From positions 62,001 through 126,000 of the forward strand of contig JAVUPY010000029.1 in NCBI GenBank assembly GCA_032252755.1: a stretch of 64,000 nucleotides of DNA, given 5' to 3'. A program made the position numbers and the translations under genes. A model generated the notes under the pieces. The model made no database searches. It saw only the letters and a program-made list of their open reading frames with translations, and was not told the origin of the DNA. This document shows, one piece after another, positions 1 through 64,000 of this stretch (positions are counted from its first letter, which is position 1; the number at the start of each line of letters is the position of its first letter). Origin of the DNA: Terriglobia bacterium (lineage in GTDB: Bacteria > Acidobacteriota > Terriglobia > Terriglobales > Acidobacteriaceae).

Positions 1-124
1 CCCGAACGGATTCCTTCCCGTCCATATATAAGGAACGCACTATCACCGGAGTTCCGCGGGCATAAGGCATCCTGGAGGGTTCGGGGAGAGAGGTGATCGC
101 GAGCCAACACTAACGCCCAGGAAC

Positions 125-361
125 ATGCTCCCGAGATACCTCATCATCATTCGAGGAAATACGCTCTGCGGCATCACCGAAGAGGCCCTGCACTATACCT
201 ATTTCCTGCTCGGCCGCGCCCTTGCCCAACATCGAATGGAGGGCAGAAATGGCGAGTACGAGGCCTTCGCCATCGGCGTCCTCGCCCTCCTACAGAAATA
301 TCGTCACCTCTACACCACAATGCCCGAGGCCCCCGATCCGGAGCCCGGCCAGTCACTCTAA
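125..361 (+). CDS. Small hypothetical protein (78 aa)
   Basis: Open frame of 78 codons with an ATG start. The middle (about residues 17-62) reads as a helical, mixed-charge segment without obvious low-complexity coding noise, and a proline-rich tail follows. A purine-rich stretch lies upstream, but no well-placed ribosome binding site stands out. No family is recognised. It precedes the Replic_Relax gene by about 180 bp on the same strand. It may be a real small island gene or chance; the shadow frames here are equally short. Confidence 0.3.
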   Translation: MLPRYLIIIRGNTLCGITEEALHYTYFLLGRALAQHRMEGRNGEYEAFAIGVLALLQKYRHLYTTMPEAPDPEPGQSL

Positions 362-539
362 AGCTGGATTCGGGAGCGTTACACGGTTGGAACAGGGTGG
401 GTCCGAGGCTTACAAATTGGCTTAACCACGCGACGCGAATTTGAATGGACGCAATTTCAGGTGTGTATTTCTGGAACAGGGTACCCGGTTTTTCCCCTTA
501 TAACTCCCTCTTAACCGCCGTAACGAATACCCCCTCAAT

Positions 540-1301
540 ATGAGGCAACTGCGGAAAGCGCATTTCGACCTTTTCCGACTCCTGAACGAGCACTTTTTGT
601 TCTTAACTCGAAAGCAAGTCGCGCTGATTCTGACCCTATCCGCCAATCCCACCATCAAGTGGCTGCTGTGGCTCGTATCGGAGCACTACTTGGAGCGCCG
701 CTATCGGGCAAGTTCGTTCTCGGATTTCCAAACGCCGCTCTACTACCTGGGACCAAAGGCCTGGCGGATGCTGGGAAACCCGCCGGAGAGCTACAAGCCG
801 TACCGTGCGGGCATCGAGCAGTGGTCAGGTGTGCAGCTGGAACATCAGCTCGCGGTGTACGACGTCATCCTGAAATTCCTCCTCGAGGCAGGGGTGAGGC
901 GGATCGTCCAAAGCCAAGACAGGTTTTGGCACGAATCGCTTAGCTTCGAAGTGATCCCCGACGCGTGGATCGAGTACGCAGGCGGCCAAGCCTTCCTCGA
1001 AATCGACCGCGCTACCGAGAGCCGACAAGTGGTAATGCAGAAACTTGAGAAGTACATCAGGTTCAACGAATCGGGACTGCACAAGATCCTTCTCCCCGGC
1101 ACCACGTTCAGAGTCCTCTTCATTACGACAAGCGAGGAGTGGATCGAAGCTCTGGAGCAGCTGACGCGCTCGGACGACGTCTGGTTCGCAACAATGGAGG
1201 AATTCCTAAAGGAGCCGCTCGACCACCAACACTGGTTCGCCCTAAAGGGCTTCTATGCTCTACAGATTGCTCCAAAAGAAGAGGTGCAAGAGCTGCGGTA
1301 A
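540..1301 (+). CDS. Replication-relaxation (Replic_Relax) family protein
   Basis: A 253-aa protein resembling the Replic_Relax family found on plasmids and integrative elements. The N-terminal third looks like a winged helix (DLFRLLNEHFLFLTRKQ, then a YYLGPKAWRML strand-helix). The C-terminal half has the conserved acidic pattern VIPDAWIEY followed by AFLEIDRATES, also found in the second island member at 8772-9737 (VAPDAFF, then FFLEADRGTMT). In related proteins this D...E-x-D arrangement is restriction-nuclease-like; catalysis here is inference. The next gene overlaps its end by 47 bp, so the two are probably cotranscribed. It probably acts in element replication or transfer. Confidence 0.75.
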   Translation: MRQLRKAHFDLFRLLNEHFLFLTRKQVALILTLSANPTIKWLLWLVSEHYLERRYRASSFSDFQTPLYYLGPKAWRMLGNPPESYKPYRAGIEQWSGVQLEHQLAVYDVILKFLLEAGVRRIVQSQDRFWHESLSFEVIPDAWIEYAGGQAFLEIDRATESRQVVMQKLEKYIRFNESGLHKILLPGTTFRVLFITTSEEWIEALEQLTRSDDVWFATMEEFLKEPLDHQHWFALKGFYALQIAPKEEVQELR

Positions 1302-1602
1302 GGTTAGCCACAAAGACGTTCTCTTCTGCTGGCTGTGCGGGAGCTCATTCGATAACCGAATTTGCACATCGGGACACTTGAATCCATCCTGGGTGTGCCA
1401 CTGCCTCACCTGCGGCAAAGACCGCTCCTTGATGTCGCGACCGCATTCATCAACGGATCTCTCGTTCATTAAACATCCGGATAAACCCTTCACCTATGTT
1501 CCCGGACGACGGAAGATTGATCATATCTTCCCGTGGTTCGCGATCGGCTTGGGTGCTGCGATCCTCTGGTATTTGGCTTTCTTGATCACGAGCAAGGTGT
1601 AG
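1255..1602 (+). CDS. Zinc-ribbon protein with C-terminal membrane anchor
   Basis: A 115-aa protein with two Cys-rich knuckles at the N-terminus (CKSCGK, then CWLCGS) and a second set (C-x-x-GH, then CHCLTCGK), consistent with a double zinc ribbon. About 20 hydrophobic residues close to the C-terminus (WFAIGLGAAILWYLAFLI) form one membrane segment, so the zinc domain probably faces the cytoplasm. The start overlaps the Replic_Relax gene by 47 bp, and only 7 bp separate the stop from the recombinase at 1610, so it sits in an operon. A start further downstream would remove the first ribbon. The function is unknown. Confidence 0.6.
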   Translation: MLYRLLQKKRCKSCGKVSHKDVLFCWLCGSSFDNRICTSGHLNPSWVCHCLTCGKDRSLMSRPHSSTDLSFIKHPDKPFTYVPGRRKIDHIFPWFAIGLGAAILWYLAFLITSKV

Positions 1603-1609
1603 ATTTGCT

Positions 1610-2533
1610 ATGCACTTCTGCATGAACACGAATCAATGTCCGAAAATAAGCGAAGTGTTGGTCGGGTTTACCGAATACATGTCCGCTGAAAGGCGGTTCT
1701 CACCCCGTACAGTAAAGAACTATGGGGAGGCATGTCGATACTTTGCGAAAGAACTGGGAGATCTGGGAGTCTCGGAAATTGAACTCCGCCACTTCATCTC
1801 GCTCAAGGCCCGAATGGAGGTACGCGGAACTGGTGCCTCGCGCGTTGCCAGCATCATCGTTGGAATGAAGTGTTTGCTCCAGTATGTCCGCGACGTCTTA
1901 GGCGTTGCGGTGATGGATCTCACTGGCATCAGAACCCCGAAAGCACCAAGTCGGGAGGTGACGTACCTGACCCATGACGAACTGGGGATATTTTTCGCAG
2001 CCATTCGGTTGCAGACATGGACAGGGGAGCCACGGTATTCGGGATATTGCTTTAGGGCGCTCGCCGAGACGCTGCTTGCGACCGGAATGAGAATCTCAGA
2101 GGCGCTCGCCCTGGACCGAAATTCTATCGATCTCGTTGCGAAAGAGGCCGTCATAGTGGGCAAGGGAAATAAGCAGCGTACAGTGTTCTTTACCGATCGG
2201 GCCCTCGAATGGCTCCAGAAGTATTTGGCACTCCGCAGAGATTCGAATCCGGCCTTGTTCCTGTCATCACGTTCGAGACGGCTGACTATTGATGCTGTCG
2301 GACGAACATTTTGTCGCGTACGCACATGGGCTGGGTTGGAAAAACACGTGACGCCCCATACGTTGCGGCACACGACGGCTACGAACCTGCTCGCGAATGG
2401 ATGCCCCATCGGATTCATCCGTGAAGTTCTGGGTCATCAACGGCTGGAGACGACGTGCAGGTACTACCTCGGAATTCTCAATAGAGCCGACACCAAAAAA
2501 GCCCACGAAAAGTACTCATGTCTAGCTGCGTAG
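1610..2533 (+). CDS. Tyrosine recombinase/phage integrase family, copy 1
   Basis: A 307-aa tyrosine recombinase of XerC/XerD size. An N-terminal SAM-like core-binding domain (FTEYMSAERRFSPRTVKNYG, about residues 19-38) precedes the catalytic domain. Catalytic residues are visible: Arg in ATGMRISEAL, Lys in VGKGNKQRTV, the HxxR box in HTLRHTTAT, a His in LGHQRLETT, and the nucleophile Tyr in TCRYYLG. ATGs at 1610, 1622 and 1634 compete as start, and none has a strong Shine-Dalgarno. It is followed by a 410-bp gap with iterons and then by a paralogue with the same motifs. Such pairs move or resolve elements in known systems; the target here is unknown. Confidence 0.92.
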   Translation: MHFCMNTNQCPKISEVLVGFTEYMSAERRFSPRTVKNYGEACRYFAKELGDLGVSEIELRHFISLKARMEVRGTGASRVASIIVGMKCLLQYVRDVLGVAVMDLTGIRTPKAPSREVTYLTHDELGIFFAAIRLQTWTGEPRYSGYCFRALAETLLATGMRISEALALDRNSIDLVAKEAVIVGKGNKQRTVFFTDRALEWLQKYLALRRDSNPALFLSSRSRRLTIDAVGRTFCRVRTWAGLEKHVTPHTLRHTTATNLLANGCPIGFIREVLGHQRLETTCRYYLGILNRADTKKAHEKYSCLAA

Positions 2534-2658
2534 CGTCCATCAGCGCTCCTTGACGGACTTCGTCACAGCGGTAGAATGGGGATAATTACCTCTTAACTTT
2601 CCTGCTGAAATTGTTGATTGTTCTGAACGACAAGGCCTTTTGTGTCGGCATGTGAGTG

Positions 2659-2709
2659 TCCGCCCATCGCAAGGGCTGATCCGCCCATACAGCCGAAATA
2701 TCCGCCCAT
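2659..2709. repeat. Three 9-bp direct repeats at exact 21-bp spacing (iterons)
   Basis: The 9-mer TCCGCCCAT occurs at 2659-2667, 2680-2688 and 2701-2709, each start exactly 21 bp from the last, with unrelated sequence between. The spacing is two helical turns, so all copies face the same side of the DNA. They lie in the gap between the two tandem recombinase genes. Plausible roles are recombinase arm sites, a regulator binding array or replication iterons. Confidence 0.75.
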
Positions 2710-2943
2710 AGCTCAGAGAGCATTCCTTCGCTTGTCGCACCATGACTTTCATTGTGCGGCATAGAACAGCGACACATACGTCGTTGCGCGATTCCTGAGT
2801 ACAGCAGTGTGTTGATGGTCGGATATTTTGCCCGACGAGAGTGCCGAGTCATTCAGCAAGGCCAGCGTTTCGGCAGGTGGCATATGCCTGACCGTTTTTT
2901 GTTGGCTCAGCCGAACTCGGCCCTTTATCGGTCCGAAGGTCGG

Positions 2944-3879
2944 ATGAATAGTGCGGAGAATACATCTTCTCGGGGAGATGCGGAATACGCCGAGGCTACG
3001 ATCCGCGATCTTCTGCCGTTGTTTCTCGCCTATGCGGAATACGAGTGGAATCTTTCACCGCGGACGATTCGAAATTACCGAGAAGCACTTCTGCGTCTTC
3101 TCCAAGCAGTCGGTGATATCAAGCCCGTCGACTTCGACGTCAAGACGGTCCTGAAACTCAAGACCGATCTCGCTACGTCTCATGTTGGAGTGTGCTGGAC
3201 TCGTGCCATCGTGAACGCACTGCGAAGTTTTCTGCGCTTCTGCAAACTCGTCCTCAACTTTGACGTTTTGGACCCCAAAGCCATTCGTTTGCCCGCGATT
3301 CCGCGTCGAGAGGTGGTATTTCTCACGCCAGGAGAGATCGAGGTTTTTCTGAATGCGATTCCGGTACGCAAGCAGGACCACCGCTTCAATGTCAGATGGC
3401 TGTGTTTTCGCGCTCTGGTCGAAGTGCTCTTGAGCACGGGAATGCGTATCTCGGAAGCGCTTTCGCTAGATCGAAGTTCCGTAATCTACGACACGGGCGA
3501 AGCGAGAGTAATCGGAAAGGGGCGAAAGGAACGCACGGTGTTTTTTACTCCGCGGGCTATTGGATGGATCAAGGAATATCTCAGTCGCCGATCAGATTCT
3601 TCGAATCGGCTCTTCGCATTACCAAACGGAGAGCCCCTTGAGTACGACACCGTCCGTGTCTGGTTCAATCGAATTCGACGGAAGACGGGAATAAAGAAAC
3701 CGCTCACCGCCCACATCATGCGTCACACCTGCGCGACGCTTCTGCTCTTCAACGGGTGTTCGATAGCGCATATCAAAGAAATCTTGGGTCATGATCGGCT
3801 GGAGACAACATGCCGATACTACCTGGGAGTCGATAAGGCTGCGTCTAAAGAGGCGCACCGTCATTACCTAAACTTTTAG
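2944..3879 (+). CDS. Tyrosine recombinase/phage integrase family, copy 2
   Basis: A 311-aa paralogue of the 1610-2533 recombinase with the same layout: core-binding motif NLSPRTIRNYREALLRL, Arg in STGMRISEALSL, Lys in IGKGRKERTV, HIMRHTCAT, LGHDRLETT and the terminal TCRYYLGV tyrosine. The frame is open from 2752, but the ATG at 2944 (MNSAENTS) aligns with the N-terminus of copy 1 and has a purine-rich GAAGG upstream, so it was chosen; ATG 2884 is an alternative. The pair recalls two- and three-recombinase transposons such as Tn554 or RIT elements, but no third adjacent copy is seen. Directly after the stop is a 26-bp palindrome. Confidence 0.92.
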   Translation: MNSAENTSSRGDAEYAEATIRDLLPLFLAYAEYEWNLSPRTIRNYREALLRLLQAVGDIKPVDFDVKTVLKLKTDLATSHVGVCWTRAIVNALRSFLRFCKLVLNFDVLDPKAIRLPAIPRREVVFLTPGEIEVFLNAIPVRKQDHRFNVRWLCFRALVEVLLSTGMRISEALSLDRSSVIYDTGEARVIGKGRKERTVFFTPRAIGWIKEYLSRRSDSSNRLFALPNGEPLEYDTVRVWFNRIRRKTGIKKPLTAHIMRHTCATLLLFNGCSIAHIKEILGHDRLETTCRYYLGVDKAASKEAHRHYLNF

Positions 3880-3905
3880 AGGCAAGCAAAATCGTTTGCT
3901 TGCCT
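3880..3905. repeat. 26-bp perfect palindrome (11-4-11) after recombinase 2
   Basis: Arms AGGCAAGCAAA (3880-3890) and TTTGCTTGCCT (3895-3905) are perfect inverted repeats around ATCG. No U-tract follows on either strand, so it is a poor intrinsic terminator. The size resembles a tyrosine-recombinase core site (two roughly 11-bp arms around a short spacer), but it may simply be a transcript-end hairpin. Confidence 0.6.
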
Positions 3906-3911
3906 CCATAC

Positions 3912-4838
3912 GTCAGAGATCGGGGCAGGGCGTCGGGAGGTTCCCTACGACATGGAGCAGGCGAGCCCGAGAGTGCGAGCGAGTTCTCCCCGAGAGCTCG
4001 CTCATGCAAGGATCTCGCATCGTGCCGAGGCTCGGTCTCGGGCTGCCCAGACGGCATACAAATACCCCTACATATCAAGGTATGTAGGGGTGCCATTTCG
4101 CAGGAACAAACAGAAGTTGTTCCTGCAATGGCAGTTATGCCATCGGACTGCACGCTCCATGTCGGTCGGTACCCTCCCGACTTCGACCTTCTTTCGGCCT
4201 CTCCCCCTAACGTTTGCCCTCTCCACTACTGTTGCTGCTGTCTTGGTCACTGCTGTACATGTTGTGCTAATGGAATGGTGCGCTTGGCGCGTTCCTTTGT
4301 GCTGTATTAGTTCGTCGTGAGATTGGTTTCGCATGCAAGTTTGTGGAGTGCTCGTGGCGAGCAAACGTCAGGTTCCGCGGTCGTGGCCGACTTCATCCGG
4401 AATTCTGGGTGAATTCCGGATTCGGGTTCATCCCTCTTCCAACTCGATACAGTTGTATCGGGATTCACCAAGAAGGTCGAAGTCGGGAGGGGCTCGATTT
4501 TCTTGCTGCGCGCCACAGAACATTTCGCAGCGTCGCAAGCTTCGTGGTGTTCAGAGAAAGTACTGAGCGTGCGCTCGTGATTTGAAACTGATCGGCGCGC
4601 AGAGAAAATCGGCTCCCGACGCCCTGCCCCGAAATCTTGCTTGAAACGGAATTTGTTTGGGAGCAAAATAGTGGTGCAGTGTAGTTTGGCTCGCTCATAA
4701 GAAGGCGGCCACTCTAACAGTTGAGAAAGGCGGAAACGCCAGGAAGACGAAAGTCTTCCTTCTTGGTTCCCGACCTTTCTCAGAGCGTGAGCTCTCGGAA
4801 CTCTTCGCTTCCGACTGTTACAGTGGCCGCCTTTTTTT
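3912..4838 (+). ncRNA. Giant structured non-coding RNA (about 900 nt), unknown class
   Basis: This gene-free stretch is built from nested inverted repeats. A 20-bp perfect stem joins 3920-3939 to 4613-4632. A 22-bp perfect stem joins 4172-4193 to 4470-4491 inside it. Others: 3964-3972/4036-4044 enclosing 3977-3983/3997-4003; a three-way junction closed by 4053-4058/4136-4141 with hairpins 4064-4074/4081-4091 and 4092-4109/4117-4132 (one 2-nt bulge); 4395-4405/4411-4421; and 4506-4514/4594-4602. The 3' domain (4702-4833) is a branched structure with two GAAA and one GTGA tetraloops, closed by a 20-bp helix with one mismatch and followed by seven Ts. The GNRA loops and T-tract fix the + strand. 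Size and phage/island context recall GOLLD, ROOL or OLE RNAs, but no similarity to them was established. Confidence 0.75.
4702..4838 (+). terminator. Branched 3' domain and intrinsic terminator of the giant RNA
   Basis: Helix 4702-4721/4814-4833 (20 bp, one C-C mismatch) is followed directly by a T-run at 4832-4838. Inside lie helix 4722-4730/4774-4782, hairpins 4729-4740 (GAAA loop), 4741-4760 (8 bp, GAAA loop) and 4783-4794 (GTGA loop), and 4796-4800/4809-4813. The T-run after a GC-rich stem supports termination on the + strand. Confidence 0.8.
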
Positions 4839-4860
4839 GTTTGCGGCCATTCGGCCAATG

Positions 4861-5152
4861 GTCGACGGCGGAAACGCCGACGTGATCTTTGCACAAGGCG
4901 AAAGCCAAGTGGGAATGGGAGCAACGCCCGGAGGTCGTTGCCGCGCGATGGCGCACCCAAACTCCGAATAGCGAACCCGCCAGAAGACGGCGGGGCACAC
5001 GTCCTGATGATTCTTGAGTCAGTCGGGGTATACCCGACACGGCGCACAGGCGCGGACAGGACGCGAACGGCAGCTGCGTGACTGCAGCCGCCTAGACCCC
5101 GCCGGGATACACGGCACAGGCGCACACGTCGCGCGCTGAAGCGCGATGCGAC
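4861..5152 (+). promoter_or_regulatory. Second structured block, possible leader RNA of the 5233 gene
   Basis: Between the terminator and the start of the secreted-protein gene lie further hairpins: 4866-4879 (5 bp, GAAA loop), 4897-4906 (3 bp, GAAA loop), 4921-4926/4936-4941, 4976-4981/4989-4994, 5022-5027/5033-5038 and a GC-rich hairpin at 5128-5152. GNRA loops again favour the + strand. It may be a 5' leader controlling the transfer-like operon, or a separate small RNA. No known riboswitch pattern is recognised. Confidence 0.5.
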
Positions 5153-5232
5153 CTGAACCAATCAAACGCACCACCCGAACGCTCAAACCAGGGCGTTCTG
5201 ATGGCCAACCAACTCCAACCAGAGGAGGTCGC

Positions 5233-6303
5233 ATGAAGAACTCATGCCTACGGCCATTCGTTCTTGCGACGTGTGCGCTCACACTCACGAGCGCCGCAGC
5301 TGCCCAATCGTCAACACCACAAACCGCCGCGAGCCCCCGCCTCATCGTATGGGCACATACGGCGATAGAGAATAACGGCGCACCGACCCTCGACATCCTT
5401 GATCTCGAGCGGTACGTCGTGAATCAGCTCGAGTCGCGCCAAATCATGAATGTGTCGTCGTCTTTGACGACAACAATTCCCCGCCCGCCCGTCCCCAAGA
5501 CGTATCTCGGGATACTCTCGGTCGACACAATGCAAGTCGCAGAGCGGCCATTCCGAAACATTAACGATGCCGACTACACAGTTGATGGAGTGTTCGGAGT
5601 TGATCTCTCGCTCACCATCAAGGACGTGGGATCGGGAAAGACTCTAGGCACGCTTCGCGGTCGCGCTGAGAATCGGTTTCGGACCTGGGAACGAAATGAC
5701 ATACCCATAAAGCGGATCGCAATATATACGGCAGCTGACCGCATCGTGAATAGCTTCATGGAGGCGGCCAACAAAGGTGAGTTCGGAGACGATGTGAAAT
5801 CGCTTCTGCCGCCATCGCCAAGCGACCTCGTCGCTTCATGGGTGCGCAATCCCGCTCATCTGCCGCTCGTGGTATTCGCCGCCCTTACCAGCGCAGTCAT
5901 CGTGATAGTAAAAGTTGTCTTCGACTCAAGCGGAAACGAGTATTCCGTCCATGTACCAAAAGAAGATGGCGGAGGGAGAAACGATAAGAAGAAGCTGCAA
6001 GATGCTCTCGCCCTCAAGCTTGCGACGGACAACTTCTCCGACGCGGCTTGCTGGGACGCGGCACACGACGGTCAGAAAGAAATTCTGGATCGTCGAGCAG
6101 TAATTGAGGATGCGGAAGCCGCCCGGCTCCTCGACAGCAAGAATCGCGACACTCAGTATCGGAGGATCGCCAGTCACGCAGTCCTGCTCTGTGATCTCAC
6201 GGAAGAAGCGGTGATCGATATGCTCCGTAACGCAGACGTGTGGGATTACCGCGTCCTGAGAGAAGCTGAGCTCCAGCAGGAAAGGAGCGTGTCTCATGCC
6301 TAA
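5233..6303 (+). CDS. Secreted, membrane-anchored island protein (paralogue of 19139-20065)
   Basis: A 356-aa protein starting at the ATG behind AGGAGG (5222-5227), rather than the longer open frame from 5146. A signal peptide is evident (KNSCLRPFVLATCALTLTSA, then AAAQ). The extracytoplasmic domain contains DLERYVVNQLESRQIMNVS and KTLGTLRGRA. A membrane segment follows at about residues 208-230 (LPLVVFAALTSAVIVIVKVVF), then a charged roughly 120-aa cytoplasmic tail. The same domain order and matching motifs occur in the protein at 19139, so the two are paralogues. The stop overlaps the next start by 8 bp, so it heads the operon with the VirD4-like ATPase. A role in a transfer apparatus is inference. 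Confidence 0.8.
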   Translation: MKNSCLRPFVLATCALTLTSAAAAQSSTPQTAASPRLIVWAHTAIENNGAPTLDILDLERYVVNQLESRQIMNVSSSLTTTIPRPPVPKTYLGILSVDTMQVAERPFRNINDADYTVDGVFGVDLSLTIKDVGSGKTLGTLRGRAENRFRTWERNDIPIKRIAIYTAADRIVNSFMEAANKGEFGDDVKSLLPPSPSDLVASWVRNPAHLPLVVFAALTSAVIVIVKVVFDSSGNEYSVHVPKEDGGGRNDKKKLQDALALKLATDNFSDAACWDAAHDGQKEILDRRAVIEDAEAARLLDSKNRDTQYRRIASHAVLLCDLTEEAVIDMLRNADVWDYRVLREAELQQERSVSHA

Positions 6304-7096
6304 ACCGAGACGACGAGCTCTGACGTTTCTCGATAAGTACGAGAAAGAAGGCAGGCGAACACAGCATAAACGCGTGAGTTCACCTAAACTCCCCGAGCCG
6401 GAGATTATTCCGCCTCCTGCACATGGTGCGCTCATTCGTTCCGCGTTGGACGCTTTGAGCGTTGACGCAATGGATACATCTGAACTCGATCGAACGCTCA
6501 CTGCGGCGAAACTTCCAATCGCCTTGCAGAAGGGCGGATTTTTCGATCCCGATCCACTCGCTGAGAAAATTGACGAATTGAGACGCCTCGACGAGTACAA
6601 GGTCGCGCTGATCCGACAAGTCACCGTGATGCGCCACGCGATGGAGGAAGTCAGTGCACTAAAGCGGGCTCAACGCCAACAGTACATGGACATCTTGGCG
6701 TTCAAACAGGAAGTGCTCGAAGTTAAGGCACACCTGAAGTACGCAGATGTTGCCGCAGCCCGCCGCGACGAGGTGGCGGAAGCAGAGGCCCGCGCTACGA
6801 TCGCACGGCTCGATGGCGAAGCTGAGAAAGCACGCCGTCCGGTAGTACCAGCTCCGCCTGCGTCAACCGCGGCCGCCGTTACACCTCCGAACGATCCGCG
6901 TGCGCAGAACAAAGCGCGGATCATGGCTGAGATCGAGCGCCTCGAGATCGACGAAGGCAACGAAATTCGCAGGTTGACCAAACTGCGGCCGGAAACCGAA
7001 TGGTCACCAGACTTGAAGGACGAAGTAGTCCGGATTCAGAACATGTACGACGACGCCCGCGAAGAACTCCGGAAACAGTTGGGGAGGTACCTATGA
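6296..7096 (+). CDS. Coiled-coil hypothetical protein in transfer-like operon
   Basis: A 266-aa soluble, highly charged protein. Residues from about 75 to 175 and 205 to 260 are rich in Glu/Lys/Arg/Ala with heptad-like spacing, typical of coiled coil. Between them is an Ala/Pro linker (RRPVVPAPPASTAAA). It starts inside the upstream gene (8-bp overlap) and its TGA overlaps the ATG of the ATPase gene by 4 bp, so translation is probably coupled. No family is recognised. Position suggests a partner of the ATPase or a cytoplasmic part of the same complex; this rests on context only. Confidence 0.75.
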   Translation: MPKPRRRALTFLDKYEKEGRRTQHKRVSSPKLPEPEIIPPPAHGALIRSALDALSVDAMDTSELDRTLTAAKLPIALQKGGFFDPDPLAEKIDELRRLDEYKVALIRQVTVMRHAMEEVSALKRAQRQQYMDILAFKQEVLEVKAHLKYADVAAARRDEVAEAEARATIARLDGEAEKARRPVVPAPPASTAAAVTPPNDPRAQNKARIMAEIERLEIDEGNEIRRLTKLRPETEWSPDLKDEVVRIQNMYDDAREELRKQLGRYL

Positions 7097-8775
7097 AACC
7101 GCTGTTCTTCGGATTTGACGTGAAGGGGGAGAAGATTTTGCTTTCTCCAGAAGAGCGATGTGCCCATATGCACGTCATCGGCTCTTCCGGATCGGGCAAG
7201 TCAAAGTTTCTCGAATGGCTCATGAGGCAGGACTTGGACAAACGCCAGGGCTTCTGCCTCATCGACCCTCACGGGGATCTCTATGAAGAGGTTCTCCACT
7301 ACGCCGCACACAAGGTGCTCCGCCGCGACACTATCCTCCTCAATCTCTCGAACGCCAGTTCCATCATCGGATTCAATCCGTTCGAGCGCACGTTGGGTGT
7401 GGAGATCTCAGCGCAGGTGGACCGCCGGATCGCGGCGACGCTCCGGGCGTGGAATGTGAAGACGACCGACGAGACGCCGACACTCGAGCGGACGCTGCGC
7501 CTCGTCTACACCATCATGATCGAGCAGAATCTCGGGTTGCGAGAGGTGAACCACCTTATTACCTACCAGGCGCGCGAAGTCCGGGCTCAATTGATCGAGC
7601 GGCTGCAAAGCCCCTTGATTCAGACGGAGTGGGAGGAACTCCAGAAGCTCAGCCGCCGCGACTGGCAGGAGGAAGTCCTCTCCGCGAAGAATCGGCTCTT
7701 TCGATTGCTCACGTCGGGCACGCTGTCGCGTTTCCTGGGAATGCCCGGGCAGTCGATCGACCTCGGCGACATCATCGAGAACGACAAGGTTCTCTTGGTG
7801 AATCTCGCCGCCAGCGACTCACTGTCGAGCGAAAACGCGCGCGTGTTTGGGGCGCTGCTCGTCAACGAGTTCTTTGAGGCCGCTAAGCGCCGGAAGAAGG
7901 ATTCGCTCGGGCGCGACCCCAAGCCCTACTACCTCTATATCGACGAATTCCAAAACTTCGTCACACTGGATGTCGGCGACATGCTCGACCAAGTGCGGAA
8001 ACGCGGCCTCTTCGTCATCCTCGCGCACCAACGGTTCGGGCAGCTCGATGAAAACGTCACCGACGCCGCACTCGCCAACTGCCACATTAAAGCCGTCTTC
8101 GGCGGTCTGCCGGTCGCAAGCGCGCGCCGTATGGCCGAAGAGCTCTTCATCGGAAAGCTCGATCCGAAGCGCGTGAAGGCTGCGATTTACCAGACGAAGT
8201 TCTGGCCACAGTACGGTCGTGACACCGTCTACGGCAGCGGCTCGAGTCGCGCGGCCTCGCACGGCTCCGGATGCCACTCGGCATCGGGCTCGTCCTCGAG
8301 CTTCGGGTCGGGCGAGTTTTTCGGGCCGGAGGACTGGTTCGGAGGTTCGAGCACCTCGTCACAATCGGGCGAGTCCTGGATGACGGGTTCGATCGACATG
8401 GAGACGGACTCGTCCTCCGAATCCGAGTCGACCGCCGACATCCCGGTCTTCACGCCCGTCCCTTTTGAGGAGCTCTCCAGCATCCAGTATTACACGCCCG
8501 AGGAACAGCTGCTCGAATTCACTGCGGCGCTCAAGCAGCAGTTCCCCAGGCACTGCTTCATCAAAGTCCACCAGCGCGATACCCAGCCGATGCTCGTCCC
8601 GAAGGTTACGCGATTTTACACGCGGGCGCGGAACCGCTCGTGGTACGTGGAGAAGCTCTTTCGCACGCAGCACGCGCTTCCGGCCGCGGAGGTCGACCGC
8701 CTGATTGAGGAACGGGAGCGGAAGTTGCTCGCGGGACTAAAGAGGGACGACCTCCCTGAGGACTTCCGCGAATGA
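7093..8775 (+). CDS. VirD4/TraD-like conjugative coupling ATPase (HerA/FtsK superfamily)
   Basis: A 560-aa ATPase. Walker A is GSSGSGKS at residues 30-37 and Walker B is YYLYIDEFQN near residues 280-289. Typical coupling-protein blocks are present: FCLIDPHGDLYEEV, VLLVNLAASD and RKRGLFVILAHQRF. There is no N-terminal membrane domain, unlike classical VirD4, so it belongs with soluble TraG/TraD-like ATPases of integrative elements or needs a membrane partner. A Ser/Gly-rich insert (about residues 378-445) separates the ATPase core from a C-terminal domain. The start at 7093 was chosen over an upstream in-frame ATG (7000) because it gives the usual 4-bp overlap and has GGGGAGG upstream. Confidence 0.88.
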   Translation: MKPLFFGFDVKGEKILLSPEERCAHMHVIGSSGSGKSKFLEWLMRQDLDKRQGFCLIDPHGDLYEEVLHYAAHKVLRRDTILLNLSNASSIIGFNPFERTLGVEISAQVDRRIAATLRAWNVKTTDETPTLERTLRLVYTIMIEQNLGLREVNHLITYQAREVRAQLIERLQSPLIQTEWEELQKLSRRDWQEEVLSAKNRLFRLLTSGTLSRFLGMPGQSIDLGDIIENDKVLLVNLAASDSLSSENARVFGALLVNEFFEAAKRRKKDSLGRDPKPYYLYIDEFQNFVTLDVGDMLDQVRKRGLFVILAHQRFGQLDENVTDAALANCHIKAVFGGLPVASARRMAEELFIGKLDPKRVKAAIYQTKFWPQYGRDTVYGSGSSRAASHGSGCHSASGSSSSFGSGEFFGPEDWFGGSSTSSQSGESWMTGSIDMETDSSSESESTADIPVFTPVPFEELSSIQYYTPEEQLLEFTAALKQQFPRHCFIKVHQRDTQPMLVPKVTRFYTRARNRSWYVEKLFRTQHALPAAEVDRLIEERERKLLAGLKRDDLPEDFRE

Positions 8776-9737
8776 CCGCGCCAGCGTCAAAGCGACTCCC
8801 GCGCTACCGCCGCGCTCCGGAGGATCTCTCGTGTTCCCTCACGCTGCGCGACCTTGAGATCCTCGGCGTGACGGAGTCATTCCGGCTCGTCACCTCAGAG
8901 CACATTCAAGCCCTGACCGCCGGTAGCGGCCAGGGCGTGCTGCGACGACTGCAGAAGCTCTTCCATGCCGGTTACCTCGACCGGCTGCAACCGAGAGCCC
9001 CGTATGGCAGCGGCAGCGCGAAGATGGTTTACGCCATAACCAACAAAGGCATTCGGACACTTGAGGAAAGTGGGGAGTTGAAACGCCGTTCAAGCACCGA
9101 CTGGAACGCGCAAAACCGCACTCTCCACGACTTCTCCATTCGGCACACGCTGCTCGTGAGCGAAATTCGCGCTGCGGTCACGGCGGCAAGCCGCCACAAT
9201 CCGGGCCTTAAGCTCCTCTACTGGAAAGAGGGGCGGCAACTCTACGACTCGGTCGAAGTTGCGCTCCCTGATGGCTACGCACACATACCGGTCGCGCCGG
9301 ACGCGTTCTTTGGCCTCCAGGATGCGCAAGGGAAGATGCACTTCTTCCTGGAGGCTGATCGCGGCACGATGACGCTGAAGCGCTTCGTGCGCAAACTCAA
9401 GGCGTACGCCGCGTATCACCGGCAGAAGAGACAGCAGGACAAGTTTGGCATCCGATACTTCCGGGTGCTAACAGTGACGTCGAGCGTCGAGCGCGCCGGG
9501 AACTTGGCCAAAGCAGCCAAGGCCGAAGACGACATTCGTCAGCTCGGTCGGATGTTTTTGTTCACGTCCGACGACGGTCTCTCACTCAGTGATCCCGAAA
9601 GCATTTCCAAAAAGATCTGGAGCTCACTCGAATCTCCAGATCGGTGCTCGATCCTGGGCGAAACGGAGACTATTCCCGCAAAGGAGGGGAAACCATATGA
9701 GCTTCGAAATAATCCTTACCATCGAGGAATTCAGTGA
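8772..9737 (+). CDS. Replication-relaxation (Replic_Relax) family protein, second copy
   Basis: A 321-aa protein whose ATG overlaps the ATPase stop by 4 bp. The N-terminal winged helix is clear (LTLRDLEILGVTESFRLVTS, then VLRRLQKLFHAGYLDRL and a Gly-rich wing). The C-terminal domain carries VAPDAFFGL, FFLEADRGTMT and KLKAYAAY, a nuclease-like D...E-x-D pattern also seen in the 540-1301 protein. The family is found on plasmids and integrative elements, often beside coupling ATPases. It may act as DNA-processing or replication factor for the island. The two island members are diverged, so they are not a recent duplication. Confidence 0.8.
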   Translation: MTAPASKRLPRYRRAPEDLSCSLTLRDLEILGVTESFRLVTSEHIQALTAGSGQGVLRRLQKLFHAGYLDRLQPRAPYGSGSAKMVYAITNKGIRTLEESGELKRRSSTDWNAQNRTLHDFSIRHTLLVSEIRAAVTAASRHNPGLKLLYWKEGRQLYDSVEVALPDGYAHIPVAPDAFFGLQDAQGKMHFFLEADRGTMTLKRFVRKLKAYAAYHRQKRQQDKFGIRYFRVLTVTSSVERAGNLAKAAKAEDDIRQLGRMFLFTSDDGLSLSDPESISKKIWSSLESPDRCSILGETETIPAKEGKPYELRNNPYHRGIQ

Positions 9738-9982
9738 GTCGCAGCAGTGACTCGGTTTCAACTGCGGAGAACTCGGGCCTCATGCCAGAGTTGCTCACCG
9801 CAAAAGAGCTCGAGGCGCTCTTGAAGATTGATGTGAAGACGATCTACTCCTACGTGCAGCGCGGACTCATCCCGTACGTGCGTATCCAGTCGAACGTGCG
9901 CTTCGTGAAGCATCAGATCTTCGATTGGATTGAAGAACGGAATTACCGCCCGCGTCCTCTGAACGGCCGCAAGGCGAACTGA
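9734..9982 (+). CDS. Excisionase/MerR-like helix-turn-helix protein
   Basis: An 82-aa protein with a GTG start overlapping the previous stop by 4 bp. Residues about 18-72 form the HTH_17/excisionase type winged helix: LLTAKELEALLKIDVKTIYS, YVQRGLIPYVR, VRFVKHQIFDWIEE. Proteins of this kind act as excisionases (Xis) or small regulators. As last gene of the operon and the only such protein here, it is the best candidate for directing the integrase at 20076. A strong terminator follows. Confidence 0.8.
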   Translation: MSRSSDSVSTAENSGLMPELLTAKELEALLKIDVKTIYSYVQRGLIPYVRIQSNVRFVKHQIFDWIEERNYRPRPLNGRKAN

Positions 9983-10020
9983 GCGGTGCGAATGATGCGC
10001 CGTTTCCACCGCAGTTGTAG

Positions 10021-10051
10021 CCAGGCGTCGCGCGACGCCTGGTATTTTTTT
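10021..10051 (+). terminator. Intrinsic terminator of the transfer-like operon
   Basis: A 22-bp GC-rich palindrome at 10021-10042 is followed by a run of Ts (10044-10051), closing the operon 5233-9982. Confidence 0.88.
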
Positions 10052-10092
10052 GCGCACGCACACGCAATCTTGCGGGGGCAATCTACATAAAA

Positions 10093-10183
10093 ATGGAGGC
10101 GACCGGAGAATTCTGTCGCATTTGGAAAACGATCGCGGGACAATTCCCGCGACTTATCTAAGGCCATCTACAGATCGCCTCTC
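10093..10183. other. Small structured intergenic element
   Basis: Closing arms GAGGCGA (10096-10102) and TCGCCTC (10174-10180) surround an 8-bp perfect hairpin TCGCGGGA/TCCCGCGA (10133-10140/10145-10152, loop CAAT). A 22-codon frame runs through it (ATG 10094) but is not convincing. The strand and role are unknown; it could be a small RNA. Confidence 0.4.
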
Positions 10184-10252
10184 CGAAGCGCACAACCCTC
10201 TGTTCGGATGTACACCCCCTGAGGCGAAAGGCCCCCAAAGTCTCTAGAACGA

Positions 10253-10666
10253 TTAACGGAGCGAATCATTCTGTGGCTTTGAGAATTTCTTAGGGATGCT
10301 TTTAGTCAAGAGTGACTCGAGGGCCCACACAAGAATCCCGGAGATCGCATATGTAATGGCAAGTACTAACACTGACGACGAAATGAGCAGCTGGGCCCTA
10401 TAGGACGGTGACCGAAGAGCCAGATCGCCGTTCAGCAGGAGTAAGGGGGCAAACACGATCACTCTCAGTCGAGCAGTCGCGTTTAGCACGTGACTGCTGC
10501 AAATGCTGTTATCCGGAAGCGCGGGAGTCACAAAGAAATTGATGTTGTCGGTGAGCGCGGCGTCGATTGGAACATAACGAGAAAGGCACGCGTTCGAGCT
10601 AGTAATTAGGACCGCGAGGAGTGCAAACACGACTAGATGGGTGGGTTTGGGCTTTAGTGACGGCAT
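10253..10666 (-). CDS. Small membrane protein, unknown function
   Basis: A 137-aa protein with an N-terminal hydrophobic segment (THLVVFALLAVLITSSNACL, possibly signal or lipobox-like with Cys 27) and two further hydrophobic stretches (RVIVFAPLLLLN and LLISSSVLVLAITYAISGILV). The C-terminus is basic. It is divergent from the subtilase gene, with only 68 bp between the two starts, so they may share a control region. No family is recognised. A purine-rich GAGAGATAAG precedes the ATG. Confidence 0.55.
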   Translation of the reverse strand: MPSLKPKPTHLVVFALLAVLITSSNACLSRYVPIDAALTDNINFFVTPALPDNSICSSHVLNATARLRVIVFAPLLLLNGDLALRSPSYRAQLLISSSVLVLAITYAISGILVWALESLLTKSIPKKFSKPQNDSLR

Positions 10667-10734
10667 AGTACTTATCTCTCATTTTGCAACGCGAGCCATT
10701 CCTGTCAAGGAATTCGCGAAAAGAGGAACAGAGT

Positions 10735-13700
10735 ATGCGACATATAGCGACGCTAATTTGCTTGGTAGCCCTTTGCTTTCTAGCCCTACTCCCAGTTGCA
10801 GTGGCCCAGAATGCGGCAACATGGAGTCCTTCCCAGATTTCTGCGACTGTTCCTTCGGGCACGGTGCAGGTCACGGAGGCAACACTTAGTGTAAGCAGTG
10901 CGGTTACGAATGTGCACATAAGCGTCGTCCCTGAACTCGCCCCCTTTGTGACCGTTTCCCCAAGTTCCTTTTCTGGAATAGGCGCGGGAGAATCACGGAC
11001 TATTGCCGTTTTCATCGCGATTCCAAAAGTAACAAAGGCAAATCCAAAAGGAACAATTCATCTCTCGGCTCGTGATCGCACCGGCAGGACTTTCGGCCGC
11101 CCGTTGCCGGTCTCCATTCGCGTTACGCAGCCGTCACTGTGGACGATTCCCGATGTCCTAACCGTACCAAGCCCCGATCGAGTGGTCACGGAGCCCGACC
11201 TAAGAGGTATTCAATTCGTCAGCGATGAAGTCAATATCTATTTCAAAGAGGGTACGACAAAAGACATTGTGACCGGAGTTGTAGCGTCAATTGGGGGCGT
11301 GTTTCTCGGGGGCATCCCGGAGTTAGGGATGTATCAAGTGCGAGTGCAGACGAATTCGTTCGACGGGATCTCAAGTCTCATAGGCCTACTGCAGTTGCAA
11401 TCGTCCGTTGATTTTGGCACCCATACTGTTCTCTCAGATTCTTTCGTCATTCCGAATGATCCGGGGACTTCGATGTCCTATGTGCCTGGAATGCTCAATC
11501 TGCAGAAGGCTTGGGACATCGTCTCAAATGCTCGGGACGAGGTCGGTAGCACCGAGTTCGATGTTGCCGTTGTAGACTCGGTTTTCGATAAAGATAACCC
11601 CGATCTTCAGCCGAACATCGCCAATCTGGTCAGAAATCTTGGCCCATTGACCGTCAATCACGGAACTCGTGTCGCAAGTATCATTGGTGCGGCAGGCAAT
11701 AATGGACTTGGCATAGCAGGCGTAATGTGGAAAGGGCGTTTACGCCTGTTCAGCGCTGCGGACCCGTTCAACCCGCTAAAATGGTCTTCGTTCAACAAAG
11801 CGATTACAGATGCTGTAACGCTTCGGCCTCGAATCCTAAATTTCAGCGGCGGTTTGGAGTGCAAGGAAGAGCCGTGTACGTCGAAGGAAGAAAGCGCTCT
11901 AAAGGACATGGATTTGCAATTTGCAAGACTCATTGGTTCGGCCCACAAGTTGAGCCCGCCAGCTGATATTCTCTGGGTAATTTCTGCTGGAAACGCTGGA
12001 ATTCACGTTTCCAATTCCTCTCCGGCCCGCCTCTCTGGCCTTTTGCCAAATGTAATGAGTGTCTCCGCCGTGGATTCCAACGGCCATTTAGCAATTCCCT
12101 TCACATGCAATGGGCATCAGCAAGGGGGCTCGGATTATGGTCCCGAGGTAAGCGTTGCAGCCCCGGGCGTGAACGTGACCAGCGACGTGATCGGCGACGG
12201 CGCAAACGATGGCACTACTAATAACGGATGCGACGCAACTGGAACCTCCTTCGCCGCTCCACACGTAACCGGGGTTGCGGGCCTCCTCATGTCGCTAAAG
12301 CCAGACCTTACGGCTGACGATCTGAAAAGGATCATAGAACGCAGCGCAAACCAGACTGGCGAGGATCCTGATAGCAACAAGGTTAAATTGCTTGACGCGT
12401 GCCGCGCAGTTAAATCAGCAGCAATTGTCGATGATCCTCCTGCACCTCAGCTTCTCGCTCCTCTCAACTTGACTGCAATTGCTCCAAAAAATGGGGTCAT
12501 ACCATGCCAGGGCCTAGGGTACGACGTCGAGTTCAGTTGGTCTGATGTATCTGCAGATTCGTGCAATTCCATCGACCATTATGAATTTCGCCTCTACCCG
12601 CCGACTACAGACACTCAGTCGATCGATACGAACGTGAATGATACGACTTTCTCTTACCGTATTTGTGCCCCCGCCCCGACCGGGCAATGGACATGGAGTG
12701 TTACGGCCAGAGACAAGTACGATAACCGAAGTGACGATGTTGTTCGAATCTTCAGCTTCGAACCCACTGTTATTATCCCGCCTCCTGATGTTTCGATCAC
12801 CAAGACAGCAAGTCCGAATCCACTGGCGAGTGGCGGGATTATCACCTACACGATCACGGTGCAGAACGCGGCAGGCACGACGGATGCGCAGAACGTGACG
12901 GTAACCGATCCTCTCGACAGTCGCCTCACCTATCAATCGTGCTCGACCTCAACCGGCGGAGCCTGTTCGCCAAAAGACGGGGTTCCCACTGCGTTATTCC
13001 CAATCCTAGTGGGCGGGATACCTGCAACGTTCACGATTGCAGCTACCGCACCGACCGTAACAACATCAACGCAAATTTCCAACACGGCAACCGCAACTGC
13101 GGACAATGAGCCCAGCGGAAATACCGCCAACAATCAGGCTTCCTCGATCGTTACAATCAATACATCCTCTGCACTGCCCATTGGGGGGCCGTTTGCGGGG
13201 CACGTCACCGCGCTCGAAAGTGATCCAAGCAATCCGGCAACATTGTACGCATTCGATGGTGCCGAGAATACCAATGCGGCGAGTACGCTATTCAAGAGCA
13301 CTGACGGAGGGCAGAGTTGGAAACAGCTTTTGAATTTTGGTAAAGACAACACCTGGCCATTCAGGTTCCCTGGCGGTCTGAAACTAGATCCGAAAAACCC
13401 AGGGACAGTTTACGCAGGGTACCAGAAGAGCATTGATGCCGGTCTGACCTGGACCGACAACAAATGCGTAATACTCGGAATTGATCCTGTTAACACTGCG
13501 ACGATCTACGGAACAGCTTGCGGACCATATCGGTGGCAAAACGATAGCGCAAATCATCTGTTCAAGAGCACCGACGGCGGCCAAAACTGGAACCTGATCT
13601 ACTCTTCTCCTGCAGCAGTTATGATATTCGTTGTAGTGGATCCAATGGATCCGAGCACCATCTATGCTCTCCCATGGACAGCGAGTGTTCTGAAAAGCAC

Positions 13701-15036
13701 TGATGCTGGACAGACTTGGGTGACACTGAGTCTGCCGACGTACGTGCCCACCTCACTCGCAATTGATCCAAAGACCCCTTCCACGTTGTATGCGGGACAC
13801 CTTAAGAGCGCCGATGGAGGTCAGACTTGGACTACCTTGTCCTGCTATTTGTTGGGGATGGTAATTGATCCCGTTAACACATCCACACTCTACGGAGCTG
13901 GATACGGCGGCGTCTGGAAGAGTACGGACGGCGGCCAAAGCTGCGCGTTGGCAGTTTCTGGACTGACTAGCACGTATGTTACAGCTCTTACCATTGATTC
14001 AGTTAATCCGAACACACTTTATGCAGGAACGAATGGAAGCGGAATATTCAAGACTGCGGATGGTGGCCAACACTGGAATACGAGCAGTTCGGGATTCACT
14101 AATACGAACGTCTTTTCCTTAGCGATAAACCCTGTGAACCCCAGCATACTTTATGCGGGTCTTTCACATGGAGCTATGTTTAGAACAGCCGATGGGGGGC
14201 AATCCTGGGGTGCGCTTGACTATTTCCCATGGTCCGCGGACGCGCCGTTGTCCTTTGTGGTCATCGATCCTGTGACTCCCACCACCCTATATTCCAAATT
14301 CGCAGAGCCTACCGCAAGCACAGATAGTGGACGTACTTGGCAGTCTCTGCCGTTAAATGTCGGAGGCAACGATCTCATTGGCTTTAGTATTGATCCAAGT
14401 AATCACTCGACGTTATATGCTGCTGTGCTTGACACTCATACTTTCCATCTCCTAGACATTTTTAAGAGCACCGACGCGGGATTCCACTGGACGTCAACGA
14501 ATGCTTCGGTCCTCAAATCCTCGACGACGTTCAGGACAAAGATCTTTATCGATCCGAAGAACTCTTTAAACATGTATGCACTGCTAGATTCTGGTTTATT
14601 TAAAACGGCGGATGGGGGGCAGAACTGGATACCAACAAACAACGGAATGAGCGGCATAATGTGGAGTTTTGCGATCGATCCGCTCGATTCTGCAACGCTC
14701 TACGGTGGAAACGATAGCTCCGGTTTCTTCAAGAGCACTGATACAGGGAGCAATTGGGTTGCAATTGGCCACTTACCCAATGACATCAGGCAGTTGGTCG
14801 TGGACCCGATGCAAACATCAGTAATCTACGGCGTCGGGAGTAGCGTGATAACAAAGACCACCGATGGTGGCCAAACCTGGAATGACTTGACAGGGGGGCT
14901 TCGCGACTTTGGGGGCATCACCGCGTTTGTGTTGGACCCAATTAACTCTTCTACGCTTTATACCGCGACGATCTACGGCGGAGTTTTCAAGAGCACCGAC
15001 GGTGGCCAGACATGGCAACCCACCGGAGCCAATTAA
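10735..15036 (+). CDS. Secreted subtilisin-like serine protease with DUF11 and Asp-box repeats
   Basis: A 1433-aa secreted protein. It starts at the ATG after AAGAGGA, with signal peptide MRHIATLICLVALCFLALLP. The S8 catalytic triad is complete: Asp in VAVVDSVFD (about 281), His in VNHGTRVASI (about 309), Ser in GTSFAAPHVTGVAGLLMS (about 505). A fibronectin-like segment and one DUF11-type domain (VSITKTASPNPLASGG) follow. From about residue 815 to the end there are roughly 14 Asp-box (BNR) motifs of the form S/T-x-D-G-G-Q-x-W, alternating with IDP-x-NP-x-x-LYAG strands, indicating one or two beta-propellers of the sortilin/sialidase-like kind. It lies inside the mobile island as apparent cargo; the substrate is unknown. 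Confidence 0.9.
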   Translation: MRHIATLICLVALCFLALLPVAVAQNAATWSPSQISATVPSGTVQVTEATLSVSSAVTNVHISVVPELAPFVTVSPSSFSGIGAGESRTIAVFIAIPKVTKANPKGTIHLSARDRTGRTFGRPLPVSIRVTQPSLWTIPDVLTVPSPDRVVTEPDLRGIQFVSDEVNIYFKEGTTKDIVTGVVASIGGVFLGGIPELGMYQVRVQTNSFDGISSLIGLLQLQSSVDFGTHTVLSDSFVIPNDPGTSMSYVPGMLNLQKAWDIVSNARDEVGSTEFDVAVVDSVFDKDNPDLQPNIANLVRNLGPLTVNHGTRVASIIGAAGNNGLGIAGVMWKGRLRLFSAADPFNPLKWSSFNKAITDAVTLRPRILNFSGGLECKEEPCTSKEESALKDMDLQFARLIGSAHKLSPPADILWVISAGNAGIHVSNSSPARLSGLLPNVMSVSAVDSNGHLAIPFTCNGHQQGGSDYGPEVSVAAPGVNVTSDVIGDGANDGTTNNGCDATGTSFAAPHVTGVAGLLMSLKPDLTADDLKRIIERSANQTGEDPDSNKVKLLDACRAVKSAAIVDDPPAPQLLAPLNLTAIAPKNGVIPCQGLGYDVEFSWSDVSADSCNSIDHYEFRLYPPTTDTQSIDTNVNDTTFSYRICAPAPTGQWTWSVTARDKYDNRSDDVVRIFSFEPTVIIPPPDVSITKTASPNPLASGGIITYTITVQNAAGTTDAQNVTVTDPLDSRLTYQSCSTSTGGACSPKDGVPTALFPILVGGIPATFTIAATAPTVTTSTQISNTATATADNEPSGNTANNQASSIVTINTSSALPIGGPFAGHVTALESDPSNPATLYAFDGAENTNAASTLFKSTDGGQSWKQLLNFGKDNTWPFRFPGGLKLDPKNPGTVYAGYQKSIDAGLTWTDNKCVILGIDPVNTATIYGTACGPYRWQNDSANHLFKSTDGGQNWNLIYSSPAAVMIFVVVDPMDPSTIYALPWTASVLKSTDAGQTWVTLSLPTYVPTSLAIDPKTPSTLYAGHLKSADGGQTWTTLSCYLLGMVIDPVNTSTLYGAGYGGVWKSTDGGQSCALAVSGLTSTYVTALTIDSVNPNTLYAGTNGSGIFKTADGGQHWNTSSSGFTNTNVFSLAINPVNPSILYAGLSHGAMFRTADGGQSWGALDYFPWSADAPLSFVVIDPVTPTTLYSKFAEPTASTDSGRTWQSLPLNVGGNDLIGFSIDPSNHSTLYAAVLDTHTFHLLDIFKSTDAGFHWTSTNASVLKSSTTFRTKIFIDPKNSLNMYALLDSGLFKTADGGQNWIPTNNGMSGIMWSFAIDPLDSATLYGGNDSSGFFKSTDTGSNWVAIGHLPNDIRQLVVDPMQTSVIYGVGSSVITKTTDGGQTWNDLTGGLRDFGGITAFVLDPINSSTLYTATIYGGVFKSTDGGQTWQPTGAN

Positions 15037-15057
15037 CTACTTCGTGAAATCAGTTTT

Positions 15058-15092
15058 GCCCGCCGAATCTCGGAATTCGGCGGGCATTTGCT
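15058..15092 (+). terminator. Intrinsic terminator after the subtilase gene
   Basis: An 11-bp perfect stem (15058-15068/15075-15085) with a 6-nt loop is followed by ATTTGCTTT. The stem shares its sequence with a second hairpin at 15295. Confidence 0.75.
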
Positions 15093-15177
15093 TTGCAAAT
15101 TGAACAACGCCAAAGCGTGCTCTCGCGGGCCTTTCAGCTCCAAACCAACACAAAATCCGCGTCCTGTTCCTCACGAC

Positions 15178-15204
15178 GAATTCGAGGCCTCAAGCCTCGA
15201 ATTC
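15178..15204. repeat. 11-bp perfect inverted repeat between two terminators
   Basis: GAATTCGAGGC (15178-15188) and GCCTCGAATTC (15194-15204) form a hairpin with a 5-nt loop. It lies in a gene-free stretch (15037-15449) between two look-alike terminator hairpins. No convincing gene is seen in that stretch. Confidence 0.6.
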
Positions 15205-15294
15205 TGCTGCAGGTCAAAATCCATAATCTCATCTCCTCGCCTTCTCCGCAGTGTAGCGAGCACCCCAACTCTTCAAGGTCTCGATACCTAATGA

Positions 15295-15325
15295 GCCCGC
15301 CGAATTCGGCAGGCCTTTCTTTTTG
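15295..15325 (+). terminator. Second terminator-like hairpin, related to 15058
   Basis: The palindromic core GCCGAATTCGGC (15299-15310) with flanking GCC/GGC arms is followed by a T-rich tail (CCTTTCTTTTT). It repeats the GCCCGCCGAAT sequence of the 15058 terminator and insulates the next gene. Confidence 0.7.
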
Positions 15326-15449
15326 TATCTGTCTGCGACGTTCCACCTTGATGAGATCGGGGAACCCCTCTCGCTGTGGCCGGAGCGTGGCTGGCAGCCA
15401 GCGGGCACCCACACCTAATCACTCTCCGCTGGAGAAAGCATTAATTCAT

Positions 15450-15899
15450 ATGTCTAACGTTCCGCAGTCGAACTACGAGGATATCCCCGCGGACGAGATG
15501 AAAGAACTCATGGACGAGATGACCGCCTCGGAAACCAAAGCGGAGGATTGGGGCTGGGGTGAGCCGATCAGCGTCTACAGAGATACTGAGGCCGTCGATG
15601 ACGGGACTCTCGTCGATCTCAGCCAGTTCCCTCTCGTGTCCTTCCGCGGCCTTCCGATCAACCGGATGACAGATCACCTCTTCGCGGATCTCAAGCCGTT
15701 TGTGGAGGCCGAAATGCCTGCCTTCGATGGGAGTTTCGGACGCACCATCGCCTCGATCCTTCGCACGAAGTGCAAATTCGCCCAGGGCGATCCTGGCAAT
15801 ACCGGAGAAGTTGGCGACATCTACCGCATCCCGCCGAATCTCCGGCTCGTCATGAACGAGGGAGGCGGATGGACCGCCATGCACCCGGAGGACTACTGA
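15450..15899 (+). CDS. DUF6573-like plasmid/phage protein
   Basis: A 149-aa acidic protein. The frame is open from 15093, but the ATG at 15450 follows GGAGAAAG and begins the conserved part. Motifs EPISVYRDTEAVDDGTLVDL, FRGLPINRMTDHLF and the C-terminal GGGWTAMHPEDY match my memory of DUF6573-type proteins of plasmids and phages, whose function is unknown. It starts the run of small phage/plasmid-like genes up to 18.7 kb. Confidence 0.72.
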   Translation: MSNVPQSNYEDIPADEMKELMDEMTASETKAEDWGWGEPISVYRDTEAVDDGTLVDLSQFPLVSFRGLPINRMTDHLFADLKPFVEAEMPAFDGSFGRTIASILRTKCKFAQGDPGNTGEVGDIYRIPPNLRLVMNEGGGWTAMHPEDY

Positions 15900-15956
15900 G
15901 TTCTCCGCACACGAGTGCGGGACGAAAATCACGCCTTCTTCTTTTTTGCTCGGAAG

Positions 15957-16136
15957 CTATCGCGGTGTGATCTCCACGCAATCAAGAACCACATGCCGAC
16001 CGGATTCAGGCGCATTCACTCGCCGGTGTAGTGACGCGCGAAGCGCCTCTTCTTGCCGGGCGAAGTGCTGAAATCTAAGAAACGTCAAGGTTGAAAATAA
16101 CAGCATCGCTGCGCCCACCCTCACGTATTTGCCCAT
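15957..16136 (-). CDS. Small membrane protein (59 aa)
   Basis: A 59-codon frame with ATG at 16136 preceded by a strong Shine-Dalgarno (GAGGAAGGA, about 7 nt upstream). The product begins MGKYVRVGAAMLLFSTLTFL, a single membrane segment, and continues with a basic, amphipathic tail ending in VEITPR. It lies in the otherwise empty gap between the DUF6573-like and DUF932-like genes and is transcribed against them. Function unknown; possibly a toxin-like or regulatory small membrane protein, which is speculation. Confidence 0.55.
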   Translation of the reverse strand: MGKYVRVGAAMLLFSTLTFLRFQHFARQEEALRASLHRRVNAPESGRHVVLDCVEITPR

Positions 16137-16315
16137 GTCCGTCCTTCCTCAGCAGCTCAACATACCAGAAGTGTTCACGATTGGTCTCTCACGGCGCTTC
16201 GGGCTGTGCCGAACTTATTGTGACTAGGTATCGCTCGCCAAAAAACCTACGCTGAACTCAGTACCGTTCACTTCCCGCCGCACCTTGAAAACTCACACCC
16301 TGAAAGGAGATACCC

Positions 16316-17071
16316 ATGCAGCATGGGCAATTACTGTCCCACGTGGACACCGACCTCGTCACGCGCGAACAGCTCCGGATGATAGCCACTCCGGAATTCA
16401 CCAACACGTTTCATCCGATCCCTCACGCAGAACTCGTCGACACGCTGGATCTGGTGCTCGCCAAGAACCAGATCCAGATCCTCGACGAGAAATTCGCTGT
16501 TCGCCGTGACGGGTCTGTTCTTTTTGGGGTGCTGCAGCTTGCCTATGGCGATTGTCCTGAAGGACAAGCCGCCCTGGGACTGCGCACCTCAAACAACAAG
16601 AGCTTCGCGATTCAAATCTGCGCGGGGCTCTCGGTCCTTGTGTGCGATAACCTGGCGTTCAGGGGCGACATGATCGCGCTCTGCCGCAAGCACACCTCGG
16701 GCCTCGAACTCCGCACCGAACTGAGCCGAGCGGTGCTCCGTTTTGAGGAGCACTTCGGCATTCTCGCCGGGGAAATCGCGCACTTGAAGGAGCACACGCT
16801 CGAAGACCAGGAAGCAAAGGCGTTCATCCACGACGCCTTCATTCGCGGCATCATGCCGATCCGATTCCTGCCCGAAGTCTCAACCGCCTATTTCCAGCCG
16901 CAGCTCCCCGAATTCGAGCCGCGCACGTCCTGGAGCCTGCATAACGCCTTTACAGGCGCGGCAAAAGCGATGCCAATGACGACGCGGCTCCAGGCGATCC
17001 AGGAACTCGGCCAACTCTTCGGGATGTCGAGCGAGCCCGCTCCCGAAGGCCAGATCATCCAAGCCGCCTAA
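16316..17071 (+). CDS. DUF932-like phage/plasmid protein
   Basis: A 251-aa protein behind an excellent ribosome site (GAAAGGAGATACCC before ATG). The blocks LGLRTSNNKSFAIQICAGLS and VLVCDNLAFRGD match the DUF932 family of phages and plasmids. A helical C-terminal half follows. The biochemical role of the family is not established. Genes 17101 and 17411 follow with short gaps and good ribosome sites, so the three are probably one transcript. Confidence 0.8.
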   Translation: MQHGQLLSHVDTDLVTREQLRMIATPEFTNTFHPIPHAELVDTLDLVLAKNQIQILDEKFAVRRDGSVLFGVLQLAYGDCPEGQAALGLRTSNNKSFAIQICAGLSVLVCDNLAFRGDMIALCRKHTSGLELRTELSRAVLRFEEHFGILAGEIAHLKEHTLEDQEAKAFIHDAFIRGIMPIRFLPEVSTAYFQPQLPEFEPRTSWSLHNAFTGAAKAMPMTTRLQAIQELGQLFGMSSEPAPEGQIIQAA

Positions 17072-17100
17072 TCCACACCCAACGCCAAAAGGAGAACGAA

Positions 17101-17400
17101 ATGGACACACTTGAGGAAGAGATCCTTCACCTTGAACCCGGTCGCGATCTGCTTCACGATTGTCTCGGCATTGGTCCGTTCGCGGAGATAACCATAACCT
17201 CCGACGGATTCTTCCTGGGACGGCTGAGAGGGGATTGCGGCCATAACTGTTTCCTCGGCATCCCCGCCGAAGAAGCCAAGGCCCGCACGCGAGAGCTCTT
17301 TGAACGACTCTCCCCGGAATACCAGGCAGAACTCATCGGCAAACTCCGAATTCGCGGCATCCCTCCCGCTTCGATCGGCATTCCCGAATCACCGAGCTAG
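17101..17400 (+). CDS. Hypothetical protein (99 aa)
   Basis: Begins after AAAGGAGAACGAA and is flanked by genes of the same run. The acidic N-terminus is followed by a short beta-rich centre (FAEITITSDGFFLGRLRGDC) and a helical segment (EEAKARTRELFERLSPEYQA). No family is recognised. Strong translation signals and the tight context argue that it is real. Confidence 0.7.
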   Translation: MDTLEEEILHLEPGRDLLHDCLGIGPFAEITITSDGFFLGRLRGDCGHNCFLGIPAEEAKARTRELFERLSPEYQAELIGKLRIRGIPPASIGIPESPS

Positions 17401-17410
17401 GGAGGATTCC

Positions 17411-18070
17411 ATGTCGCGAAGAAAACGTCCTCGTCGGCGCACCGGCTTTCTTTCCAAACCGGGGAAAATGCCGGGACCGTCCTACTCGCTCCCGGCGGAT
17501 AACTGCCGCACCGGACACCGCCTCCGCCGTTCGCAGCATTCCGTTTGCGCATTCTGCTACGCGATGCGTGGTCGATACAGATTCCCTGCCGTCCGCCGCG
17601 CAATGCAGCGCCACCTCAGAACCATTCGCGACCCGCGCTGGGTCGACAGGATGGTTCAGGCGATCCGCAACTCAGGAGCGGAACACTTCCGGTGGCATGA
17701 CTCCGGCGACCTCCAGAACATGCGACACCTGCGAAAGATCATTGCCGTGTGCAACGCGCTTCCAGAGGTGAAGTTCTGGCTCCCCACGAAAGAACACCGC
17801 CTGGTCGAGCGATATCGCAGAGTCGGCGGAGAGATTCCTCCGAATCTCTGCATCCGCTACTCCAGCCACTTCGTCGATCGAGCCCCTCCGAGCAAGTTCG
17901 GCATGCCCATGAGTAGCGTCTCCTCGTCGCCGGAGAATACTCCGGCCGGAGCCTATCGCTGCTCGGCAGAAGAGAACGGGAACGTCTGCGGTCGATGTCG
18001 GGCCTGTTGGGATCGCCGGATCACCCTCATCGACTTCCCTCTGAAGTGGTACCCCCAGCGCAACAGATAA
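17411..18070 (+). CDS. GP88-like phage protein
   Basis: A 219-aa basic protein, start chosen at 17411 behind GGAGGATTCC. It resembles the phage Gene-product-88 family: PGPSYSLPADNCRTGH, a Cys block CAFCYAMRGRYRF, then FRWHDSGDLQNMRHLRKI and VKFWLPTKEHRLVERY, and a C-terminal CGRCRACWD. The Cys clusters suggest metal or iron-sulfur binding. Function is unknown, although the family is widespread in phages and plasmids. The longer frame from 17300 overlaps the previous gene and was not used. Confidence 0.78.
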   Translation: MSRRKRPRRRTGFLSKPGKMPGPSYSLPADNCRTGHRLRRSQHSVCAFCYAMRGRYRFPAVRRAMQRHLRTIRDPRWVDRMVQAIRNSGAEHFRWHDSGDLQNMRHLRKIIAVCNALPEVKFWLPTKEHRLVERYRRVGGEIPPNLCIRYSSHFVDRAPPSKFGMPMSSVSSSPENTPAGAYRCSAEENGNVCGRCRACWDRRITLIDFPLKWYPQRNR

Positions 18071-18075
18071 CCCTC

Positions 18076-18102
18076 AGAGCCAGCAACGCCTGGCTCTTTT
18101 TT
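18076..18102 (+). terminator. Intrinsic terminator after the GP88-like gene
   Basis: An 8-bp stem AGAGCCAG/CTGGCTCT (18076-18083/18090-18097) with a 6-nt loop is followed by six Ts. Confidence 0.85.
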
Positions 18103-18202
18103 ACGTCCAAAAGCGGCAGGACCGGCGACCTATTCAGGAGAAATCCACGCCCCGATCCCGCGGCGAGGTCTCGAGTCCTGCGCGCTCCGCGCAGTCCGAA
18201 CC

Positions 18203-18230
18203 TTGACAGATTCCGCAAAAGTGCTTTACT
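18203..18230 (+). promoter_or_regulatory. Candidate sigma-70 type promoter for the 18322 gene
   Basis: A consensus -35 TTGACA at 18203-18208 and a -10-like TTTACT at 18225-18230 (four of six matches) are separated by 16 bp, about 90 bp before the start codon and after a terminator. Confidence 0.4.
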
Positions 18231-18321
18231 GAAAAGTCCCTTCCCAACGCTCTTCGGCGGCTCTATGAGGTCCGTCCGCCCCATTGCGGGTTGATCTCAA
18301 TAGCTGATCGAGGAGAATATT

Positions 18322-18741
18322 GTGCCTCTTACTTCGCTGTACACGCTTCCACGAGACATTCTTGCGAACCAACGCAAGGAGCGCAAGGCCTTCCTGCAGG
18401 CGCACAACTGGGAACTGGACCGTTTTCCTCTCTTGAAGCGCCTCTGGTGGCGACACCTGCTGTGGCCGTGCCATTTGGTCACCAGAACCTGCAGTGGTCT
18501 CGTACAGCTCTTCGCTATTGACTGCGCCGAGCGATATTGCATTGTCGCCGACAGACTTTTCGGCGGGTCGCGTTGCCAGCGCTTTTCCGAAACGGTGAAC
18601 GGAAAGATTGCCGCCATCGAAGAAAAGAACCGTCAGGCACGTAAGCGTTTTGAAGCAGGGCTCATCCGATCTACGCAGATGTGGCTCTCCCTAGAGGAAA
18701 TGAAACAAAAGAAGCCGAACCTCCCAAGGATCGTCAACTAG
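18322..18741 (+). CDS. Hypothetical protein (139 aa)
   Basis: A GTG start at 18322 follows GAGGAGAA. The protein is basic, with a Trp/Leu-rich hydrophobic centre (KRLWWRHLLWPCHLV) and a helical C-terminal half (SETVNGKIAAIEEKNRQARK). No family is recognised. It stands alone between two terminators, with a candidate promoter upstream. Confidence 0.65.
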   Translation: MPLTSLYTLPRDILANQRKERKAFLQAHNWELDRFPLLKRLWWRHLLWPCHLVTRTCSGLVQLFAIDCAERYCIVADRLFGGSRCQRFSETVNGKIAAIEEKNRQARKRFEAGLIRSTQMWLSLEEMKQKKPNLPRIVN

Positions 18742-18766
18742 ACCGCCATCGCGCGGTCTGTTTTTT
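18740..18766 (+). terminator. Intrinsic terminator after the 18322 gene
   Basis: A 7-bp stem AGACCGC/GCGGTCT (18740-18746/18753-18759) is followed by six Ts. It overlaps the 3' end of the convergent XRE gene. Confidence 0.8.
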
Positions 18767-19007
18767 AGCTCTCTCCCGTCAGCAACCATTCCATCGACTT
18801 CCCAAACTCGCGGCTGATGCGAAGCAAGATTTCGGCTCCGATCTCCTTGTCCCCGCGCTCGATGGAGGAAAAATAGCCCTGGCTCACCCCAAGGCGCTTC
18901 GCCAGCTCCTGCTGCGTCGTGTCGAACCCCCGCAGCTCCCGGACACGGCGTCCGACGGCCTTCCAGTCAATGTGGGGGTGCGCGGATTTTCTTCTTGACG
19001 CTGACAT
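18765..19007 (-). CDS. XRE-family helix-turn-helix regulator
   Basis: An 80-aa single-domain HTH_3 protein: IDWKAVGRRVRELRG, then TTQQELAKRLGVSQGYFSSI, ERGDKEIGAEILLRISREFG. This is the classic Cro/C1-type fold with recognition helix VSQGYFSSIE. It is divergent from the 19139 gene, and the shared spacer has an A/T-rich palindrome 5 bp from its start codon, so it probably represses itself and the neighbour. Island regulators of this type often control transfer or excision. Confidence 0.88.
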   Translation of the reverse strand: MSASRRKSAHPHIDWKAVGRRVRELRGFDTTQQELAKRLGVSQGYFSSIERGDKEIGAEILLRISREFGKSMEWLLTGES

Positions 19008-19012
19008 TTCTT

Positions 19013-19031
19013 TAGAAATAAAATATTTCTA
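19013..19031. promoter_or_regulatory. Palindromic operator candidate for the XRE regulator
   Basis: TAGAAATA (19013-19020) and TATTTCTA (19024-19031) are perfect inverted repeats with a 3-bp spacer in the divergent control region. It is the only A/T-rich palindrome there and probably overlaps the XRE gene promoter. Confidence 0.6.
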
Positions 19032-19138
19032 TAGCAATATACGAACTCTACACCCGCCGAGCTCTACACGAGAGCTCTTTTACATTCACCCGGCCTGATT
19101 CGCAAGAAAAGAATCCGGCCACAACAAAGGAGGAGGGG

Positions 19139-20065
19139 ATGAACCCTCGAATACCTGCCTCCGTGCACGTCCCAAGACTTCGCACTACCGCGATTTTCGC
19201 CGGGATCATTGTCTGCGTCTGCAGTACACCAGCATTCGCCGGGGACAACACGCAACAGTCCGAGCCGGAGAAGATCCTCGCCGTCTCAGTCACGATCACA
19301 CCCCAAAACGCCGTGGCCGAAGCGCTCGATGCCCGCGATCTGGAGCACTTTGTCGTTACCGACCTTAAGCGGCACCGCATATCTTCGGTTCCGGATTCGA
19401 GCGTAGAGGACACCCTCGATAGCGACGATGGCGTATACGCAGTAGATCTCTTCATCGACCAGGCAGAAATCGCCCAGCGTCCCCGCTGGGATTGGTTTGA
19501 CCACCAATACCGCGACGACGAGATTCTCCACCTGGAGCTGTCGCTTGTTGTAACACGGTTGAGCGACAGAGAGCAGCTAGGCTCGCTCAACCTCTACCGC
19601 GATTACCAAGCTGAGGAGTACGGTCGATTCTTATCACCACAAGCCGTACGTGGTGCAGTCTACGAAGCCGTCACGAACCTGTCCGCCCAGTTTTCAGATG
19701 GGGTCTCGAAGGGAGATTTTGGTGCGGAGATCGGGAACTTCCAGCACCCCTTCGCTCCCGCAGATGCCTTCGACTTGTGGCATGAATCCTCGCTAGGAGA
19801 AAAGGTCCTGTCAGGACTGGTCATCGTCGTGACACTCGTCGTATCAATCGCCCTTGCCTGCGCCATTTTCGGAGCCTTCTTCTCATGGCTGGCCAGGCTA
19901 TGTGGCCTATCGCGACCCGCTCCGCAGATTGTCTATGTCGACCACCGCCCGAGGGGACTGAAAACCCGAAAGCCGCCCACCGTCCTTGAGGGCTACGAGC
20001 CGCCCGACGAGGAAGACGAGGACGAAACCGAAGAGGATGAAGAGGAGGTCGAAGAGTCCGCGTAG
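19139..20065 (+). CDS. Secreted/membrane island protein, paralogue of 5233-6303
   Basis: A 308-aa protein with an N-terminal signal or anchor (FAGIIVCVCSTPAFA, cleavage likely after AFA). An extracytoplasmic domain follows with ARDLEHFVVTDLKRHRISSV, AEIAQRPRWDWFD and EQLGSLNLYRDYQAEEYGRF. A second membrane segment lies at about residues 223-250 (LSGLVIVVTLVVSIALACAI), and an acidic Glu/Asp-rich C-terminal tail ends the protein. Domain order and several blocks match the 5233 protein. GGAGGAGGGG precedes the ATG. It is probably controlled by the divergent XRE protein. A role in cell-surface or transfer complex is inference. Confidence 0.8.
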   Translation: MNPRIPASVHVPRLRTTAIFAGIIVCVCSTPAFAGDNTQQSEPEKILAVSVTITPQNAVAEALDARDLEHFVVTDLKRHRISSVPDSSVEDTLDSDDGVYAVDLFIDQAEIAQRPRWDWFDHQYRDDEILHLELSLVVTRLSDREQLGSLNLYRDYQAEEYGRFLSPQAVRGAVYEAVTNLSAQFSDGVSKGDFGAEIGNFQHPFAPADAFDLWHESSLGEKVLSGLVIVVTLVVSIALACAIFGAFFSWLARLCGLSRPAPQIVYVDHRPRGLKTRKPPTVLEGYEPPDEEDEDETEEDEEEVEESA

Positions 20066-20075
20066 CTGGTGCAGA

Positions 20076-21260
20076 TCAATTCAGCGTCAGCTTCCTGATC
20101 GCTTTCCGCTTGAGAGCGTCATCAGGGCTCAAGTATTTTCGAGTCGTCTCCAGATCTGAATGTCCCAACAAGTGCTGCACCGTGACAATGTCGCACCCGC
20201 CTTCAAGGAGCCTCGTTGCGTAGGTGTGGCGGAATTTATGAAGCGTGGCGTTCTGCAGTCCCGCTCTCGTCGCCGCAGCCTTCAGGAGACGCAGCATTTC
20301 GTTCCGACCGAGCCTGTTCCCTTCGCTGCTCGCGAAGACCCAGGTCGAGTCCCTCTTGCATTTCTTTAGAATCGCAACAAGGTCCGGCGGGATTGGAATC
20401 TCGCGCTCCTCGTAGTCCTTCGGGATGAAATCGCCCTTCGCACGGATGCGCAGCGACCCTTTCTTCAGGTCAACGTCTTCCCACGTGAGGTTCGTAAGCT
20501 CCTGCTTCCGAAGCCCGGAGAGGAGCAATGAGGCGAAGATCGCCTTCTCCCTCGTATCGCATGCCTTCCAGAGCTTGGTGAGCTCCTCTTGCGTGTAGAC
20601 CGAGGGCCTGCGCTTGAGTCGCTCCCGCTGGGCCCGGAGTGGTTTGAACCGGGCGCACGGATTCTCCATCTTGAGCCCGCGCTCGCGGATGAGGTAATAG
20701 AAGAATGTCCGGAGCACGGTCCCTTCGAAGTTGATCGTTGCGGGAGACACCGGGCGCTCGTGCTCCCCGAACGTCTCCTTGCTCCGTGCGATCTTGTAGT
20801 CGTCGATATCCGTCCGGGTGATCGCTTCGACGTACTTCTTGCCACCGAGCACCCGCTCGAAATGTTTCAAGGCTTCGCGGTAGCGCTCGAGCGTTCGTGG
20901 CTTTGCAGGGGAGTGAGCTTTCACGTGGCTCGCGAATAGCCCGATGGCATCAGAAATCCGCGTCGCCTGCGTATTTTGGTCTTCTGCCGGTGTTTGGAGC
21001 TTCCCGCCCGCCGCGAGCTCCCCTAGGAGTTCCAGGCGCTTCCTACGCTTCGCCTCCAGAGCTTCGCTCGGCGTGAGCCCGGCTTTTTCCCGCTTCCGCC
21101 GCTTCCCTTCCCACCACTCAAGGAAGTAGGTCCCCTGGCGCTTGTCCCAGACGTAGCGCTGCCCGATCCGGTCGAGAGAAATAAAGCGCCAGACGCCCCC
21201 GGCGACCCGGATCTTCTTCGTGATCCGAACATGCTTACCGGATTCGGCCTGACCGTGCAC
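20076..21260 (-). CDS. int: Tyrosine integrase of the island
   Basis: A 394-aa phage-type integrase with a GTG start. The N-terminal arm-binding region (VWRFISLDRIGQRYVWD) is followed by a core-binding SAM-like domain (about 105-200) and a catalytic domain: Arg in LLSGLRKQELTNLTW, Lys in IRAKGDFIPKDYEE, HKFRHTYATRLLEGG, LLGHSDLETTRKYLS with the nucleophile Tyr. The start lies 95 bp from the tRNA-Leu 3' end, so it almost certainly catalysed insertion there. It converges on the 19139 gene with a 10-bp gap. A 12-bp inverted repeat sits just before its start. Confidence 0.93.
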   Translation of the reverse strand: MHGQAESGKHVRITKKIRVAGGVWRFISLDRIGQRYVWDKRQGTYFLEWWEGKRRKREKAGLTPSEALEAKRRKRLELLGELAAGGKLQTPAEDQNTQATRISDAIGLFASHVKAHSPAKPRTLERYREALKHFERVLGGKKYVEAITRTDIDDYKIARSKETFGEHERPVSPATINFEGTVLRTFFYYLIRERGLKMENPCARFKPLRAQRERLKRRPSVYTQEELTKLWKACDTREKAIFASLLLSGLRKQELTNLTWEDVDLKKGSLRIRAKGDFIPKDYEEREIPIPPDLVAILKKCKRDSTWVFASSEGNRLGRNEMLRLLKAAATRAGLQNATLHKFRHTYATRLLEGGCDIVTVQHLLGHSDLETTRKYLSPDDALKRKAIRKLTLN

Positions 21261-21269
21261 AGGTAAGTC

Positions 21270-21305
21270 CTTGGTGTCTATTTTTGCAATTTTATAGACA
21301 CCAAG
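21270..21305. promoter_or_regulatory. 12-bp perfect inverted repeat between int and the attachment site
   Basis: CTTGGTGTCTAT (21270-21281) and ATAGACACCAAG (21294-21305) flank an A/T-rich 12-bp spacer, 10 bp upstream of the integrase start. It may bind an integrase arm domain, an excisionase or a repressor of int. Confidence 0.55.
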
Positions 21306-21320
21306 ATACCACCAAATGAG

Positions 21321-21345
21321 AAAAGCCCGCTATTTATGCGGGCTT
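21321..21345 (-). terminator. Terminator after tRNA-Leu
   Basis: On the minus strand an 8-bp stem (21323-21330/21338-21345) is followed by TTTT (21321-21324). It ends the tRNA transcript before the integrase gene. Confidence 0.7.
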
Positions 21346-21354
21346 AAGAAGCTT

Positions 21355-21441
21355 TGGTGCCGAAGAAGGGACTCGAACCCCCACACCCTTGCGGGTACAT
21401 GGACCTGAACCATGCGCGTCTGCCAATTCCGCCACTTCGGC
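21355..21441 (-). tRNA. tRNA-Leu (anticodon CAG)
   Basis: An 87-nt gene with acceptor stem GCCGAAG/CTTCGGC and encoded CCA. The anticodon loop TTCAGGT gives CAG, the long variable arm is typical of class II tRNA-Leu, and the T-loop region GGTTCGAGTCC is canonical. The 3' end points to the integrase, marking it as the insertion site of the island. Confidence 0.96.
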
Positions 21442-21681
21442 ACGAAGTTCGCGCGACTGCCCGGGACCGGGGCGCGCTCTTGCTTGGCTGGGCAGCTTTT
21501 ATTTTACAGGACGACATGAGAGTGTCAAATCGCTCGAAGCAATAAGCGCCGATCGAGGACGAATCACGTCCGAATCCAAGGATCCGAGAATCTGTTTCGG
21601 AACTTTGAGACCATTCTCGGTGAATGATGGAAATTAAAGGCGAGAGCTAGTCCCGCCTCCAACTTGCAGCTTCGCCTCGAC

Positions 21682-23802
21682 TCAGTATGCGTGTCCCCGG
21701 AAGAGCAGCGCTGGAGTCCGCATCCGCCGAAGCTGGTGCTTTGTGACAGAGACTGCTGTACTTGCCGAGGAGGTCGCGCCCAGCGAATCGGTCACGATCG
21801 CAGTAACGGTGTAATTCCCCTGCTTCGTATAAGTGTGCGTCGCGCTCGATCCGCTTGACGGAGTCGTACCGTCTCCCCAGTTGATCGTGATCGACGAAAC
21901 GGAGGCGCCGTTGCCAGTGGCGTACACGTTGGCCGAAACGTAGAGCGGAGCCATTCCGGAAGTCGGCGTCACGGACAGACTGACGGTTGGGGCGACGTGG
22001 ACACTGACGGATACCGTTGCAGTCGCCGTGCTGCTCGCGCCGCGATCGTCGGTTACAGTGACCGTGACCGTGTAGTTACCCGCATTCGTGTACGTATGGC
22101 TGGCTTTCAGCCCGGTGACAATGATGCCGTCGCCGAAATTGATAGTCGCGGAAGCTATCGTCCCATCAGGATCGCTCGAGCCAGTCGCATCCGCAGCGAC
22201 TGCCAGAGGAGCCAAACCACTGCCCGGGCTGACGGTCAATCGCGCCACCGGGGCCTGGTTCGCGGAAATGCTGACTGTTTGCGTGGCGATGGACGACGCA
22301 CCCATATTGTCGGTGACGGTTGCCTTCACCGTGTAAGTGCCCGCGACCGAATAGGTGTGCGAGGCCGTCCCATCGGCGATCGAGGTGCCATCGCCGAAAT
22401 CGATTGTTGAGCTTGCGATGGTACCGTCAGGGTCACTTGAGCCGGCGGTACTCGCCGAGACGCTAACCGGCGCTATGCCCGATGTTGGCGTGACCGACAG
22501 TTTCGCTATCGGGGCCTGGTTGCCGACGCTCCATGCGATCGGTCCGGACATCTTGTTGGTCAGCGACGGCTTGCCGACAGCCTTCACGTACAGTGTGTAA
22601 CTCGCCGGGTCGAAGCCATACCCGTTCAAATCGAGCGAGTGCGTTCCCGCTGGGACATCGGCGACGGGCATTAGGTTCTGGCCGTCAAGAGAGATGAAGA
22701 CGGTGTAGTGATCAATCGTGTTTTCCTGGCCACTGATACTCCAGGTGACTACGTTCCCATTCATTCCGCCGGCGACTGAAACGCAGTTGTCGATGCCCGT
22801 CTCGAACTCGGTTCCCTCTTCGTAGTCGTTCCAGGTGACGACCTGCAGTTGCTGGAGTTCGCCGCTCAGTGAGTAGTACTTCCCTATCTCGGCCCACGTC
22901 TTCAGCCACGTCTGGCCGCAGTTCTGGTTCATGATGCGATTGGCGCTCCACGAAGCCAGCGTGTCGTTGAAACCCTTGTAGCCGGTCGCGAAGCTCTGTT
23001 CGAGGGGATAGGAGAGTGCTGTTGAATAGTAATAGTCGAGATAGGAGAGGCCGATGTCGTCCGGGTTCGACTTGTTGATGGACACCCACGAGAAGCTGCC
23101 ATTGCTCTGGGTGTGGGTGAAACCGCCGGCATTGCGGAAGATGAAAAGAGGATTTCCGAGGACTCCGGCGCGAATGGTATTCCAATCGAGGCTGTACTTT
23201 TCGAGGCCGAAGAACAGGATGACAGGCCGCCCGCCGACACGAATGTACGCGGGCGAAGGCTCGTAATTGTTATAAACGTAATTCAGGTCGCTGATGACCT
23301 GCTGGTTGAGGCTGCATCCGGCCGTGCTCGCGCATTTGCTGAGCGCGCCGACGTCTTCCATTACTGCAAATGCGAACTTGCCGCTCGTCGCCTCCGCCGC
23401 CTGCCTAAGATAGACGGTCGTCTGATTCGGCACGGTGTTGTTCGGGCCGTACCAGTCGATAATCGCGCCATCAATGCCGCGACTCATCATGTCGGAAACC
23501 TGGGCGGTGACCTGCGTGAGGTTCGCGGAGCTGTAGCCAACGTTCATGTGGTTCGATTGCCCGAACCATCCCATGAAGTGAGCGTAGATCTTCGTATGGG
23601 CGCCGTCGTACAACAAGGTCCGCAGCGGGACCTTGCTGACGTTTCCTGCGCCAACGTTGCCGTTGCTCTGCGAAACGAACGAATTCGCAGCGCTGGTGTT
23701 GTTTCCTGTTTCTTTTGCGAGAGTTGTGGTGGGTGTAACTGAGGTGCCGGCCTGTGCAGCCAGGCTAACGCTAAGTAGAAGTGCCAGACAAAGTGAGCGC
23801 AC
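21682..23802 (-). CDS. Secreted GH71/GH99-like glycosidase with PKD domains
   Basis: A 706-aa secreted protein. The GTG at 23802 was chosen because GGAG lies upstream and the signal peptide then begins MRSLCLALLLSVSLAAQA; a TTG at 23835 would add 11 residues. The catalytic-like domain (about 60-360) has KIYAHFMGWFGQSNHMNVGY, MMSRGIDGAIIDWYGPN and VTWNDYEEGTEFE, the arrangement of GH71/GH99-like alpha-glycan hydrolases, with acidic residues in IDWYG and WNDYEEGTE as likely active-site candidates. Three PKD domains follow, each with an FGDG or WGDG core (IDFGDGT, INFGDGI, INWGDGT). The substrate is unknown. Confidence 0.82.
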   Translation of the reverse strand: MRSLCLALLLSVSLAAQAGTSVTPTTTLAKETGNNTSAANSFVSQSNGNVGAGNVSKVPLRTLLYDGAHTKIYAHFMGWFGQSNHMNVGYSSANLTQVTAQVSDMMSRGIDGAIIDWYGPNNTVPNQTTVYLRQAAEATSGKFAFAVMEDVGALSKCASTAGCSLNQQVISDLNYVYNNYEPSPAYIRVGGRPVILFFGLEKYSLDWNTIRAGVLGNPLFIFRNAGGFTHTQSNGSFSWVSINKSNPDDIGLSYLDYYYSTALSYPLEQSFATGYKGFNDTLASWSANRIMNQNCGQTWLKTWAEIGKYYSLSGELQQLQVVTWNDYEEGTEFETGIDNCVSVAGGMNGNVVTWSISGQENTIDHYTVFISLDGQNLMPVADVPAGTHSLDLNGYGFDPASYTLYVKAVGKPSLTNKMSGPIAWSVGNQAPIAKLSVTPTSGIAPVSVSASTAGSSDPDGTIASSTIDFGDGTSIADGTASHTYSVAGTYTVKATVTDNMGASSIATQTVSISANQAPVARLTVSPGSGLAPLAVAADATGSSDPDGTIASATINFGDGIIVTGLKASHTYTNAGNYTVTVTVTDDRGASSTATATVSVSVHVAPTVSLSVTPTSGMAPLYVSANVYATGNGASVSSITINWGDGTTPSSGSSATHTYTKQGNYTVTAIVTDSLGATSSASTAVSVTKHQLRRMRTPALLFRGHAY

Positions 23803-24188
23803 GCGATATCTCCGGTTCCCCGTTTTGGGGTTCAACGGTTTCCCTGGCCTGAATGCACGGCGGGGGCGTAGCTAGCCGGCGCGCAATCGCTTGTTTCCAA
23901 TGGGAATTGAAGGGATTGTAGGAGAGACGCGCGTAATCCGTACTAAGCAAAAGCCCTTACGTGAGTCACTCAGAAGGGCAGCTCAGAGGTGTCCTCCGAG
24001 GCAGTGGCCGGTCGGACATCCGACACAAAGGAGCGGACTAGTTGCGGAATGTGGATCGGTTTGCGCCGCTGCCTGACGGGAGAGTACAGTTATTCGGACC
24101 TTATTACTCAGCCTTACGCAACGAAGCGGTGGTCAAATCGCTTCCAACGGGTGGTAGGCTTGATGCCGAGCCCGCAAGAGTCGAGGTC
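23803..24188. other. Intergenic region with no recognised gene
   Basis: About 385 bp between divergent genes. Short inverted repeats are visible (for example around the GCCCTT/AAGGGC pair near 23950-23980), but no terminator, known riboswitch or convincing open frame. It must hold the promoters of both neighbours. Confidence 0.5.
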
Positions 24189-24443
24189 ATGATGTCCGCC
24201 AAAGAACAAATGGAAACCACGCCCAAGATTCCCCTGGCCTTGAGCAAGCAGTTGCGTACATTGGCTCACGACCTCAGCAACTCCATCGAGACCATCATGC
24301 AGGCATCCTACCTGCTCGGTCAGGCCACGCTGGACGACAATAACAAGCGCTGGGTCGAACTGATCGATAACGCAACACGTGATGCCGCACGCATCAATCG
24401 CGAGATCCGCGACATCCTGCGCAACCAGAGCGAGACCAGCTAG
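24189..24443 (+). CDS. Stand-alone histidine-kinase DHp-like small protein
   Basis: An 84-aa helical protein if started at ATG 24189; the frame is open from 24042 but the upstream part looks non-coding. The segment LRTLAHDLSNSIETIMQASY resembles the H-box of HisKA domains (AHEIRNPLE type), and the rest forms the second helix of a dimerisation domain (WVELIDNATRDAARINREIR). There is no ATPase domain. It may be a phosphotransfer or docking partner of orphan kinases; the idea rests on motif resemblance only. Confidence 0.6.
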   Translation: MMSAKEQMETTPKIPLALSKQLRTLAHDLSNSIETIMQASYLLGQATLDDNNKRWVELIDNATRDAARINREIRDILRNQSETS

Positions 24444-24603
24444 GGATCATTCGTCGCGCAGCCACCCACTGCTCGAAGGATGAACGGGACACGGAGAACG
24501 CAAAGGATTCTTCAGCGCATCCGCTGCACCGGGGTGTAAAATCGCTTCCCAGTCGGCGCCGAACCACGCAAATTTCCAGTCACATCAAATCGGGGGGAAT
24601 ACC

Positions 24604-25572
24604 ATGCCAGACAAGAAAGTCATTGCTGTTGTGGGTGCCAGCGGATCGCAGGGCGGCGGCCTCGTACGTGCCATCCTGGATGACCCGAACGGCGGGTTCG
24701 CGGTGCGCGCTCTGACGCGCGATCCGGAGTCGAAAGTCGCAAGAGAGTTTGCGGCGAAGGGCGCCGACGTCGTGAAGGTCGATGTCGACGACCACGAGAG
24801 CGTGATAAGAGCCTTTCAAGGGGTATACGGGGCCTACTGCGTTACTTTCTACTGGACGCACTTCTCGCCGGAGATGGAGATAGCCGAGGCTCGCAACCTG
24901 GCCGACGCGGCCAAACAAACCGGACTCCAGCACGTCATCTGGTCAACGCTTGAGGACACGCGCAAGTGGGTTCCGCTGTCCGACAACCGAATGCCGACAC
25001 TTTACGGCAAATACAAGGTCCCGCATCTGGATACGAAAGGTGAGTCCGACGACTACTTCCGCGAGCTTGGCGTCCCAACAACGTTCCTCCTGACCTCTTT
25101 CTACTGGGACAACTTCATTAATTTCGGAATGGGACCGCAGCGCGGACCTGACGGGAAGCTTGCCATCACCATGCCAATGGGCGACAAGAAACTGCCGGGC
25201 ATCGCTGCCGAAGACATCGGCAAGTGCGCCTACGGGATCTTCAAAAAGGGGGCCGAAACGGTCGGTAAGACGATCGGAATCGCGGGAGAACATCTGACTG
25301 GCAGCGAAATGGCCGAGGAGTTCTCAAAGGCCTTGGGCCAGGAGGTGGTCTATAACAGCATTTCGCCAGACGCGTATCGCGGGCTCGGATTCCCGGGTGC
25401 GGACGATCTCGGCAACATGTTCCAGTTCAAACGCGACTTCAACGAATACTTCACGGGCGCAAGGAATCCGAACATCGCAAGGGCACTCAACCCCAAGTTA
25501 CAGGACTTCAAGACCTGGTTGAGCAGGAATCTCAGCCGCATTCCGATGGGTCAGGGCGCCGCGACAGCGTAG
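24604..25572 (+). CDS. NmrA-like NAD(P)-binding protein
   Basis: A 322-aa atypical short-chain dehydrogenase. The N-terminal dinucleotide-binding motif is VVGASGSQGGGLVRAI (Gly-rich GxxGxxG at about residues 9-15), followed by VRALTRDPESKVAREFAAKG and a second block YCVTFYWTHFSPEMEIAEAR. Length and motifs fit the NmrA/HSCARG family of redox-sensing or reductase-like proteins. GGGGGAATACC precedes the ATG. It stands alone, and no neighbour hints at a substrate. Confidence 0.87.
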   Translation: MPDKKVIAVVGASGSQGGGLVRAILDDPNGGFAVRALTRDPESKVAREFAAKGADVVKVDVDDHESVIRAFQGVYGAYCVTFYWTHFSPEMEIAEARNLADAAKQTGLQHVIWSTLEDTRKWVPLSDNRMPTLYGKYKVPHLDTKGESDDYFRELGVPTTFLLTSFYWDNFINFGMGPQRGPDGKLAITMPMGDKKLPGIAAEDIGKCAYGIFKKGAETVGKTIGIAGEHLTGSEMAEEFSKALGQEVVYNSISPDAYRGLGFPGADDLGNMFQFKRDFNEYFTGARNPNIARALNPKLQDFKTWLSRNLSRIPMGQGAATA

Positions 25573-25622
25573 CTCTGCCTGAGAGATGATTGCGCCCGTC
25601 CGCTCTGAACGGGGCACGTCTC

Positions 25623-26375
25623 TTATGCGGCTTTCTGTGCGGTTTCTCGCAATCGCCGCAGATAGTCTTGTGCGGCGTGATACCCCTCGATGGTGCCGAC
25701 ATCCATGTAGTGCTCGCCCACGCTGATAGCGCGCACAGGATTACCCGCCTCGATATAGGCATTCAAGAGGTGACCGAGGTATTCGTCTTCACGGTGTCGT
25801 GCGTCCCATAAATACCTGAGTGCGCGATATGCAGCACCGCGCGCGGTTACGGCGCCCCAAACCCAGTGCGAATTCGGATTCGGTTGCTTAACCTCGACTT
25901 TTTCGACATAACCGTGGTCATCCAACACAACAGCGTCGAACACAGATGGATTCAGCACTGGAAAAAGAACAAGCGTGACCGCATCATCTCGCTCAACCGC
26001 CGACCGGTAGGCATTTTCAGGAAACCAGATAGTGTCCGGAAGTCCGATCAGCACCTGTTCATCGTCTCTCACGAAGGGTTCCGCGCGAAACAGCGCATCA
26101 CAAAGACCTGCCGCCTTCTGTTGCACGACATAGAAGATCTCGGCCGCGTAATTTCTCTCGGCGTAATAACGCACGATGTCGCTCTTCTCCGACGAGATCA
26201 CCATGCAGATCCGCTCCACGCCGGCGGAGATCATGCGCTCGACCAGGTATTCAGAAACCGCCTTGGGGCGCTGAACTCCATCAACCAGGCGCGAGCCCAC
26301 GGGCAACAGCTCCTTGGAACATCCGAGGGGTTGGATTCTTTGCCCCACGCCCGCCGCGGGAATAATGCCAATCAT
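25623..26375 (-). CDS. Sugar-nucleotide-type nucleotidyltransferase
   Basis: A 250-aa NTP_transferase-fold protein. The N-terminal loop IIPAAGVGQRIQPLGCSKEL is the nucleotide-binding signature of glucose-1-phosphate thymidylyl/uridylyltransferases, followed by MVISSEKSDIVRYYAE, QVLIGLPDTIWFPE and HYMDVGTIEGYHAAQDYLRR, a RmlA-like end block. Its ATG overlaps the stop of the CgeB-like gene by 4 bp, so the pair is translationally coupled and probably works in surface glycan synthesis. The exact sugar cannot be told from sequence alone. Confidence 0.88.
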   Translation of the reverse strand: MIGIIPAAGVGQRIQPLGCSKELLPVGSRLVDGVQRPKAVSEYLVERMISAGVERICMVISSEKSDIVRYYAERNYAAEIFYVVQQKAAGLCDALFRAEPFVRDDEQVLIGLPDTIWFPENAYRSAVERDDAVTLVLFPVLNPSVFDAVVLDDHGYVEKVEVKQPNPNSHWVWGAVTARGAAYRALRYLWDARHREDEYLGHLLNAYIEAGNPVRAISVGEHYMDVGTIEGYHAAQDYLRRLRETAQKAA

Positions 26376-27499
26376 GCGATATCACTCCACCCTTCTGCAT
26401 GCGACGGCTCTGGGCGACTATCGCGTTTCACGCGCATCCTCGCCTCATCGCAGTAGCGCAGAAACTCTTTCGCGCGATGCTCGCCTGTGTGCTCATCCAG
26501 CGTTCGCTCGCGTGCACGTTCGGCCATACGCCGCAACTCACCGTCCGACTGATTCAGGCCAGCCAGTGTGTCCTCCGCCGAGTGTGCAATGAAGATTTCT
26601 TCTCCCGGCGTAAAAAAGCGGTCAAGCCCTTCGAACCAATCCGAGATGATCGGCGTTGCGCATGCGGCGGCTTCGAAGAACCTGCCAGATGGGCAGTAGC
26701 CCGAGGCCGCCATGTCAGCACGCGTGATGTTCAGCGTGCATCGCGAGGAAGAATAGAGGGCAGGGTGATCGGCAGAGGCGACGTGTTCCGTTTTCGTAAC
26801 ATTCGGGCCCCATTGCCATCCCCAAGGATACAGTGAGCCCGCCAGCAGGAAATGCAGGTCCTGGCGACGGCGCGAGGGCTCAAGAAACAATGCATCGAGT
26901 TTCTGCTGCCGGTCGCATGCGTAAGTGCCCATGTAACTCAAGGCGCAACGAAAGTCCTCCCGAATTGGCCGGCGATCATAGACGTCGGGATCCACGCAAC
27001 CGTAAAGCGGCCGAGCCATTTCCGCGCCCCAGTCTGCACGCAGTTCGTCCAGTGCTCGCCCGCCCGTCCAACTCAGAACGAGGTCGAACTCCTGCAACTG
27101 CTCGGGGCGGACGTACTCCACTGATTCGCCATTACGTAACTTCGCGAGCGTTACCGGTGCGTCAAGGTCGTAATAGACGACCAGGGGATGGGAGTATTCG
27201 AAAACTTCGTCACTGATCTGAGCACCGGATGGACAGTAGCTCGCCATCACAACGATGTCCGACTCGGCAGCCGTGCGAAGGGCTTGCCTTCGGCAGTTCT
27301 GCCACTCGTCGTAGAAAACCAGGTTGCAGAAGTCGCAGTCGACAAAATCTCGGTGCCGGGCGTAATAAGGAACGTCCTTCTCAAAAAACGTGATCTCGTG
27401 TCCGCGGCGCGCCAGTGCCCGCAGAATGGCACGATACGGTGTTGCATGTCCGTTGCCCCATGACGATGAGAGCGTCAGTCCAAAGATGGTGATCTTCAA
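26372..27499 (-). CDS. CgeB-like glycosyltransferase family protein
   Basis: A 375-aa protein. The open frame extends to 27715, but homologous sequence begins at KITIFGLTLSSSWGNGHATP, so TTG 27499 with GGAGTG upstream is the likely start (GTG 27514 is an alternative). Blocks ALARRGHEITFFEKDVPYYA, SHPLVVYYDLDAPVTL, and the C-terminal CTLNITRADMAASGYCPSGR and FFEAAACATPIISDWFEGLD match CgeB/DUF3880-type GT-B proteins. It is coupled to the nucleotidyltransferase downstream, supporting a role in glycan or glycosylation chemistry. Confidence 0.82.
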   Translation of the reverse strand: MKITIFGLTLSSSWGNGHATPYRAILRALARRGHEITFFEKDVPYYARHRDFVDCDFCNLVFYDEWQNCRRQALRTAAESDIVVMASYCPSGAQISDEVFEYSHPLVVYYDLDAPVTLAKLRNGESVEYVRPEQLQEFDLVLSWTGGRALDELRADWGAEMARPLYGCVDPDVYDRRPIREDFRCALSYMGTYACDRQQKLDALFLEPSRRRQDLHFLLAGSLYPWGWQWGPNVTKTEHVASADHPALYSSSRCTLNITRADMAASGYCPSGRFFEAAACATPIISDWFEGLDRFFTPGEEIFIAHSAEDTLAGLNQSDGELRRMAERARERTLDEHTGEHRAKEFLRYCDEARMRVKRDSRPEPSHAEGWSDIA

Positions 27500-27651
27500 A
27501 AGAGCACTCCGCACGCGCTTGGAACCCAGAGTACGCGTACTCCGAGTGAGATGGCCGATTTCAGTGGCGTGTTTCCTTCTCTGGATTCGCCGAGAGGAAC
27601 GAAAGCCCCGCGCGAGGCGGGGCACAATTGTGCAGAATATCGCGGCTTTGT

Positions 27652-28083
27652 CTATGCGAGCTTCGCGTCCAGTGTAATGTTGGTGTTGTTTTTGAAGAGC
27701 TTGGAAACCGGGCATCCCGCTTTGGCTGCGGCGGCCGCCTGCTCGAATTTGGCCTTGTCTGCTCCCGGAATCGTCGCTGTCAGATCCAGGTGGATCTCCA
27801 CGATCGCAAAACCACCATCCGTTTTATCGAAACTGACCGTTGCTTCGGTCTCGATGCTTTGCGCCTTCATCCCCGCGTCTTCCAGTTGCTTCGAGAGTGC
27901 CATGGAGAAGCAGCCGGCGTGAGCCGCCGCAATCAACTCCTCCGGATTGGTGCCAACCCCGTTTTCAAATCTTGTCTTAAAAGAATATTGCGTGTTCGAG
28001 AGCACTCCGCTCGCACTCGAGACGGTTCCCTTGCCGTCCATCAATCCACCTTCCCAGTGGGCACTTCCCTTTCTCTTGATCAT
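27652..28083 (-). CDS. osmC: OsmC-family peroxiredoxin
   Basis: A 143-aa OsmC protein (thiol-dependent hydroperoxide reductase family). It has the two redox cysteines in AAAHAGCFSMALSKQLE and KAGCPVSKLFKNN and the N-terminal KRKGSAHWEGGLMDGKG typical of OsmC rather than Ohr. Length is standard. Single gene on the minus strand; no regulator nearby. Confidence 0.93.
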   Translation of the reverse strand: MIKRKGSAHWEGGLMDGKGTVSSASGVLSNTQYSFKTRFENGVGTNPEELIAAAHAGCFSMALSKQLEDAGMKAQSIETEATVSFDKTDGGFAIVEIHLDLTATIPGADKAKFEQAAAAAKAGCPVSKLFKNNTNITLDAKLA

Positions 28084-28283
28084 TCTCGTTCACCCTCCAC
28101 CACAGGATTGGTGCGCTACTTCGCTCGGCGCACACGAGCCAGCCTTCTAAGATATCACTGCGGAACGCACTTCAACTGCGCTCACGGCCAAAACACGAAC
28201 ATCGACTGGGAAATTCTTAGCGACGAGTCCCGTATGTTTTGCCCTGAGAATCTCTGTTCTGTGCGATGAACCGGTCGATGGAA

Positions 28284-28385
28284 TCAGTAGAAATCGGAAC
28301 AACTCAGAAAAAACCCGCAGTTCGGACAGACGAGTTTGCAGTGATTCTCATGGAGTTGAGAGGAGCAGGTGGGGCAGTGCAGCAT
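28284..28385 (-). CDS. Tiny zinc-ribbon protein (33 aa)
   Basis: The frame is open from 28544, but only the last 33 residues look like a conserved protein: [20 protein letters not shown] and [13 protein letters not shown]. The paired knuckles C-x2-C and C-x2-C form one complete zinc ribbon, with an extra conserved-looking His-x-Cys and SCSD end. Similar tiny ribbon proteins occur in Acidobacteriota as far as I recall. The upstream extension ([18 protein letters not shown]) looks non-coding. Function unknown. Confidence 0.5.
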
Positions 28386-28590
28386 CGCCTGCTTCTGGGC
28401 AGAATACGTCGTCGTATCTTTTGAGGTGACTTGAGTACCCGATTTGTCGAAATTCCGGTTTTCCACAACCACTCCAAAAGTACCCAAAAGTGCCATCGTC
28501 CATAGGTACACCATAGGACGGGGTACCTTTTCGTAGTCACCCATTATATGGGTACAGACGACTTACGATTTCGGAACAGAAAAATTTTTT

Positions 28591-28606
28591 AGTTACTAAA
28601 GTAACT
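28591..28606. promoter_or_regulatory. Palindrome in the promoter of the repeat protein
   Basis: AGTTAC and GTAACT (28591-28596/28601-28606) flank TAAA in an A/T-rich stretch 60 bp before the 28665 start; TATACT follows at 28615. This may be an operator beside a -10 element. Confidence 0.35.
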
Positions 28607-28664
28607 GGAAATTTTATACTTCGCCAGATTCACCAATAACCCATTTGTACCCAGGAGACTCCTC

Positions 28665-29393
28665 ATGAAGTACTTCGTGTGGTTGGCGACCCTTTCCCTT
28701 TTGATCCTCGGCATCTACTGCGGAACCATGATTCAGGTCAATCAGCAGGTTCAGGCAGCGATGTTTAGCGAAGGAACATTCCCCACCCCAGACATGCACC
28801 AGGGATCTCCCGCACAACTCGCCGCAGAGCGAGGCGAAGGTTCCTATCCGACTCCTGCTTGCAGCCCCTCGAAGCCCGGATGCATACCGTTTGTCGTTGA
28901 GCCCAAGTTGCAGGCCGGCGAAGGTTCCTATCCGACTCCTGCTTGCAGCCCCTCGAAGCCCGGATGCATACCGTTTGTCGTTGAGCCCAAGTTGCAGGCC
29001 GGCGAAGGTTCTTATCCGACTCCTGCTTGCAGCCCCTCGAAGCCCGGATGCATACCGTTTGTCGTTGAGCCCAAGTTGCAGGCCGGCGAAGGTTCCTACC
29101 CGACACCTGCTTGCAGCCCTTCGAAGCCCGGATGCATACCGTTTGTCGTCGAGCCCAAGTTGCAGGCCGGCGAAGGTTCGTACCCGACTCCAGCTTGCAG
29201 CCCTTCGAAGCCCGGGTGCATACCGTTTGTCGTCGAGCCCAAGTTGCAGGCCGGCGAAGGTTCGTACCCGACTCCAGCTTGCAGCCCCTCGAAGCCCGGA
29301 TGCGTACCGTTTGAGAGGCCCGCGACTCGCATCGCTCTTCTTGGAGAAGGTTCTGCCGCTGCTCCGTTTGAGATGCCGAGTGGTATGAACTAA
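28665..29393 (+). CDS. Exported protein built of six near-identical 28-aa repeats
   Basis: A 242-aa protein with an N-terminal hydrophobic segment (VWLATLSLLILGIYCGTMI, uncleaved anchor or signal) and GGAGACTCCTC before the ATG. From residue 57 it consists of six copies of a 28-aa unit, GEGSYPTPACSPSKPGC followed by I/V-PFVVEPKLQA, the last one degenerate. Each unit has two cysteines separated by SPSKPG, so each could close a small disulfide loop. The short C-terminal part (LLGEGSAAAPFEMPSGMN) repeats the GEGS start. No family is recognised. Possible roles are surface structure, metal binding or peptide precursor; none is shown. Confidence 0.75.
   Translation: MKYFVWLATLSLLILGIYCGTMIQVNQQVQAAMFSEGTFPTPDMHQGSPAQLAAERGEGSYPTPACSPSKPGCIPFVVEPKLQAGEGSYPTPACSPSKPGCIPFVVEPKLQAGEGSYPTPACSPSKPGCIPFVVEPKLQAGEGSYPTPACSPSKPGCIPFVVEPKLQAGEGSYPTPACSPSKPGCIPFVVEPKLQAGEGSYPTPACSPSKPGCVPFERPATRIALLGEGSAAAPFEMPSGMN
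28833..29320 (+). repeat. 84-bp tandem repeat, 5.8 copies
   Basis: Units start at 28833, 28917, 29001, 29085, 29169 and 29253, exactly 84 bp apart and differing at only a few, mostly synonymous, positions. They encode the 28-aa repeats of the 28665 protein. The near-identity suggests recent expansion or gene conversion. Confidence 0.92.
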
Positions 29394-29420
29394 GAATTGG
29401 TTACACATTTCGAATTGGAC

Positions 29421-29454
29421 GAGGATGCCTTGCGAGTAACGATTAGGCATCCTC
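29421..29454. terminator. Hairpin after the repeat protein
   Basis: GAGGATGCCT (29421-29430) pairs perfectly with AGGCATCCTC (29445-29454), loop 14 nt. The T-tract is weak, so termination is plausible rather than clear. Confidence 0.5.
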
Positions 29455-29605
29455 CAGTTCGCCTTTATCCCGCGAATTGCGTTGCGGTGTGCAAAGTTGC
29501 CGCATCAAGTGTTTACTCCTAAGTAAAACATTACGTAAGTTACAACACTATTGGGAGTAATCTCTTGCACAGGTTACCGCCTGAAGGTATTCTCTTCAGT
29601 GAAAT

Positions 29606-30421
29606 ATGCACCTCCACTGGCCTGAGTACCTTATCTGGTTTTCCGCACCAGCGATCCAGTTCCTTATCGCGGTGACCATGCTGCGTCGCAATCTGCGGCG
29701 GGAATACCCGATGTTCTTTAACTACACGGTATTCCAGGTAATCAGCCAATTAGTGATGTTCATCCTCTGGCATTGTTCCTATCCCATTTATTACAGGGGC
29801 TATTGGACAACAAGCGCTATTGGCATATTCCTCGGCTTTGGAGTAATTCGAGAGATTTTCCTGGTGTCCTTCCGGCCATATGAGGCGCTCCGCGAGTTCG
29901 GAGAAATGATTTTTAGTTGGTGCCTTCTCCTGCTGGTTCTCATCGCTTTGCTTACCGCCTTCATTCAGACGGACCCAGGAAATGGCCGGATCTATATTGC
30001 GCTGGCGACCGGAGAGCGAAGCGTTCGTATCCTCGAATGCGGACTGGTCTTTTTCGTTTTCGTTTTTTCAAAGTATCTGGGAATCAGCAACAAGCACCAA
30101 TTATTTGGTATCGCGCTCGGGTTTGGCGTTTTCTCCTGCATCTCGATGACAGCCTTGCTGCTGTTTAACCAGTACACCGCAATTTCAATGTTCACGATGC
30201 GGATTACCATCAGTACTACCTATTTCCTCTGCACGGTCGTGTGGCTCGGGTACTGTCTGGCGCCCATTCCTGATCGTCGCACCGAAGTGCTGCCGCAGTC
30301 GGAGCGCTGGAATGTCGCCCTCTCCAACATCATGAACGTGCCTGAGCCGGACGGCTTCATTAACAGCATCGATCGGACAGTCGAGACCCTGCTGGGCAAG
30401 CAGAATGGCCGCGCGCAGTAG
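29606..30421 (+). CDS. Polytopic membrane protein, unknown function
   Basis: A 271-aa protein with about seven hydrophobic segments, starting EYLIWFSAPAIQFLIAVTML and including FSWCLLLLVLIALLTAFI and TTYFLCTVVWLGYC, ending in a charged cytoplasmic tail. Such 7TM proteins are frequent in Acidobacteriota beside signalling genes. Its right-hand neighbours are a receiver protein and two histidine kinases, so a sensory link is possible but unproven. No catalytic motif is seen. Confidence 0.75.
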   Translation: MHLHWPEYLIWFSAPAIQFLIAVTMLRRNLRREYPMFFNYTVFQVISQLVMFILWHCSYPIYYRGYWTTSAIGIFLGFGVIREIFLVSFRPYEALREFGEMIFSWCLLLLVLIALLTAFIQTDPGNGRIYIALATGERSVRILECGLVFFVFVFSKYLGISNKHQLFGIALGFGVFSCISMTALLLFNQYTAISMFTMRITISTTYFLCTVVWLGYCLAPIPDRRTEVLPQSERWNVALSNIMNVPEPDGFINSIDRTVETLLGKQNGRAQ

Positions 30422-30628
30422 GGCAGGCAACTTTCCCTTCTAAAAACCTCTTCCCAACTGTGTCCGCTCACAGACAGACGAGCACCGCCCGGATGTTATC
30501 GTATTGGTCAACCGGTCACCTCCCGGTGTAACTACCCACGCTGCGAAAGCTGGGATATAGTGTGCCTCACCTCGGGCAAGAACCGGCTCGCGGCAGTTCT
30601 CGCCGAGTGCATGTTTTGGATTTGTCTT

Positions 30629-31015
30629 ATGCCGGAAATCCGTGGGAACGAAACGTTGCTCGTAGTGGAAGACCAGCCGGAGATCTGTGAAGTGGTCACC
30701 ACCATGCTGCGCGGATTCGGTTTCCATGCACTCGCCGCAACCACGCCTTCCGAGGCTCTTCGCATTGCATCTGACAGCGCGACCCGCATCGACCTGCTGA
30801 TCACAGATGATTTCATGCCCGAAATGCGCGGGCCTGAGTTGGCGATACGCATCCGCCAAATGCGTCCCGGCATCCGCGTCCTGTTCATGACCGGATCTCT
30901 TGAGAACGAGAAACTGGAATCTTTTCCCGACGCGGACCTCATCGAGAAGCCGTTTTATCCGCAAGATCTCGGCAAGAAAGTTCGCGAAGCCCTTGACCGC
31001 CGCCGGGCGGCTTAA
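30629..31015 (+). CDS. Response-regulator receiver domain protein
   Basis: A single-domain receiver of 128 aa from ATG 30629 (the frame is open from 30560). All receiver hallmarks are present: acidic residues in TLLVVEDQPEI, phospho-acceptor Asp in LLITDDFMPEM, Thr in VLFMTGSLENE and Lys in LIEKPFYPQDL. No output domain. It is convergent with the PAS kinase at 31032, a likely cognate pair, with a 16-bp gap between them. Confidence 0.9.
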   Translation: MPEIRGNETLLVVEDQPEICEVVTTMLRGFGFHALAATTPSEALRIASDSATRIDLLITDDFMPEMRGPELAIRIRQMRPGIRVLFMTGSLENEKLESFPDADLIEKPFYPQDLGKKVREALDRRRAA

Positions 31016-31031
31016 TTCTCCGAAGAAAACT

Positions 31032-32162
31032 CTAGGCTACTTTTGAAACGTGCCCCGGCGCTTTGCCGAGATCACGGTTTGGCGGGCGCAGTGGAAGGAA
31101 AACCGAGAAGCAGGTTCCGCGGTGCATTTTCGTGCGGAACCGAATTGTTCCTCCGTGCCGGTGCACAATCTGGCGTGAAACCCAAAGGCCCAGCCCAGTT
31201 CCCTGCTCTTCTTTCGTGCTGAAAAATGGATTGAAGATTTGCCCGCGGACAGGCTCGGGGATACCCGCGCCGTCGTCAATAACCAGGATACGGACCCCCC
31301 TCACTTTCAGGTCTTTCCAAGAGCGCGAGGGATGAAGTGCGACGAGAAGATGCCCACCTGCCCCGACAGCTTCCACCGCATTCCTTACCAGGTTGGCGAA
31401 GACCTGCCGGATTTCTACCGCATGAGCCAGTATCTTCCCGGGGGTCCGATAGCGCCGGTCCACCGTAGCCCTGGTGCTCTGGATCTTTCGTTGGTACATA
31501 TCGAGAACATCATCCATGACGTCCTGCACCGCAAATTCCGCGGGAAAACTGACAACACGGTTGAACGCGAGCGTCTGTCGCACGATCTGCGTTATGCGCC
31601 TCAACTCCTCCTGGGCATAGTGAACCAGGGTCGCATCCTCGGGCGAAAGCTCGCGTTGTGACAATACGAACAGCACATTTCCGATCGACTCGAGAGGATT
31701 GTTGATTTCGTGAGTGATTGTCGCGGCGAGCCGTCCGACCGAAGCCAGGCGTTCCGAGAGTCGAAGAGCTTCTTCGGCGCGCCTCGTTTCGGTAATGTCG
31801 CGGCCGATGGCCGAGGCACCTTTCAAGCGGCCCTTATTGTCGTAGATCGGCGAAATGGTGAGCGATATATTGAGGAGCCGGCCGTCCTTGGTTCGCCGCA
31901 CCGTTTCGTAGTGATCAAGCCTCTCACCCAGGCGCACCCGGCGCATGATCTCCACGATTTCGTCCCCGCGATCCGGCGGAGAGATCATGGAGATATGTCT
32001 TCCTATCGCTTCCTTGGCTGAATAACCGTACAGACGCTCCGCCCCCTTGTTCCAACTCGTGATGGTGCCGTTCAGGTCTTTGCCGATTATGGCATCATCC
32101 GTGGATTCAACAATGGAGGCGAATTCCGAGCGAAGGCTATCTGTTAGGTTCTCCGAGTTCAT
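31032..32162 (-). CDS. PAS-domain sensor histidine kinase (cytoplasmic)
   Basis: A 376-aa kinase from ATG 32162 (a GTG at 32180 is possible). An N-terminal PAS domain (ASIVESTDDAIIGKDLNGTI to IGRDITETRRAEE, residues about 15-130) has no membrane segment. The HisKA H-box is LAATITHEINNPLESIGNVL. The ATPase domain has the N box (VFANLVRNAVEAV), G1 (VIDDGAGIPE), F box (IFNPFFSTKEEQ) and G2 (GTGLGLWVSRQIV). Neighbouring single-domain receiver at 30629 is a likely partner. It is divergent from a related kinase at 32448. Confidence 0.93.
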   Translation of the reverse strand: MNSENLTDSLRSEFASIVESTDDAIIGKDLNGTITSWNKGAERLYGYSAKEAIGRHISMISPPDRGDEIVEIMRRVRLGERLDHYETVRRTKDGRLLNISLTISPIYDNKGRLKGASAIGRDITETRRAEEALRLSERLASVGRLAATITHEINNPLESIGNVLFVLSQRELSPEDATLVHYAQEELRRITQIVRQTLAFNRVVSFPAEFAVQDVMDDVLDMYQRKIQSTRATVDRRYRTPGKILAHAVEIRQVFANLVRNAVEAVGAGGHLLVALHPSRSWKDLKVRGVRILVIDDGAGIPEPVRGQIFNPFFSTKEEQGTGLGLWVSRQIVHRHGGTIRFRTKMHRGTCFSVFLPLRPPNRDLGKAPGHVSKVA

Positions 32163-32447
32163 TATGGCTTTAGGGCCCACTCTAGCTGTTGTCCAGCTCT
32201 GTTAGGTTGGATGCAAGAACGGCCATTCGGGGCTAGCTTTCTGCAAATACACGGTCTGCACCAGCCATTGCACGATTGTTCGCCCACGTGTTGTACGACA
32301 GTGCGCTTTTCTGGATTGTCCATTTTGCACTTCCGAGCGGAGCAAGAATTCTGGAAGTGGTGTCCGTTGCAACCAGTAACTTTGATGTAAGATCACTACA
32401 CTTGAGATTGTTTCTTGCACAAAGACCCTCCGATTCGGAGCTGATGG

Positions 32448-34013
32448 ATGCAGGACTGGGGAGACACTTCCAACTGGATTGCCCGGTTTGCGGGTTGGAG
32501 TGCTCCGAGCGTGCGCTCACCGTGGCTCCGTTACGGACTTAGCCTCCTCTTCACTGTCGCTGTCCTTCTATTGCGTGCTTGGCTTGAGCCGCTTTTGGGT
32601 GAGCATCAACCCTATTTTGTCCTCTATGCGGCTGTCTTCTTCGCGTCCTGGTACGGCGGGCTGGTGCCAGCGATTCTGGCCGTTCTCTTGGGTGGCTTCG
32701 TAGCAACGTACAACTGGGTGGTGCCTTTTCGGGAATTGCACGCCGGCACCATCGCCAATTGGATGGAACTCGCGACCTATATCGTCGTGAGCCTATTCAT
32801 CATCGGTCTGGGAGAAGGATATCGCCGCGCGTTGGAGTCTTCCCAGCGGGAGAGTCTCAAACTCCATCGTTCCGAAGAACAATTGCTCTCCAGCCAGACC
32901 CGTCTGCGGATGACGCAGCAGGCGACGAAGTCTGGCACCTGGGAATGGAAGATCACGACCAACACGTATTACTGGTCGCCGGAATATTACTCGTTGCTGA
33001 ACTTGAAGCCATGGATCGAGCCGACGTACCAGAACTGGCTTGGCTCCATGTACACGGAGGATCGCGACCGCGCGCATCTGGCATTGCGCAATGCGCTGGA
33101 AACCGGCCGGGAGTATGCCGAATTCGATTTCCGCGTGGTCGATCCCGAAACGCGAATCCGCTGGATTCGTTCACGCGGCAGCATTCTGCGCGACGAGAAG
33201 GGTGTTCCGATCCTCATGCTCGGCGTTGCCATGGACATCACGGACCGCAAGCAGTCGGAATCGGTGCTGATCCAAACGGAAAAACTCGTTTCGGCTGGGA
33301 GAATGGCCGCAACGATCGCGCATGAAATCAACAATCCTCTGGAGTCAGTCACCAACCTCGTCTTTCTCGCGCGCAACAACCTGCAGGAACCACAGGCGGC
33401 AGCCAGTTTCCTCCAGATGGCGGAGCAGGAGTTGGCGCGCATGTCGCACCTGACCCGGCAGACGCTCGGGTTCTATCGCGAAACCGCGGCGCCGCACAAA
33501 ATGCGTATTTCCGAGCTGTTGCAGGAACTGCAAATGCTCTATGGGCCTAAGCTCAAGAAGAAGGAAATAAAACTCGAACTGGTGCTGCGCAATGAAATCG
33601 AGATTTCGGCTGTGGGTGGCGAAGTGCGCCAGGTGTTCGGAAACCTAATCAGCAACAGCATCGACGCCGTGGAGCAAAATGGCGAGATCATAATCGTAGT
33701 TTCCGAAAATAAGAACTGGGGTTCGACGATGATGCCGGGCATGCGCGTCACCGTCATCGACAACGGCCCCGGGATCAAGGCTTCGTTGCGCAAGCGCATC
33801 TTCGAGCCGTTTTTCACGACAAAGAAAGATGTGGGCACCGGGCTGGGGCTGTGGGTAACACGTAACCTGGTAGAAAAACACGGCGGCGCGGTGCGCATCC
33901 ATAGCCGCACCACGCCAGGAAAGAGCTATACTGCTTTCAAAATCTTCCTGCCGATGATACCAATCGACGCCTCGCGGCAAGCAGCGCACGCGACACGACT
34001 CCGCGCCGGGTAG
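32448..34013 (+). CDS. Membrane histidine kinase with DUF4118-like and PAS domains
   Basis: A 521-aa kinase. The N-terminal about 110 residues contain four hydrophobic segments (YGLSLLFTVAVLLLRAWLEP, YFVLYAAVFFASWYGGLVPA, ILAVLLGGFVATYNW, YIVVSLFIIGLGEGY), like the KdpD DUF4118 module. A short coiled coil and a PAS_3 domain (TRLRMTQQATKSGTWEWKIT to GVAMDITDRKQSE) follow, then H-box ATIAHEINNPLESVTNLVFL and a complete HATPase domain (VFGNLISNSIDAV, VIDNGPGIKAS, IFEPFFTTKKD, GTGLGLWVTRNLV). The H-box closely matches the divergent kinase at 31032. The signal is unknown. Confidence 0.92.
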   Translation: MQDWGDTSNWIARFAGWSAPSVRSPWLRYGLSLLFTVAVLLLRAWLEPLLGEHQPYFVLYAAVFFASWYGGLVPAILAVLLGGFVATYNWVVPFRELHAGTIANWMELATYIVVSLFIIGLGEGYRRALESSQRESLKLHRSEEQLLSSQTRLRMTQQATKSGTWEWKITTNTYYWSPEYYSLLNLKPWIEPTYQNWLGSMYTEDRDRAHLALRNALETGREYAEFDFRVVDPETRIRWIRSRGSILRDEKGVPILMLGVAMDITDRKQSESVLIQTEKLVSAGRMAATIAHEINNPLESVTNLVFLARNNLQEPQAAASFLQMAEQELARMSHLTRQTLGFYRETAAPHKMRISELLQELQMLYGPKLKKKEIKLELVLRNEIEISAVGGEVRQVFGNLISNSIDAVEQNGEIIIVVSENKNWGSTMMPGMRVTVIDNGPGIKASLRKRIFEPFFTTKKDVGTGLGLWVTRNLVEKHGGAVRIHSRTTPGKSYTAFKIFLPMIPIDASRQAAHATRLRAG

Positions 34014-34087
34014 GAAAATAGAATCCCGAACACAAAGTCATACAAAGCTGTTTCGACTTTTTTCCCTTCGTGTCCTTCGTGGTTAAG

Positions 34088-35563
34088 TTACTTCGCTAGT
34101 TCCACCGGCTTCGGCTCCCACTCTCCTGTGGTCAGCCATTCGTGGATCGACTTCGCCCCTTTGCGTCCGGCTTCCATCGCCAGGATCACTGTCGCTCCGC
34201 CGGTAACGATGTCTCCGCCCGCGAACACGGCTGTCTTCGACGTACGCAGCGACTGCGGGTCCGCGCTGATGTACCCCCATTTGTTCGTCGCGAGATCCGG
34301 GGTCGTCGACTGCACCAGCGGATTCGCCGTCGTCCCCACGGCCACCACCGCCATCGAGATTGGCACCTCGAACTCCGATCCGGCGACTGGCACCGGCCGA
34401 CGCCTGCCGGAAGCATCCGGCTCGCCAAGTTCCATCTTCTGGCAACGCACGGCCTTCAGCCATCCGTTCTCGCCAATGAACTCAACCGGGTTGGTCAGCA
34501 TCATGAACTGCACGCCCTCTTCCTGTGCGTGCTTGATCTCTTCTGCGCGGGCCGGCATTTCCTTCTCGCCCCGCCGATACATCAGGTAGGCATTCTTCGC
34601 GCCCAGCCGTAACGATGTGCGCACCGCATCCATCGCCGTGTTGCCGCCGCCGAATACCGCGATATCCTTTCCCGCAACGTCGTACACCGGCTCGTCGTAC
34701 TCTGGGAAACGGTACGCGCGCATCAGGTTCACACGCGTCAGGAACTCGTTCGCCGAATAGATTCCGTTCAGGTTCTCGCCCGGAATCTTCAGGAACTGCG
34801 GCAATCCCGCACCCGTCGCGACGAAGATCGCATGATAGCCCTCTTCATTCAGCAACTCATCGACGGTCACCGTCTTGCCGACAACTACATTCGTTTCAAA
34901 CTCGACGCCCATCTTCCGAAGGTTATCGATGTCCTGCCGGACGATTTCCTTGGGCAACCGGAACTCGGGAATGCCATAGACGAGCACTCCACCAAGCTCG
35001 TGCAGCGCCTCGAAAACGCGAACACCGTGCCCCTTCTGAATGAGGTCGCCTGCGGCGGTCAGGCCCGCCGGGCCGCTTCCGACGATCGCGACGCGCTTAC
35101 CTGTCGGCGGTGCCATGGGCGGCAGAGAGAGCTTCCCTACCTTGCGCTCGTAGTCAGCAACGAAGCGCTCCAGGTGACCGATCGCCAGCGAACTGCCCTT
35201 CTTTTTCAGAACGCATCCCAGTTCGCACTGCTCTTCTTGTGGACATACCCGGCCGGTGATCGCCGGCAGTACGTTGTCCTCCCGAACTTTCGCTATGGCG
35301 GCGAGGTAGTCGCCCGCGACAACGAGGTCCACGAATTCGCGCACTTTCACGCCCACGGGACACTGCTTCACACACTCCGGCTTGGCGCACGCAATGCAGC
35401 GCAGGGCTTCCGACTTCGCCAAATCGGGGTCGTAACCCAGGTTCACTTCCTGAAAGTTGTGCGCCCGGACGACAGGATCCTGCTCCGGCATGTGGTGCCG
35501 CGGAATCTTGACTCGCTCCTTCATCGAGAGCGGATTAACCGGCGCCTTTTTCTCGTCTGCCAT
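34088..35563 (-). CDS. GltD/NfnB-like NADPH oxidoreductase subunit (FAD, Fe-S)
   Basis: A 491-aa flavoprotein. The start at 35563 was chosen because it overlaps the upstream stop by one base (TAATG) and begins the conserved MADEKKAPVNPLSMKERVKI. An N-terminal ferredoxin-like Cys cluster (RCIACAKPECVKQCPV and CPQEEQCELGCVLKK) binds Fe-S. Two Rossmann motifs follow: FAD site VAIVGSGPAGLTAAGDLIQ and NADPH site IAVFGGGNTAMDAVRTSLR, and the end block VFAGGDIVTGGATVILAMEA. This is the glutamate synthase small subunit family; with its partner at 35563-36429 it matches NfnAB/SudAB electron-bifurcating transhydrogenases rather than true GOGAT, as no large subunit is near. Confidence 0.9.
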   Translation of the reverse strand: MADEKKAPVNPLSMKERVKIPRHHMPEQDPVVRAHNFQEVNLGYDPDLAKSEALRCIACAKPECVKQCPVGVKVREFVDLVVAGDYLAAIAKVREDNVLPAITGRVCPQEEQCELGCVLKKKGSSLAIGHLERFVADYERKVGKLSLPPMAPPTGKRVAIVGSGPAGLTAAGDLIQKGHGVRVFEALHELGGVLVYGIPEFRLPKEIVRQDIDNLRKMGVEFETNVVVGKTVTVDELLNEEGYHAIFVATGAGLPQFLKIPGENLNGIYSANEFLTRVNLMRAYRFPEYDEPVYDVAGKDIAVFGGGNTAMDAVRTSLRLGAKNAYLMYRRGEKEMPARAEEIKHAQEEGVQFMMLTNPVEFIGENGWLKAVRCQKMELGEPDASGRRRPVPVAGSEFEVPISMAVVAVGTTANPLVQSTTPDLATNKWGYISADPQSLRTSKTAVFAGGDIVTGGATVILAMEAGRKGAKSIHEWLTTGEWEPKPVELAK

Positions 35564-36429
35564 TACTTGGTTCCTCCCTGCACAGTCGCCAGTTCTTTTT
35601 GCTTCTGCTCTTCCTGGAAGCGGGCCAGCGAGGCGCACTCCTGTTCGCGATACATCCGGCTTCGCGCCGTCATGATGTCGAAATCGACTTTGTGGGCGTC
35701 GAACTCCGGCCCGTCCACACAGGCAAACTCGCTCTTGCCGTCGATGGATACGCGGCATCCGCCGCACATTCCTGTGCCGTCCACCATGATCGAATTCAGG
35801 CTCACGATGGTGTGAATGCGCTCGCCACGTGTCGTCTCCGCCACCGCCCGCATCATCGGCACTGGCCCGATCGCCAGGACGAGGTCGACTCTCACTCCGT
35901 TTTGAATAAGCTGTTTCAGCTTGTCCGTGACCAGTCCCTTGTCGCCGTAGGAGCCGTCGTCGGTCGTGATGTAGGTGACATCGCTCACCGCCCGAACCTC
36001 GTCTTCGAGCAGCACGAGTTCTTTGGTCCGCCCACCAATGATTGAGATGACCTTGTTGCCCGCCGCTTTCATCGCCGCCGCGGTCGGCAACGCGATCGCC
36101 GTGCCCACGCCGCCCCCTATGACGACCACCGTGCCCCAGAGTTTCACATCCGAAGGCTTACCGAGTGGCCCAACGACGTCGAGGATCGATTGGCCGGCCT
36201 CGAGCGTATTCATCATGTAGGTGGTCTTCCCGATCGACTGCACGATCAGGTCGATGGTGCCGCGCTCGGGATCCGAGCAGGCTATGGTTAGCGGGATTCT
36301 TTCGCCATGATCGTACAGCCGCACGATGACAAACTGACCCGCCTTCTGTTTTCGGGCAATGCGAGGCGCCTCGATCGTAAAGCGCTTGATGCCCGGAGCA
36401 AGAAACTTAGCCGAATGGATTGCAAACAC
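35563..36429 (-). CDS. NfnA/SudB-like ferredoxin-NADP reductase subunit
   Basis: A 288-aa dihydroorotate-dehydrogenase-electron-transfer type protein. Blocks: FVIVRLYDHGERIPLTIACS (FAD binding), VVVIGGGVGTAIALPTAAAM (NAD binding), and a C-terminal [2Fe-2S] cluster with cysteines in TGMCGGCRVS and EFACVDGPEFDAH. It overlaps its partner gene by one base. Together they should form an NADH/NADPH/ferredoxin transhydrogenase balancing reduced cofactors. A perfect CRP-type palindrome lies 73 bp upstream of its start. Confidence 0.9.
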   Translation of the reverse strand: MFAIHSAKFLAPGIKRFTIEAPRIARKQKAGQFVIVRLYDHGERIPLTIACSDPERGTIDLIVQSIGKTTYMMNTLEAGQSILDVVGPLGKPSDVKLWGTVVVIGGGVGTAIALPTAAAMKAAGNKVISIIGGRTKELVLLEDEVRAVSDVTYITTDDGSYGDKGLVTDKLKQLIQNGVRVDLVLAIGPVPMMRAVAETTRGERIHTIVSLNSIMVDGTGMCGGCRVSIDGKSEFACVDGPEFDAHKVDFDIMTARSRMYREQECASLARFQEEQKQKELATVQGGTK

Positions 36430-36501
36430 GATTTAGCTCCGCCCTTCCCGCGAGAAAAGGTGATTCCATTCAGAATTCTCAGGGAACGTTGGCCAAGGGG
36501 C

Positions 36502-36517
36502 TGTGATTCCCATCACA
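36502..36517. promoter_or_regulatory. CRP/FNR-type binding site
   Basis: TGTGATTCCCATCACA matches the textbook CRP palindrome TGTGA-N6-TCACA exactly. It sits between the divergent nfn-like operon and the 36589 gene. Confidence 0.55.
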
Positions 36518-36588
36518 TGCTTCTGGCCCTTTGTCACAGGGGAAAGTGACTGGCCCGGGCTGCACAATTCCGCCGTCCCGTGTCACCG

Positions 36589-36888
36589 ATGGGGACATCA
36601 TCCGCCTTTGAATCGGCATCTACTCACGGCGAGGAGTCGTCTGCCTTGGATTGCGCTACATGCCACCATCTGGAGGCAGTCGTCTCAAAGGCAAGCCGGG
36701 ATTGGGCCTTCGCCGAGCAGCTCGCCGAGGTGAGTGGCTGGATGCCCGAGCTCGCAAAACCCGCGCGCCGAAAGGCGGAGTCTGCCCGGAAGGAGTACGA
36801 CTTGGCTGTGCGCGCCTTGGCTGAGCACCACGAACAGTGCCATGCGTTCAAGTCTCGAGATGCCAACGGGGCTGGCGGAGTCTCCTAG
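36589..36888 (+). CDS. Hypothetical small protein with CxxCH motif
   Basis: A 99-aa protein from ATG 36589 (ATG 36580 also possible). It has CATCHHLE near residue 21, formally a CxxCH, but there is no signal peptide, so haem attachment is unlikely and metal binding more plausible. The rest is a helical, charged domain (LAKPARRKAESARKEYDLAV, then RALAEHHEQCHAF). No family recognised. It lies across from the nfn-like operon and before the pseudo-receiver. Confidence 0.5.
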   Translation: MGTSSAFESASTHGEESSALDCATCHHLEAVVSKASRDWAFAEQLAEVSGWMPELAKPARRKAESARKEYDLAVRALAEHHEQCHAFKSRDANGAGGVS

Positions 36889-36986
36889 AAATACACCCCC
36901 TGTACTCTTGTCTTATAGACAACGGACTTCATCCCCTTCACAATCGGGTGCAGTCAGTCACAAAGAATGGTCTTGGAAAGGCTGGT

Positions 36987-37352
36987 ATGTACGCAGTCCT
37001 GTGCATCGACGATCAGATACGATCCATCAGCGCTCTGTCGATCATCGTCCGGTCCTGCGGGTATATCTGCCTCTCCGCCCAGGATCCTGACGAAGCCGCA
37101 TCAGCCTACAGCCAGAGCAAAGTCGATCTTGTCATCCTGAACAATGATCTGGTCGGGGGAAATGCGCTGGCGCTCGCCAAGCGCCTGAAGCAGCTAAACG
37201 ATGTGCCGCTCATCCTGCTCTCCGGGACTTCTCTCGTCGAAAAGCCGCTCAACGTCGACCTCGTCGTGCATAAACCACTCGACGCGCGGGAGTTTACGAA
37301 GATGCTGCAGTGGATCGTCAGCAAGTCTCGAACCGCTTCGTCGGTAGCCTAA
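36987..37352 (+). CDS. Degenerate receiver-domain protein (Asp to Asn)
   Basis: A 121-aa receiver-fold protein from ATG 36987 (the frame is open from 36837). The acidic pair is kept (LCIDDQIRS), and the final Lys is present in VVHKPLDAREF, but the phospho-acceptor position reads DLVILNNDLVGG, with Asn where Asp is expected. It therefore probably works without phosphorylation. It is a paralogue of the convergent 37442 gene (both begin MYA-V/I-LCI and share RSxGYIC-L/I-SA), which has the opposite defect. Confidence 0.75.
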   Translation: MYAVLCIDDQIRSISALSIIVRSCGYICLSAQDPDEAASAYSQSKVDLVILNNDLVGGNALALAKRLKQLNDVPLILLSGTSLVEKPLNVDLVVHKPLDAREFTKMLQWIVSKSRTASSVA

Positions 37353-37441
37353 CTAGCTCCCTGCCCTGCATCTACCGCAGTTGGCAGATGTGGGTTGGTC
37401 GTCGCCCTTGACAGGCTGATGAGTTGCGAACTGGGGAAGGG

Positions 37442-37804
37442 TTACCGTTCTCCCGCGACCTTACGTTTTCCCCCGAGGAACGAATCCACCTCTCGCAGGA
37501 CCTCGTGTCCGTTAACGGGCTTCGGACAAAGCAGGTCGACGAAACCCATGGTGGGAAGGACGTCGCTGAGGCCAGCCAGCATGATGAGCGGAACGTTGCG
37601 TTGCGCCTTGAGGGCCTGCGCCAATTTCTCGCTGCCGGGTAGTGCATGGTCGAGGATGACCAGGTCGGCACCGCTTCCCGCGAACGCCCCCTGTGCCTCT
37701 TCGGCCGACTCCGCCGAGATACAGATGTAACCGCGTGACCGCAGCACCAGAGTTACGCTGTGCAGCGTGTTAGGTTCTTGTGAGATACAGAGGATTGCGT
37801 ACAC
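37442..37804 (-). CDS. Receiver-domain protein lacking the acidic pair
   Basis: A 120-aa receiver-fold protein. The phospho-acceptor Asp is kept (DLVILDHALPGS), as are a helix-4 region PLIMLAGLSDV and Lys in LLCPKPVNGHEV, but the metal-binding acidic pair near the N-terminus is replaced by Ser-Gln (MYAILCISQEPNTL). Phosphorylation is therefore doubtful. It is convergent with its paralogue at 36987, 89 bp away. Confidence 0.75.
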   Translation of the reverse strand: MYAILCISQEPNTLHSVTLVLRSRGYICISAESAEEAQGAFAGSGADLVILDHALPGSEKLAQALKAQRNVPLIMLAGLSDVLPTMGFVDLLCPKPVNGHEVLREVDSFLGGKRKVAGER

Positions 37805-37974
37805 GGCTCACCTCTCTCTTGGGAGTTGCGGAATAATACCCTGAAGTCGGCAAAATGACGAGACCGTTTCTTTGCAGCAACAATTGACCCTCTCGTCAAT
37901 AACCACGGGCCTAATACCGCCCCGGACAGTCTTCTCCTCTATGTCCCACATCTGCCGTCGTCAGCAGATCTGGG

Positions 37975-38214
37975 TCAGTCCACCTTCTCCACCACGATCT
38001 TGCACTTGGTCACCAGGGCGGCCAAAGCTCCCACTGCCGCCAGTACTGGCGCCAGCACCGTCCCCACCGCTGCAACTGCCAGCGGGATTTCTACCAGCGT
38101 CTTATCGTGTTCATCGCGGATGATGATCCGGCGGGCCATCCCGCTCTCGACGATTTCTTTGAATTTCCGAACCAGGTCTTCGCCGTTAACGTGAAACTCT
38201 TCTGTGCGTGCCAT
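37975..38214 (-). CDS. DUF4342-like protein
   Basis: A 79-aa protein: FHVNGEDLVRKFKEIVESGM, ARRIIIRDEHDKTLVEIPL, then a Gly/Ala/Val-rich hydrophobic stretch (AAVGTVLAPVLAAVGALAAL). This matches the small DUF4342 family, with an N-terminal helix region and a membrane-like C-terminus. The function of the family is unknown. Confidence 0.8.
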   Translation of the reverse strand: MARTEEFHVNGEDLVRKFKEIVESGMARRIIIRDEHDKTLVEIPLAVAAVGTVLAPVLAAVGALAALVTKCKIVVEKVD

Positions 38215-38240
38215 AGTGTGATTCTAGACCGTCCGCGGGC

Positions 38241-39011
38241 CTACTGTTTTGTGAACGTGATCAAGTTGCCGCTGCTCAAACATCCTCCACCCATTACCTG
38301 CTCAACGGTGTTGAATGAGGTAGCTGTTGCAGGATCTTCGAGCACACCGGCATACATCAGTTGGCCGCTTCCACCGTCAACCTCGCTGGTATCCACAACG
38401 ATTCCGACCATGCCACCAAGCACCAGCGACTGTGAATTAACCGTGGCCGAAACCACGCATGGTGATCCAACGTACTCGACTGTGCCGCTCAGCGGAAAGT
38501 ACCCCTCCAGGCTGGGAGTCTCCTGCTGCGTAAGCTTCAACGTAATTGCGACCGAGGCTCCGTTGATAACCTCGGTAGCGTTCCACGTTCCGGTGAGCGG
38601 CGGGATATATGTTCCTGTAATGTTGCCGTGTGCCCCGTCATCACACGTTCCACTCACGGAGTAAGTGCCGGTGACGGACTTCGAATTCGAAATCGTGCCG
38701 GTTATCTTTACGACTACCGTCGTGCCCGTCTGTAGTGTCAACGAATTTCCGCGAATGCTCCCTGTAACGGGCGCGCCGTTCATCAACGACACACAATCCG
38801 GGAGACCGATATACGCCACTCCCGAGACCGTTGAACCGGTCTGCGTGAGGTTGCCGCCGAAGAAAAAGAATTGGTTGGAATCCACCGTCGGTGGGTAGAA
38901 CGTCCAGTTCCCGCTGGTCAAGGTAGCCGGAGGCTGGCTATCGGGACCGTTGCCGCCGCCGCAAGAGGCGAGCAACATGCCAAGAACCACAACGGTGAAA
39001 ACCCTCTTCAT
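38241..39011 (-). CDS. Lipoprotein, beta-rich, unknown function
   Basis: A 256-aa protein from ATG 39011 (the frame is open from 39068). A lipobox is clear: MKRVFTVVVLGMLLASCGGG, with Cys 17 the acylated residue. The rest alternates short strands with Gly/Thr/Ser turns (SVTGTYSVSGTCDDGAHGNI, TGTYIPPLTGTWNATEVING), a pattern common in secreted acidobacterial lipoproteins. No enzymatic motif. Probably at the outer membrane. Confidence 0.8.
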   Translation of the reverse strand: MKRVFTVVVLGMLLASCGGGNGPDSQPPATLTSGNWTFYPPTVDSNQFFFFGGNLTQTGSTVSGVAYIGLPDCVSLMNGAPVTGSIRGNSLTLQTGTTVVVKITGTISNSKSVTGTYSVSGTCDDGAHGNITGTYIPPLTGTWNATEVINGASVAITLKLTQQETPSLEGYFPLSGTVEYVGSPCVVSATVNSQSLVLGGMVGIVVDTSEVDGGSGQLMYAGVLEDPATATSFNTVEQVMGGGCLSSGNLITFTKQ

Positions 39012-39147
39012 GGGCGATCCTCGGGACGAATCTGCCCAAAAAACTATCACCGACCCGGGAAATGGCAAGCCGCGGTATCACGAAGCGAAGTGATATTCCG
39101 CGGCTTCGAAATGAACTTTAAGCTTGTAGCTCGCGATTCGGTACTCG

Positions 39148-40068
39148 TTACCCTCGCAAGATATTCTTCGCGATGAAGAATACGTTCGCCGGCCGCTCGG
39201 CCAGGCGTCGCATCAGGTACGGATACCACTCCGTGCCGAACGGAATGTATACGCGCATTCCCCACCCTTCTTTCACGAGCGCTTCCTGCAGGTCACGGCG
39301 AATACCGTAGAGCATCTGGAACTCGAAGCTGCTGGGCGAGATATTTTCGGCGCGCGCCCAGTTCTTTATCTCGCTAATGATACTTTCGTCGTGCGTGGCC
39401 AGGCCGTGGAAGGTACCGCTTTTCAGCAGGTATTTCGCCACATTGAGGTAATTGGCATCGACCTCGGATTTCGGCTGGAACGCGACCTCTGGCGGTTCTT
39501 TGTACGCGCCCTTGCAGAGACGGATGCGAATGCCCTCCGAGCACAATAGTTTCGCGTCATTTTCGGTTCGCCGCATATACGACTGCAGCACCGTTCCAAC
39601 CCGTCCCTTGTTGCCATTCCGGTTGTGCAGTGCGCGTGTGAAGTCGATCGTCCGCTGCGTGTAGGGCGAGCCTTCCATGTCGATGCGAATGAAGCTGTTG
39701 ATGGAAACCGCGTGCGCCAGCAGTTCGTTCACGATGTCGTGCGCCAGCTTCTCGTCGACGTCGAGGCCCATGTGCGTGAGTTTCAGACTGACGTTGGCAT
39801 CCAGCTTGCGCTTGTTGATCTCGTCGAGTAGTTGGTGATACAGGTCGCGGCTGTGCAGCGCCTCGTCGCGGCTGGTGACGTTTTCGCCAAGGTTGTCGAC
39901 GCTGACGCGAATGCCCAGTTTATTGACCGCTTCGGTCGCATTAAGGAGTTCTTCGACCGTGGTTCCGGCCACAAAGCGGCGGGACATCTTCTGTCCCATC
40001 GCAGAACGTTCGGCAAAATGTCTTAAGGATTTGCTTTCAGATAGCCCAATGAACAATGCACGTAACAT
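39148..40068 (-). CDS. Proline dehydrogenase
   Basis: A 306-aa FAD enzyme oxidising proline to pyrroline-5-carboxylate. ATG 40068 (MLRALFIGLSES) gives the usual monofunctional length; the frame is open to 40140. Motifs: LDANVSLKLTHMGLDVDE, FIRIDMEGSPYTQRTIDF, VLQSYMRRTENDA, RIRLCKGAYKEPPEVAF, ATHDESIISEI, FEFQMLYGIRRDLQEAL and the C-terminal YPYLMRRLAERPANV, all family hallmarks. No P5C dehydrogenase neighbour is present in this window. Confidence 0.93.
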   Translation of the reverse strand: MLRALFIGLSESKSLRHFAERSAMGQKMSRRFVAGTTVEELLNATEAVNKLGIRVSVDNLGENVTSRDEALHSRDLYHQLLDEINKRKLDANVSLKLTHMGLDVDEKLAHDIVNELLAHAVSINSFIRIDMEGSPYTQRTIDFTRALHNRNGNKGRVGTVLQSYMRRTENDAKLLCSEGIRIRLCKGAYKEPPEVAFQPKSEVDANYLNVAKYLLKSGTFHGLATHDESIISEIKNWARAENISPSSFEFQMLYGIRRDLQEALVKEGWGMRVYIPFGTEWYPYLMRRLAERPANVFFIAKNILRG

Positions 40069-40249
40069 TACGGCTCCGCGGGCACACGCCCGGATGGATT
40101 CAAGTAAGGTCGCCGGAGGTGCGACCATAGTTTGTATCACATGCGGGGCGATTTCGCGGTATGACCGTCGTCACGGAAGGCAGGTACATGGCTCAAGGTG
40201 CAAGGTTCAAGAGTTTTTCATGGCCCCTTGCGCCTTGTGCCTTGCACCT

Positions 40250-41182
40250 TTATTTTCCGTGTTCTTCCAGGAATCTCTCGACTTCCATCGCCGCCATGCA
40301 ACCGGTTCCGGCGGCCGAGATAGCCTGCCGATAACGCCGGTCCTGCACGTCACCGCAGGCGAACACGCCAGGAACGCCGGTGAAGACATAGTCGCGGGTG
40401 CGAATGTAACCGTCGCCGTCGAGATCGATAAGGTCCTTGAACATCGAGGCATTCGGGATATGGCCGATGCCGAGGAACATCGCCGACGTCGGAAAGTCGT
40501 GGCATTTTCCAGTCTTCACGTTCCGCAGCTTCAACCCCGTTACTTCCTTCTTCGCCGGCTCCTGAACTTCCTCGACAACCGTGTCGAGCAGGAAATCGAT
40601 CTTCGGATGCGCCTTGGCGCGGTCAAGCATAATCTTCGAGGCGCGGAAGGCATCACGACGATGGATCACCGTGACCTTGGTAGCAAAGCGGGTCAGGAAG
40701 AGTGCTTCCTCCATGGCCGAGTCTCCTCCGCCGATCACCGCGATCTCCTTGCCGGAAAAGAAGAAGCCGTCGCAGGTCGCGCAGGACGAAACTCCATGAC
40801 CGATCAACGCCTGCTCGCTCGGAAGTCCAAGCCACCGCGCGGTCGCTCCGCTGGCGATAATCAGGCTGCTGGTCTTGATTTCCTCCTTACCAAGGTAGAG
40901 CGTAAACGGACGCGAGGTCAGGTGAACCTTGTTCACGTGCGCGGTCTTGAATTCCGCTCCAAAGCGCTCCGCCTGTTTGCGCATGTTGTTGATCAGTTCC
41001 GGCCCTTGAATTCCCTCGGGAAATCCCGGGAAATTCTCAACCAGTGTCGTAAGCGAAAGCTGGCCGCCAGGCTCGTGGCCTTCCAGGACGAGTGGTTTCA
41101 GGTTGGCGCGGGCCGCGTAGATCGCGGCCGTAAGTCCGGCGCATCCGGATCCCATGATGACTGTGTTGCGGATTTCTTCCAT
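40250..41182 (-). CDS. trxB: Thioredoxin reductase
   Basis: A 310-aa class II pyridine nucleotide-disulfide reductase. FAD site IMGSGCAGLTAAIYAARANL (with Cys in place of the usual Pro/Ala), redox centre SSCATCDGFFFSGKE, NADPH site IAVIGGGDSAMEEALFLTRF with HRRDAFRAS, and C-terminal FACGDVQDRRYRQAISAAGT. The length is standard. It reduces thioredoxin with NADPH in the cytoplasm. Confidence 0.95.
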   Translation of the reverse strand: MEEIRNTVIMGSGCAGLTAAIYAARANLKPLVLEGHEPGGQLSLTTLVENFPGFPEGIQGPELINNMRKQAERFGAEFKTAHVNKVHLTSRPFTLYLGKEEIKTSSLIIASGATARWLGLPSEQALIGHGVSSCATCDGFFFSGKEIAVIGGGDSAMEEALFLTRFATKVTVIHRRDAFRASKIMLDRAKAHPKIDFLLDTVVEEVQEPAKKEVTGLKLRNVKTGKCHDFPTSAMFLGIGHIPNASMFKDLIDLDGDGYIRTRDYVFTGVPGVFACGDVQDRRYRQAISAAGTGCMAAMEVERFLEEHGK

Positions 41183-41219
41183 GTGTTGATTGATTCCTTA
41201 CATTGAGAAAAGATTCGAC

Positions 41220-41966
41220 TCAGGGTTTTCGCTTCGACTTCGGACGGCTTGCCGCCGGCGGTCGCTCGGCCGTTTTCGGCAGGTCTTGCGCCACCACGGT
41301 GCGCGCGCCCATATGTTCCCGGTAGGCATTCAGGATTTCTGATGCCTTCTGGAAGAGCGGCTCGTAGGCGGATTGGTCCGCCCCGGGGCAACGCGCCAGC
41401 ACAAGCGAGGACTTTCCGAACCGCTCCAGGCGAATTCGATCGGCAGGCGTTTGCGTACTAACCACCTGCGCGGGATTGGGCAGCGATTCGACCTCATCCG
41501 AAATCGTAACCTGCAAGACATCTTTCGGCTCGCGAAACCGAAATACCAATAGCTCGTCCGCCTTGTCACCGGTGAGGCTGAACGTGTACTGGGCGTTGAG
41601 ATAAGGCGAACTATCAATAAACTCTTTGCGAATCCGAACCCAGCGCGAGAGTTGCGGCGGGCCCGGCCTGGCGTCCGGACCAGCCGAAAGTGCATCCTCG
41701 GCCACCGTCGTCCGCCCACGTGCAATTTCGAAGTCGGTGCTGAAACGCGGCACGGCCGGAAGCCGCTCAAGTGCCGCCAGTATCGCGGCCTTCTCGCCCG
41801 TCCCGGGGGTGCAGACGTTGAGGTAGTTAACCTTGATCTGCGGCTGTTGCGCGGCCTGCTGCGCCGACAGAGTGCCGGCAAACCCAAGGAGCGCTACCTG
41901 CAGGAAATTGGCTGGGAGTTTCACCGGGGCAATTGTAAATGACAAGACAATGTCCCGGAAATGCAC
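41220..41966 (-). CDS. Secreted protein, unknown function
   Basis: A 248-aa protein with a probable signal peptide near the start (KLPANFLQVALLGFAGTLSA, then QQAAQQ); the true start may lie a few residues in. The domain contains two cysteines (NVCTPGTGE and LARCPGADQ) and a basic Lys/Pro-rich tail (ASRPKSKRKP). No family recognised. It lies between trxB and an ADOP permease on the same strand. Confidence 0.7.
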   Translation of the reverse strand: MHFRDIVLSFTIAPVKLPANFLQVALLGFAGTLSAQQAAQQPQIKVNYLNVCTPGTGEKAAILAALERLPAVPRFSTDFEIARGRTTVAEDALSAGPDARPGPPQLSRWVRIRKEFIDSSPYLNAQYTFSLTGDKADELLVFRFREPKDVLQVTISDEVESLPNPAQVVSTQTPADRIRLERFGKSSLVLARCPGADQSAYEPLFQKASEILNAYREHMGARTVVAQDLPKTAERPPAASRPKSKRKP

Positions 41967-41976
41967 TTTGATTCAG

Positions 41977-44625
41977 TTATTCCGTGCGCAGTGCATCCAT
42001 CGGGTTAAGCGAGGCCGCCCTCCGAGCCGGGAGATAGCTCGCCAGGATGACCGCGACCGCCAGCACCAGCACGACAACGCTCAATGTACCCAAGTCCCAC
42101 GCATGAACCTGGAACAGGAGCTTCCGAAGCAGGGTTGCGGCAACAATAGAGGAGACGATACCGAGAATGATTCCCATGGCCGCAAGTCGCCCTGCCTCCT
42201 TAAGGATGAGTTGATACACGGAGCTGCGCTGCGCGCCGAGCGCCATTCGCACTCCAATTTCGCGTGTCCTGCGACCGACGGAATAGGCGATGACACCGTA
42301 CAGTCCGATAATCCCGAGCAGGAGTGCCAACGCTGCGAAACCGCCAATGAGGTATGCTGCGGAGCGATGCAGATATGCAGTCGGCGAATCGTTGATGCGC
42401 TGCATCATCGTGGTTTCATCCAACGTGCCAACTCCCGGGTCGATCTGGCGAATTGTAGACACGATCGATGGCAAGAGAGACGCTTCCGACTGCGAACTCC
42501 GCACTATCACGCTCAGATAATTCTCTGGACTTTGATCGAAGGGAAGGTATTCGGCCGGCATGATCTCGCCATCGAGCGACGCCTCCCGGATATCGGCGAC
42601 GACCCCGACAATCTCCCGAAGAGACTTTGGCGTCAGCGTCGTATCTCCGATCTTCTTGCCGATCGGATCTTGCCCAGGCAGGAACTTGCGGACAAACGCC
42701 TCGTTTACGATAACTACGTTTGGGTGTGAGGCATCGTCGGTTTCGGTGAACTCCCGCCCGCGCAGGAGGGGAGCCTTGATCGTCCTGAAATATCCTGCGC
42801 TGACTTCCCTCTCGTTGGTCTCATGATGTTCGCCGTTATAGGGCATGCCGACAATCCGGATCCAACTGGTGTTTCCGTTACCGCTGACTGGAAGCCTGCT
42901 GCCAATCGCGACGGAAAGAACACCGGGCAAACGCTGAACACGCCTCTCAATCTCATGCGCAAATGCGACTTGCTGCTCATTCTTTCCATACTTTTCGTCA
43001 GACGCACTAACGGTTAGCGTCGCCAGGTGTTGCGGCTCGAATTCAAGATCTACGTTCAACAGGTTATAAAGGCTCCGGGTCAGCAATCCAGCCCCAACCA
43101 GGAGCACCATCGCGAGCGCCAGTTCCACGACAACGAGGTTGGAGCCGAAACGTTTCCACATCGTGTTCGAGGCGGCACGACTTCCCTCGTTTAGATCAGC
43201 TCTCATCTCCGTGACGGAGAGGCGCATCGCGGGCGCAATCGAAAACATCAGCCACGAAAGCAGGGCAACTCCGACCGCGTACAGCAGCACATGCACAGTC
43301 ATCCCAACGTCCCGCAAGTAAGGCATGCTGAACAGGATGTCCTCGGAGAGCATTCCGATCAGGACGCGCATCGCCAGATACGCAGCAGCCAGTCCGGCGG
43401 CCAGGGAAACAGCCACGAGAACAAATGCTTCGGTGATGAACTGTCGAATCAGGCGCGAAACAGAAGCACCCAGCGCGCCGCGGACCGCGACTTCGCGACG
43501 GCGGGCTTCGAACCGCACCAGCAGGAGACTCACGACGTTCACTCCGGCAATCAATTGCAGCAGGCCGGAGCCGGCGAGCAGGACCAGCAGAATCGGCCTG
43601 ACATCGCCGACGATGAGTTCGTAGAGTGGTTGTACTACGGCGCCCTGATCCCGGTTCGAGTCTGGATACTGCAACTCGAGTTGGCGGGCGATGGCCTTCA
43701 TGTTCGCCCGAGCGGCCGCCACGCTGATCCCTTCCCTGAGCCGCGCAATGCCATAGAGGTTATGGCAGCTTCGTCGAGTCTCGCACAAGCCGCCGGGACG
43801 GAGTGGAACCCAGAATTCTGCATCCCCGCGAGGCGGAAAATAGAAGTTGCGCGGAAGCACGCCAACAATAGTCGTCGCTGTATCGCTCAGCACGACAGTC
43901 TTCCCAATGACGTCGGCTCGGCCACCGAATCTTCGCTGCCAGGCACCATAGCTCAGGATGACGGTGTTGGGGGCGTCAGGCTTGTCCTCTCCGGCATAGA
44001 AATCTCGGCCAAGAACCGGCTTCACGCCCAGGGTTCGGAAGAAGCCATCGGTGACTCGCGCTCCGGAGACCAGGTCAACCGCGTTACCGGCCTTCATCAT
44101 GAATCCGCGGCCGGTGTAAATGTCCATCGAGCTGAAGACGTGATTCAGTCTCTTCCAGTCGAGATAATCAAGATAAGAGAGGTTTGCCCGAGGGAAGACG
44201 GATGCGCTCTCGGTGACATCGACCAGCCGGTTGGGGTCGCGATACGGTAGCGGTTTCAGCAGCGTTGCATCGACGAAGCTGAAAATCGCGATGCTCGCCC
44301 CCATTCCGAGCGAGAGCATCAGGATCGCGGTGATCGTGAAACCCGGGTACCGCGTCAGTTGGCGGACGGCGAAACGAATGTCTTGCAGAAACTTCTCGAT
44401 GGATGGAATGGTCCCGCGCTCGCGATAAGCCTGGGTGGTCTGTTCTGTGCCGCCGAGCTTGAGCATGGCGTCGCGACGAGCTTCTTCCGGAGTCATCCCA
44501 GCCCTCAGATTGTCATCGATGTGCATCTGCAGATGAGATTGGAGCTCTTCATTGAATTCACACTGACGACTCCGGCTTGGAAAAAGGCCGAAGAAGCGGA
44601 CGAGAAATACTCGGAGCTTTTTCAT
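41977..44625 (-). CDS. ADOP-type ABC permease (MacB/FtsX family) with N-terminal extension
   Basis: An 882-aa permease from ATG 44625, which overlaps the PadR stop by 4 bp. The N-terminal about 85 residues (FNEELQSHLQMHIDDNLRAG, MTPEEARRDAMLKLGG) are the soluble extension typical of acidobacterial ADOPs. Then come MacB_PCD and FtsX modules, duplicated: RQLTRYPGFTITAILMLSLG with GMGASIAIFSFVDATLLKPL; central three-TM block; DP-x-x-P...RTREIGVRMALGAQRSSVYQ and final ARRAASLNPMDALRTE. No ATPase subunit is adjacent. Probably exports or transduces a signal across the inner membrane. Confidence 0.92.
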   Translation of the reverse strand: MKKLRVFLVRFFGLFPSRSRQCEFNEELQSHLQMHIDDNLRAGMTPEEARRDAMLKLGGTEQTTQAYRERGTIPSIEKFLQDIRFAVRQLTRYPGFTITAILMLSLGMGASIAIFSFVDATLLKPLPYRDPNRLVDVTESASVFPRANLSYLDYLDWKRLNHVFSSMDIYTGRGFMMKAGNAVDLVSGARVTDGFFRTLGVKPVLGRDFYAGEDKPDAPNTVILSYGAWQRRFGGRADVIGKTVVLSDTATTIVGVLPRNFYFPPRGDAEFWVPLRPGGLCETRRSCHNLYGIARLREGISVAAARANMKAIARQLELQYPDSNRDQGAVVQPLYELIVGDVRPILLVLLAGSGLLQLIAGVNVVSLLLVRFEARRREVAVRGALGASVSRLIRQFITEAFVLVAVSLAAGLAAAYLAMRVLIGMLSEDILFSMPYLRDVGMTVHVLLYAVGVALLSWLMFSIAPAMRLSVTEMRADLNEGSRAASNTMWKRFGSNLVVVELALAMVLLVGAGLLTRSLYNLLNVDLEFEPQHLATLTVSASDEKYGKNEQQVAFAHEIERRVQRLPGVLSVAIGSRLPVSGNGNTSWIRIVGMPYNGEHHETNEREVSAGYFRTIKAPLLRGREFTETDDASHPNVVIVNEAFVRKFLPGQDPIGKKIGDTTLTPKSLREIVGVVADIREASLDGEIMPAEYLPFDQSPENYLSVIVRSSQSEASLLPSIVSTIRQIDPGVGTLDETTMMQRINDSPTAYLHRSAAYLIGGFAALALLLGIIGLYGVIAYSVGRRTREIGVRMALGAQRSSVYQLILKEAGRLAAMGIILGIVSSIVAATLLRKLLFQVHAWDLGTLSVVVLVLAVAVILASYLPARRAASLNPMDALRTE

Positions 44626-45023
44626 GGCAAATCCTCCCCGGTCGCGAGGAATCGCGCGAGGATTGCCGTCGCCTGCTCCCATTCACGAGTTTCCTTTCGA
44701 AGCTGCGCGCGGCCAGAACGTGTGAGCCGATAGAACTTCGCCTTGCGATTGTTCTCGGAGACGCCCCACTCCGAAGTTATGGAACCCTCCTGCTCGAGCC
44801 GCAGTAACGCGGGATAGAGAGTGCCGTAGTTCAGCGAGAGAAGATCCCCGCTGGTCTGCTCGATGCGGCGGGCGATGCCGTACCCGTGCAGCGGCCCCAT
44901 CGTTTCCAGCGTCTTCAGCACCATTAGTGCGAGTGTTCCTTGCCAAACGTCGGTCTTGTCTCCCACTATCGCTCCTATTGCTTTCCCATAGTTGTCATAT
45001 TGGATAGCCATAGATACTGGCAT
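44622..45023 (-). CDS. PadR-family transcriptional regulator
   Basis: A 133-aa regulator. Core motif TDVWQGTLALMVLKTLETMG, then GPLHGYGIARRIEQTSGDLL and LNYGTLYPALLRLEQEGSIT, the PadR winged helix. ATG 45023 or 45011 could start it. Its stop overlaps the ADOP start, so it is coupled to that permease, an arrangement characteristic of Acidobacteriota. It probably represses its own operon. Confidence 0.93.
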   Translation of the reverse strand: MPVSMAIQYDNYGKAIGAIVGDKTDVWQGTLALMVLKTLETMGPLHGYGIARRIEQTSGDLLSLNYGTLYPALLRLEQEGSITSEWGVSENNRKAKFYRLTRSGRAQLRKETREWEQATAILARFLATGEDLP

Positions 45024-45122
45024 AGCTTGGACGGAGAAAGCAAGTTGGGGTTAGGAGAATAACAGGGCTCAAACAAACTCGCATGTGCTCGCCACCGCGC
45101 GAGCACACGGCACAACGAAGTT

Positions 45123-47618
45123 CTAGTCCTCGCGCAGTGCCTGTATCGGTTCCACGGTGGCTGCCCGGCGCGCCGGGATCAGCGACGCCATTGTCCCGAT
45201 CAGCAGGGCGATGAAGACAACGGCTCCGTAAGTCAGCAAGTCGAGCGGCCGCACATTGTAGAGGAATCCGGTGATCAAGCGTCCTGCCAGTGCGGCAAGC
45301 ACCAGGCCAGCAACGAGACCACCGGCCAGTAGAACGGAGCCCTGCTTGAGAACTAGATAGGCCATGCTTTCGCGCGTGGCGCCGAGAGCCATGCGAATGC
45401 CGATCTCGCGGCGTCGATAGCTGACCAACTGCGCCAGCACGCCGTAGAGTCCCGCGACGACCATAACGACCGCGAGTCCCGCAAATGCGGCGATCAGGTA
45501 AAGACCTAGGCGCTCCGAGAAGATGTGGCTGCTCACGATCTCGCGCATGGCCTTGAAATTATCCAGCGCGTAGTTGGGCGCAACGTCGTGGAAGATGGAA
45601 CGCATTTCGGGGGCGACGGGAACATCCCCACGGGTCTTTACGACAAACGTGATGATGGTCTTGAGCAATGCCGGGTAGAAGAGCGACGTCGTCGGAACCT
45701 GCTGGTAAGGCACAAACAGCATTGGGTGCGCCTGTTGCCCAACTTTGTCGTCGGTCTGATCGGCGATCACGCCGATGATCGTGTAGGGGCGCAACATCCC
45801 CGTATCCTTGCCGCCCAGATCGATCTGGTGCTGCAGCGGATCTTCATTGGGAAAGAATTGCTTCGCCAAAGTTTCATTTATGACGATCACGTAGGGCGCG
45901 GCTGCATTGTCGTCATCGGTGATCATGCGGCCGCGTACAACTGCGGTGCCCAGTGTCTTGCCGTAGTCGCCGCTCACGGCAGTGATCCGCGCATCGAGCT
46001 CATGGCCGGGATCCTTGGGCCGTCCGAGAACCTCGAAGCTCGTGCCCAGTTGTACGCCAGAAAGCGGCGGTGCCGTTGCAAGCGCGGCGTCTTCTACTCC
46101 GGGCGAGTGGCGAATGCGGTTGAGCACGGGCGCGTAGGCGGTGACGCCGACAGAGGTGGGTGCGTTCGCGATGTCCGGTGAAACCAGGAGGTTGGAGAAA
46201 CCAGCGGCGTCGGCAGGCATCGCCGTGAACGTCGTGATTCGGGAGACGTCGAAGCCAAGGCGCGTGTGCTCAAGGTTCCACAACGTATGGAACAGTAGTC
46301 CGGTTCCGCACAGCAGCACAGTCGCGAGTGCAACTTCTGCGATGACGAGCGCGCGGGTGAGGCGTCCGCTGGCGGAACGCGAACCGACTCCGCGCGAACC
46401 AGCCTGGAGCGCCGGTTGCGGATCGGTTCGGCCGGCGAGAAATGCTGGGGCGATCGAGGAAACGACGGTTGTGAAGGTAGCGATGGCAGCCAGCAGCAAT
46501 ACAACGTTCCAGTGAACCGCGATGTAACTCGCGCTGGGAATCGTGTCAGGCGGTAGTTTGGAAACTCCAATCAGGATTATCTGCACCAGAGCAAAGCCGA
46601 AACCGCAGCCGAGCAGGCTGAGCACTGCGCCTTCCGTGAGCATCTGGCGGACAAGACGTGCGCGACCGGCGCCGAGAGCGGCGCGTACGGCAAATTCATG
46701 GCGACGCGCGATACAACGTGCGATCAGCAGGTTCGCGACATTGGCGCACGCGATGAGCAATAACAGCGCAAGCGCTCCCAGCAGCCCATAAAAGACGGGG
46801 CGAACCGGCCCGGTCAGCATCTCCTGGTAGGAACCAGTGACGAACCGCAAGCCCCTCTCATTCTTGGGATCGACGCGAGCGATGTAATTTGAGACCTGGC
46901 TCAGGTCGGCGCGCGCCTGCTCGATCGACACACCGGGTCGAAGTTGTCCGATGATGCTGAAGAAGTGATACCCGCGATCGTTCAGCATCTCTCCCGTGGG
47001 CTGAATCGGCAGCCAGACACCGTCGGTGATGTCGTGGCCCATTTCCTCGGGAAAGCGGAACGACTCGGGCATCACGCCGACGATCGTGCGCGGGATGCCG
47101 CCGACGCGAACAGCTTTGCCGAGGACGTTCGGGTCGGAGTGAAAACTCGACCGCCAAAGTCCTTCGGAAATAATGACGGATTGCTCGCCGTTGGGCTGCC
47201 CTTCGGCTTCGGTAAACGTGCGTCCCAGTAGCGGCTGCGCGCCAAGCATCGGGAACGTGTTGGGCGTGACATGCGGAGCGACAACGCTAATGGAGCGGTC
47301 TTTCGTTTCAACGACACTGACGTCGCTGGAATAACCCGCGACGGCAGCGAAGACGTGCGACTGATCGCAGATGTCGCGATAGTTCAGCCAGGACGTTGTT
47401 CCCTGTCCGGTCTGCAGTTTAGTACCCGCCTCAATCGCTACGAGGCGATTGGAATGCAGGTATGGCAGCGGTCGCAGCAGGACGGCGTTGACGATCGTAA
47501 ATAGCGCGGTGTTCGCGCCAATGCCCAGCGCTAACGTGACAATCGCCAGCGTTGCAAAACCTTTGGCTTTCCACAGCTGCCGGAACGAGGAACGCAGATC
47601 CTGGACGAGAGTCCCCAT
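45123..47618 (-). CDS. ADOP-type ABC permease (MacB/FtsX family), short N-terminus
   Basis: An 831-aa permease with no PadR-linked N-terminal extension. It starts with the amphipathic MGTLVQDLRSSFRQLWKAKG, then FATLAIVTLALGIGANTALF. MacB periplasmic domain, first FtsX block (LLLIACANVANLLIARCIAR, RRHEFAVRAALGAGRARLVR), second periplasmic domain and second FtsX block (SYRRREIGIRMALGATRESM, ARRAATVEPIQALRED). It resembles the 41977 protein at both FtsX ends, but is clearly a separate lineage. The PadR gene follows downstream, across 99 bp. Confidence 0.92.
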   Translation of the reverse strand: MGTLVQDLRSSFRQLWKAKGFATLAIVTLALGIGANTALFTIVNAVLLRPLPYLHSNRLVAIEAGTKLQTGQGTTSWLNYRDICDQSHVFAAVAGYSSDVSVVETKDRSISVVAPHVTPNTFPMLGAQPLLGRTFTEAEGQPNGEQSVIISEGLWRSSFHSDPNVLGKAVRVGGIPRTIVGVMPESFRFPEEMGHDITDGVWLPIQPTGEMLNDRGYHFFSIIGQLRPGVSIEQARADLSQVSNYIARVDPKNERGLRFVTGSYQEMLTGPVRPVFYGLLGALALLLLIACANVANLLIARCIARRHEFAVRAALGAGRARLVRQMLTEGAVLSLLGCGFGFALVQIILIGVSKLPPDTIPSASYIAVHWNVVLLLAAIATFTTVVSSIAPAFLAGRTDPQPALQAGSRGVGSRSASGRLTRALVIAEVALATVLLCGTGLLFHTLWNLEHTRLGFDVSRITTFTAMPADAAGFSNLLVSPDIANAPTSVGVTAYAPVLNRIRHSPGVEDAALATAPPLSGVQLGTSFEVLGRPKDPGHELDARITAVSGDYGKTLGTAVVRGRMITDDDNAAAPYVIVINETLAKQFFPNEDPLQHQIDLGGKDTGMLRPYTIIGVIADQTDDKVGQQAHPMLFVPYQQVPTTSLFYPALLKTIITFVVKTRGDVPVAPEMRSIFHDVAPNYALDNFKAMREIVSSHIFSERLGLYLIAAFAGLAVVMVVAGLYGVLAQLVSYRRREIGIRMALGATRESMAYLVLKQGSVLLAGGLVAGLVLAALAGRLITGFLYNVRPLDLLTYGAVVFIALLIGTMASLIPARRAATVEPIQALRED

Positions 47619-47770
47619 GCAAGTCTCCGAAACCCTTCGCTTAGAGCACGTTCGGAGCCAAAGTCCGCGTGCTTAAGCCCTTGAAGAATGGCGGTACTGA
47701 AGTTCAGAAGTGAAGATCGTGTCCGATATTGACGCAACTTGTCCGAAAACGAACAGTGAAACTTCGGCCA

Positions 47771-48895
47771 TTACTCCCGGGTCACAGCCTTCACGAGATT
47801 GCGAGGTCTGTCCACGTCAACACCGCGCAGTCGCGCGACGTGATAAGCAAACAACTGCAGCGGAACAATTTCGACGAGCGGAAGCAGCAGTTCCGGCGCG
47901 CTGGGGACTGTTATCACATCCTTCGTGAGCGCGTGTACCTCTTCGGCGGCGTCGCTGACGATCGCAATCACGCGAGCTCCGCGCTCCTTGACATCGCGCA
48001 TGTTCTGGACGGTCATGTCATAGCGCCGCGCTGAACCTGAATCATTGCCGTCGCGAGTCGCAATGAAGACGACCGGCATAGTTCCATCGATGAGAGCGTA
48101 AGGGCCGTGCTTGATCTCGCCAGTGGGATAAGCCTCGGCGTGTATGTACGAAGTTTCCTTGAGCTTCAGCGCGCCGTCGGCAGCAACTGGGAAATGAATG
48201 CTGCGGCCCAGGAACAGGAAATCCGCCGCAATCGCGTATTTTTCCGCGAGCGACTGGCAGGCGGAATCGGCCGCGAGAACCGCCTCAACCTTTTCGGGAA
48301 CGGCGCGCAACGCTGACAGCAGTTCGCGCTCCCGCTCGCGATTCATGGTGCCGCGAACCCTCCCGAGATGGATCGCCAGCAGCAGGCATGCTGCCATCTG
48401 TGCCGTGAAGGTCTTGGTCGACGCGACGGCGATTTCCTTCCCGGCGTGGGTATAGAGAACGCTCTCTGCCGCACGCGCCAGCGACGACCCTTCCACGTTG
48501 ACTATGGCAAGCGTGCGTGCACCGCACGACGCGGCTCTTCGCAACGCTGCCAGCGTGTCTGCCGTCTCACCAGATTGAGTAATGAAGATAGCGAGTTCGC
48601 CGTTCTTGCACTCCGTCGCATCGCTGTACTCGAATTCGCTGGCGTAGTCGACCGTGACGGGCAAACTCGCCAGCTTCTCAATCATTATCTTCGCCATCAA
48701 GCCGGCGTGACGGCTGGTGCCCGAAGCGAGAATGACGATGTCGCGCAACTCTCGCAACACCGACGACTCCAGGTGCAGACCTTCGAGAACAACCTCATCA
48801 TCCGGCGAAACGCGCCCGGCGATCGTCTGCCGTACAGCCGCAGGGTTCTCGAAAATCTCCTTCAACATGTGGTGCGAAAATTCGCGTGTCGACAT
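47771..48895 (-). CDS. GlmS-like SIS-domain enzyme without glutaminase (NagB-II/AgaS-like)
   Basis: A 374-aa protein with two SIS domains matching the isomerase half of glucosamine-6-phosphate synthase: MLKEIFENPAAVRQTIAGRV, ILASGTSRHAGLMAKIMIEK, FITQSGETADTLAALRRA, EIAVASTKTFTAQMAACLLL, LGRSIHFPVAADGALKLKET, SYIHAEAYPTGEIKHGPYAL and the end RGVDVDRPRNLVKAVTRE. The N-terminal glutamine amidotransferase domain is absent, as in NagB-II or GlmD deaminases. It is probably a glucosamine-6-phosphate deaminase. The neighbouring GntR/UTRA regulator, 60 bp upstream on the same strand, supports amino-sugar use. Confidence 0.85.
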   Translation of the reverse strand: MSTREFSHHMLKEIFENPAAVRQTIAGRVSPDDEVVLEGLHLESSVLRELRDIVILASGTSRHAGLMAKIMIEKLASLPVTVDYASEFEYSDATECKNGELAIFITQSGETADTLAALRRAASCGARTLAIVNVEGSSLARAAESVLYTHAGKEIAVASTKTFTAQMAACLLLAIHLGRVRGTMNRERERELLSALRAVPEKVEAVLAADSACQSLAEKYAIAADFLFLGRSIHFPVAADGALKLKETSYIHAEAYPTGEIKHGPYALIDGTMPVVFIATRDGNDSGSARRYDMTVQNMRDVKERGARVIAIVSDAAEEVHALTKDVITVPSAPELLLPLVEIVPLQLFAYHVARLRGVDVDRPRNLVKAVTRE

Positions 48896-48954
48896 TCGTT
48901 TTCATTTCCGTTCGTACCGGCGCTCAGCGCCGAAGATATAATTCCGTAGTCTCG

Positions 48955-49701
48955 CTAGCGGTAGCGACGAATCCGCAGCACGTGGCGATCTGCCCGATAG
49001 AGTCCGAGTACGCACACCGTCGGCGTTCCGCGACCCGAGAAAATCGTCTGCCGTATACGAAGCAACGGATGACCTGGATTGACGGCGAGCACGCGCGCCA
49101 GGTACGCATCGGCAACCGTCGCATCCACCTCCTCATCGGCATGCGCAATCTCAACTCCATACTCGCGTTCCAGTAGCGAGAACAACGAACCGCGCTCCAA
49201 CGCCGCTCGCGTAAGTTCGGGAAAGCTCTCTGCTGCGAGATAACAGGTTTCTATTGCGAACGGCTCTCCAGAGCCGAGGCGCAATCGCTCCAGTTTGATC
49301 AGCGGCGCGTTAAATGGCAGCGAGAGCCGCGCTGCAACTTCCGGCTCATCCGCGACGACTTTGTGGGAGAGAACCTTCGATGTCGGGTTCAAACTGCGCC
49401 CAGTGAGCTGCTCGGTAAAGCTCATCAGCTTGTTGAAATGGATTTTCGGAGGCGCAACGAAGGTTCCGGCACCACGCCGGCGCTCGACCAGGCCTTCGCG
49501 TTCCAGGCCCACGAGCGCCTGGCGAGCGGTCATCAGGCTCACGCCATGCGCTTTTGCCAGCATGCGTTCGGATGCGACCGAGTCGCCCATCTTCAAGTCG
49601 CCGTTTTCAATCCGTTGCAGGATCTCGCTCTGGATGCGGCGATAGGCCGGCGTCGTGGCGCCGCTCCGGCCAGTGCGGCTTCCAGTTGCTGCTACAGGCA
49701 T
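48955..49701 (-). CDS. GntR-family regulator with UTRA domain (HutC/NagR type)
   Basis: A 248-aa regulator from ATG 49701 (the frame is open to 49755). N-terminal winged helix: AYRRIQSEILQRIENGDLKM, GDSVASERMLAKAHGVSLMT, ARQALVGLEREGLVERRRGA. The UTRA effector domain follows from about residue 95 (KVLSHKVVADEPEVAARLSL, IKLERLRLGSGEPFAIETCY, LLRIRQTIFSGRGTPT). UTRA domains usually bind sugar phosphates or small acids. Located before the SIS-domain enzyme, it probably responds to an amino-sugar phosphate. Confidence 0.9.
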   Translation of the reverse strand: MPVAATGSRTGRSGATTPAYRRIQSEILQRIENGDLKMGDSVASERMLAKAHGVSLMTARQALVGLEREGLVERRRGAGTFVAPPKIHFNKLMSFTEQLTGRSLNPTSKVLSHKVVADEPEVAARLSLPFNAPLIKLERLRLGSGEPFAIETCYLAAESFPELTRAALERGSLFSLLEREYGVEIAHADEEVDATVADAYLARVLAVNPGHPLLRIRQTIFSGRGTPTVCVLGLYRADRHVLRIRRYR

Positions 49702-49830
49702 GATTATGTCTCGGGGTGCCGAGCCGATTGACGGCCTCAGTTGCATTGATACCACTGCTATAGAGCAATTACAAGCACTGGGATAGAGGAAATCCTCACG
49801 CCTGTGTTTTCGGGTCCTCTTTTCAGAGAC

Positions 49831-50601
49831 TTACGTTAATTCCCGAGCGAGAACACCTGCCGTTTGCGATTTGGATAGTCTTCTGTGCTTCGCGCAGAGC
49901 CAAAGCAACAATCCCAGCGCGATGAGGTAGCTTGGGCCGGCAGAAGGTGGATCGACAAACTCGAGTCCTCGGAAGTTCTTCGTCATCTCCTGGACGAACC
50001 ACACGCTTCCGGAGGATGCCAGCAAGGAAGCGATTCTCTCCTGCGCGAGGATCCCCAGCGAATGCTTCATGCGAAAAACTCCGAGGAAGAATGCGGCAAG
50101 AGCTTTTCCGACGAGCAGAGCGAGCACGAGAACTCCAGCCATGGCCGAAATCGCCGGCTGTTCTGCTTCCGCCTCGGCATCATCTGCTCCAGAGGAGCGG
50201 GCGGTGGATCTTTCGGCGGCCAGGCGCTCTGCCAGCGGTACGGTCCTATAGAGCTGCTCTTGAATGTCCGCTGGACGAACCGGATAGAACACCCGCGAGG
50301 CGTAGCAGCGGTCCAGGAGCTGTGCATCGACCGGGGCGGAGGTGACTGCCATTACGACGCTGTGCAGGTTCACGCCGGAGTTCAACGTGTCGATGAGGAT
50401 GGAACCCTTTTCGGCGGAGTCGAGATCGAGAATCAGGTAGTCGAACTCTTCCTTGCGGAGATATTCCAGGGCGAAGCTCGAGTCATAGAACATGACCCAA
50501 TCGGCAGGAAACTCGGCGAAAGCCTTTGCGCAGCGAGCAGCCAGGGAGGAATTCTCGGTGTAGACGAGAGCCTCGAATCTTGATTCTCGCTGTTCGTACA
50601 T
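49831..50601 (-). CDS. Receiver-like domain fused to C-terminal membrane segments
   Basis: A 256-aa protein from ATG 50601, with GGAG 7 nt upstream. Residues about 1-125 have receiver-like secondary structure: phospho-acceptor-like Asp in YLILDLDSAEKG and TSAPVD, but the N-terminal acidic pair is missing (ALVYTENSSLAA) and the Lys position reads YPVRPADI. After an acidic linker (GADDAEAEAEQ) there are hydrophobic segments (ISAMAGVLVLALLVGKALAA) and a final one (PSYLIALGLLLWLCA). A membrane-bound receiver-like protein is unusual. No kinase is adjacent. Confidence 0.7.
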   Translation of the reverse strand: MYEQRESRFEALVYTENSSLAARCAKAFAEFPADWVMFYDSSFALEYLRKEEFDYLILDLDSAEKGSILIDTLNSGVNLHSVVMAVTSAPVDAQLLDRCYASRVFYPVRPADIQEQLYRTVPLAERLAAERSTARSSGADDAEAEAEQPAISAMAGVLVLALLVGKALAAFFLGVFRMKHSLGILAQERIASLLASSGSVWFVQEMTKNFRGLEFVDPPSAGPSYLIALGLLLWLCAKHRRLSKSQTAGVLARELT

Positions 50602-51056
50602 CGGATGCTCCAGAACCACCTTCGTACCTGATAGCACCGCCGATGGTAACCTCCGGAGGTTCGAGCCTCAACTTCCGCTGGTACAAGCCCTTCCGGCGCA
50701 GGCAGTTCTCCAGGCCCCACCCCCCCGTTTTGCCCGGACCTGTTTTCAACGAGTTACGGAAATTCTCGCGTTAGCGCACTGAAAAGAAAGAATTTAAATC
50801 TGAAAATATCAAAATGTCGTTTGTTTTCAGGATTTTGCGTACGAAAAAGTGTGATCTTGGGGGTACCGGGTAACGGGTGCGGGCAGACGCATAACAAGCG
50901 GTCAGCAGCGAAATGACGCTCATACCAAAACGACACTCATACCGCCGCGAGGCGGCGGGTAAGAAGCCAGGATGAGAAAGAGCGTAAAAGGCAGCCGTAG
51001 AACCGGAAGATCAGCGGCAACGGGAAAAACCGCAAAACTTGCGGACTTCGACTGCT
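50602..51056. other. Intergenic region without recognised gene
   Basis: About 455 bp. An A/T-rich part near 50770-50830 may hold a promoter for the 49831 gene. Two near-identical 13-mers with CTCATACC (50917-50946) precede a small hairpin with a GCGA loop (near 50943-50957), and a hairpin CCGCA/TGCGG lies near 51030. No convincing open frame. Confidence 0.45.
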
Positions 51057-51104
51057 GAAAGCAACGGCGCCCGCCGGGGGCGCCGCTCGATGGACCTTGT
51101 CCAA
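51057..51104 (-). repeat. Repeated terminator-like cassette, copy 1
   Basis: A GC-rich inverted repeat (GGCGCCC/GGGCGCC around 51065-51084) plus the adjoining GATGGACCTTGT is about 90% identical over 48 bp to 53491-53540. On the minus strand it lies after the stop of the 51181 gene and is followed by a weak T-rich stretch, so it may act as terminator. Confidence 0.7.
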
Positions 51105-51180
51105 GACTATTGTAAATCGAGGGTCAACAGTTTCGGACGACTCCGCGGTGGAAAAAGTCGAGCGAGTTCCAAAATGGGAT

Positions 51181-51684
51181 TTACGCAGCCTGTTCCACGA
51201 TTGCGGATTGGTGCTGGCGATGCAGGAGAATCCTGAATGCCAGTCCGTGAGTGATCAGCAGCAGAGGCACGATGAGCGTCGGAATTATATACGTGGCTCC
51301 CAGTTGTCCCGCGTGAAGTCCGGCGCGATTGCCCTGGTAGAAGGCGTTCAAGAGATCGGCCGCGCCCCAGAGATTGAATATCCAGGTCATGGCGGAGCCA
51401 ACTCCGGAGGACAGCGTGAAAAGCGCCAACAGAGCGAGGATCGCCGCGATGAAGTCTCCATAGGCCGTGGGACGCGCAAAGGCAGCAGGCAGTTCGGGGG
51501 AAACGACACCGGGGACGAGGAACACCAGTCCGAAGAAGCGGAAGCTGTGAAGCATGAGAATCGGGCGTAAAGCTTCGGTCCGATCGAGGTCGCGGAGCTT
51601 CGGCCAGATGTAGCGGCTGGCGACGATTCCCCACGCGATGAAGCTGAATGCGACGCTGGCGAAGAAGATGAGTTGGGGTGACAT
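51181..51684 (-). CDS. Four-TM membrane protein, unknown function
   Basis: A 167-aa protein starting at ATG 51684 behind CAGGAGATATTT; the frame is open to 51738 but lacks another good start. It has about four membrane segments (LIFFASVAFSFIAWGIVASR, FFGLVFLVPGVVSPEL, FIAAILALLALFTLSSGVGS, YIIPTLIVPLLLITHGLAF). No family is recognised. It is divergent from a TetR gene, and the palindrome between them makes it the probable target of that repressor. Confidence 0.82.
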   Translation of the reverse strand: MSPQLIFFASVAFSFIAWGIVASRYIWPKLRDLDRTEALRPILMLHSFRFFGLVFLVPGVVSPELPAAFARPTAYGDFIAAILALLALFTLSSGVGSAMTWIFNLWGAADLLNAFYQGNRAGLHAGQLGATYIIPTLIVPLLLITHGLAFRILLHRQHQSAIVEQAA

Positions 51685-51735
51685 AAATATCTCCTGATCG
51701 AGTGATGGTCGGGCCGACACGCGGCTCTTACAGGT

Positions 51736-51761
51736 CATAGGATTATATTCATCATCCTATG
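51736..51761. promoter_or_regulatory. TetR operator candidate
   Basis: CATAGGAT (51736-51743) and ATCCTATG (51754-51761) are perfect 8-bp inverted repeats with a 10-bp spacer. A further half-site ATCCTATA lies at 51819-51826, next to the TetR start. Both divergent genes could be controlled from here. Confidence 0.6.
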
Positions 51762-51833
51762 GATTCAGGTTTATTTCGCCTTTGGAAGAGCGTGGTGGGT
51801 CGATAGATGATGGGTAGCATCCTATAATTAGCT

Positions 51834-52409
51834 ATGCGCTACGGACCGGAACATAAACTCGAAACCCACCGGAAGATCGTGAAAGATGCGTCACGGCGCG
51901 TTCGCGCGGAGGGCTTAACCGGCGCGGCGGTGGCCACGGTTATGCGGGACACCGGCCTGACTCACGGGGGCTTCTACAAGCACTTCGAGAGCAAGGATGA
52001 GCTGCTCGTGGAATCGATGCACGAGGCTTTCGGGGAGATCATCGACAACCTGGAGTGCGCTGCTGCACAGTCGCATGCGGGAGAGGCGTGGAAGAGGATC
52101 GTTAGAACGTATCTCAGCCTCGAGTACTGCGATCGGGTCGAGACTGGTTGTCCGATGGCGGCGCTTGCGCCGGAATTGGCGCGCGTGGACAGGAGGATGA
52201 AGCCTCGAGTCGTCGCGGAACTGGTGAACTACAAGAGCCGAATGACTCCGTTTATGCCGGGTCGACGAGGTGAGGATAAAGAACGGGCGTTCTTCGTAAT
52301 CTTCTCGACCATGATCGGGGCCATCCAGATCGCCCGTCTGCTTCCCGATCCCGCGATGCGGAAAAAGGTGCTGGGGAACGCGAGGGAGTTTCTGTTGAGG
52401 AGCTTCTGA
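51834..52409 (+). CDS. TetR-family repressor
   Basis: A 191-aa TetR protein. HTH: KLETHRKIVKDASRRVRAEG, AVATVMRDTGLTHGGFYKHF, ESKDELLVESMHEAFGE. The C-terminal ligand domain has CDRVETGCPMAALAPELARV, a block found in TetR proteins of the type that controls small membrane or stress genes. Divergent from the membrane protein at 51181 with inverted repeats in between. Confidence 0.93.
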   Translation: MRYGPEHKLETHRKIVKDASRRVRAEGLTGAAVATVMRDTGLTHGGFYKHFESKDELLVESMHEAFGEIIDNLECAAAQSHAGEAWKRIVRTYLSLEYCDRVETGCPMAALAPELARVDRRMKPRVVAELVNYKSRMTPFMPGRRGEDKERAFFVIFSTMIGAIQIARLLPDPAMRKKVLGNAREFLLRSF

Positions 52410-52537
52410 CCGCGGAACACCGGCGAGAGATCGTCCCGGAGGAGGCGTCGGGAATGGTGCCCACATCTGCTGACGGCGGCAGATGTGGGGCACGTATCTG
52501 GACACGGACCCATGGGCGCGTACGATTTGGGTAGTGG

Positions 52538-53332
52538 CTACTTTTCGGCTTCCTGGGCCGAGAGCTTGTTGGCGACGAACTGCATGGTGGTTCCATGGAG
52601 TTTGTCGTTGATTTCATATTTCAGGGTATCGCCTTCACGGGTGATCGTGGCGACGCTGATGATCTTTCCGTCACGTTTTTGGGTTTCTTCGAAGCTATTG
52701 TCGCCAAGTTTCTTGAGGGAGATGGTGGTCACGCCGGGATCGCCGACATAGGGCGCGTCCTTGCCGTCAAAGCTGGCGGTATAGGACTGGCCGCCGGGTG
52801 TCGACATGCTCATGCCATCGGGTGTGCTCTTGTAGGTGAAGAGGAGCCCTTCCTCGGAGACGTCGCTGAACTTTTCGGCCTTCCAGGAGCCGGAGACAAG
52901 GTGGGCTCCCTTGGGGCCTTCCGCGACGCGAGTCATGGTGGTCTTTCCACTGATTGGTTTTCCGCTGGGCTGGCTGGTATCGAGCCAATCGACGTTCATG
53001 GACTTGCCGTCGGTCGAGACCATGTAGTTGGCGGTGCCGCCGGGTTTGCCGTTCTTCGTCCACGACTGCTGGATGTGATGGTCATCGACGACCTTCACGG
53101 CGAGGGTATCCATGGAGGGATGGCCGGTCAGTTTCTGCTGCTCGCCATCGGCCTTGATCATTATGGGCGGGACGCAGGATTGGCAGTGGTACATATCCTT
53201 TTCGAGAACAAAGATTTCGGGTTTATCGGGGGCTTTGACCTGGTTGAGGTCAATTTTCCATGTGCCGTCGAATGAACTCTGAGCCCATCCGAGAATCGGC
53301 AGCAAAAACAACAGCACCAAGAGTTTTCTCAT
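52538..53332 (-). CDS. Secreted beta-rich protein, unknown function
   Basis: A 264-aa protein with a clear signal peptide (MRKLLVLLFLLPILGWAQSS). The mature part is a series of strands (SFDGTWKIDLNQVKAP, ISGKTTMTRVAEGPKGAHLV, KYEINDKLHGTTMQFV), like the lipocalin-style secreted proteins frequent in Acidobacteriota. It contains a CQSC pair (MYHCQSCVPPIMIK) that may form a disulfide. GGAGATCCC precedes the ATG. No enzymatic motif. Confidence 0.8.
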   Translation of the reverse strand: MRKLLVLLFLLPILGWAQSSFDGTWKIDLNQVKAPDKPEIFVLEKDMYHCQSCVPPIMIKADGEQQKLTGHPSMDTLAVKVVDDHHIQQSWTKNGKPGGTANYMVSTDGKSMNVDWLDTSQPSGKPISGKTTMTRVAEGPKGAHLVSGSWKAEKFSDVSEEGLLFTYKSTPDGMSMSTPGGQSYTASFDGKDAPYVGDPGVTTISLKKLGDNSFEETQKRDGKIISVATITREGDTLKYEINDKLHGTTMQFVANKLSAQEAEK

Positions 53333-53490
53333 GGGATCTCCTTATGAATTTGACGAATATCCGTACGACGGGTACGCAGACGAAGAGGACACGCAATTAC
53401 GGGGAGCAATTGTCTCGCCGCGCAAGGGGAAAGTCTGTGATAAGGAAATGGGCTGGCTCGGTGGAACGATGGCGAGTGGTAATGACTAGG

Positions 53491-53540
53491 GAAAAGCGAC
53501 GGCGCCCGCCAGGGGCGCCGCTTGATGGACCTTGTTCCAA
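53491..53540 (-). terminator. Repeated terminator-like cassette, copy 2
   Basis: Copy of the 51057-51104 element, here immediately after the stop of the 53544 gene on the minus strand. The hairpin GGCGCCC/GGGCGCC is followed on that strand by a CGCTTTTCC tail, a moderately good intrinsic terminator. Confidence 0.65.
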
Positions 53541-53543
53541 CGG

Positions 53544-54113
53544 CTAATTGATCAGTCCGGCGTCAGTCATGCTGTCATAGCATGCTTCGATGAACTCTGT
53601 CTCAAACCTCGGTTTCAGCGCCTTCACTTTTTCCACTACTGCTGACCGATCAGTTCTTCCTTTCTTCTCTAACACCTTCTTCACAAAATGCAAGGTGGCC
53701 TTGACTTCCAACTCCGCTGGTCTTAAATTCCCTAGCTTCGCAAGCATCTCGTCAATCTTCCCTGCATACTCAGCCGACGGCGGGAAATTGTTCGAGAATT
53801 GTCCCGCCCTTATGTGAAAGCCGTATCCAGCCTCGTCCGTATCGATGTTGATGACCTTGAGCGTATCGAGAGTGTCCATCGCATTTGAGAGGTCAAAACT
53901 GTATGGTCCGTAGTGATAAATGACATACTTAAATCCGAGCGGCACCCCGGATTCCTGAAGAAAATAGACCAACTTCTGAAACTGAGTCTTTCCGAGCTGG
54001 GGAACCCGCTCTGTTGCCTTAGTGATCACTCCAATGATCACCCCAACATCTTGTGGTCTATTCAATAGGTCTGGCATATCTGGGGTACTCCCTTCAGGAG
54101 AGGAAAGTATCAT
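53544..54113 (-). CDS. YwgA/Panacea-like protein
   Basis: A 189-aa protein. The centre has GKTQFQKLVYFLQESGVPLG, FKYVIYHYGPYSFDLSNAMD, the K-x-x-KL-x-YF ... YGP-Y/F signature of YwgA and the Panacea/SocA (DUF4065) group; Panacea proteins are antitoxins in many systems. The C-terminus is helical and charged. It begins 6 bp after the stop of the HD-domain gene, so they form one transcript. The pairing of a YwgA-like with an HD phosphohydrolase is known in Firmicutes as far as I recall; a defence or toxin-antitoxin role is a hypothesis. Confidence 0.7.
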   Translation of the reverse strand: MILSSPEGSTPDMPDLLNRPQDVGVIIGVITKATERVPQLGKTQFQKLVYFLQESGVPLGFKYVIYHYGPYSFDLSNAMDTLDTLKVINIDTDEAGYGFHIRAGQFSNNFPPSAEYAGKIDEMLAKLGNLRPAELEVKATLHFVKKVLEKKGRTDRSAVVEKVKALKPRFETEFIEACYDSMTDAGLIN

Positions 54114-54119
54114 AAGTCG

Positions 54120-55380
54120 CTATTTCATAGCTTTCAAGTGCTTTGTTGTGTGATTCTGTGAAAAATCGCGGCAATAATCCCGAACCTCATCCCGATATTT
54201 AGCAGGAACAAAAATCCGGTACTGCTCGATATTTTGCAGGTTCTTAATGATTCCAGATTCGTTTACAACTAAGACTGGTTCACCAGTTGAGCGACTCAGC
54301 ACAAAAGTTCCCACTTTTTCAAATTTGTGAGGTGCTTTCTCGGCATTGTCGATGAACTTATCCAGACCGGAAAACTTCGATTGCAGTTCGGACCAGAGCC
54401 AAAAGAATCGAATTCTTTCTTCTTCTGTGACGTGTTCTGAAGTGGTAAATGCCTCTTTGTAAGGCCGTCGATTGATAATTGCGTTAGCGTGCTCATCAGT
54501 TGCCACTTTGTCCTTAAGAAGGTTGATTACAAAATCATCATCTATGGCTAAGTATTTATCCAGGTCTTCGGGGTATCTCCCGACATTCTTGGTGAGAAAC
54601 GCTACTAGATGGTGATCGAACGCTCGTCTAACTCTGTGAAAGTAGACTTGAGTAAACATGAAATACCGTGCAAGCACGAGTCCTTCGAGAGCGTGAAGCC
54701 CACCGCTTTCCACGGCCATGATGTAGTTGCCGAATTTTTCATTCTTATCCGGTATTAGGCACAATCCTCGGACGAGTCTCTCATGATCGAAGCGGCCGTA
54801 ATGAACCCCTGTATAGTGTGAATCTCTCAACAAGTAATCGAGCTTGTCCGCATCCATTTCCCCACTGAATATTTCTCTAAGGAATGCAATGTCCGGATCA
54901 ATGTTCTCTGCGGAAAAGAACTCGGCTACGTCGTTTCTGTCTATCCCGTGACTACTCTTGAATTCATCCAAAATCGAGCCGACCGGATCTGCCAACATGA
55001 CCTTCTTTGAGAACTCTTCATGATCTCCGCCCGGAACCACCTCCTCAGATCCATGAGAGAAAGGGGGATGCCCCGTGTCGTGCAATAACGCTGCAAGCCT
55101 GAGAAGTTGCTTGTTCCGGTTGATTCTATCGGCAGGCCAACCGAGTTCATCCCGGTGTTTCGCGAGAAGAGAATCGAACACTTTACTTGCAAATTCCATC
55201 ACTCCAATCGAATGTGCAAAATCGCGAATGCTCTGCACCCGGATATACAAGATTCGTCAGTGCGAGTTGCCTAATTCTTCGGAGACGTTGAAATGGAGCA
55301 CTGGAGATGATCGCCATCTCCAGATCGTTCAGGACGATGAAATTATGGATTGGATCACGAATGATACGTTGTTTAGACAT
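54120..55380 (-). pseudogene. HD-domain phosphohydrolase with single-base frameshift
   Basis: Two adjoining frames together encode one HD protein of about 419 aa. The first (55380 to about 55220) gives IRDPIHNFIVLNDLEMAIIS, FQRLRRIRQLALTNLVYPGA, EHSRF; the second continues HSIGVMEFASKVFDSLLAKH. The break lies in a TTTT run (55218-55221, + strand AAAA): removing one base restores RFAHSIGVMEF. The HD motif is LAALLHDTGHPPFSHGSEE, as in dGTPase/SAMHD1-like enzymes. GAGGAAC precedes ATG 55380. Either a real inactivating frameshift, a phase-variable run, or a sequencing error; the rest of the gene shows no decay. Confidence 0.85.
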
Positions 55381-55477
55381 GTTCCTCGATCATCTGAGCG
55401 CTCCGGCCCTATCGAAAGTAGCTGAATTTCACGATGCTGCATTCAAAATCCTCAAATTGTTACGAATTCAGAACAGA

Positions 55478-55502
55478 AGCCCCGGACGTTACGCCCGGGG
55501 CT
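55478..55502 (-). terminator. Hairpin after the DUF2188 gene
   Basis: AGCCCCGG/CCGGGGCT (55478-55485/55495-55502) lies just after the stop of the minus-strand DUF2188 gene. The T-tract is weak. The sequence resembles the CCCCGCAC palindromes near 56.1-57.1 kb. Confidence 0.5.
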
Positions 55503-55508
55503 AATCGA

Positions 55509-55739
55509 CTATCGTTTATCCCTCGGCGGGCACGGATCATTCCCGTAGCTATTGCTATCGCGGATTTGTCCGTTCCGTCCGTGAATGACGTGTTCAGCAT
55601 GGTGATCAATCGCGATTTCGCGACCTCGATCAATCGCCGTATCCTGCCGTTGATGGTGTGAAACTACCTTGCCGTTAACTTCATTAACCCAGCCGTTTCC
55701 GGTTGGGTTCGGTGTTGTATGCACGTCTCTTCTTCGCAT
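55509..55739 (-). CDS. DUF2188-like small protein
   Basis: A 76-aa protein from ATG 55739. VHTTPNPTGNGWVNEVNGKV, then DTAIDRGREIAIDHHAEHVI and HGRNGQIRDSNSYGNDPCPP RDK match the DUF2188 family (a small alpha-beta protein ending in HGRDGxIRxxxSYGxDPxPPxD). The family's function is unknown. It is a stand-alone gene between two hairpins. Confidence 0.85.
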   Translation of the reverse strand: MRRRDVHTTPNPTGNGWVNEVNGKVVSHHQRQDTAIDRGREIAIDHHAEHVIHGRNGQIRDSNSYGNDPCPPRDKR

Positions 55740-55753
55740 GTTCGCTCCAAAAT

Positions 55754-55787
55754 ACAGGAGAAGCACGGCGTCCCGTGCTTCTCCTGT
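55754..55787. repeat. 15-bp perfect hairpin upstream of the DUF2188 gene
   Basis: ACAGGAGAAGCACGG (55754-55768) and its complement (55773-55787) form a 15-bp stem with a 4-nt loop CGTC. Towards the minus strand it is followed by ATTTTGG, so it may terminate leftward transcription before the DUF2188 gene. Confidence 0.65.
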
Positions 55788-55822
55788 GTTCGCGGTACGT
55801 CGATCTAAGTTTTATGGCGCTG

Positions 55823-55894
55823 CGCGCCAAGTTTCATTTGTTCCCTTGGTTCGGCCCAGTAACTTGGCGCGTTCATGTGGAAAATGAACGCGCC
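55823..55894. other. Two mutually exclusive hairpins (attenuator-like)
   Basis: CGCGCCAAGTT (55823-55833) pairs with AACTTGGCGCG (55861-55871), while GGCGCGTTCAT (55866-55876) pairs with ATGAACGCGCC (55884-55894). Both are perfect 11-bp helices and share GGCGCG (55866-55871), so only one can form at a time. There is no flanking gene to attenuate, and it may be a remnant of the repeat field. Confidence 0.5.
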
Positions 55895-56060
55895 GTTCTA
55901 CGGAATCGGATTGTTTTGCGGGGCTTAGTGTCCGCGTTGCTGCAGGGGGGAAGCCCTGCTGTAGCCGGTTTCGCGACAATTCTATTGGCTTCGACTTTCT
56001 TATGCGAGTGAATTTGTGCGCACCGCGGTTATCAGGTGAATCCAGCCCAGGGAGTGTGCC

Positions 56061-56238
56061 GTCGCGCGTTCGCGCGACTCGGAATTTGGATTGCATGCTT
56101 CCCCGCACTTACGTGCGGGGCTACGTTCTTGAAGCAAATGCGGAGAGATCCGCACGTTCACGAAATGGAATCTGCCGTCGCGCTTCGCGCGACTCGAGAG
56201 GGTGATTGCCGTTGCTTTCCCCGCACTTACGTGCGGGG
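56061..56238. repeat. REP-like palindromes, left group (two composite units)
   Basis: Type A palindrome GTCGCGC...GCGCGAC at 56061-56078 and 56177-56193; type B palindrome CCCCGCAC-TTAC-GTGCGGGG at 56101-56120 and 56219-56238, each followed by CTACGTTC. A and B alternate about 23-25 bp apart, giving composite units of roughly 60 bp. They lie left of the IS200-like transposase gene, as in REP/RAYT systems. Confidence 0.8.
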
Positions 56239-56262
56239 CTACGTTCCGGGAGCATTTTTGCT

Positions 56263-56392
56263 CACATTCTCAAAGCAGCTTCCTCGGTCACATTTTCAAA
56301 GCAGCTTCCTCGGTCACATTCTCAAAGCAGCTTCCTCGGTCACATTGTCAAAGCAGCTTCCCCGGTCAAATTTTCGAAGCAGCTTTCTGTTC
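56263..56392. repeat. 26-bp tandem repeat, five copies
   Basis: Unit CACATTCTCAAAGCAGCTTC plus CTCGGT, starting at 56263, 56289, 56315, 56341 and (degenerate) 56367. Copies differ at one or two positions. It sits within the palindrome field next to the transposase gene. All three frames are open for part of it, but no protein is likely. Confidence 0.8.
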
Positions 56393-56415
56393 ACAGCTGT
56401 GCTCCGAGAAAGTAG

Positions 56416-56478
56416 CCCCGCACGTGAGTGCGGGGTCAACGGCCCGTTTTCAAATTCCGAGTCGCGCAGATGCGCGAC
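56416..56478. repeat. REP-like palindromes in inverted orientation
   Basis: Type B at 56416-56435 (preceded by GTAG, so reversed) and type A at 56461-56478 (preceded by CCGA, also reversed), just before the transposase stop. This composite unit is inverted relative to the left and right groups. Confidence 0.8.
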
Positions 56479-56494
56479 GTAAGAATTCCAGTTT

Positions 56495-56944
56495 TCACTC
56501 CTGATAGGGCGGTGCCAGGACGCGATCGACTCCGTGCTGCGTCAGGATTCGCTGCCATTCTTCAAGGAAATTCGCGCGGCGATGATGGTCGCGCTGCCCC
56601 AGAATGTAATCGATCGTGGGTTTCATCGCTGTGGCTCCGACGCTGAACGCGCCGTAACCCTTCTGCCAAGAAAACAAAGGGATCTTCCCTTCTTCTGAGA
56701 TCCATCGTGAGGAGTTCGCTTTGATTTTCTGGACCAGTTCGGAAAGAGATTTGTTACCGGGCAGCGCGAGAAGTATGTGAACGTGATCCGCGGTACCGCC
56801 AACCGCCATCGCAACAGCGTCGAGGTTTCTCGCCACTCCGCCGATGTATGCCCACAAGCGCTCTTGAAGGTTGTCTGGGATGAGGGCGCGACGTTCGGCG
56901 GTTCCGAAGACGATGTGGACGCGATTGCAGATGATGGAGTGCAT
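56495..56944 (-). CDS. IS200-like REP-associated tyrosine transposase (RAYT)
   Basis: A 149-aa Y1 transposase from ATG 56944 (the frame is open to 56974). HUH-type motif VGGTADHVHILLALPGNKSL with HVH, catalytic tyrosine in MKPTIDYILGQRDHHRR, and the preceding ERLWAYIGGVARNLDAVAMA and FSWQKGYGAFSVGATA blocks are family signatures. Such proteins nick single-stranded DNA at palindromes. REP-like palindromes flank the gene on both sides, in both orientations, as in domesticated RAYT/REP pairs. There is no second (TnpB) gene. Confidence 0.92.
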   Translation of the reverse strand: MHSIICNRVHIVFGTAERRALIPDNLQERLWAYIGGVARNLDAVAMAVGGTADHVHILLALPGNKSLSELVQKIKANSSRWISEEGKIPLFSWQKGYGAFSVGATAMKPTIDYILGQRDHHRRANFLEEWQRILTQHGVDRVLAPPYQE

Positions 56945-57017
56945 GGATCGAGAGTAGGCGCAGGTCGTAACCAAGAGTTAGCGTTTTCACACACACATTC
57001 CCGAAATGGGATCTGGC

Positions 57018-57141
57018 GTCGCGCATTCGCGCGACTTGGGAAACTGAAGAGATCGGGTTCCCCACACTTACGTGCGGGGCTACTTTCTCACAGACGACGC
57101 GGGGGTGGCCAGCATCGGGTTCCCCGCACTTACGTGCGGGG
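57018..57141. repeat. REP-like palindromes, right group
   Basis: Type A at 57018-57035, a slightly degenerate type B at 57060-57079 and a perfect type B at 57122-57141. Orientation is the same as the left group. These lie between the transposase start and the nrdJ terminator. Confidence 0.8.
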
Positions 57142-57200
57142 CTACTTTCTTGGAGCCACGTTCTTCATAGATCGAGGCGTTCGACAAAACCGGGACAAAG

Positions 57201-57226
57201 AAAAACCCCGGCCACTTCGGCCGGGG
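57201..57226 (-). terminator. Intrinsic terminator of nrdJ
   Basis: CCCCGGCC/GGCCGGGG (57206-57213/57219-57226), with five Ts following on the minus strand (57201-57205), 24 bp after the nrdJ stop. Confidence 0.88.
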
Positions 57227-57249
57227 GGATTGTGAAAAGCGCTGCTTGT

Positions 57250-60200
57250 TTACGAGCACCCGCTAGTCGAACCGCAGGACATGCAGCGGTAGCAGCTGCC
57301 GTTGCGGGTCATGATGGCTCCGCAGACGTGGCAGGAAGGGGCGTCATCGCCGAAGTCGATGAGTTCCTTCAGGGCGTCGGCCGAGTGCTGGTGACGGGTT
57401 GCACTGCCGCCCGGGTATTCGTGGTTCGAGCGCGGAGGCTCGGGCAGCGGGTCGCCCATTTCGGGGACGTTGCCGTTGCCAGCCTTCGGCGGGCGAACTT
57501 CGCCGGGATAGGTTGGGCGCAGGTCGTCGAAGAGCGACTGCTGCTGCCCGGTGAGGAAGCGGAGTTCGAGCCAGCGGAAGATGTAATCCATGATCGACTT
57601 GGCGTAGCCGATCTCGGAGTTGTGGCTCCAGCCGCTGGGTTCGAAGCGGGTGTGCGCGAACTTCTCGCAGAGCAGCTTGAGCGGAACGCCGTGCTGCAAG
57701 GAGATCGACACGGCGCAGGCGAAGCTGTCCATGAGGCCGCTGACGGTGGAGCCTTCCTTGGCCATGGTGATGAAGATCTCGCCGGGCATTCCGTTCTTGT
57801 AGAGGCCGACGGTGATGTAGCCTTCGTGGCCGCCGATGTTGAACTTGTGCGTGATCGACAGGCGCTCCTCGGGGAGCTTGTTGCGACGGGCGCGCGGCGG
57901 TCCGGTGGGATCCTCTTCTTCGATGACGGCGACGGATTCCTTCTTCTTCTCCTCGTCCTTCTTGGTGTTGAGCACCTGGTTCTTCTTGGAGCCGTCGCGG
58001 TAGATGGCGACGGCCTTGAGGCCCTGCTTCCAGGCTTCGACGTAGGCGTCCATGATCTCCTCGACCGAAGCCGCTTCCGGCATGTTGATGGTCTTGGAGA
58101 TGGCGCCGGAGATGAAGGGCTGGACGGCAGCCATCATCTTGAGGTGTCCCATGTAATGGATGGAACGCGTGCCCTTGCCGGGCTTGAAGGCGCAATCGAA
58201 GACGGCGAGATGCTCGTCCTTGATGTGCGGCGCGCCTTCGATAGTTCCGGTGGCGTCGATGTAGCTGACGATGGCGTTAGTCTGGTCGCCGGTGTAGCCG
58301 AGTTTGAAGAGCGCGGCCGGGACCGTGTTGTTCACGATCTTGATCATGCCGCCGCCAACCAGCTTCTTGAACTTGACGAGGGCGAGGTCGGGCTCCACGC
58401 CGGTGGTGTCGCAATCCATCATGAAGCCGATGGTTCCGGTGGGCGCGAGTACGGTGACCTGCGAGTTGCGGTAGCCGTGCTTCTCGCCGTGGGAAAGAGC
58501 TTCGTCCCAGCACTGGCGCGAGGCCTCGAGCAACGACGGAGGCACGTTGGCCTTGGAGATGTTGTTGACCGAGGCGCGGTGCATGCGGATGACGTCGAGG
58601 AAGGGTTCGCGGTTGACGTAGTAGCCGGGGCAGGCGGCGCCGGTGATCTGCGACTCGTGCTCGGCGTGGTACTTCGTCGTGGTCTCGGTGGCGGGCGCTA
58701 GCGGCTGGCAGAGTTCGGCGATGCGCGAGGACTGCAAGTAGGCTTCGCCGCACATGATGGCGGTGAGGCAGGCAGCGTAGTCGCGGCCGGCATCGCTGTC
58801 ATAGGGCAGGCCGGCGGCCATCAGCAGCGCGCCGAGGTTGGCGTAGCCCAGACCGAGCGGACGATAGTCGTGCGAGTTGCGCGAGATCATCTCGGTGGGG
58901 TAGCCGGAGTTGTCGACGAGGATTTCCTGCGCGGTGATGATGATGTCGCAGGCGTGGCGGTAGGAGTCGACGTCGAAGGTTCCGGTGGGCGCGAACTTCA
59001 TGAGGTTCAGCGACGCGAGGTTGCAGGCCGAGTCGTCGAGGAACATGTACTCGGAGCAGGGGTTGGAGGCGTTGATGCGCGCGGTGTTCTTGGAAGTGTG
59101 CCAACGGTTGACGGTGGTGTCGTACTGCATGCCGGGGTCGCCGCATTGCCAGGTGGCTTCGGCGATCTTGCGGAGCAGGTCGCGCGACTTGTAGGTGTTG
59201 ATGGGACGCGGGTCCTTCACCGACTTGGTGGAGAACTCGGCGTCGCGTACGACGGCGTGCATGAACTCGTCGGTGACGCGGACGGAGTTGTTGGCGTTCT
59301 GGAAAAAGATGGAGCTGTAAGCTTCGGAGTCGGGACCCGATCCGTCGTAGCCGGACTGCACGAGGCACCAGGCCTTGGCCTCTTCCTTCGCCTTGCAGTC
59401 GATGAAGTCGACGATGTCGGGATGGTCGATGTTGAGGATGACCATCTTGGCGGCGCGACGGGTCTTGCCGCCGGACTTGATGACTCCGGCGAAGGCGTCG
59501 AAGCCTTTCATGAAGCTGAGGGGGCCACTGGCGGTGCCGCCGCCGGAAAGCTGCTCGGTGGAGGAGCGCAACGGAGAGAGATTGGTGCCGGTGCCCGATC
59601 CCCACTTGAAGAGCATGCCCTCGGTCTTGGCGAGAGTGAGGATGGAGTCGAGCGAGTCGTGCACGGAGTTGATGAAGCAGGCGGAACATTGCGGATAGGA
59701 ATAGCCGGTTACGCCGAACTCGACGCGCTGGGCTTGCGGGTTCCAGTGCCAGTTGGTGGCGTCGGAGTTGGGCTCGATGCGGTCGCAGCCTACGTTGAAC
59801 CATACCGGAGAGTTGAAGGCGGCGTACTGGTGGAGGAGCAGATAGGCCAGTTCGTCGTGGAAGATGTTGGCATCTTCGGTGGAGCGGAAGTATCCGCCGG
59901 TCGTGCCCCAGCGAGTGATGGTCGCGACCACGCGATCGACCAGGGCGCGAACGCCAGACTCGCGCTCGGGAGTGCCGATCTGTCCGTGAAGGTACTTGCT
60001 GGCGACGATGTTGATGGCGGTCATCGACCAGTCCTTCGGGCTCTCGACGTCTTTTTGTTCGAAGATGACGTTACCTTTGGCGTCGGTGATGCTGGCGGTG
60101 CGATACTCCCACTCGATCTCGTCGTAGGGCGAGATGCCGGCCTTGGTGTAGAACCGCTTGAAAGTCAGGCCGGGAGCCTTCTTCTTCGGTGTGGTGGTTA

Positions 60201-60255
60201 CTGGCTGTGCAGTTGTTGCTGCCTCGCTCGTGGTCTTGTTCGTAACTTCGGCCAT
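57250..60255 (-). CDS. nrdJ: Vitamin B12-dependent ribonucleotide reductase (class II)
   Basis: A 1001-aa enzyme reducing ribonucleotides to deoxyribonucleotides with adenosylcobalamin. ATG 60255 follows AGGAGCAGAG and begins [19 protein letters not shown]; the frame is open to 60483. Hallmarks: [30 protein letters not shown] (active-site Cys), [34 protein letters not shown] (catalytic NPC and Glu), [20 protein letters not shown], and a C-terminal [20 protein letters not shown] zinc-ribbon-like tail. The length agrees with the long NrdJ of Acidobacteriota and others. A strong terminator follows. Confidence 0.95.
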   Translation of the reverse strand: [1001 protein letters not shown]

Positions 60256-61199
60256 CTCTGCTCCTCTGAATTCGTTGGCGTTTAGCCCTGTCCGCGCTCT
60301 CTCCAACGCGGACGTTTGCCCATGCACCGTTGCCGTGTTTCGCCCGGCTATCCTCAAGGCGCCTGAAGGCGTTTTGAGGAAAAGACTCCCCGTCAGAGAC
60401 TGAACGGTATTTTTCCGACCAGTCCCGCCCAGGCGTTCTGGCTGCCCTGGGAGCCCTTGCGTCTTCGGCCGGCGCCACCGCATTACGACTCCGGACGAAG
60501 AATCTATGATTGAAGGAACACTACCGATCCGGACAGTTCAGCCGCCGGGTCTGAGATTTGGTCGTGCAGGGAGAATTCTTCTCGTCCCCCGGAGCTTCGG
60601 TCACCTCTGCCGTCGCTCAAGTTCGGGCAAGCCCAAATCCGTGACTTCCCCGAACTGCCAACCCTCGCCTGCCATCCTGTTTACCGTCTGGTTAATGGAT
60701 GATCTGGCTCGTTTGGCTGCTCCCGTAAAACAACCTTGGGATGCGAAAAGTACGCCCATTCGTTGTGCGTGTCAAGGGGGTACCGCAATATCTTGTATTG
60801 TACTCCCTTGAGTCCAAGCATTCCACCGGGTCGGTTCCCTTTCGGGACCGAGCGGAGCGACCCGTAAAGCTCAGATTCTGGCTGGGTTCTGGGCTTTCTG
60901 GATTCGCCACTCACCTGATTTTCGGGCTTGCAGTTTCGGCACGACTGCGGGGCCACGAAGTCCGATAGGCTGGAAAAAATGCAAAGGCGAGAGTAGTGAG
61001 TGTCAAGAGAAGAATCAATTACATATTTTTGGTGCAAGTGTGGAAAAGCGGTGGATCGCTGGTCGTTCTCCGTTCTCCGTTCTCCGTTCTCCGAGGACAA
61101 CTAACCGTAAAAACGGCGACGGCAAAGGAATTTATTTGGAGTTGATCGCATTCTTTCCTTACCATCTTTCTGCTTACCAGTAATGCTTAAGGGGATCTC
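60256..61199. other. Intergenic region before nrdJ and lepB
   Basis: About 940 bp separating divergent genes. It should hold both promoters. I looked for a cobalamin riboswitch or NrdR box before nrdJ and found neither convincingly; CAATATCTTGTATTG (near 60787) is a partial palindrome only. A 7-bp tandem repeat lies at 61065-61092. The longest frames (for example 60681-61100 minus) do not look like proteins. Confidence 0.5.
61065..61092. repeat. Heptanucleotide tandem repeat (GTTCTCC x4)
   Basis: Four perfect copies of GTTCTCC from 61065 to 61092, about 105 bp before the lepB start. Length change by slippage is possible. Confidence 0.85.
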
Positions 61200-62051
61200 T
61201 TGGAGAACAGTGACAAGCAGGCTGGTCCAGTTGACGTTCGGCCTTCCTCTGCAACAAGCAACCGGACCGCTACCCGCAGACGGCTTCTGGCAGCTGCCCT
61301 GTCCGTAATCCTTCCTGGACTTGGGCAGTGGATTCTGGGTGAACGGAGAAGAGGATTTTGGTTTGCAATCGCAGGTCTGTCGTACGTGGTTGTATATTTC
61401 GCACTTCGTGTGCCGGGTACCTACTCTGGTCTGATCTCATCCGTCTGGCTTCTTATTGGACTCTGCGTGACGGCCTCGTGGGATGTTATGAGGTCCAAGA
61501 GTCCAGCCACAGATAAGCTCTCTGCGTGGTGGCTTCCTGCCGCATTTGTCCTCGGGTTTTTGGCGACGAGCCTGTACACGAACGCGCTGGTTAGAGCTAA
61601 CGGACTACAGTTATTTTCGATACCTTCAACATCGATGGAACCTTCGATCCAGCTGGGGGATCACCTCATCGTTGATAAGCACTTTTATCGCTTACATAAA
61701 CCCACCGCAGGTGACGTAGCAATCTTTCGGCGTGGGAATCTTCTGATCGTGAAGAGGATTATCTGCACAGGGGGTTGTACTGTTAGCGGGCGCGATAAGG
61801 CCTTATTGGTAGGTGGCAAGGAACTTTCGGAACCCTATGTGATTCACACCATGGGCCAGCAGGTTCCTGCTCCAGAGGTGGCCAATTTCGGGCCCGTCAG
61901 AGTCCCTGATGGCAAGCTTTTCATTGTGGGCGATAATCGAGATGTAAGTCTCGATAGTCGCACCTTTGGTCCCGTTGACGCTTCAAGCCTTATTGGAAGG
62001 CCGCTCTACGTCGTTCGGCCCTTTGCGCGTGCAGGAACTATCATTCACTAA
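61200..62051 (+). CDS. lepB: Signal peptidase I with N-terminal membrane domain
   Basis: A 283-aa S26 protease. TTG start at 61200 with AGGGGAT upstream. Residues about 25-130 hold several membrane segments (LLAAALSVILPGLGQWIL, FWFAIAGLSYVVVYFALRV, LISSVWLLIGLCVTASW, LSAWWLPAAFVLGFLATSLY), more than usual. The catalytic Ser is in FSIPSTSMEPSIQLGDHLIV and the Lys in LLIVKRIICTGG; the end block FIVGDNRDVSLDSRTFGPVD is conserved box E. It cleaves signal peptides at the inner membrane. Confidence 0.9.
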   Translation: MENSDKQAGPVDVRPSSATSNRTATRRRLLAAALSVILPGLGQWILGERRRGFWFAIAGLSYVVVYFALRVPGTYSGLISSVWLLIGLCVTASWDVMRSKSPATDKLSAWWLPAAFVLGFLATSLYTNALVRANGLQLFSIPSTSMEPSIQLGDHLIVDKHFYRLHKPTAGDVAIFRRGNLLIVKRIICTGGCTVSGRDKALLVGGKELSEPYVIHTMGQQVPAPEVANFGPVRVPDGKLFIVGDNRDVSLDSRTFGPVDASSLIGRPLYVVRPFARAGTIIH

Positions 62052-62089
62052 TGGTTTGTAGAGAGTTCCTCCTGGCGAAGGAATCGTTC

Positions 62090-62908
62090 ATGAATCTCCG
62101 ACATATTCTTTCCATTTCTCTCATTGTAGTTTTCGGTATCAGTTCAAACGCTAACGAACTCAAGCCGAAGACCAAAGCTGCTTTCGATAAGTACATTCAA
62201 TTGACAGAAACGCGGATCAAGAACGAGTCGGGGCCGGGAAAGCCGTTTTTGGCGATCGATGCCTTGCCGGAGGCACAGCGAAATGCCGTGCTGGCGCGGT
62301 TGAAAAACGGTGAGGTCGTGATCACGCGGGAGCGGACGCTGGAGAACGGCAAAGAGATTGAGGTTCCCGACGGCATGATCCATCACTGGATGGGGATTGT
62401 GTTCATTCCGGGAACGACGCTGAATAAGGCTCTAGCACTGCAGCAGGACTACGACCACCACGCAGAGTTTTACAGCCCACGGGTAACGCGATCGAAATTG
62501 CTCAGCCGTAATGGCAACGATTTCAAGATTTACTACCGGGTGAAGGACAAGAAGGTCATCACGGTCGTGATGGATACTGACTACGACGTGCATTATGAGA
62601 GCCTGAGTCCGACACGCGAACGCAGCACCGTGTACAGCACGCGGATCCAGGAGATCGAAGACCCGGGCGAGAAAACCGAGCACGCCAAACCCGTCGACGA
62701 TGGCAATGGCTTCATGTGGCGGCTTTATACCTACTGGCGCGAAGAAGAACGCGACGGCGGCGTCTACATCCAATGCGAGGCGGTGTCGCTCTCGCGGGAT
62801 ATCCCCACTGGCCTGGGATGGCTGATCAAAGGCTTCGTTGAGAGCGTGCCGCGGGAATCTCTGCAGTTCACGTTGGGAGAGACGAGAGAAGCTTTGATGA
62901 AGCGGTGA
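62090..62908 (+). CDS. Secreted protein, unknown function
   Basis: A 272-aa protein from ATG 62090 (AAGGAATC upstream; the frame is open from 62051). Signal peptide NLRHILSISLIVVFGISSNA. The mature domain is alpha-beta with WMGIVFIPGTTLNKALALQQ, DYDHHAEFYSPRVTRSKLLS and GGVYIQCEAVSLSRDIPTGL; the last part resembles START-like or similar secreted acidobacterial proteins, but no family can be named safely. It immediately follows lepB on the same strand, possibly cotranscribed. Confidence 0.78.
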   Translation: MNLRHILSISLIVVFGISSNANELKPKTKAAFDKYIQLTETRIKNESGPGKPFLAIDALPEAQRNAVLARLKNGEVVITRERTLENGKEIEVPDGMIHHWMGIVFIPGTTLNKALALQQDYDHHAEFYSPRVTRSKLLSRNGNDFKIYYRVKDKKVITVVMDTDYDVHYESLSPTRERSTVYSTRIQEIEDPGEKTEHAKPVDDGNGFMWRLYTYWREEERDGGVYIQCEAVSLSRDIPTGLGWLIKGFVESVPRESLQFTLGETREALMKR

Positions 62909-63165
62909 CTGGTGGCCAGTGGCTGGTTGTTGGTTGCTGGTGGATGATTGCAGCTCCTACGGACTTCCCTACCTTGCTTTTACTGCGCTGAGAAAAGGTT
63001 CCCGGCTCTGTTCACTTCTGGACAGGCTCGCGCGAATGCGGACAGTTGGGGCATTGCAAGGCCGATTTTCCTCTCTTAATCAGGCGTTTGCGGAACGTGC
63101 AGTGGCACGTCAGATGCATTAGAGGACTCGACACTCAGCGCTGATCCGTGTGGGGAGCATAGTCG

Positions 63166-64000
<835 letters not shown>

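Follow-up and report, generated by a model that had tools for sequence, protein, structure and literature searches.

A stretch of about 490 nucleotides (~4676-5160) in the genome of a soil-dwelling Terriglobia bacterium is, with moderate probability, a structured non-coding RNA of an undescribed family that probably acts in trans for the transfer or replication of the element carrying it. The DNA analyzed, here called the window, comprises 64,000 nt (assembly GCA_032252755.1, contig JAVUPY010000029.1, 62,001-126,000, forward strand), and positions are given in window coordinates. The RNA would consist of a tightly conserved core at its 3' end (4838-5160), preceded on the 5' side by a helical domain of which the closing helix is kept while the interior is free to vary. 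It would head a module of four genes encoding P5, P6, a VirD4-like ATPase and a nicking-type Replic_Relax protein, within an integrative element that has a tandem pair of tyrosine recombinases (Table 1). Most likely it would be transcribed from the + strand jointly with this module, form a stable folded particle, by itself or together with protein, and act in trans in the transfer or replication of the element, in a way conceivable for a GOLLD- or OLE-like RNA. Large structured bacterial RNAs of unknown role are few (GOLLD, ROOL, OLE and some others), and each of them is hard to assign. The RNA described here offers a concrete starting point, with a clear core, a fixed neighbourhood of transfer and replication genes, and a core that changes more slowly than the adjoining proteins.

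The core was recognized by comparison with a second genome (G234), a Terriglobia MAG from another family of the same class. Its 5112-base contig JAIQGB010000326.1, here L024, came to light when 399 genomes of the class were searched for the VirD4-like ATPase. The sequence upstream of P5 on this contig aligns with window positions 4824-5160 (main block 84 %, blastn E 1e-70), and core identity is 83-84 % over 322 aligned bases. Directly downstream of the core, the genes for P5, P6, the ATPase and Replic_Relax 2 have homologues in L024, arranged as in the window. The core evolves much more slowly than the adjoining genes, since P5, the ATPase and Replic_Relax 2 share 31-60 % identity with their L024 homologues at the protein level, 48-59 % at the nucleotide level and 33-42 % at third codon positions, which are near saturation between the two genomes. 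Having changed far less than its neighbours, the core therefore probably serves some important role. A shared protein is ruled out because the homologues differ by indels of 1, 2 and ~50 bases and the L024 core has stops in six out of six frames; the conserved coding that the earlier note had set against an RNA is absent from the core homologue.

The consensus fold of the two cores contains 95 pairs, nine of them with compensatory changes and none broken. Its energy is -130 kcal/mol, against -83 ± 6 kcal/mol when the same number of substitutions was randomly placed on the window sequence. In these controls 2.5 compensatory pairs were found on average, and none of the 200 replicates reached the observed values. 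Folds predicted from the window sequence or from L024 singly show six compensatory changes each, with 8 and 11 broken pairs. Covariation is limited in that two sequences only are compared and most pairs are invariant.

Table 1 Features of the locus in window coordinates (a dot marks features to which no strand is assigned)
Feature	Position	Strand	Details
Xre-type regulator and RuvC-like protein	-799..-7 (L027:7202-7994)		RuvC-like: weak Pfam match; precede first Replic_Relax gene
Replic_Relax protein 1, nicking-type replication initiator family	540..1301	+	PF13814 E 6e-18; phrog_9381 'replication initiation by nicking'
Tyrosine recombinase 1 of tandem pair	1610..2533	+	PF00589 E 2e-34
Tyrosine recombinase 2	2944..3879	+	PF00589; 42 % identical to recombinase 1
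19-nt inverted repeat at recombinase 2 stop codon	3872..3913	.	hairpin without T-run
Outer palindromic region	3915..4637	.	25-nt arms 3915-3939/4613-4637 around nested repeats; candidate RNA part only
Perfect 20-bp inverted repeat	3920-3939/4613-4632		
Inner stem	3939..4173	.	arms 3939-3958/4154-4173, 20 nt, 80 %; encloses three-way junction
Perfect 22-bp inverted repeat	4172..4491	.	arms 4172-4193/4470-4491
Promoter-like TTGAAA-17-CAAAAT	4641..4669	+	weak consensus match; transcript would start near 4676
Putative variable RNA domain	4696..4839	+	23-pair closing helix, A-run/T-run at foot; GAAA, GAAA, GTGA loops
Putative conserved RNA core	4838..5160	+	84 % identical to L024:305-690
P5	5233..6303	+	signal peptide, LptE/PelC/CsgG-like periplasmic domain, one membrane helix; L024 42 % aa
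P6	6296..7096	+	no known family; L024 homologue 29 %
VirD4/TraG/HerA-like ATPase, coupling-protein type	7093..8775	+	PF10412, PF12696; L024 31 % aa
Replic_Relax protein 2	8772..9737	+	PF13814 E 3e-31; phrog_9381 E 1e-22; L024 60 % aa
HTH_17/excisionase-like protein	9734..9982	+	PF12728; phrog_66

The branched domain with GAAA, GAAA and GTGA loops and a T-run, which the earlier note had proposed as the 3' part of an RNA, is indeed present at 4696-4839. Its closing helix is homologous in L024 (23 pairs, five compensatory changes, against 0-1 in slid controls), where the arms measure 26 nt. The interior is hardly alignable (~206 bases in L024 versus 92 in the window), so that 4696-4839 reads as a conserved helix carrying a variable domain. 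The flank 4630-4696 is weakly similar in L024, with 14 out of 500 shuffles equally good. Judged by its sequence, 4676-5160 would together form a new structured RNA, and the covariation among homologues that had been proposed as a check is found in the core as well as in the closing helix. The earlier note had the RNA end at 4838, with the T-run directly after the closing helix. The T-run is there; the RNA does not simply end at it, as the conserved core begins immediately 3' of the T-run and the conserved structured part runs to ~5160. The sequence from 4838 to the P5 start codon (5233) is structured as well. At the foot of the helix, the T-run (4830 in the window) is base-paired to an A-rich run in both genomes. 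Because of this pairing, and with the core starting right behind, it is not a proven terminator and looks like the foot of a helix.

The position of the RNA ahead of P5 brings in a different role, that of a cis-acting leader. The P5-P6-ATPase-Replic_Relax operon would then begin with the RNA as its long 5' untranslated region, through which its transcription or translation would be controlled, with the helix and T-run at 4696-4836 as attenuator. Such a leader would explain that the distance from the core end to the P5 start codon is ~70 bases in either genome, that the window has an AGGAGG ribosome-binding site ahead of P5 and no detected promoter-like or terminator-like site between core and P5, and that helix and T-run are retained in both genomes. 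By its place immediately ahead of P5, with no evident terminator in between, the RNA would suit a leader no less than a molecule acting in trans. However, the conserved core sits 3' of the T-run, and the pairing with the A-run accounts for the T-run as helix. A conserved stretch of ~320 bases at 84 % identity also exceeds by far what leaders usually show. A leader function is regarded as rather unlikely.

The RNA strand is likely to be the + strand. GNRA loops of the window's RNA occur on + only and are, within 3912-4838, confined to the 4696-4839 domain. The core shows nine compensatory pairs on + versus four on -, and the downstream operon lies on +, co-oriented with the RNA. The fold energy of the core is slightly better on - (-134.9 vs -130.1). 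Equally good folding of both core strands is compatible with a structure in single-stranded DNA (oriT, or an origin of the double-strand or single-strand type) on which the Replic_Relax proteins and the coupling-type ATPase would act. Two Replic_Relax genes (phrog_9381) and the VirD4-like ATPase are present in the same island, and compensatory changes are expected from a folded DNA strand too. Nevertheless, this explanation is considered quite improbable: typical origins are smaller than the 320-base structure with its 95 conserved pairs, and both the one-sided GNRA loops and the excess of compensatory changes on + argue against it.

The inverted repeats and hairpins of 3912-4838 are real and far beyond chance. 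The long stems closing 3920-4632 (20 bp) and 4172-4491 (22 bp) and, in the predicted fold, the three-way junction at about 4053-4141, all described in the earlier note, are present. When the 64 kb was shuffled locally 20 times, perfect inverted repeats with arms within 1200 bases did not exceed 15 bp. The fold of 3912-4838 is 13 SD lower than that of shuffled sequences on + and 17 SD lower on -. These two perfect repeats of the gene-free region are the longest in the window, with another 20-bp pair in a repeat cluster at 56-57 kb. This cluster (56060-57156) consists of REP-like CCCCGCACTTACGTGCGGGGCTAC in four copies plus one inverted, and harbours tandem 26-base repeats at 56251-56388.

The earlier note had interpreted this whole stretch as one RNA of ~925 bases, based on GNRA loops and a T-run on the + strand. 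That argument stands for the last ~130 bases, and the helix closing 4696-4839 carries compensatory changes. It fails for 3912-4640, which is devoid of GNRA tetraloops on + and -, and folds equally stably on both strands (-364 and -362 kcal/mol); G.T versus A.C appositions (3 vs 2) favour neither strand. Membership of 3920-4632 in the RNA was likewise not borne out by a homologue. DNA homologues of 3880-4860 were not detected in 200 relatives, plasmids, phages and six genomes with related islands, and the palindromic region is single-copy in its own genome. The L024 contig reaches only ~50 bases beyond the 4696 helix on its upstream side and so stops short of any such region.

The palindromic region contains the motif GTCGGGAGG four times in alternating orientation, at 3932 (+), 4173 (-), 4482 (+) and 4612 (-, one mismatch). 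It was considered that two unrelated neighbours adjoin here, namely the RNA at 4676-5160 and a separate palindromic DNA at 3915-4637 that either is used by the tandem recombinases, for instance as the site of attachment or resolution, or is left over as a single-copy remnant. This proposal concerns the extent of the RNA, is compatible with the preferred explanation for 4676-5160, and is given a slightly less than even chance. It agrees with the alternating motifs, with the location directly 3' of recombinase 2, with 3912-4640 lacking a detected homologue, GNRA loops and strand preference, and with the promoter-like site that falls between the palindromic region and the conserved RNA. On the other hand, the promoter match is weak, long near-perfect helices also mark the conserved domain (23 pairs; 26-nt arms in L024), and the L024 contig stops before the palindromic region. 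Chances are about even that 3915-4637 adds another variable domain to the 5' side of the RNA at 4676-5160; one ~1.25-kb RNA with such a domain and an independent DNA structure beside the recombinases are rated about equal. A giant RNA class of ~1.25 kb (3912-5160), with a slow 3' core and large variable 5' domains, as a working part of a conjugation/replication module is itself unlikely. If true, the association of this large, ornate RNA would be with DNA transfer, not with phages. As the locus shows, the hairpins that stand out most in a large structured RNA need not be the part that is most useful.

Its genes suggest that the locus is an integrative element equipped for transfer or replication, and the mobile-island habitat proposed in the earlier note fits the recombinase and Replic_Relax genes alongside. 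A gene for a zinc-ribbon-like protein lies between Replic_Relax 1 and the tandem recombinases. P5 is with modest confidence predicted to be a membrane protein with an LptE/PelC/CsgG-like domain. Just past the module a 1450-aa ORF (10684-15036) combines subtilase, DUF11 and Sortilin/BNR-type repeat domains. The tandem recombinase pair also occurs in another genome (G023, locus L013); the RNA was not found 3' of that pair. An Xre-like ORF lies near the tandem recombinases of G023 too. A recombinase piece 56 % identical to recombinase 2 is located at a contig end in G234 (C199:19371-19664, L014), its homology being lost just before the region holding the catalytic tyrosine. Upstream of a related ATPase module in G134 there is a perfect 34-bp inverted repeat with arms 192 bases apart (L023:10177-10436), unrelated in sequence to the repeats studied here.

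In the collections searched the core is known in two genomes only, those of the window and G234. Further core homologues were not detected in 396 genomes of the phylum, 399 of the class, 85 of the family and 39-40 of the order/family, nor in plasmids and phages. A search for an exact 18-base core motif in 84,980 species genomes yielded nothing beyond G234 but chance matches, and three motif scans of IMG/VR gave chance matches only. Across genomes, plasmids, phages and IMG/VR the RNA is rare. Weak DNA matches in G765, G546, G569, G594 and G045, those in G045 and G569 falling inside genes, and an R1 model match in G446 were all judged to be chance, none having further core features. TraG relatives are present in G470, G134, G325 and G220, in which the RNA was not found. 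Pattern scans of genomes and viral contigs revealed no relatives of recombinase 2, viral contigs gave no P5 or Replic_Relax alignments, and plasmids no P5 relatives. The part of the literature covered by our search contains no description of this RNA.

A cmscan with all 4227 Rfam families found nothing in the window at gathering score except a tRNA elsewhere. Under relaxed settings (E up to 5-10) the region gave chance matches to other families only and L024 none. The RNA thus appears to have no credible Rfam match and to represent an undescribed family. A 23S rRNA-derived fragment, suggested by AAACTCCGAATA, was rejected; the 23S rRNA of the own genome reached a best local E of ~0.03-1, with two shared motifs in the wrong order. 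Single-strand origins and oriT regions (rolling-circle, conjugative) resemble the locus in that folded sequence adjoins nicking-type replication proteins and a coupling-type ATPase, but the window structure is much longer, has GNRA loops on one strand, and no nick site was identified in it. OLE is mainly found in Gram-positive extremophiles, whereas the window RNA belongs to a mobile element in Acidobacteriota and gives no OLE model match. OLE is a structured RNA of ~600 nt with stretches of highly conserved nucleotides (PMC9723947), and the window RNA is similar in size class and conserved stretches. ROOL and the window RNA are both large structured RNAs of unknown role on mobile DNA, but the latter does not match the ROOL covariance model. 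The habitat of GOLLD is phage or prophage, often near tRNA islands. In contrast, no phage structural genes were recognized beside the window RNA, its neighbours being recombinases, Replic_Relax and the VirD4-like ATPase; there is no tRNA cluster near it (a single tRNA, 21355-21441, lies 16 kb off); and no matches were found in phage records or IMG/VR. Neither does it match the GOLLD Rfam model at relaxed thresholds. On these model comparisons, which agree with the earlier note in tying the RNA to none of the three, the names GOLLD, ROOL and OLE should not be applied to it. GOLLD has a conserved 3' region and a less conserved 5' region and occurs on mobile DNA (PMC12286853). With its likewise conserved 3' core (84 %) and variable 5' helix interior, the window RNA would be nearest to GOLLD in anatomy among the RNAs compared.

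Follow-up and report, generated by a model that had tools for sequence, protein, structure and literature searches.

Introduction

In the Gram-positive AgrD/AgrC, ComX/ComP and CSP/ComD systems, a short secreted peptide is encoded beside a multi-pass membrane protein, and in receptors of the AgrC, ComP and ComD type a histidine kinase domain is part of the receptor chain itself. The yeast alpha-factor acts through a seven-transmembrane (7TM) receptor, Ste2. Its precursor is among the fungal Kex2-processed repeat proteins, in which an export signal precedes a short core repeated in frame (PMC7329392). Several cores are also joined in the microviridin precursor AMdnA, a multi-core RiPP with three cores (PMC5934393).

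The locus described here recalls each of these systems in part. As with alpha-factor, its precursor has an N-terminal export signal (by hydrophobicity only) followed by in-frame repeats, and its partner is a 7TM protein; it differs from a Kex2-processed system in being bacterial, in having a Cys-pair core and adjacent genes, and in showing no sequence relation that we could see. The dibasic Kex2 sites KR, RR and KK do not occur in its repeat unit, GEGSYPTPACSPSKPGCIPFVVEPKLQA. Like the Gram-positive pheromone systems, it places a predicted-exported peptide gene next to a membrane protein gene; unlike them, it has a 7TM partner without a kinase, from a distinct membrane family, and multi-copy precursors. 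With multi-core RiPPs it shares several core peptides per precursor, whereas it has an N-terminal hydrophobic export segment and a membrane protein as partner; clustering of the neighbours at 61 loci and in the window gave no recurrent modifying enzyme beside the pairs. We do not claim membership of the pair in the Kex2-type, pheromone or RiPP families, and the leading matches in the open-licence literature held no report of such an acidobacterial system.

Here we report that this peptide/membrane-protein pair is real, unannotated and family-wide, and that the repeat gene of the window (the whole stretch of 64,000 nucleotides that we analysed) is one multi-copy form of it. We hold with high confidence that a secreted peptide family is genetically paired with a 7TM protein. 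The explanation that we propose as a whole, a multi-copy exported precursor with a dedicated 7TM partner, most likely its receptor, and with copy number as dose, has in our estimate a probability of about 0.5.

Results

A repeat gene with Cys-paired units

The features of the locus are as follows, with the basis of each assignment in brackets.

28665..29393, + strand: putative multi-copy peptide precursor gene, 242 aa, ATG start (open reading frame and repeat array)
28665..28760, + strand: hydrophobic export segment, residues 1–32, MKYFVWLATLSLLILGIYCG..., signal peptide or anchor (sequence)
28767..28814, + strand: Cys-less unit 5′ of the array, SEGTFPTPDMHQGSPA (sequence)
28833..28916, + strand: unit 1, GEGSYPTPACSPSKPGCIPFVVEPKLQA (unit alignment)
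28917..29000, + strand: unit 2 (unit alignment)
29001..29084, + strand: unit 3 (unit alignment)
29085..29168, + strand: unit 4 (unit alignment)
29169..29252, + strand: unit 5 (unit alignment)
29253..29312, + strand: unit 6, shortened to 20 codons (unit alignment)
29337..29390, + strand: Cys-less unit 3′ of the array, LLGEGSAAAPFEMPSGMN (sequence)
29606..30421, + strand: partner gene, 271-aa predicted seven-helix membrane protein, N-out/C-in, of no named family (homology, AF2 model, loop charge)

The array covers 28833–29313 with a period of 84, 5.7 copies, 96% matches and no indels (Tandem Repeats Finder, score 857), and its units start in exact 84-bp steps at 28833, 28917, 29001, 29085, 29169 and 29253, so that the exact period and very uniform DNA described in the sequence-only reading of the window hold. 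That reading had also counted six nearly identical 28-residue repeats; five are indeed complete and share one protein sequence, GEGSYPTPACSPSKPGCIPFVVEPKLQA, whereas the sixth retains only 20 of the 28 residues (GEGSYPTPACSPSKPGCVPF). Units 1–5 differ at seven codons, every one synonymously, and their pairwise differences amount to 37.0 synonymous versus 0 nonsynonymous. All eight of the eight changes inferred among the units are silent (p ~1.3e-5, given a silent probability of 0.246 per random single change). Since the units differ only silently, the array exceeds what chance or a copying artefact would give.

A hydrophobic N-terminus is directly visible in the sequence, and the export signal was judged by hydrophobicity only. 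By eye, its position matches that of the export segments of single-copy precursors, and a single-sequence AF2 model of the repeat protein, uninformative at a pLDDT of 53.4, has a helix at residues 2–35 over this segment and a short strand pattern that recurs at low confidence. Both Cys-less units of the precursor, SEGTFPTPDMHQGSPA and LLGEGSAAAPFEMPSGMN, are relatives of the first half of the repeat unit, and the trailing one is similar by eye to a separate Cys-less peptide gene, VVIGEGSAPMPTTLPPAMNASN, of genome G199. As the sequence-only reading had supposed, the repeat protein belongs to no applicable family in Pfam or NCBIfam. The Pfam matches hNIFK_binding (0.0095) and DUF2180 (0.018) were both below the cut-off, and the PHROGs matches, at best 6.3e-9, were rejected as sums over the repeats because no single stretch passes. 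PADLOC found nothing. The intergenic stretch before the precursor gene (28476–28653) contains GGTAC/GTACC boxes and imperfect inverted repeats, which are weak candidates for regulator sites.

Single-copy relatives

When the 398 genomes of the family were searched with a shortened repeat-protein query, one clear relative was found (L005 in G199, E 4.4e-7); a further 14 genomes besides the window's own, at E 5e-4 to 0.009, were counted as noise, and a related-locus search with the shortened query found none. The route to the peptide family was synteny with the adjoining 7TM gene. The relatives reached in this way are predicted-exported ORFs of ~40–60 aa on the same strand as the 7TM gene, each ending in a single copy of the motif, as in ..GEGSYPTPICAPGGTCK. 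Single-copy peptides lie just upstream of the 7TM gene in genus g31 (MSKTLWVILAALMFAGTYSISTSSIDNPMDPGEGSYPTPICAPGGTCK) and genus g24 (..ALGEGSSPVPLCQPGTDCRP), among numerous further examples, and a second peptide/7TM pair is present in the window's own genome (G000:C41), where a 50-aa exported ORF ends in GGGSPTCDPAVQKCS.

The 108 precursors that satisfy the strict definition given below, at least one of which (from L073) is clearly a false member, have a median length of 53 aa, and 98 of them have a Cys spacing of 4 to 7 residues. Peptides beside the 7TM gene are Cys-less and Pro-rich in L102, L108, L131, L156, L158, L160, L163 and L187; the Cys pair is not universal, and a loop therefore cannot be essential across the whole family. 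Near-identical peptide cores are common to separate g35 genomes (L152, L174 and L176). Compared with the PDB, the peptide profile reached an E of 0.68 at best. In some g63 genomes (L058, L060 and L033), the Cys-array gene is immediately preceded by another gene for an exported peptide; this second gene reads ..VVIGEGSAPMPTTLPPAMNASN in L030/L060, and its core is Cys-less or nearly so.

Pairing of the peptide and 7TM genes

We examined 140 distinct membrane genes from the collected loci for a flanking peptide ORF on the same strand, defined strictly by a hydrophobic N-terminus with a basic residue, followed by Pro and a Cys pair. Such an ORF flanks 94 of the 140, as against 4/140 on the opposite strand and 6/350 distant windows. 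The Fisher p of 9e-56 for this pairing is too small, because the genomes and loci are related. Flanks were complete (900 bp upstream and 600 bp downstream) for 87 membrane genes, of which 69 have a strict peptide (27 upstream, 41 downstream, 1 on both sides) and 18 have none. A peptide is nevertheless present by eye beside 12 of these 18, often Cys-less and missed by the pattern or the distance limit, so that 6 of the 87 have none by either approach (L094, L096, L132, L172 and the second copies in L131 and L088). In the reverse direction, 26 of the 30 top-scoring matches of the peptide profile adjoin a 7TM gene, and the remaining four lie at contig ends. A looser peptide criterion was dropped, as it gave positives in the controls (16/80 on the opposite strand and 49/184 distant windows), and the downstream flank was discarded as a control, since the peptide gene sits there in another clade.

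In a FastTree phylogeny of 137 membrane proteins, gene order changed once, with the pair intact; the order labels (56 upstream, 59 downstream, 22 proteins unlabelled) were assigned by eye for 24 of the 115 labelled proteins, and the deep branches of the tree are weak, with long branches meeting. Two fragments under 50 bits were left out, as were, from the tree, rows under 150 aa. That the pair survived a rearrangement is hard to explain unless the peptide and the 7TM protein act together. Genome G049 has eight membrane paralogues, seven of them with their own distinct exported peptide upstream.

The seven-helix partner

The next gene after the repeat precursor gene (29606–30421), which the sequence-only reading had passed over as a partner, encodes the 7TM protein. 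Its homologues occur at E <= 1e-30 in 150 of the 398 genomes of the same taxonomic family, and in a phylum-wide sample of 297 genomes all 30 with the gene at E <= 1e-10 fall within that family. Of 94 confirmed contig matches, the best 80 are all titled as acidobacterial. The window's protein has no Pfam match up to E 1 and no NCBIfam family, and Pfam detects no kinase or effector domain in its 271 residues.

An AF2 model built with 50 sequences (pLDDT 88.7, pTM 0.82) shows seven long helices followed by two short ones at the C-terminus. Lys and Arg account for 31% of residues in inner loops and 3.5% in outer loops; given this excess, the N-terminus should be outside. By model and positive-inside count, both of them predictions, the protein would thus share seven helices and an outside N-terminus with GPCRs and rhodopsins. 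Conservation is 0.667 in the inner half versus 0.434 in the outer half, and a variable outer side with a conserved inner side would fit a receptor whose ligands are diverse and whose output is of a single type. We take the 7TM protein, tentatively, to be the receptor of the peptide.

In Foldseek, every one of the 50 matches listed for the model is a GPCR, a rhodopsin (bacteriorhodopsins included) or a designed GPCR-like fold; with E no better than 0.034, none is significant, the Ste2 chain (7ad3_A) at rank five among them. Structural alignment gave Z up to 13.1 (rmsd 4.2 over 210 residues), close to what helical bundles attain in any case. VIA-align named no significant family for the model, and the 7TM profile A3 had 0 matches up to E 10 among PDB sequences. 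HisKA_7TM (PF16927) resembles the partner as a bacterial seven-helix sensor, and one HisKA_7TM kinase lies elsewhere in the window's genome; the partner differs in having no kinase domain in its chain. None of 30 members of the 7TM family matched PF16927, and in a profile–profile comparison with HisKA_7TM by hhalign, using seven family members from related genomes, E was 0.46 and the probability 0.1%.

Two routes to more copies

The sequence-only reading had named confinement of the repeat to this assembly as grounds for its rejection; in-frame Cys arrays are found, besides the six units of the window, in the g63 genomes L059 (3 units), L027 (at least 2, its contig beginning inside the array so that the count is a lower bound) and L060 (with a masked stretch). 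Other peptides form in-frame arrays in L190 (2), L102 (2), L163 (3) and L187, the last with eight copies of a Pro-rich unit within a 240-aa ORF. Whole peptide genes are repeated in tandem in L146 (3), L147 (6) and, with 2–4 copies, in L140, L150, L152, L153, L173, L174, L176, L178 and L181; the cores of these tandem genes (2–6) are mostly identical. Parsimony on the membrane-protein tree puts the minimum at seven state changes each for in-frame arrays and tandem genes, the two sets having been assigned by eye. That a single short peptide should gain copies by two routes is predicted if a released peptide is dosed by copy number, but not if the repeat protein is a chain of mini-domains.

The three tandem copies of G147 (L146) have a pS of 0.426 and a pN of 0.025 per site, with the last 15 residues identical in all three. 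The resulting pN/pS of ~0.06 indicates purifying rather than diversifying selection. Silent and replacement differences among the tandem copies of L147 are 0.360 and 0.042 per site, respectively.

Several g63 contigs (L027, L028, L032, L034, L222, L224, L225 and L229) end at or inside the peptide array, and copy number there is therefore probably underestimated.

Discussion

We propose that a precursor with six Cys-paired copies (core GEGSYPTPACSPSKPGC) and two Cys-less variants would be made and exported by the Sec route, and that it would be cleaved between units, probably where each unit begins (..LQA/GEGS.., the slash marking the cut). In the oxidising periplasm, the two Cys residues could then close a small loop. 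The adjacent 7TM protein, which according to alignment and model turns its variable face outwards and its conserved face inwards, most likely senses the peptide and may signal to a cytoplasmic partner. Peptide dose would be set by copy number, raised repeatedly via in-frame units or tandem genes. That the window gene encodes a precursor cut into units appears probable to us. In L159 and L072, the core directly follows an Ala-ending site of the signal-peptidase type (VWA/DGPVPLCVPGKPC and AHA/DGGPIPMCGPKSNC, respectively), and the window unit starts right after KLQA. As Ala or Ala-Pro immediately precedes the acidic-Gly core in only 48 of the 108 strict precursors, the cleavage site is not uniform, and the maturation site is therefore a proposal.

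The peptide could also be a structural or regulatory subunit of a transporter, channel or enzyme formed by the 7TM protein of the same cell, with no intercellular signal. Pairing that stays constant through a change of gene order would suit such a subunit, as would a 7TM core that is conserved and has no recognised signalling domain, but multiplication both in frame and as tandem genes is not readily explained by it, and we consider it unlikely. A narrow bacteriocin, with the 7TM protein as the immunity protein that protects the producer and with more copies giving more yield, is to our mind improbable too. A short secreted Cys-paired peptide in tandem copies beside a dedicated membrane gene fits such a cassette equally well; the tandem copies are, however, under purifying and not diversifying selection, near-identical cores occur in separate g35 genomes, the 7TM homologues are spread over a taxonomic family, and the cytoplasmic side of the 7TM protein is well conserved, seemingly beyond the needs of an immunity protein.

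The sequence-only reading had offered two views of the repeat protein, a mini-domain chain and a precursor of multiple peptide copies. The single-copy relatives and the in-frame and tandem copies strongly favour the precursor. Uniform units and the strand pattern that recurs, at low confidence, in the single-sequence AF2 model would suit a 242-aa surface or adhesive protein that works uncut, but relatives hold one unit, or several as separate genes, and the model is too poor to count; we regard an uncut chain as quite improbable. A functionless chance repeat or an assembly artefact is highly improbable, for although repeats are prone to mis-assembly and in some g63 relatives a contig end or a run of N falls at the array, units 1–5 differ silently only, arrays and single copies occur in other genomes, and the peptide gene is paired with the membrane gene.

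Acidobacteria are plentiful in soil and difficult to culture, and a family-wide peptide/7TM pair without a Pfam or NCBIfam name would provide a peptide signal that can be tested in them. Multi-copy precursors have arisen repeatedly along two routes, which amounts to a natural experiment in peptide dosage. Should the 7TM protein be the receptor, it would be a kinase-less, peptide-sensing seven-helix protein and its mode of bacterial signalling directly testable. A broader reading, which we put forward as doubtful, would see here a bacterial peptide-hormone system with multi-copy precursors, kinase-less GPCR-like receptors and parallel channels in one genome, independent of alpha-factor/Ste2.

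Neighbourhood of the pair

The sequence-only reading had proposed a search of relatives for protease or maturation genes. Clustering of the neighbours at 61 loci and in the window gave no protease, transporter or kinase gene beside all pairs; apart from the membrane gene, no family was common to them all. Two gene families lie near the 7TM gene in 42 of the 61 loci (L055–L134), one ~2.4 kb upstream on the + strand and one 1.5 kb downstream on the − strand; they are not beside all pairs and are absent from the window.

Just after the 7TM gene, the window encodes a receiver-domain protein and two PAS histidine kinases (30560–34013), whose link to the pair is unproven because they are not recurrent neighbours of other pairs. 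On the − strand at 27652–28544 are genes for a peroxiredoxin of the OsmC family and a small protein that has a zinc ribbon at its C-terminus, and OsmC and zinc-ribbon genes also adjoin the peptide genes in L005, from another genus. Elsewhere in the window, a 26-bp tandem repeat (56262–56385; 4.8 copies, 92%), whose period is not a multiple of three, sits between two GC-rich stretches, each nearly an inverted copy of the other.
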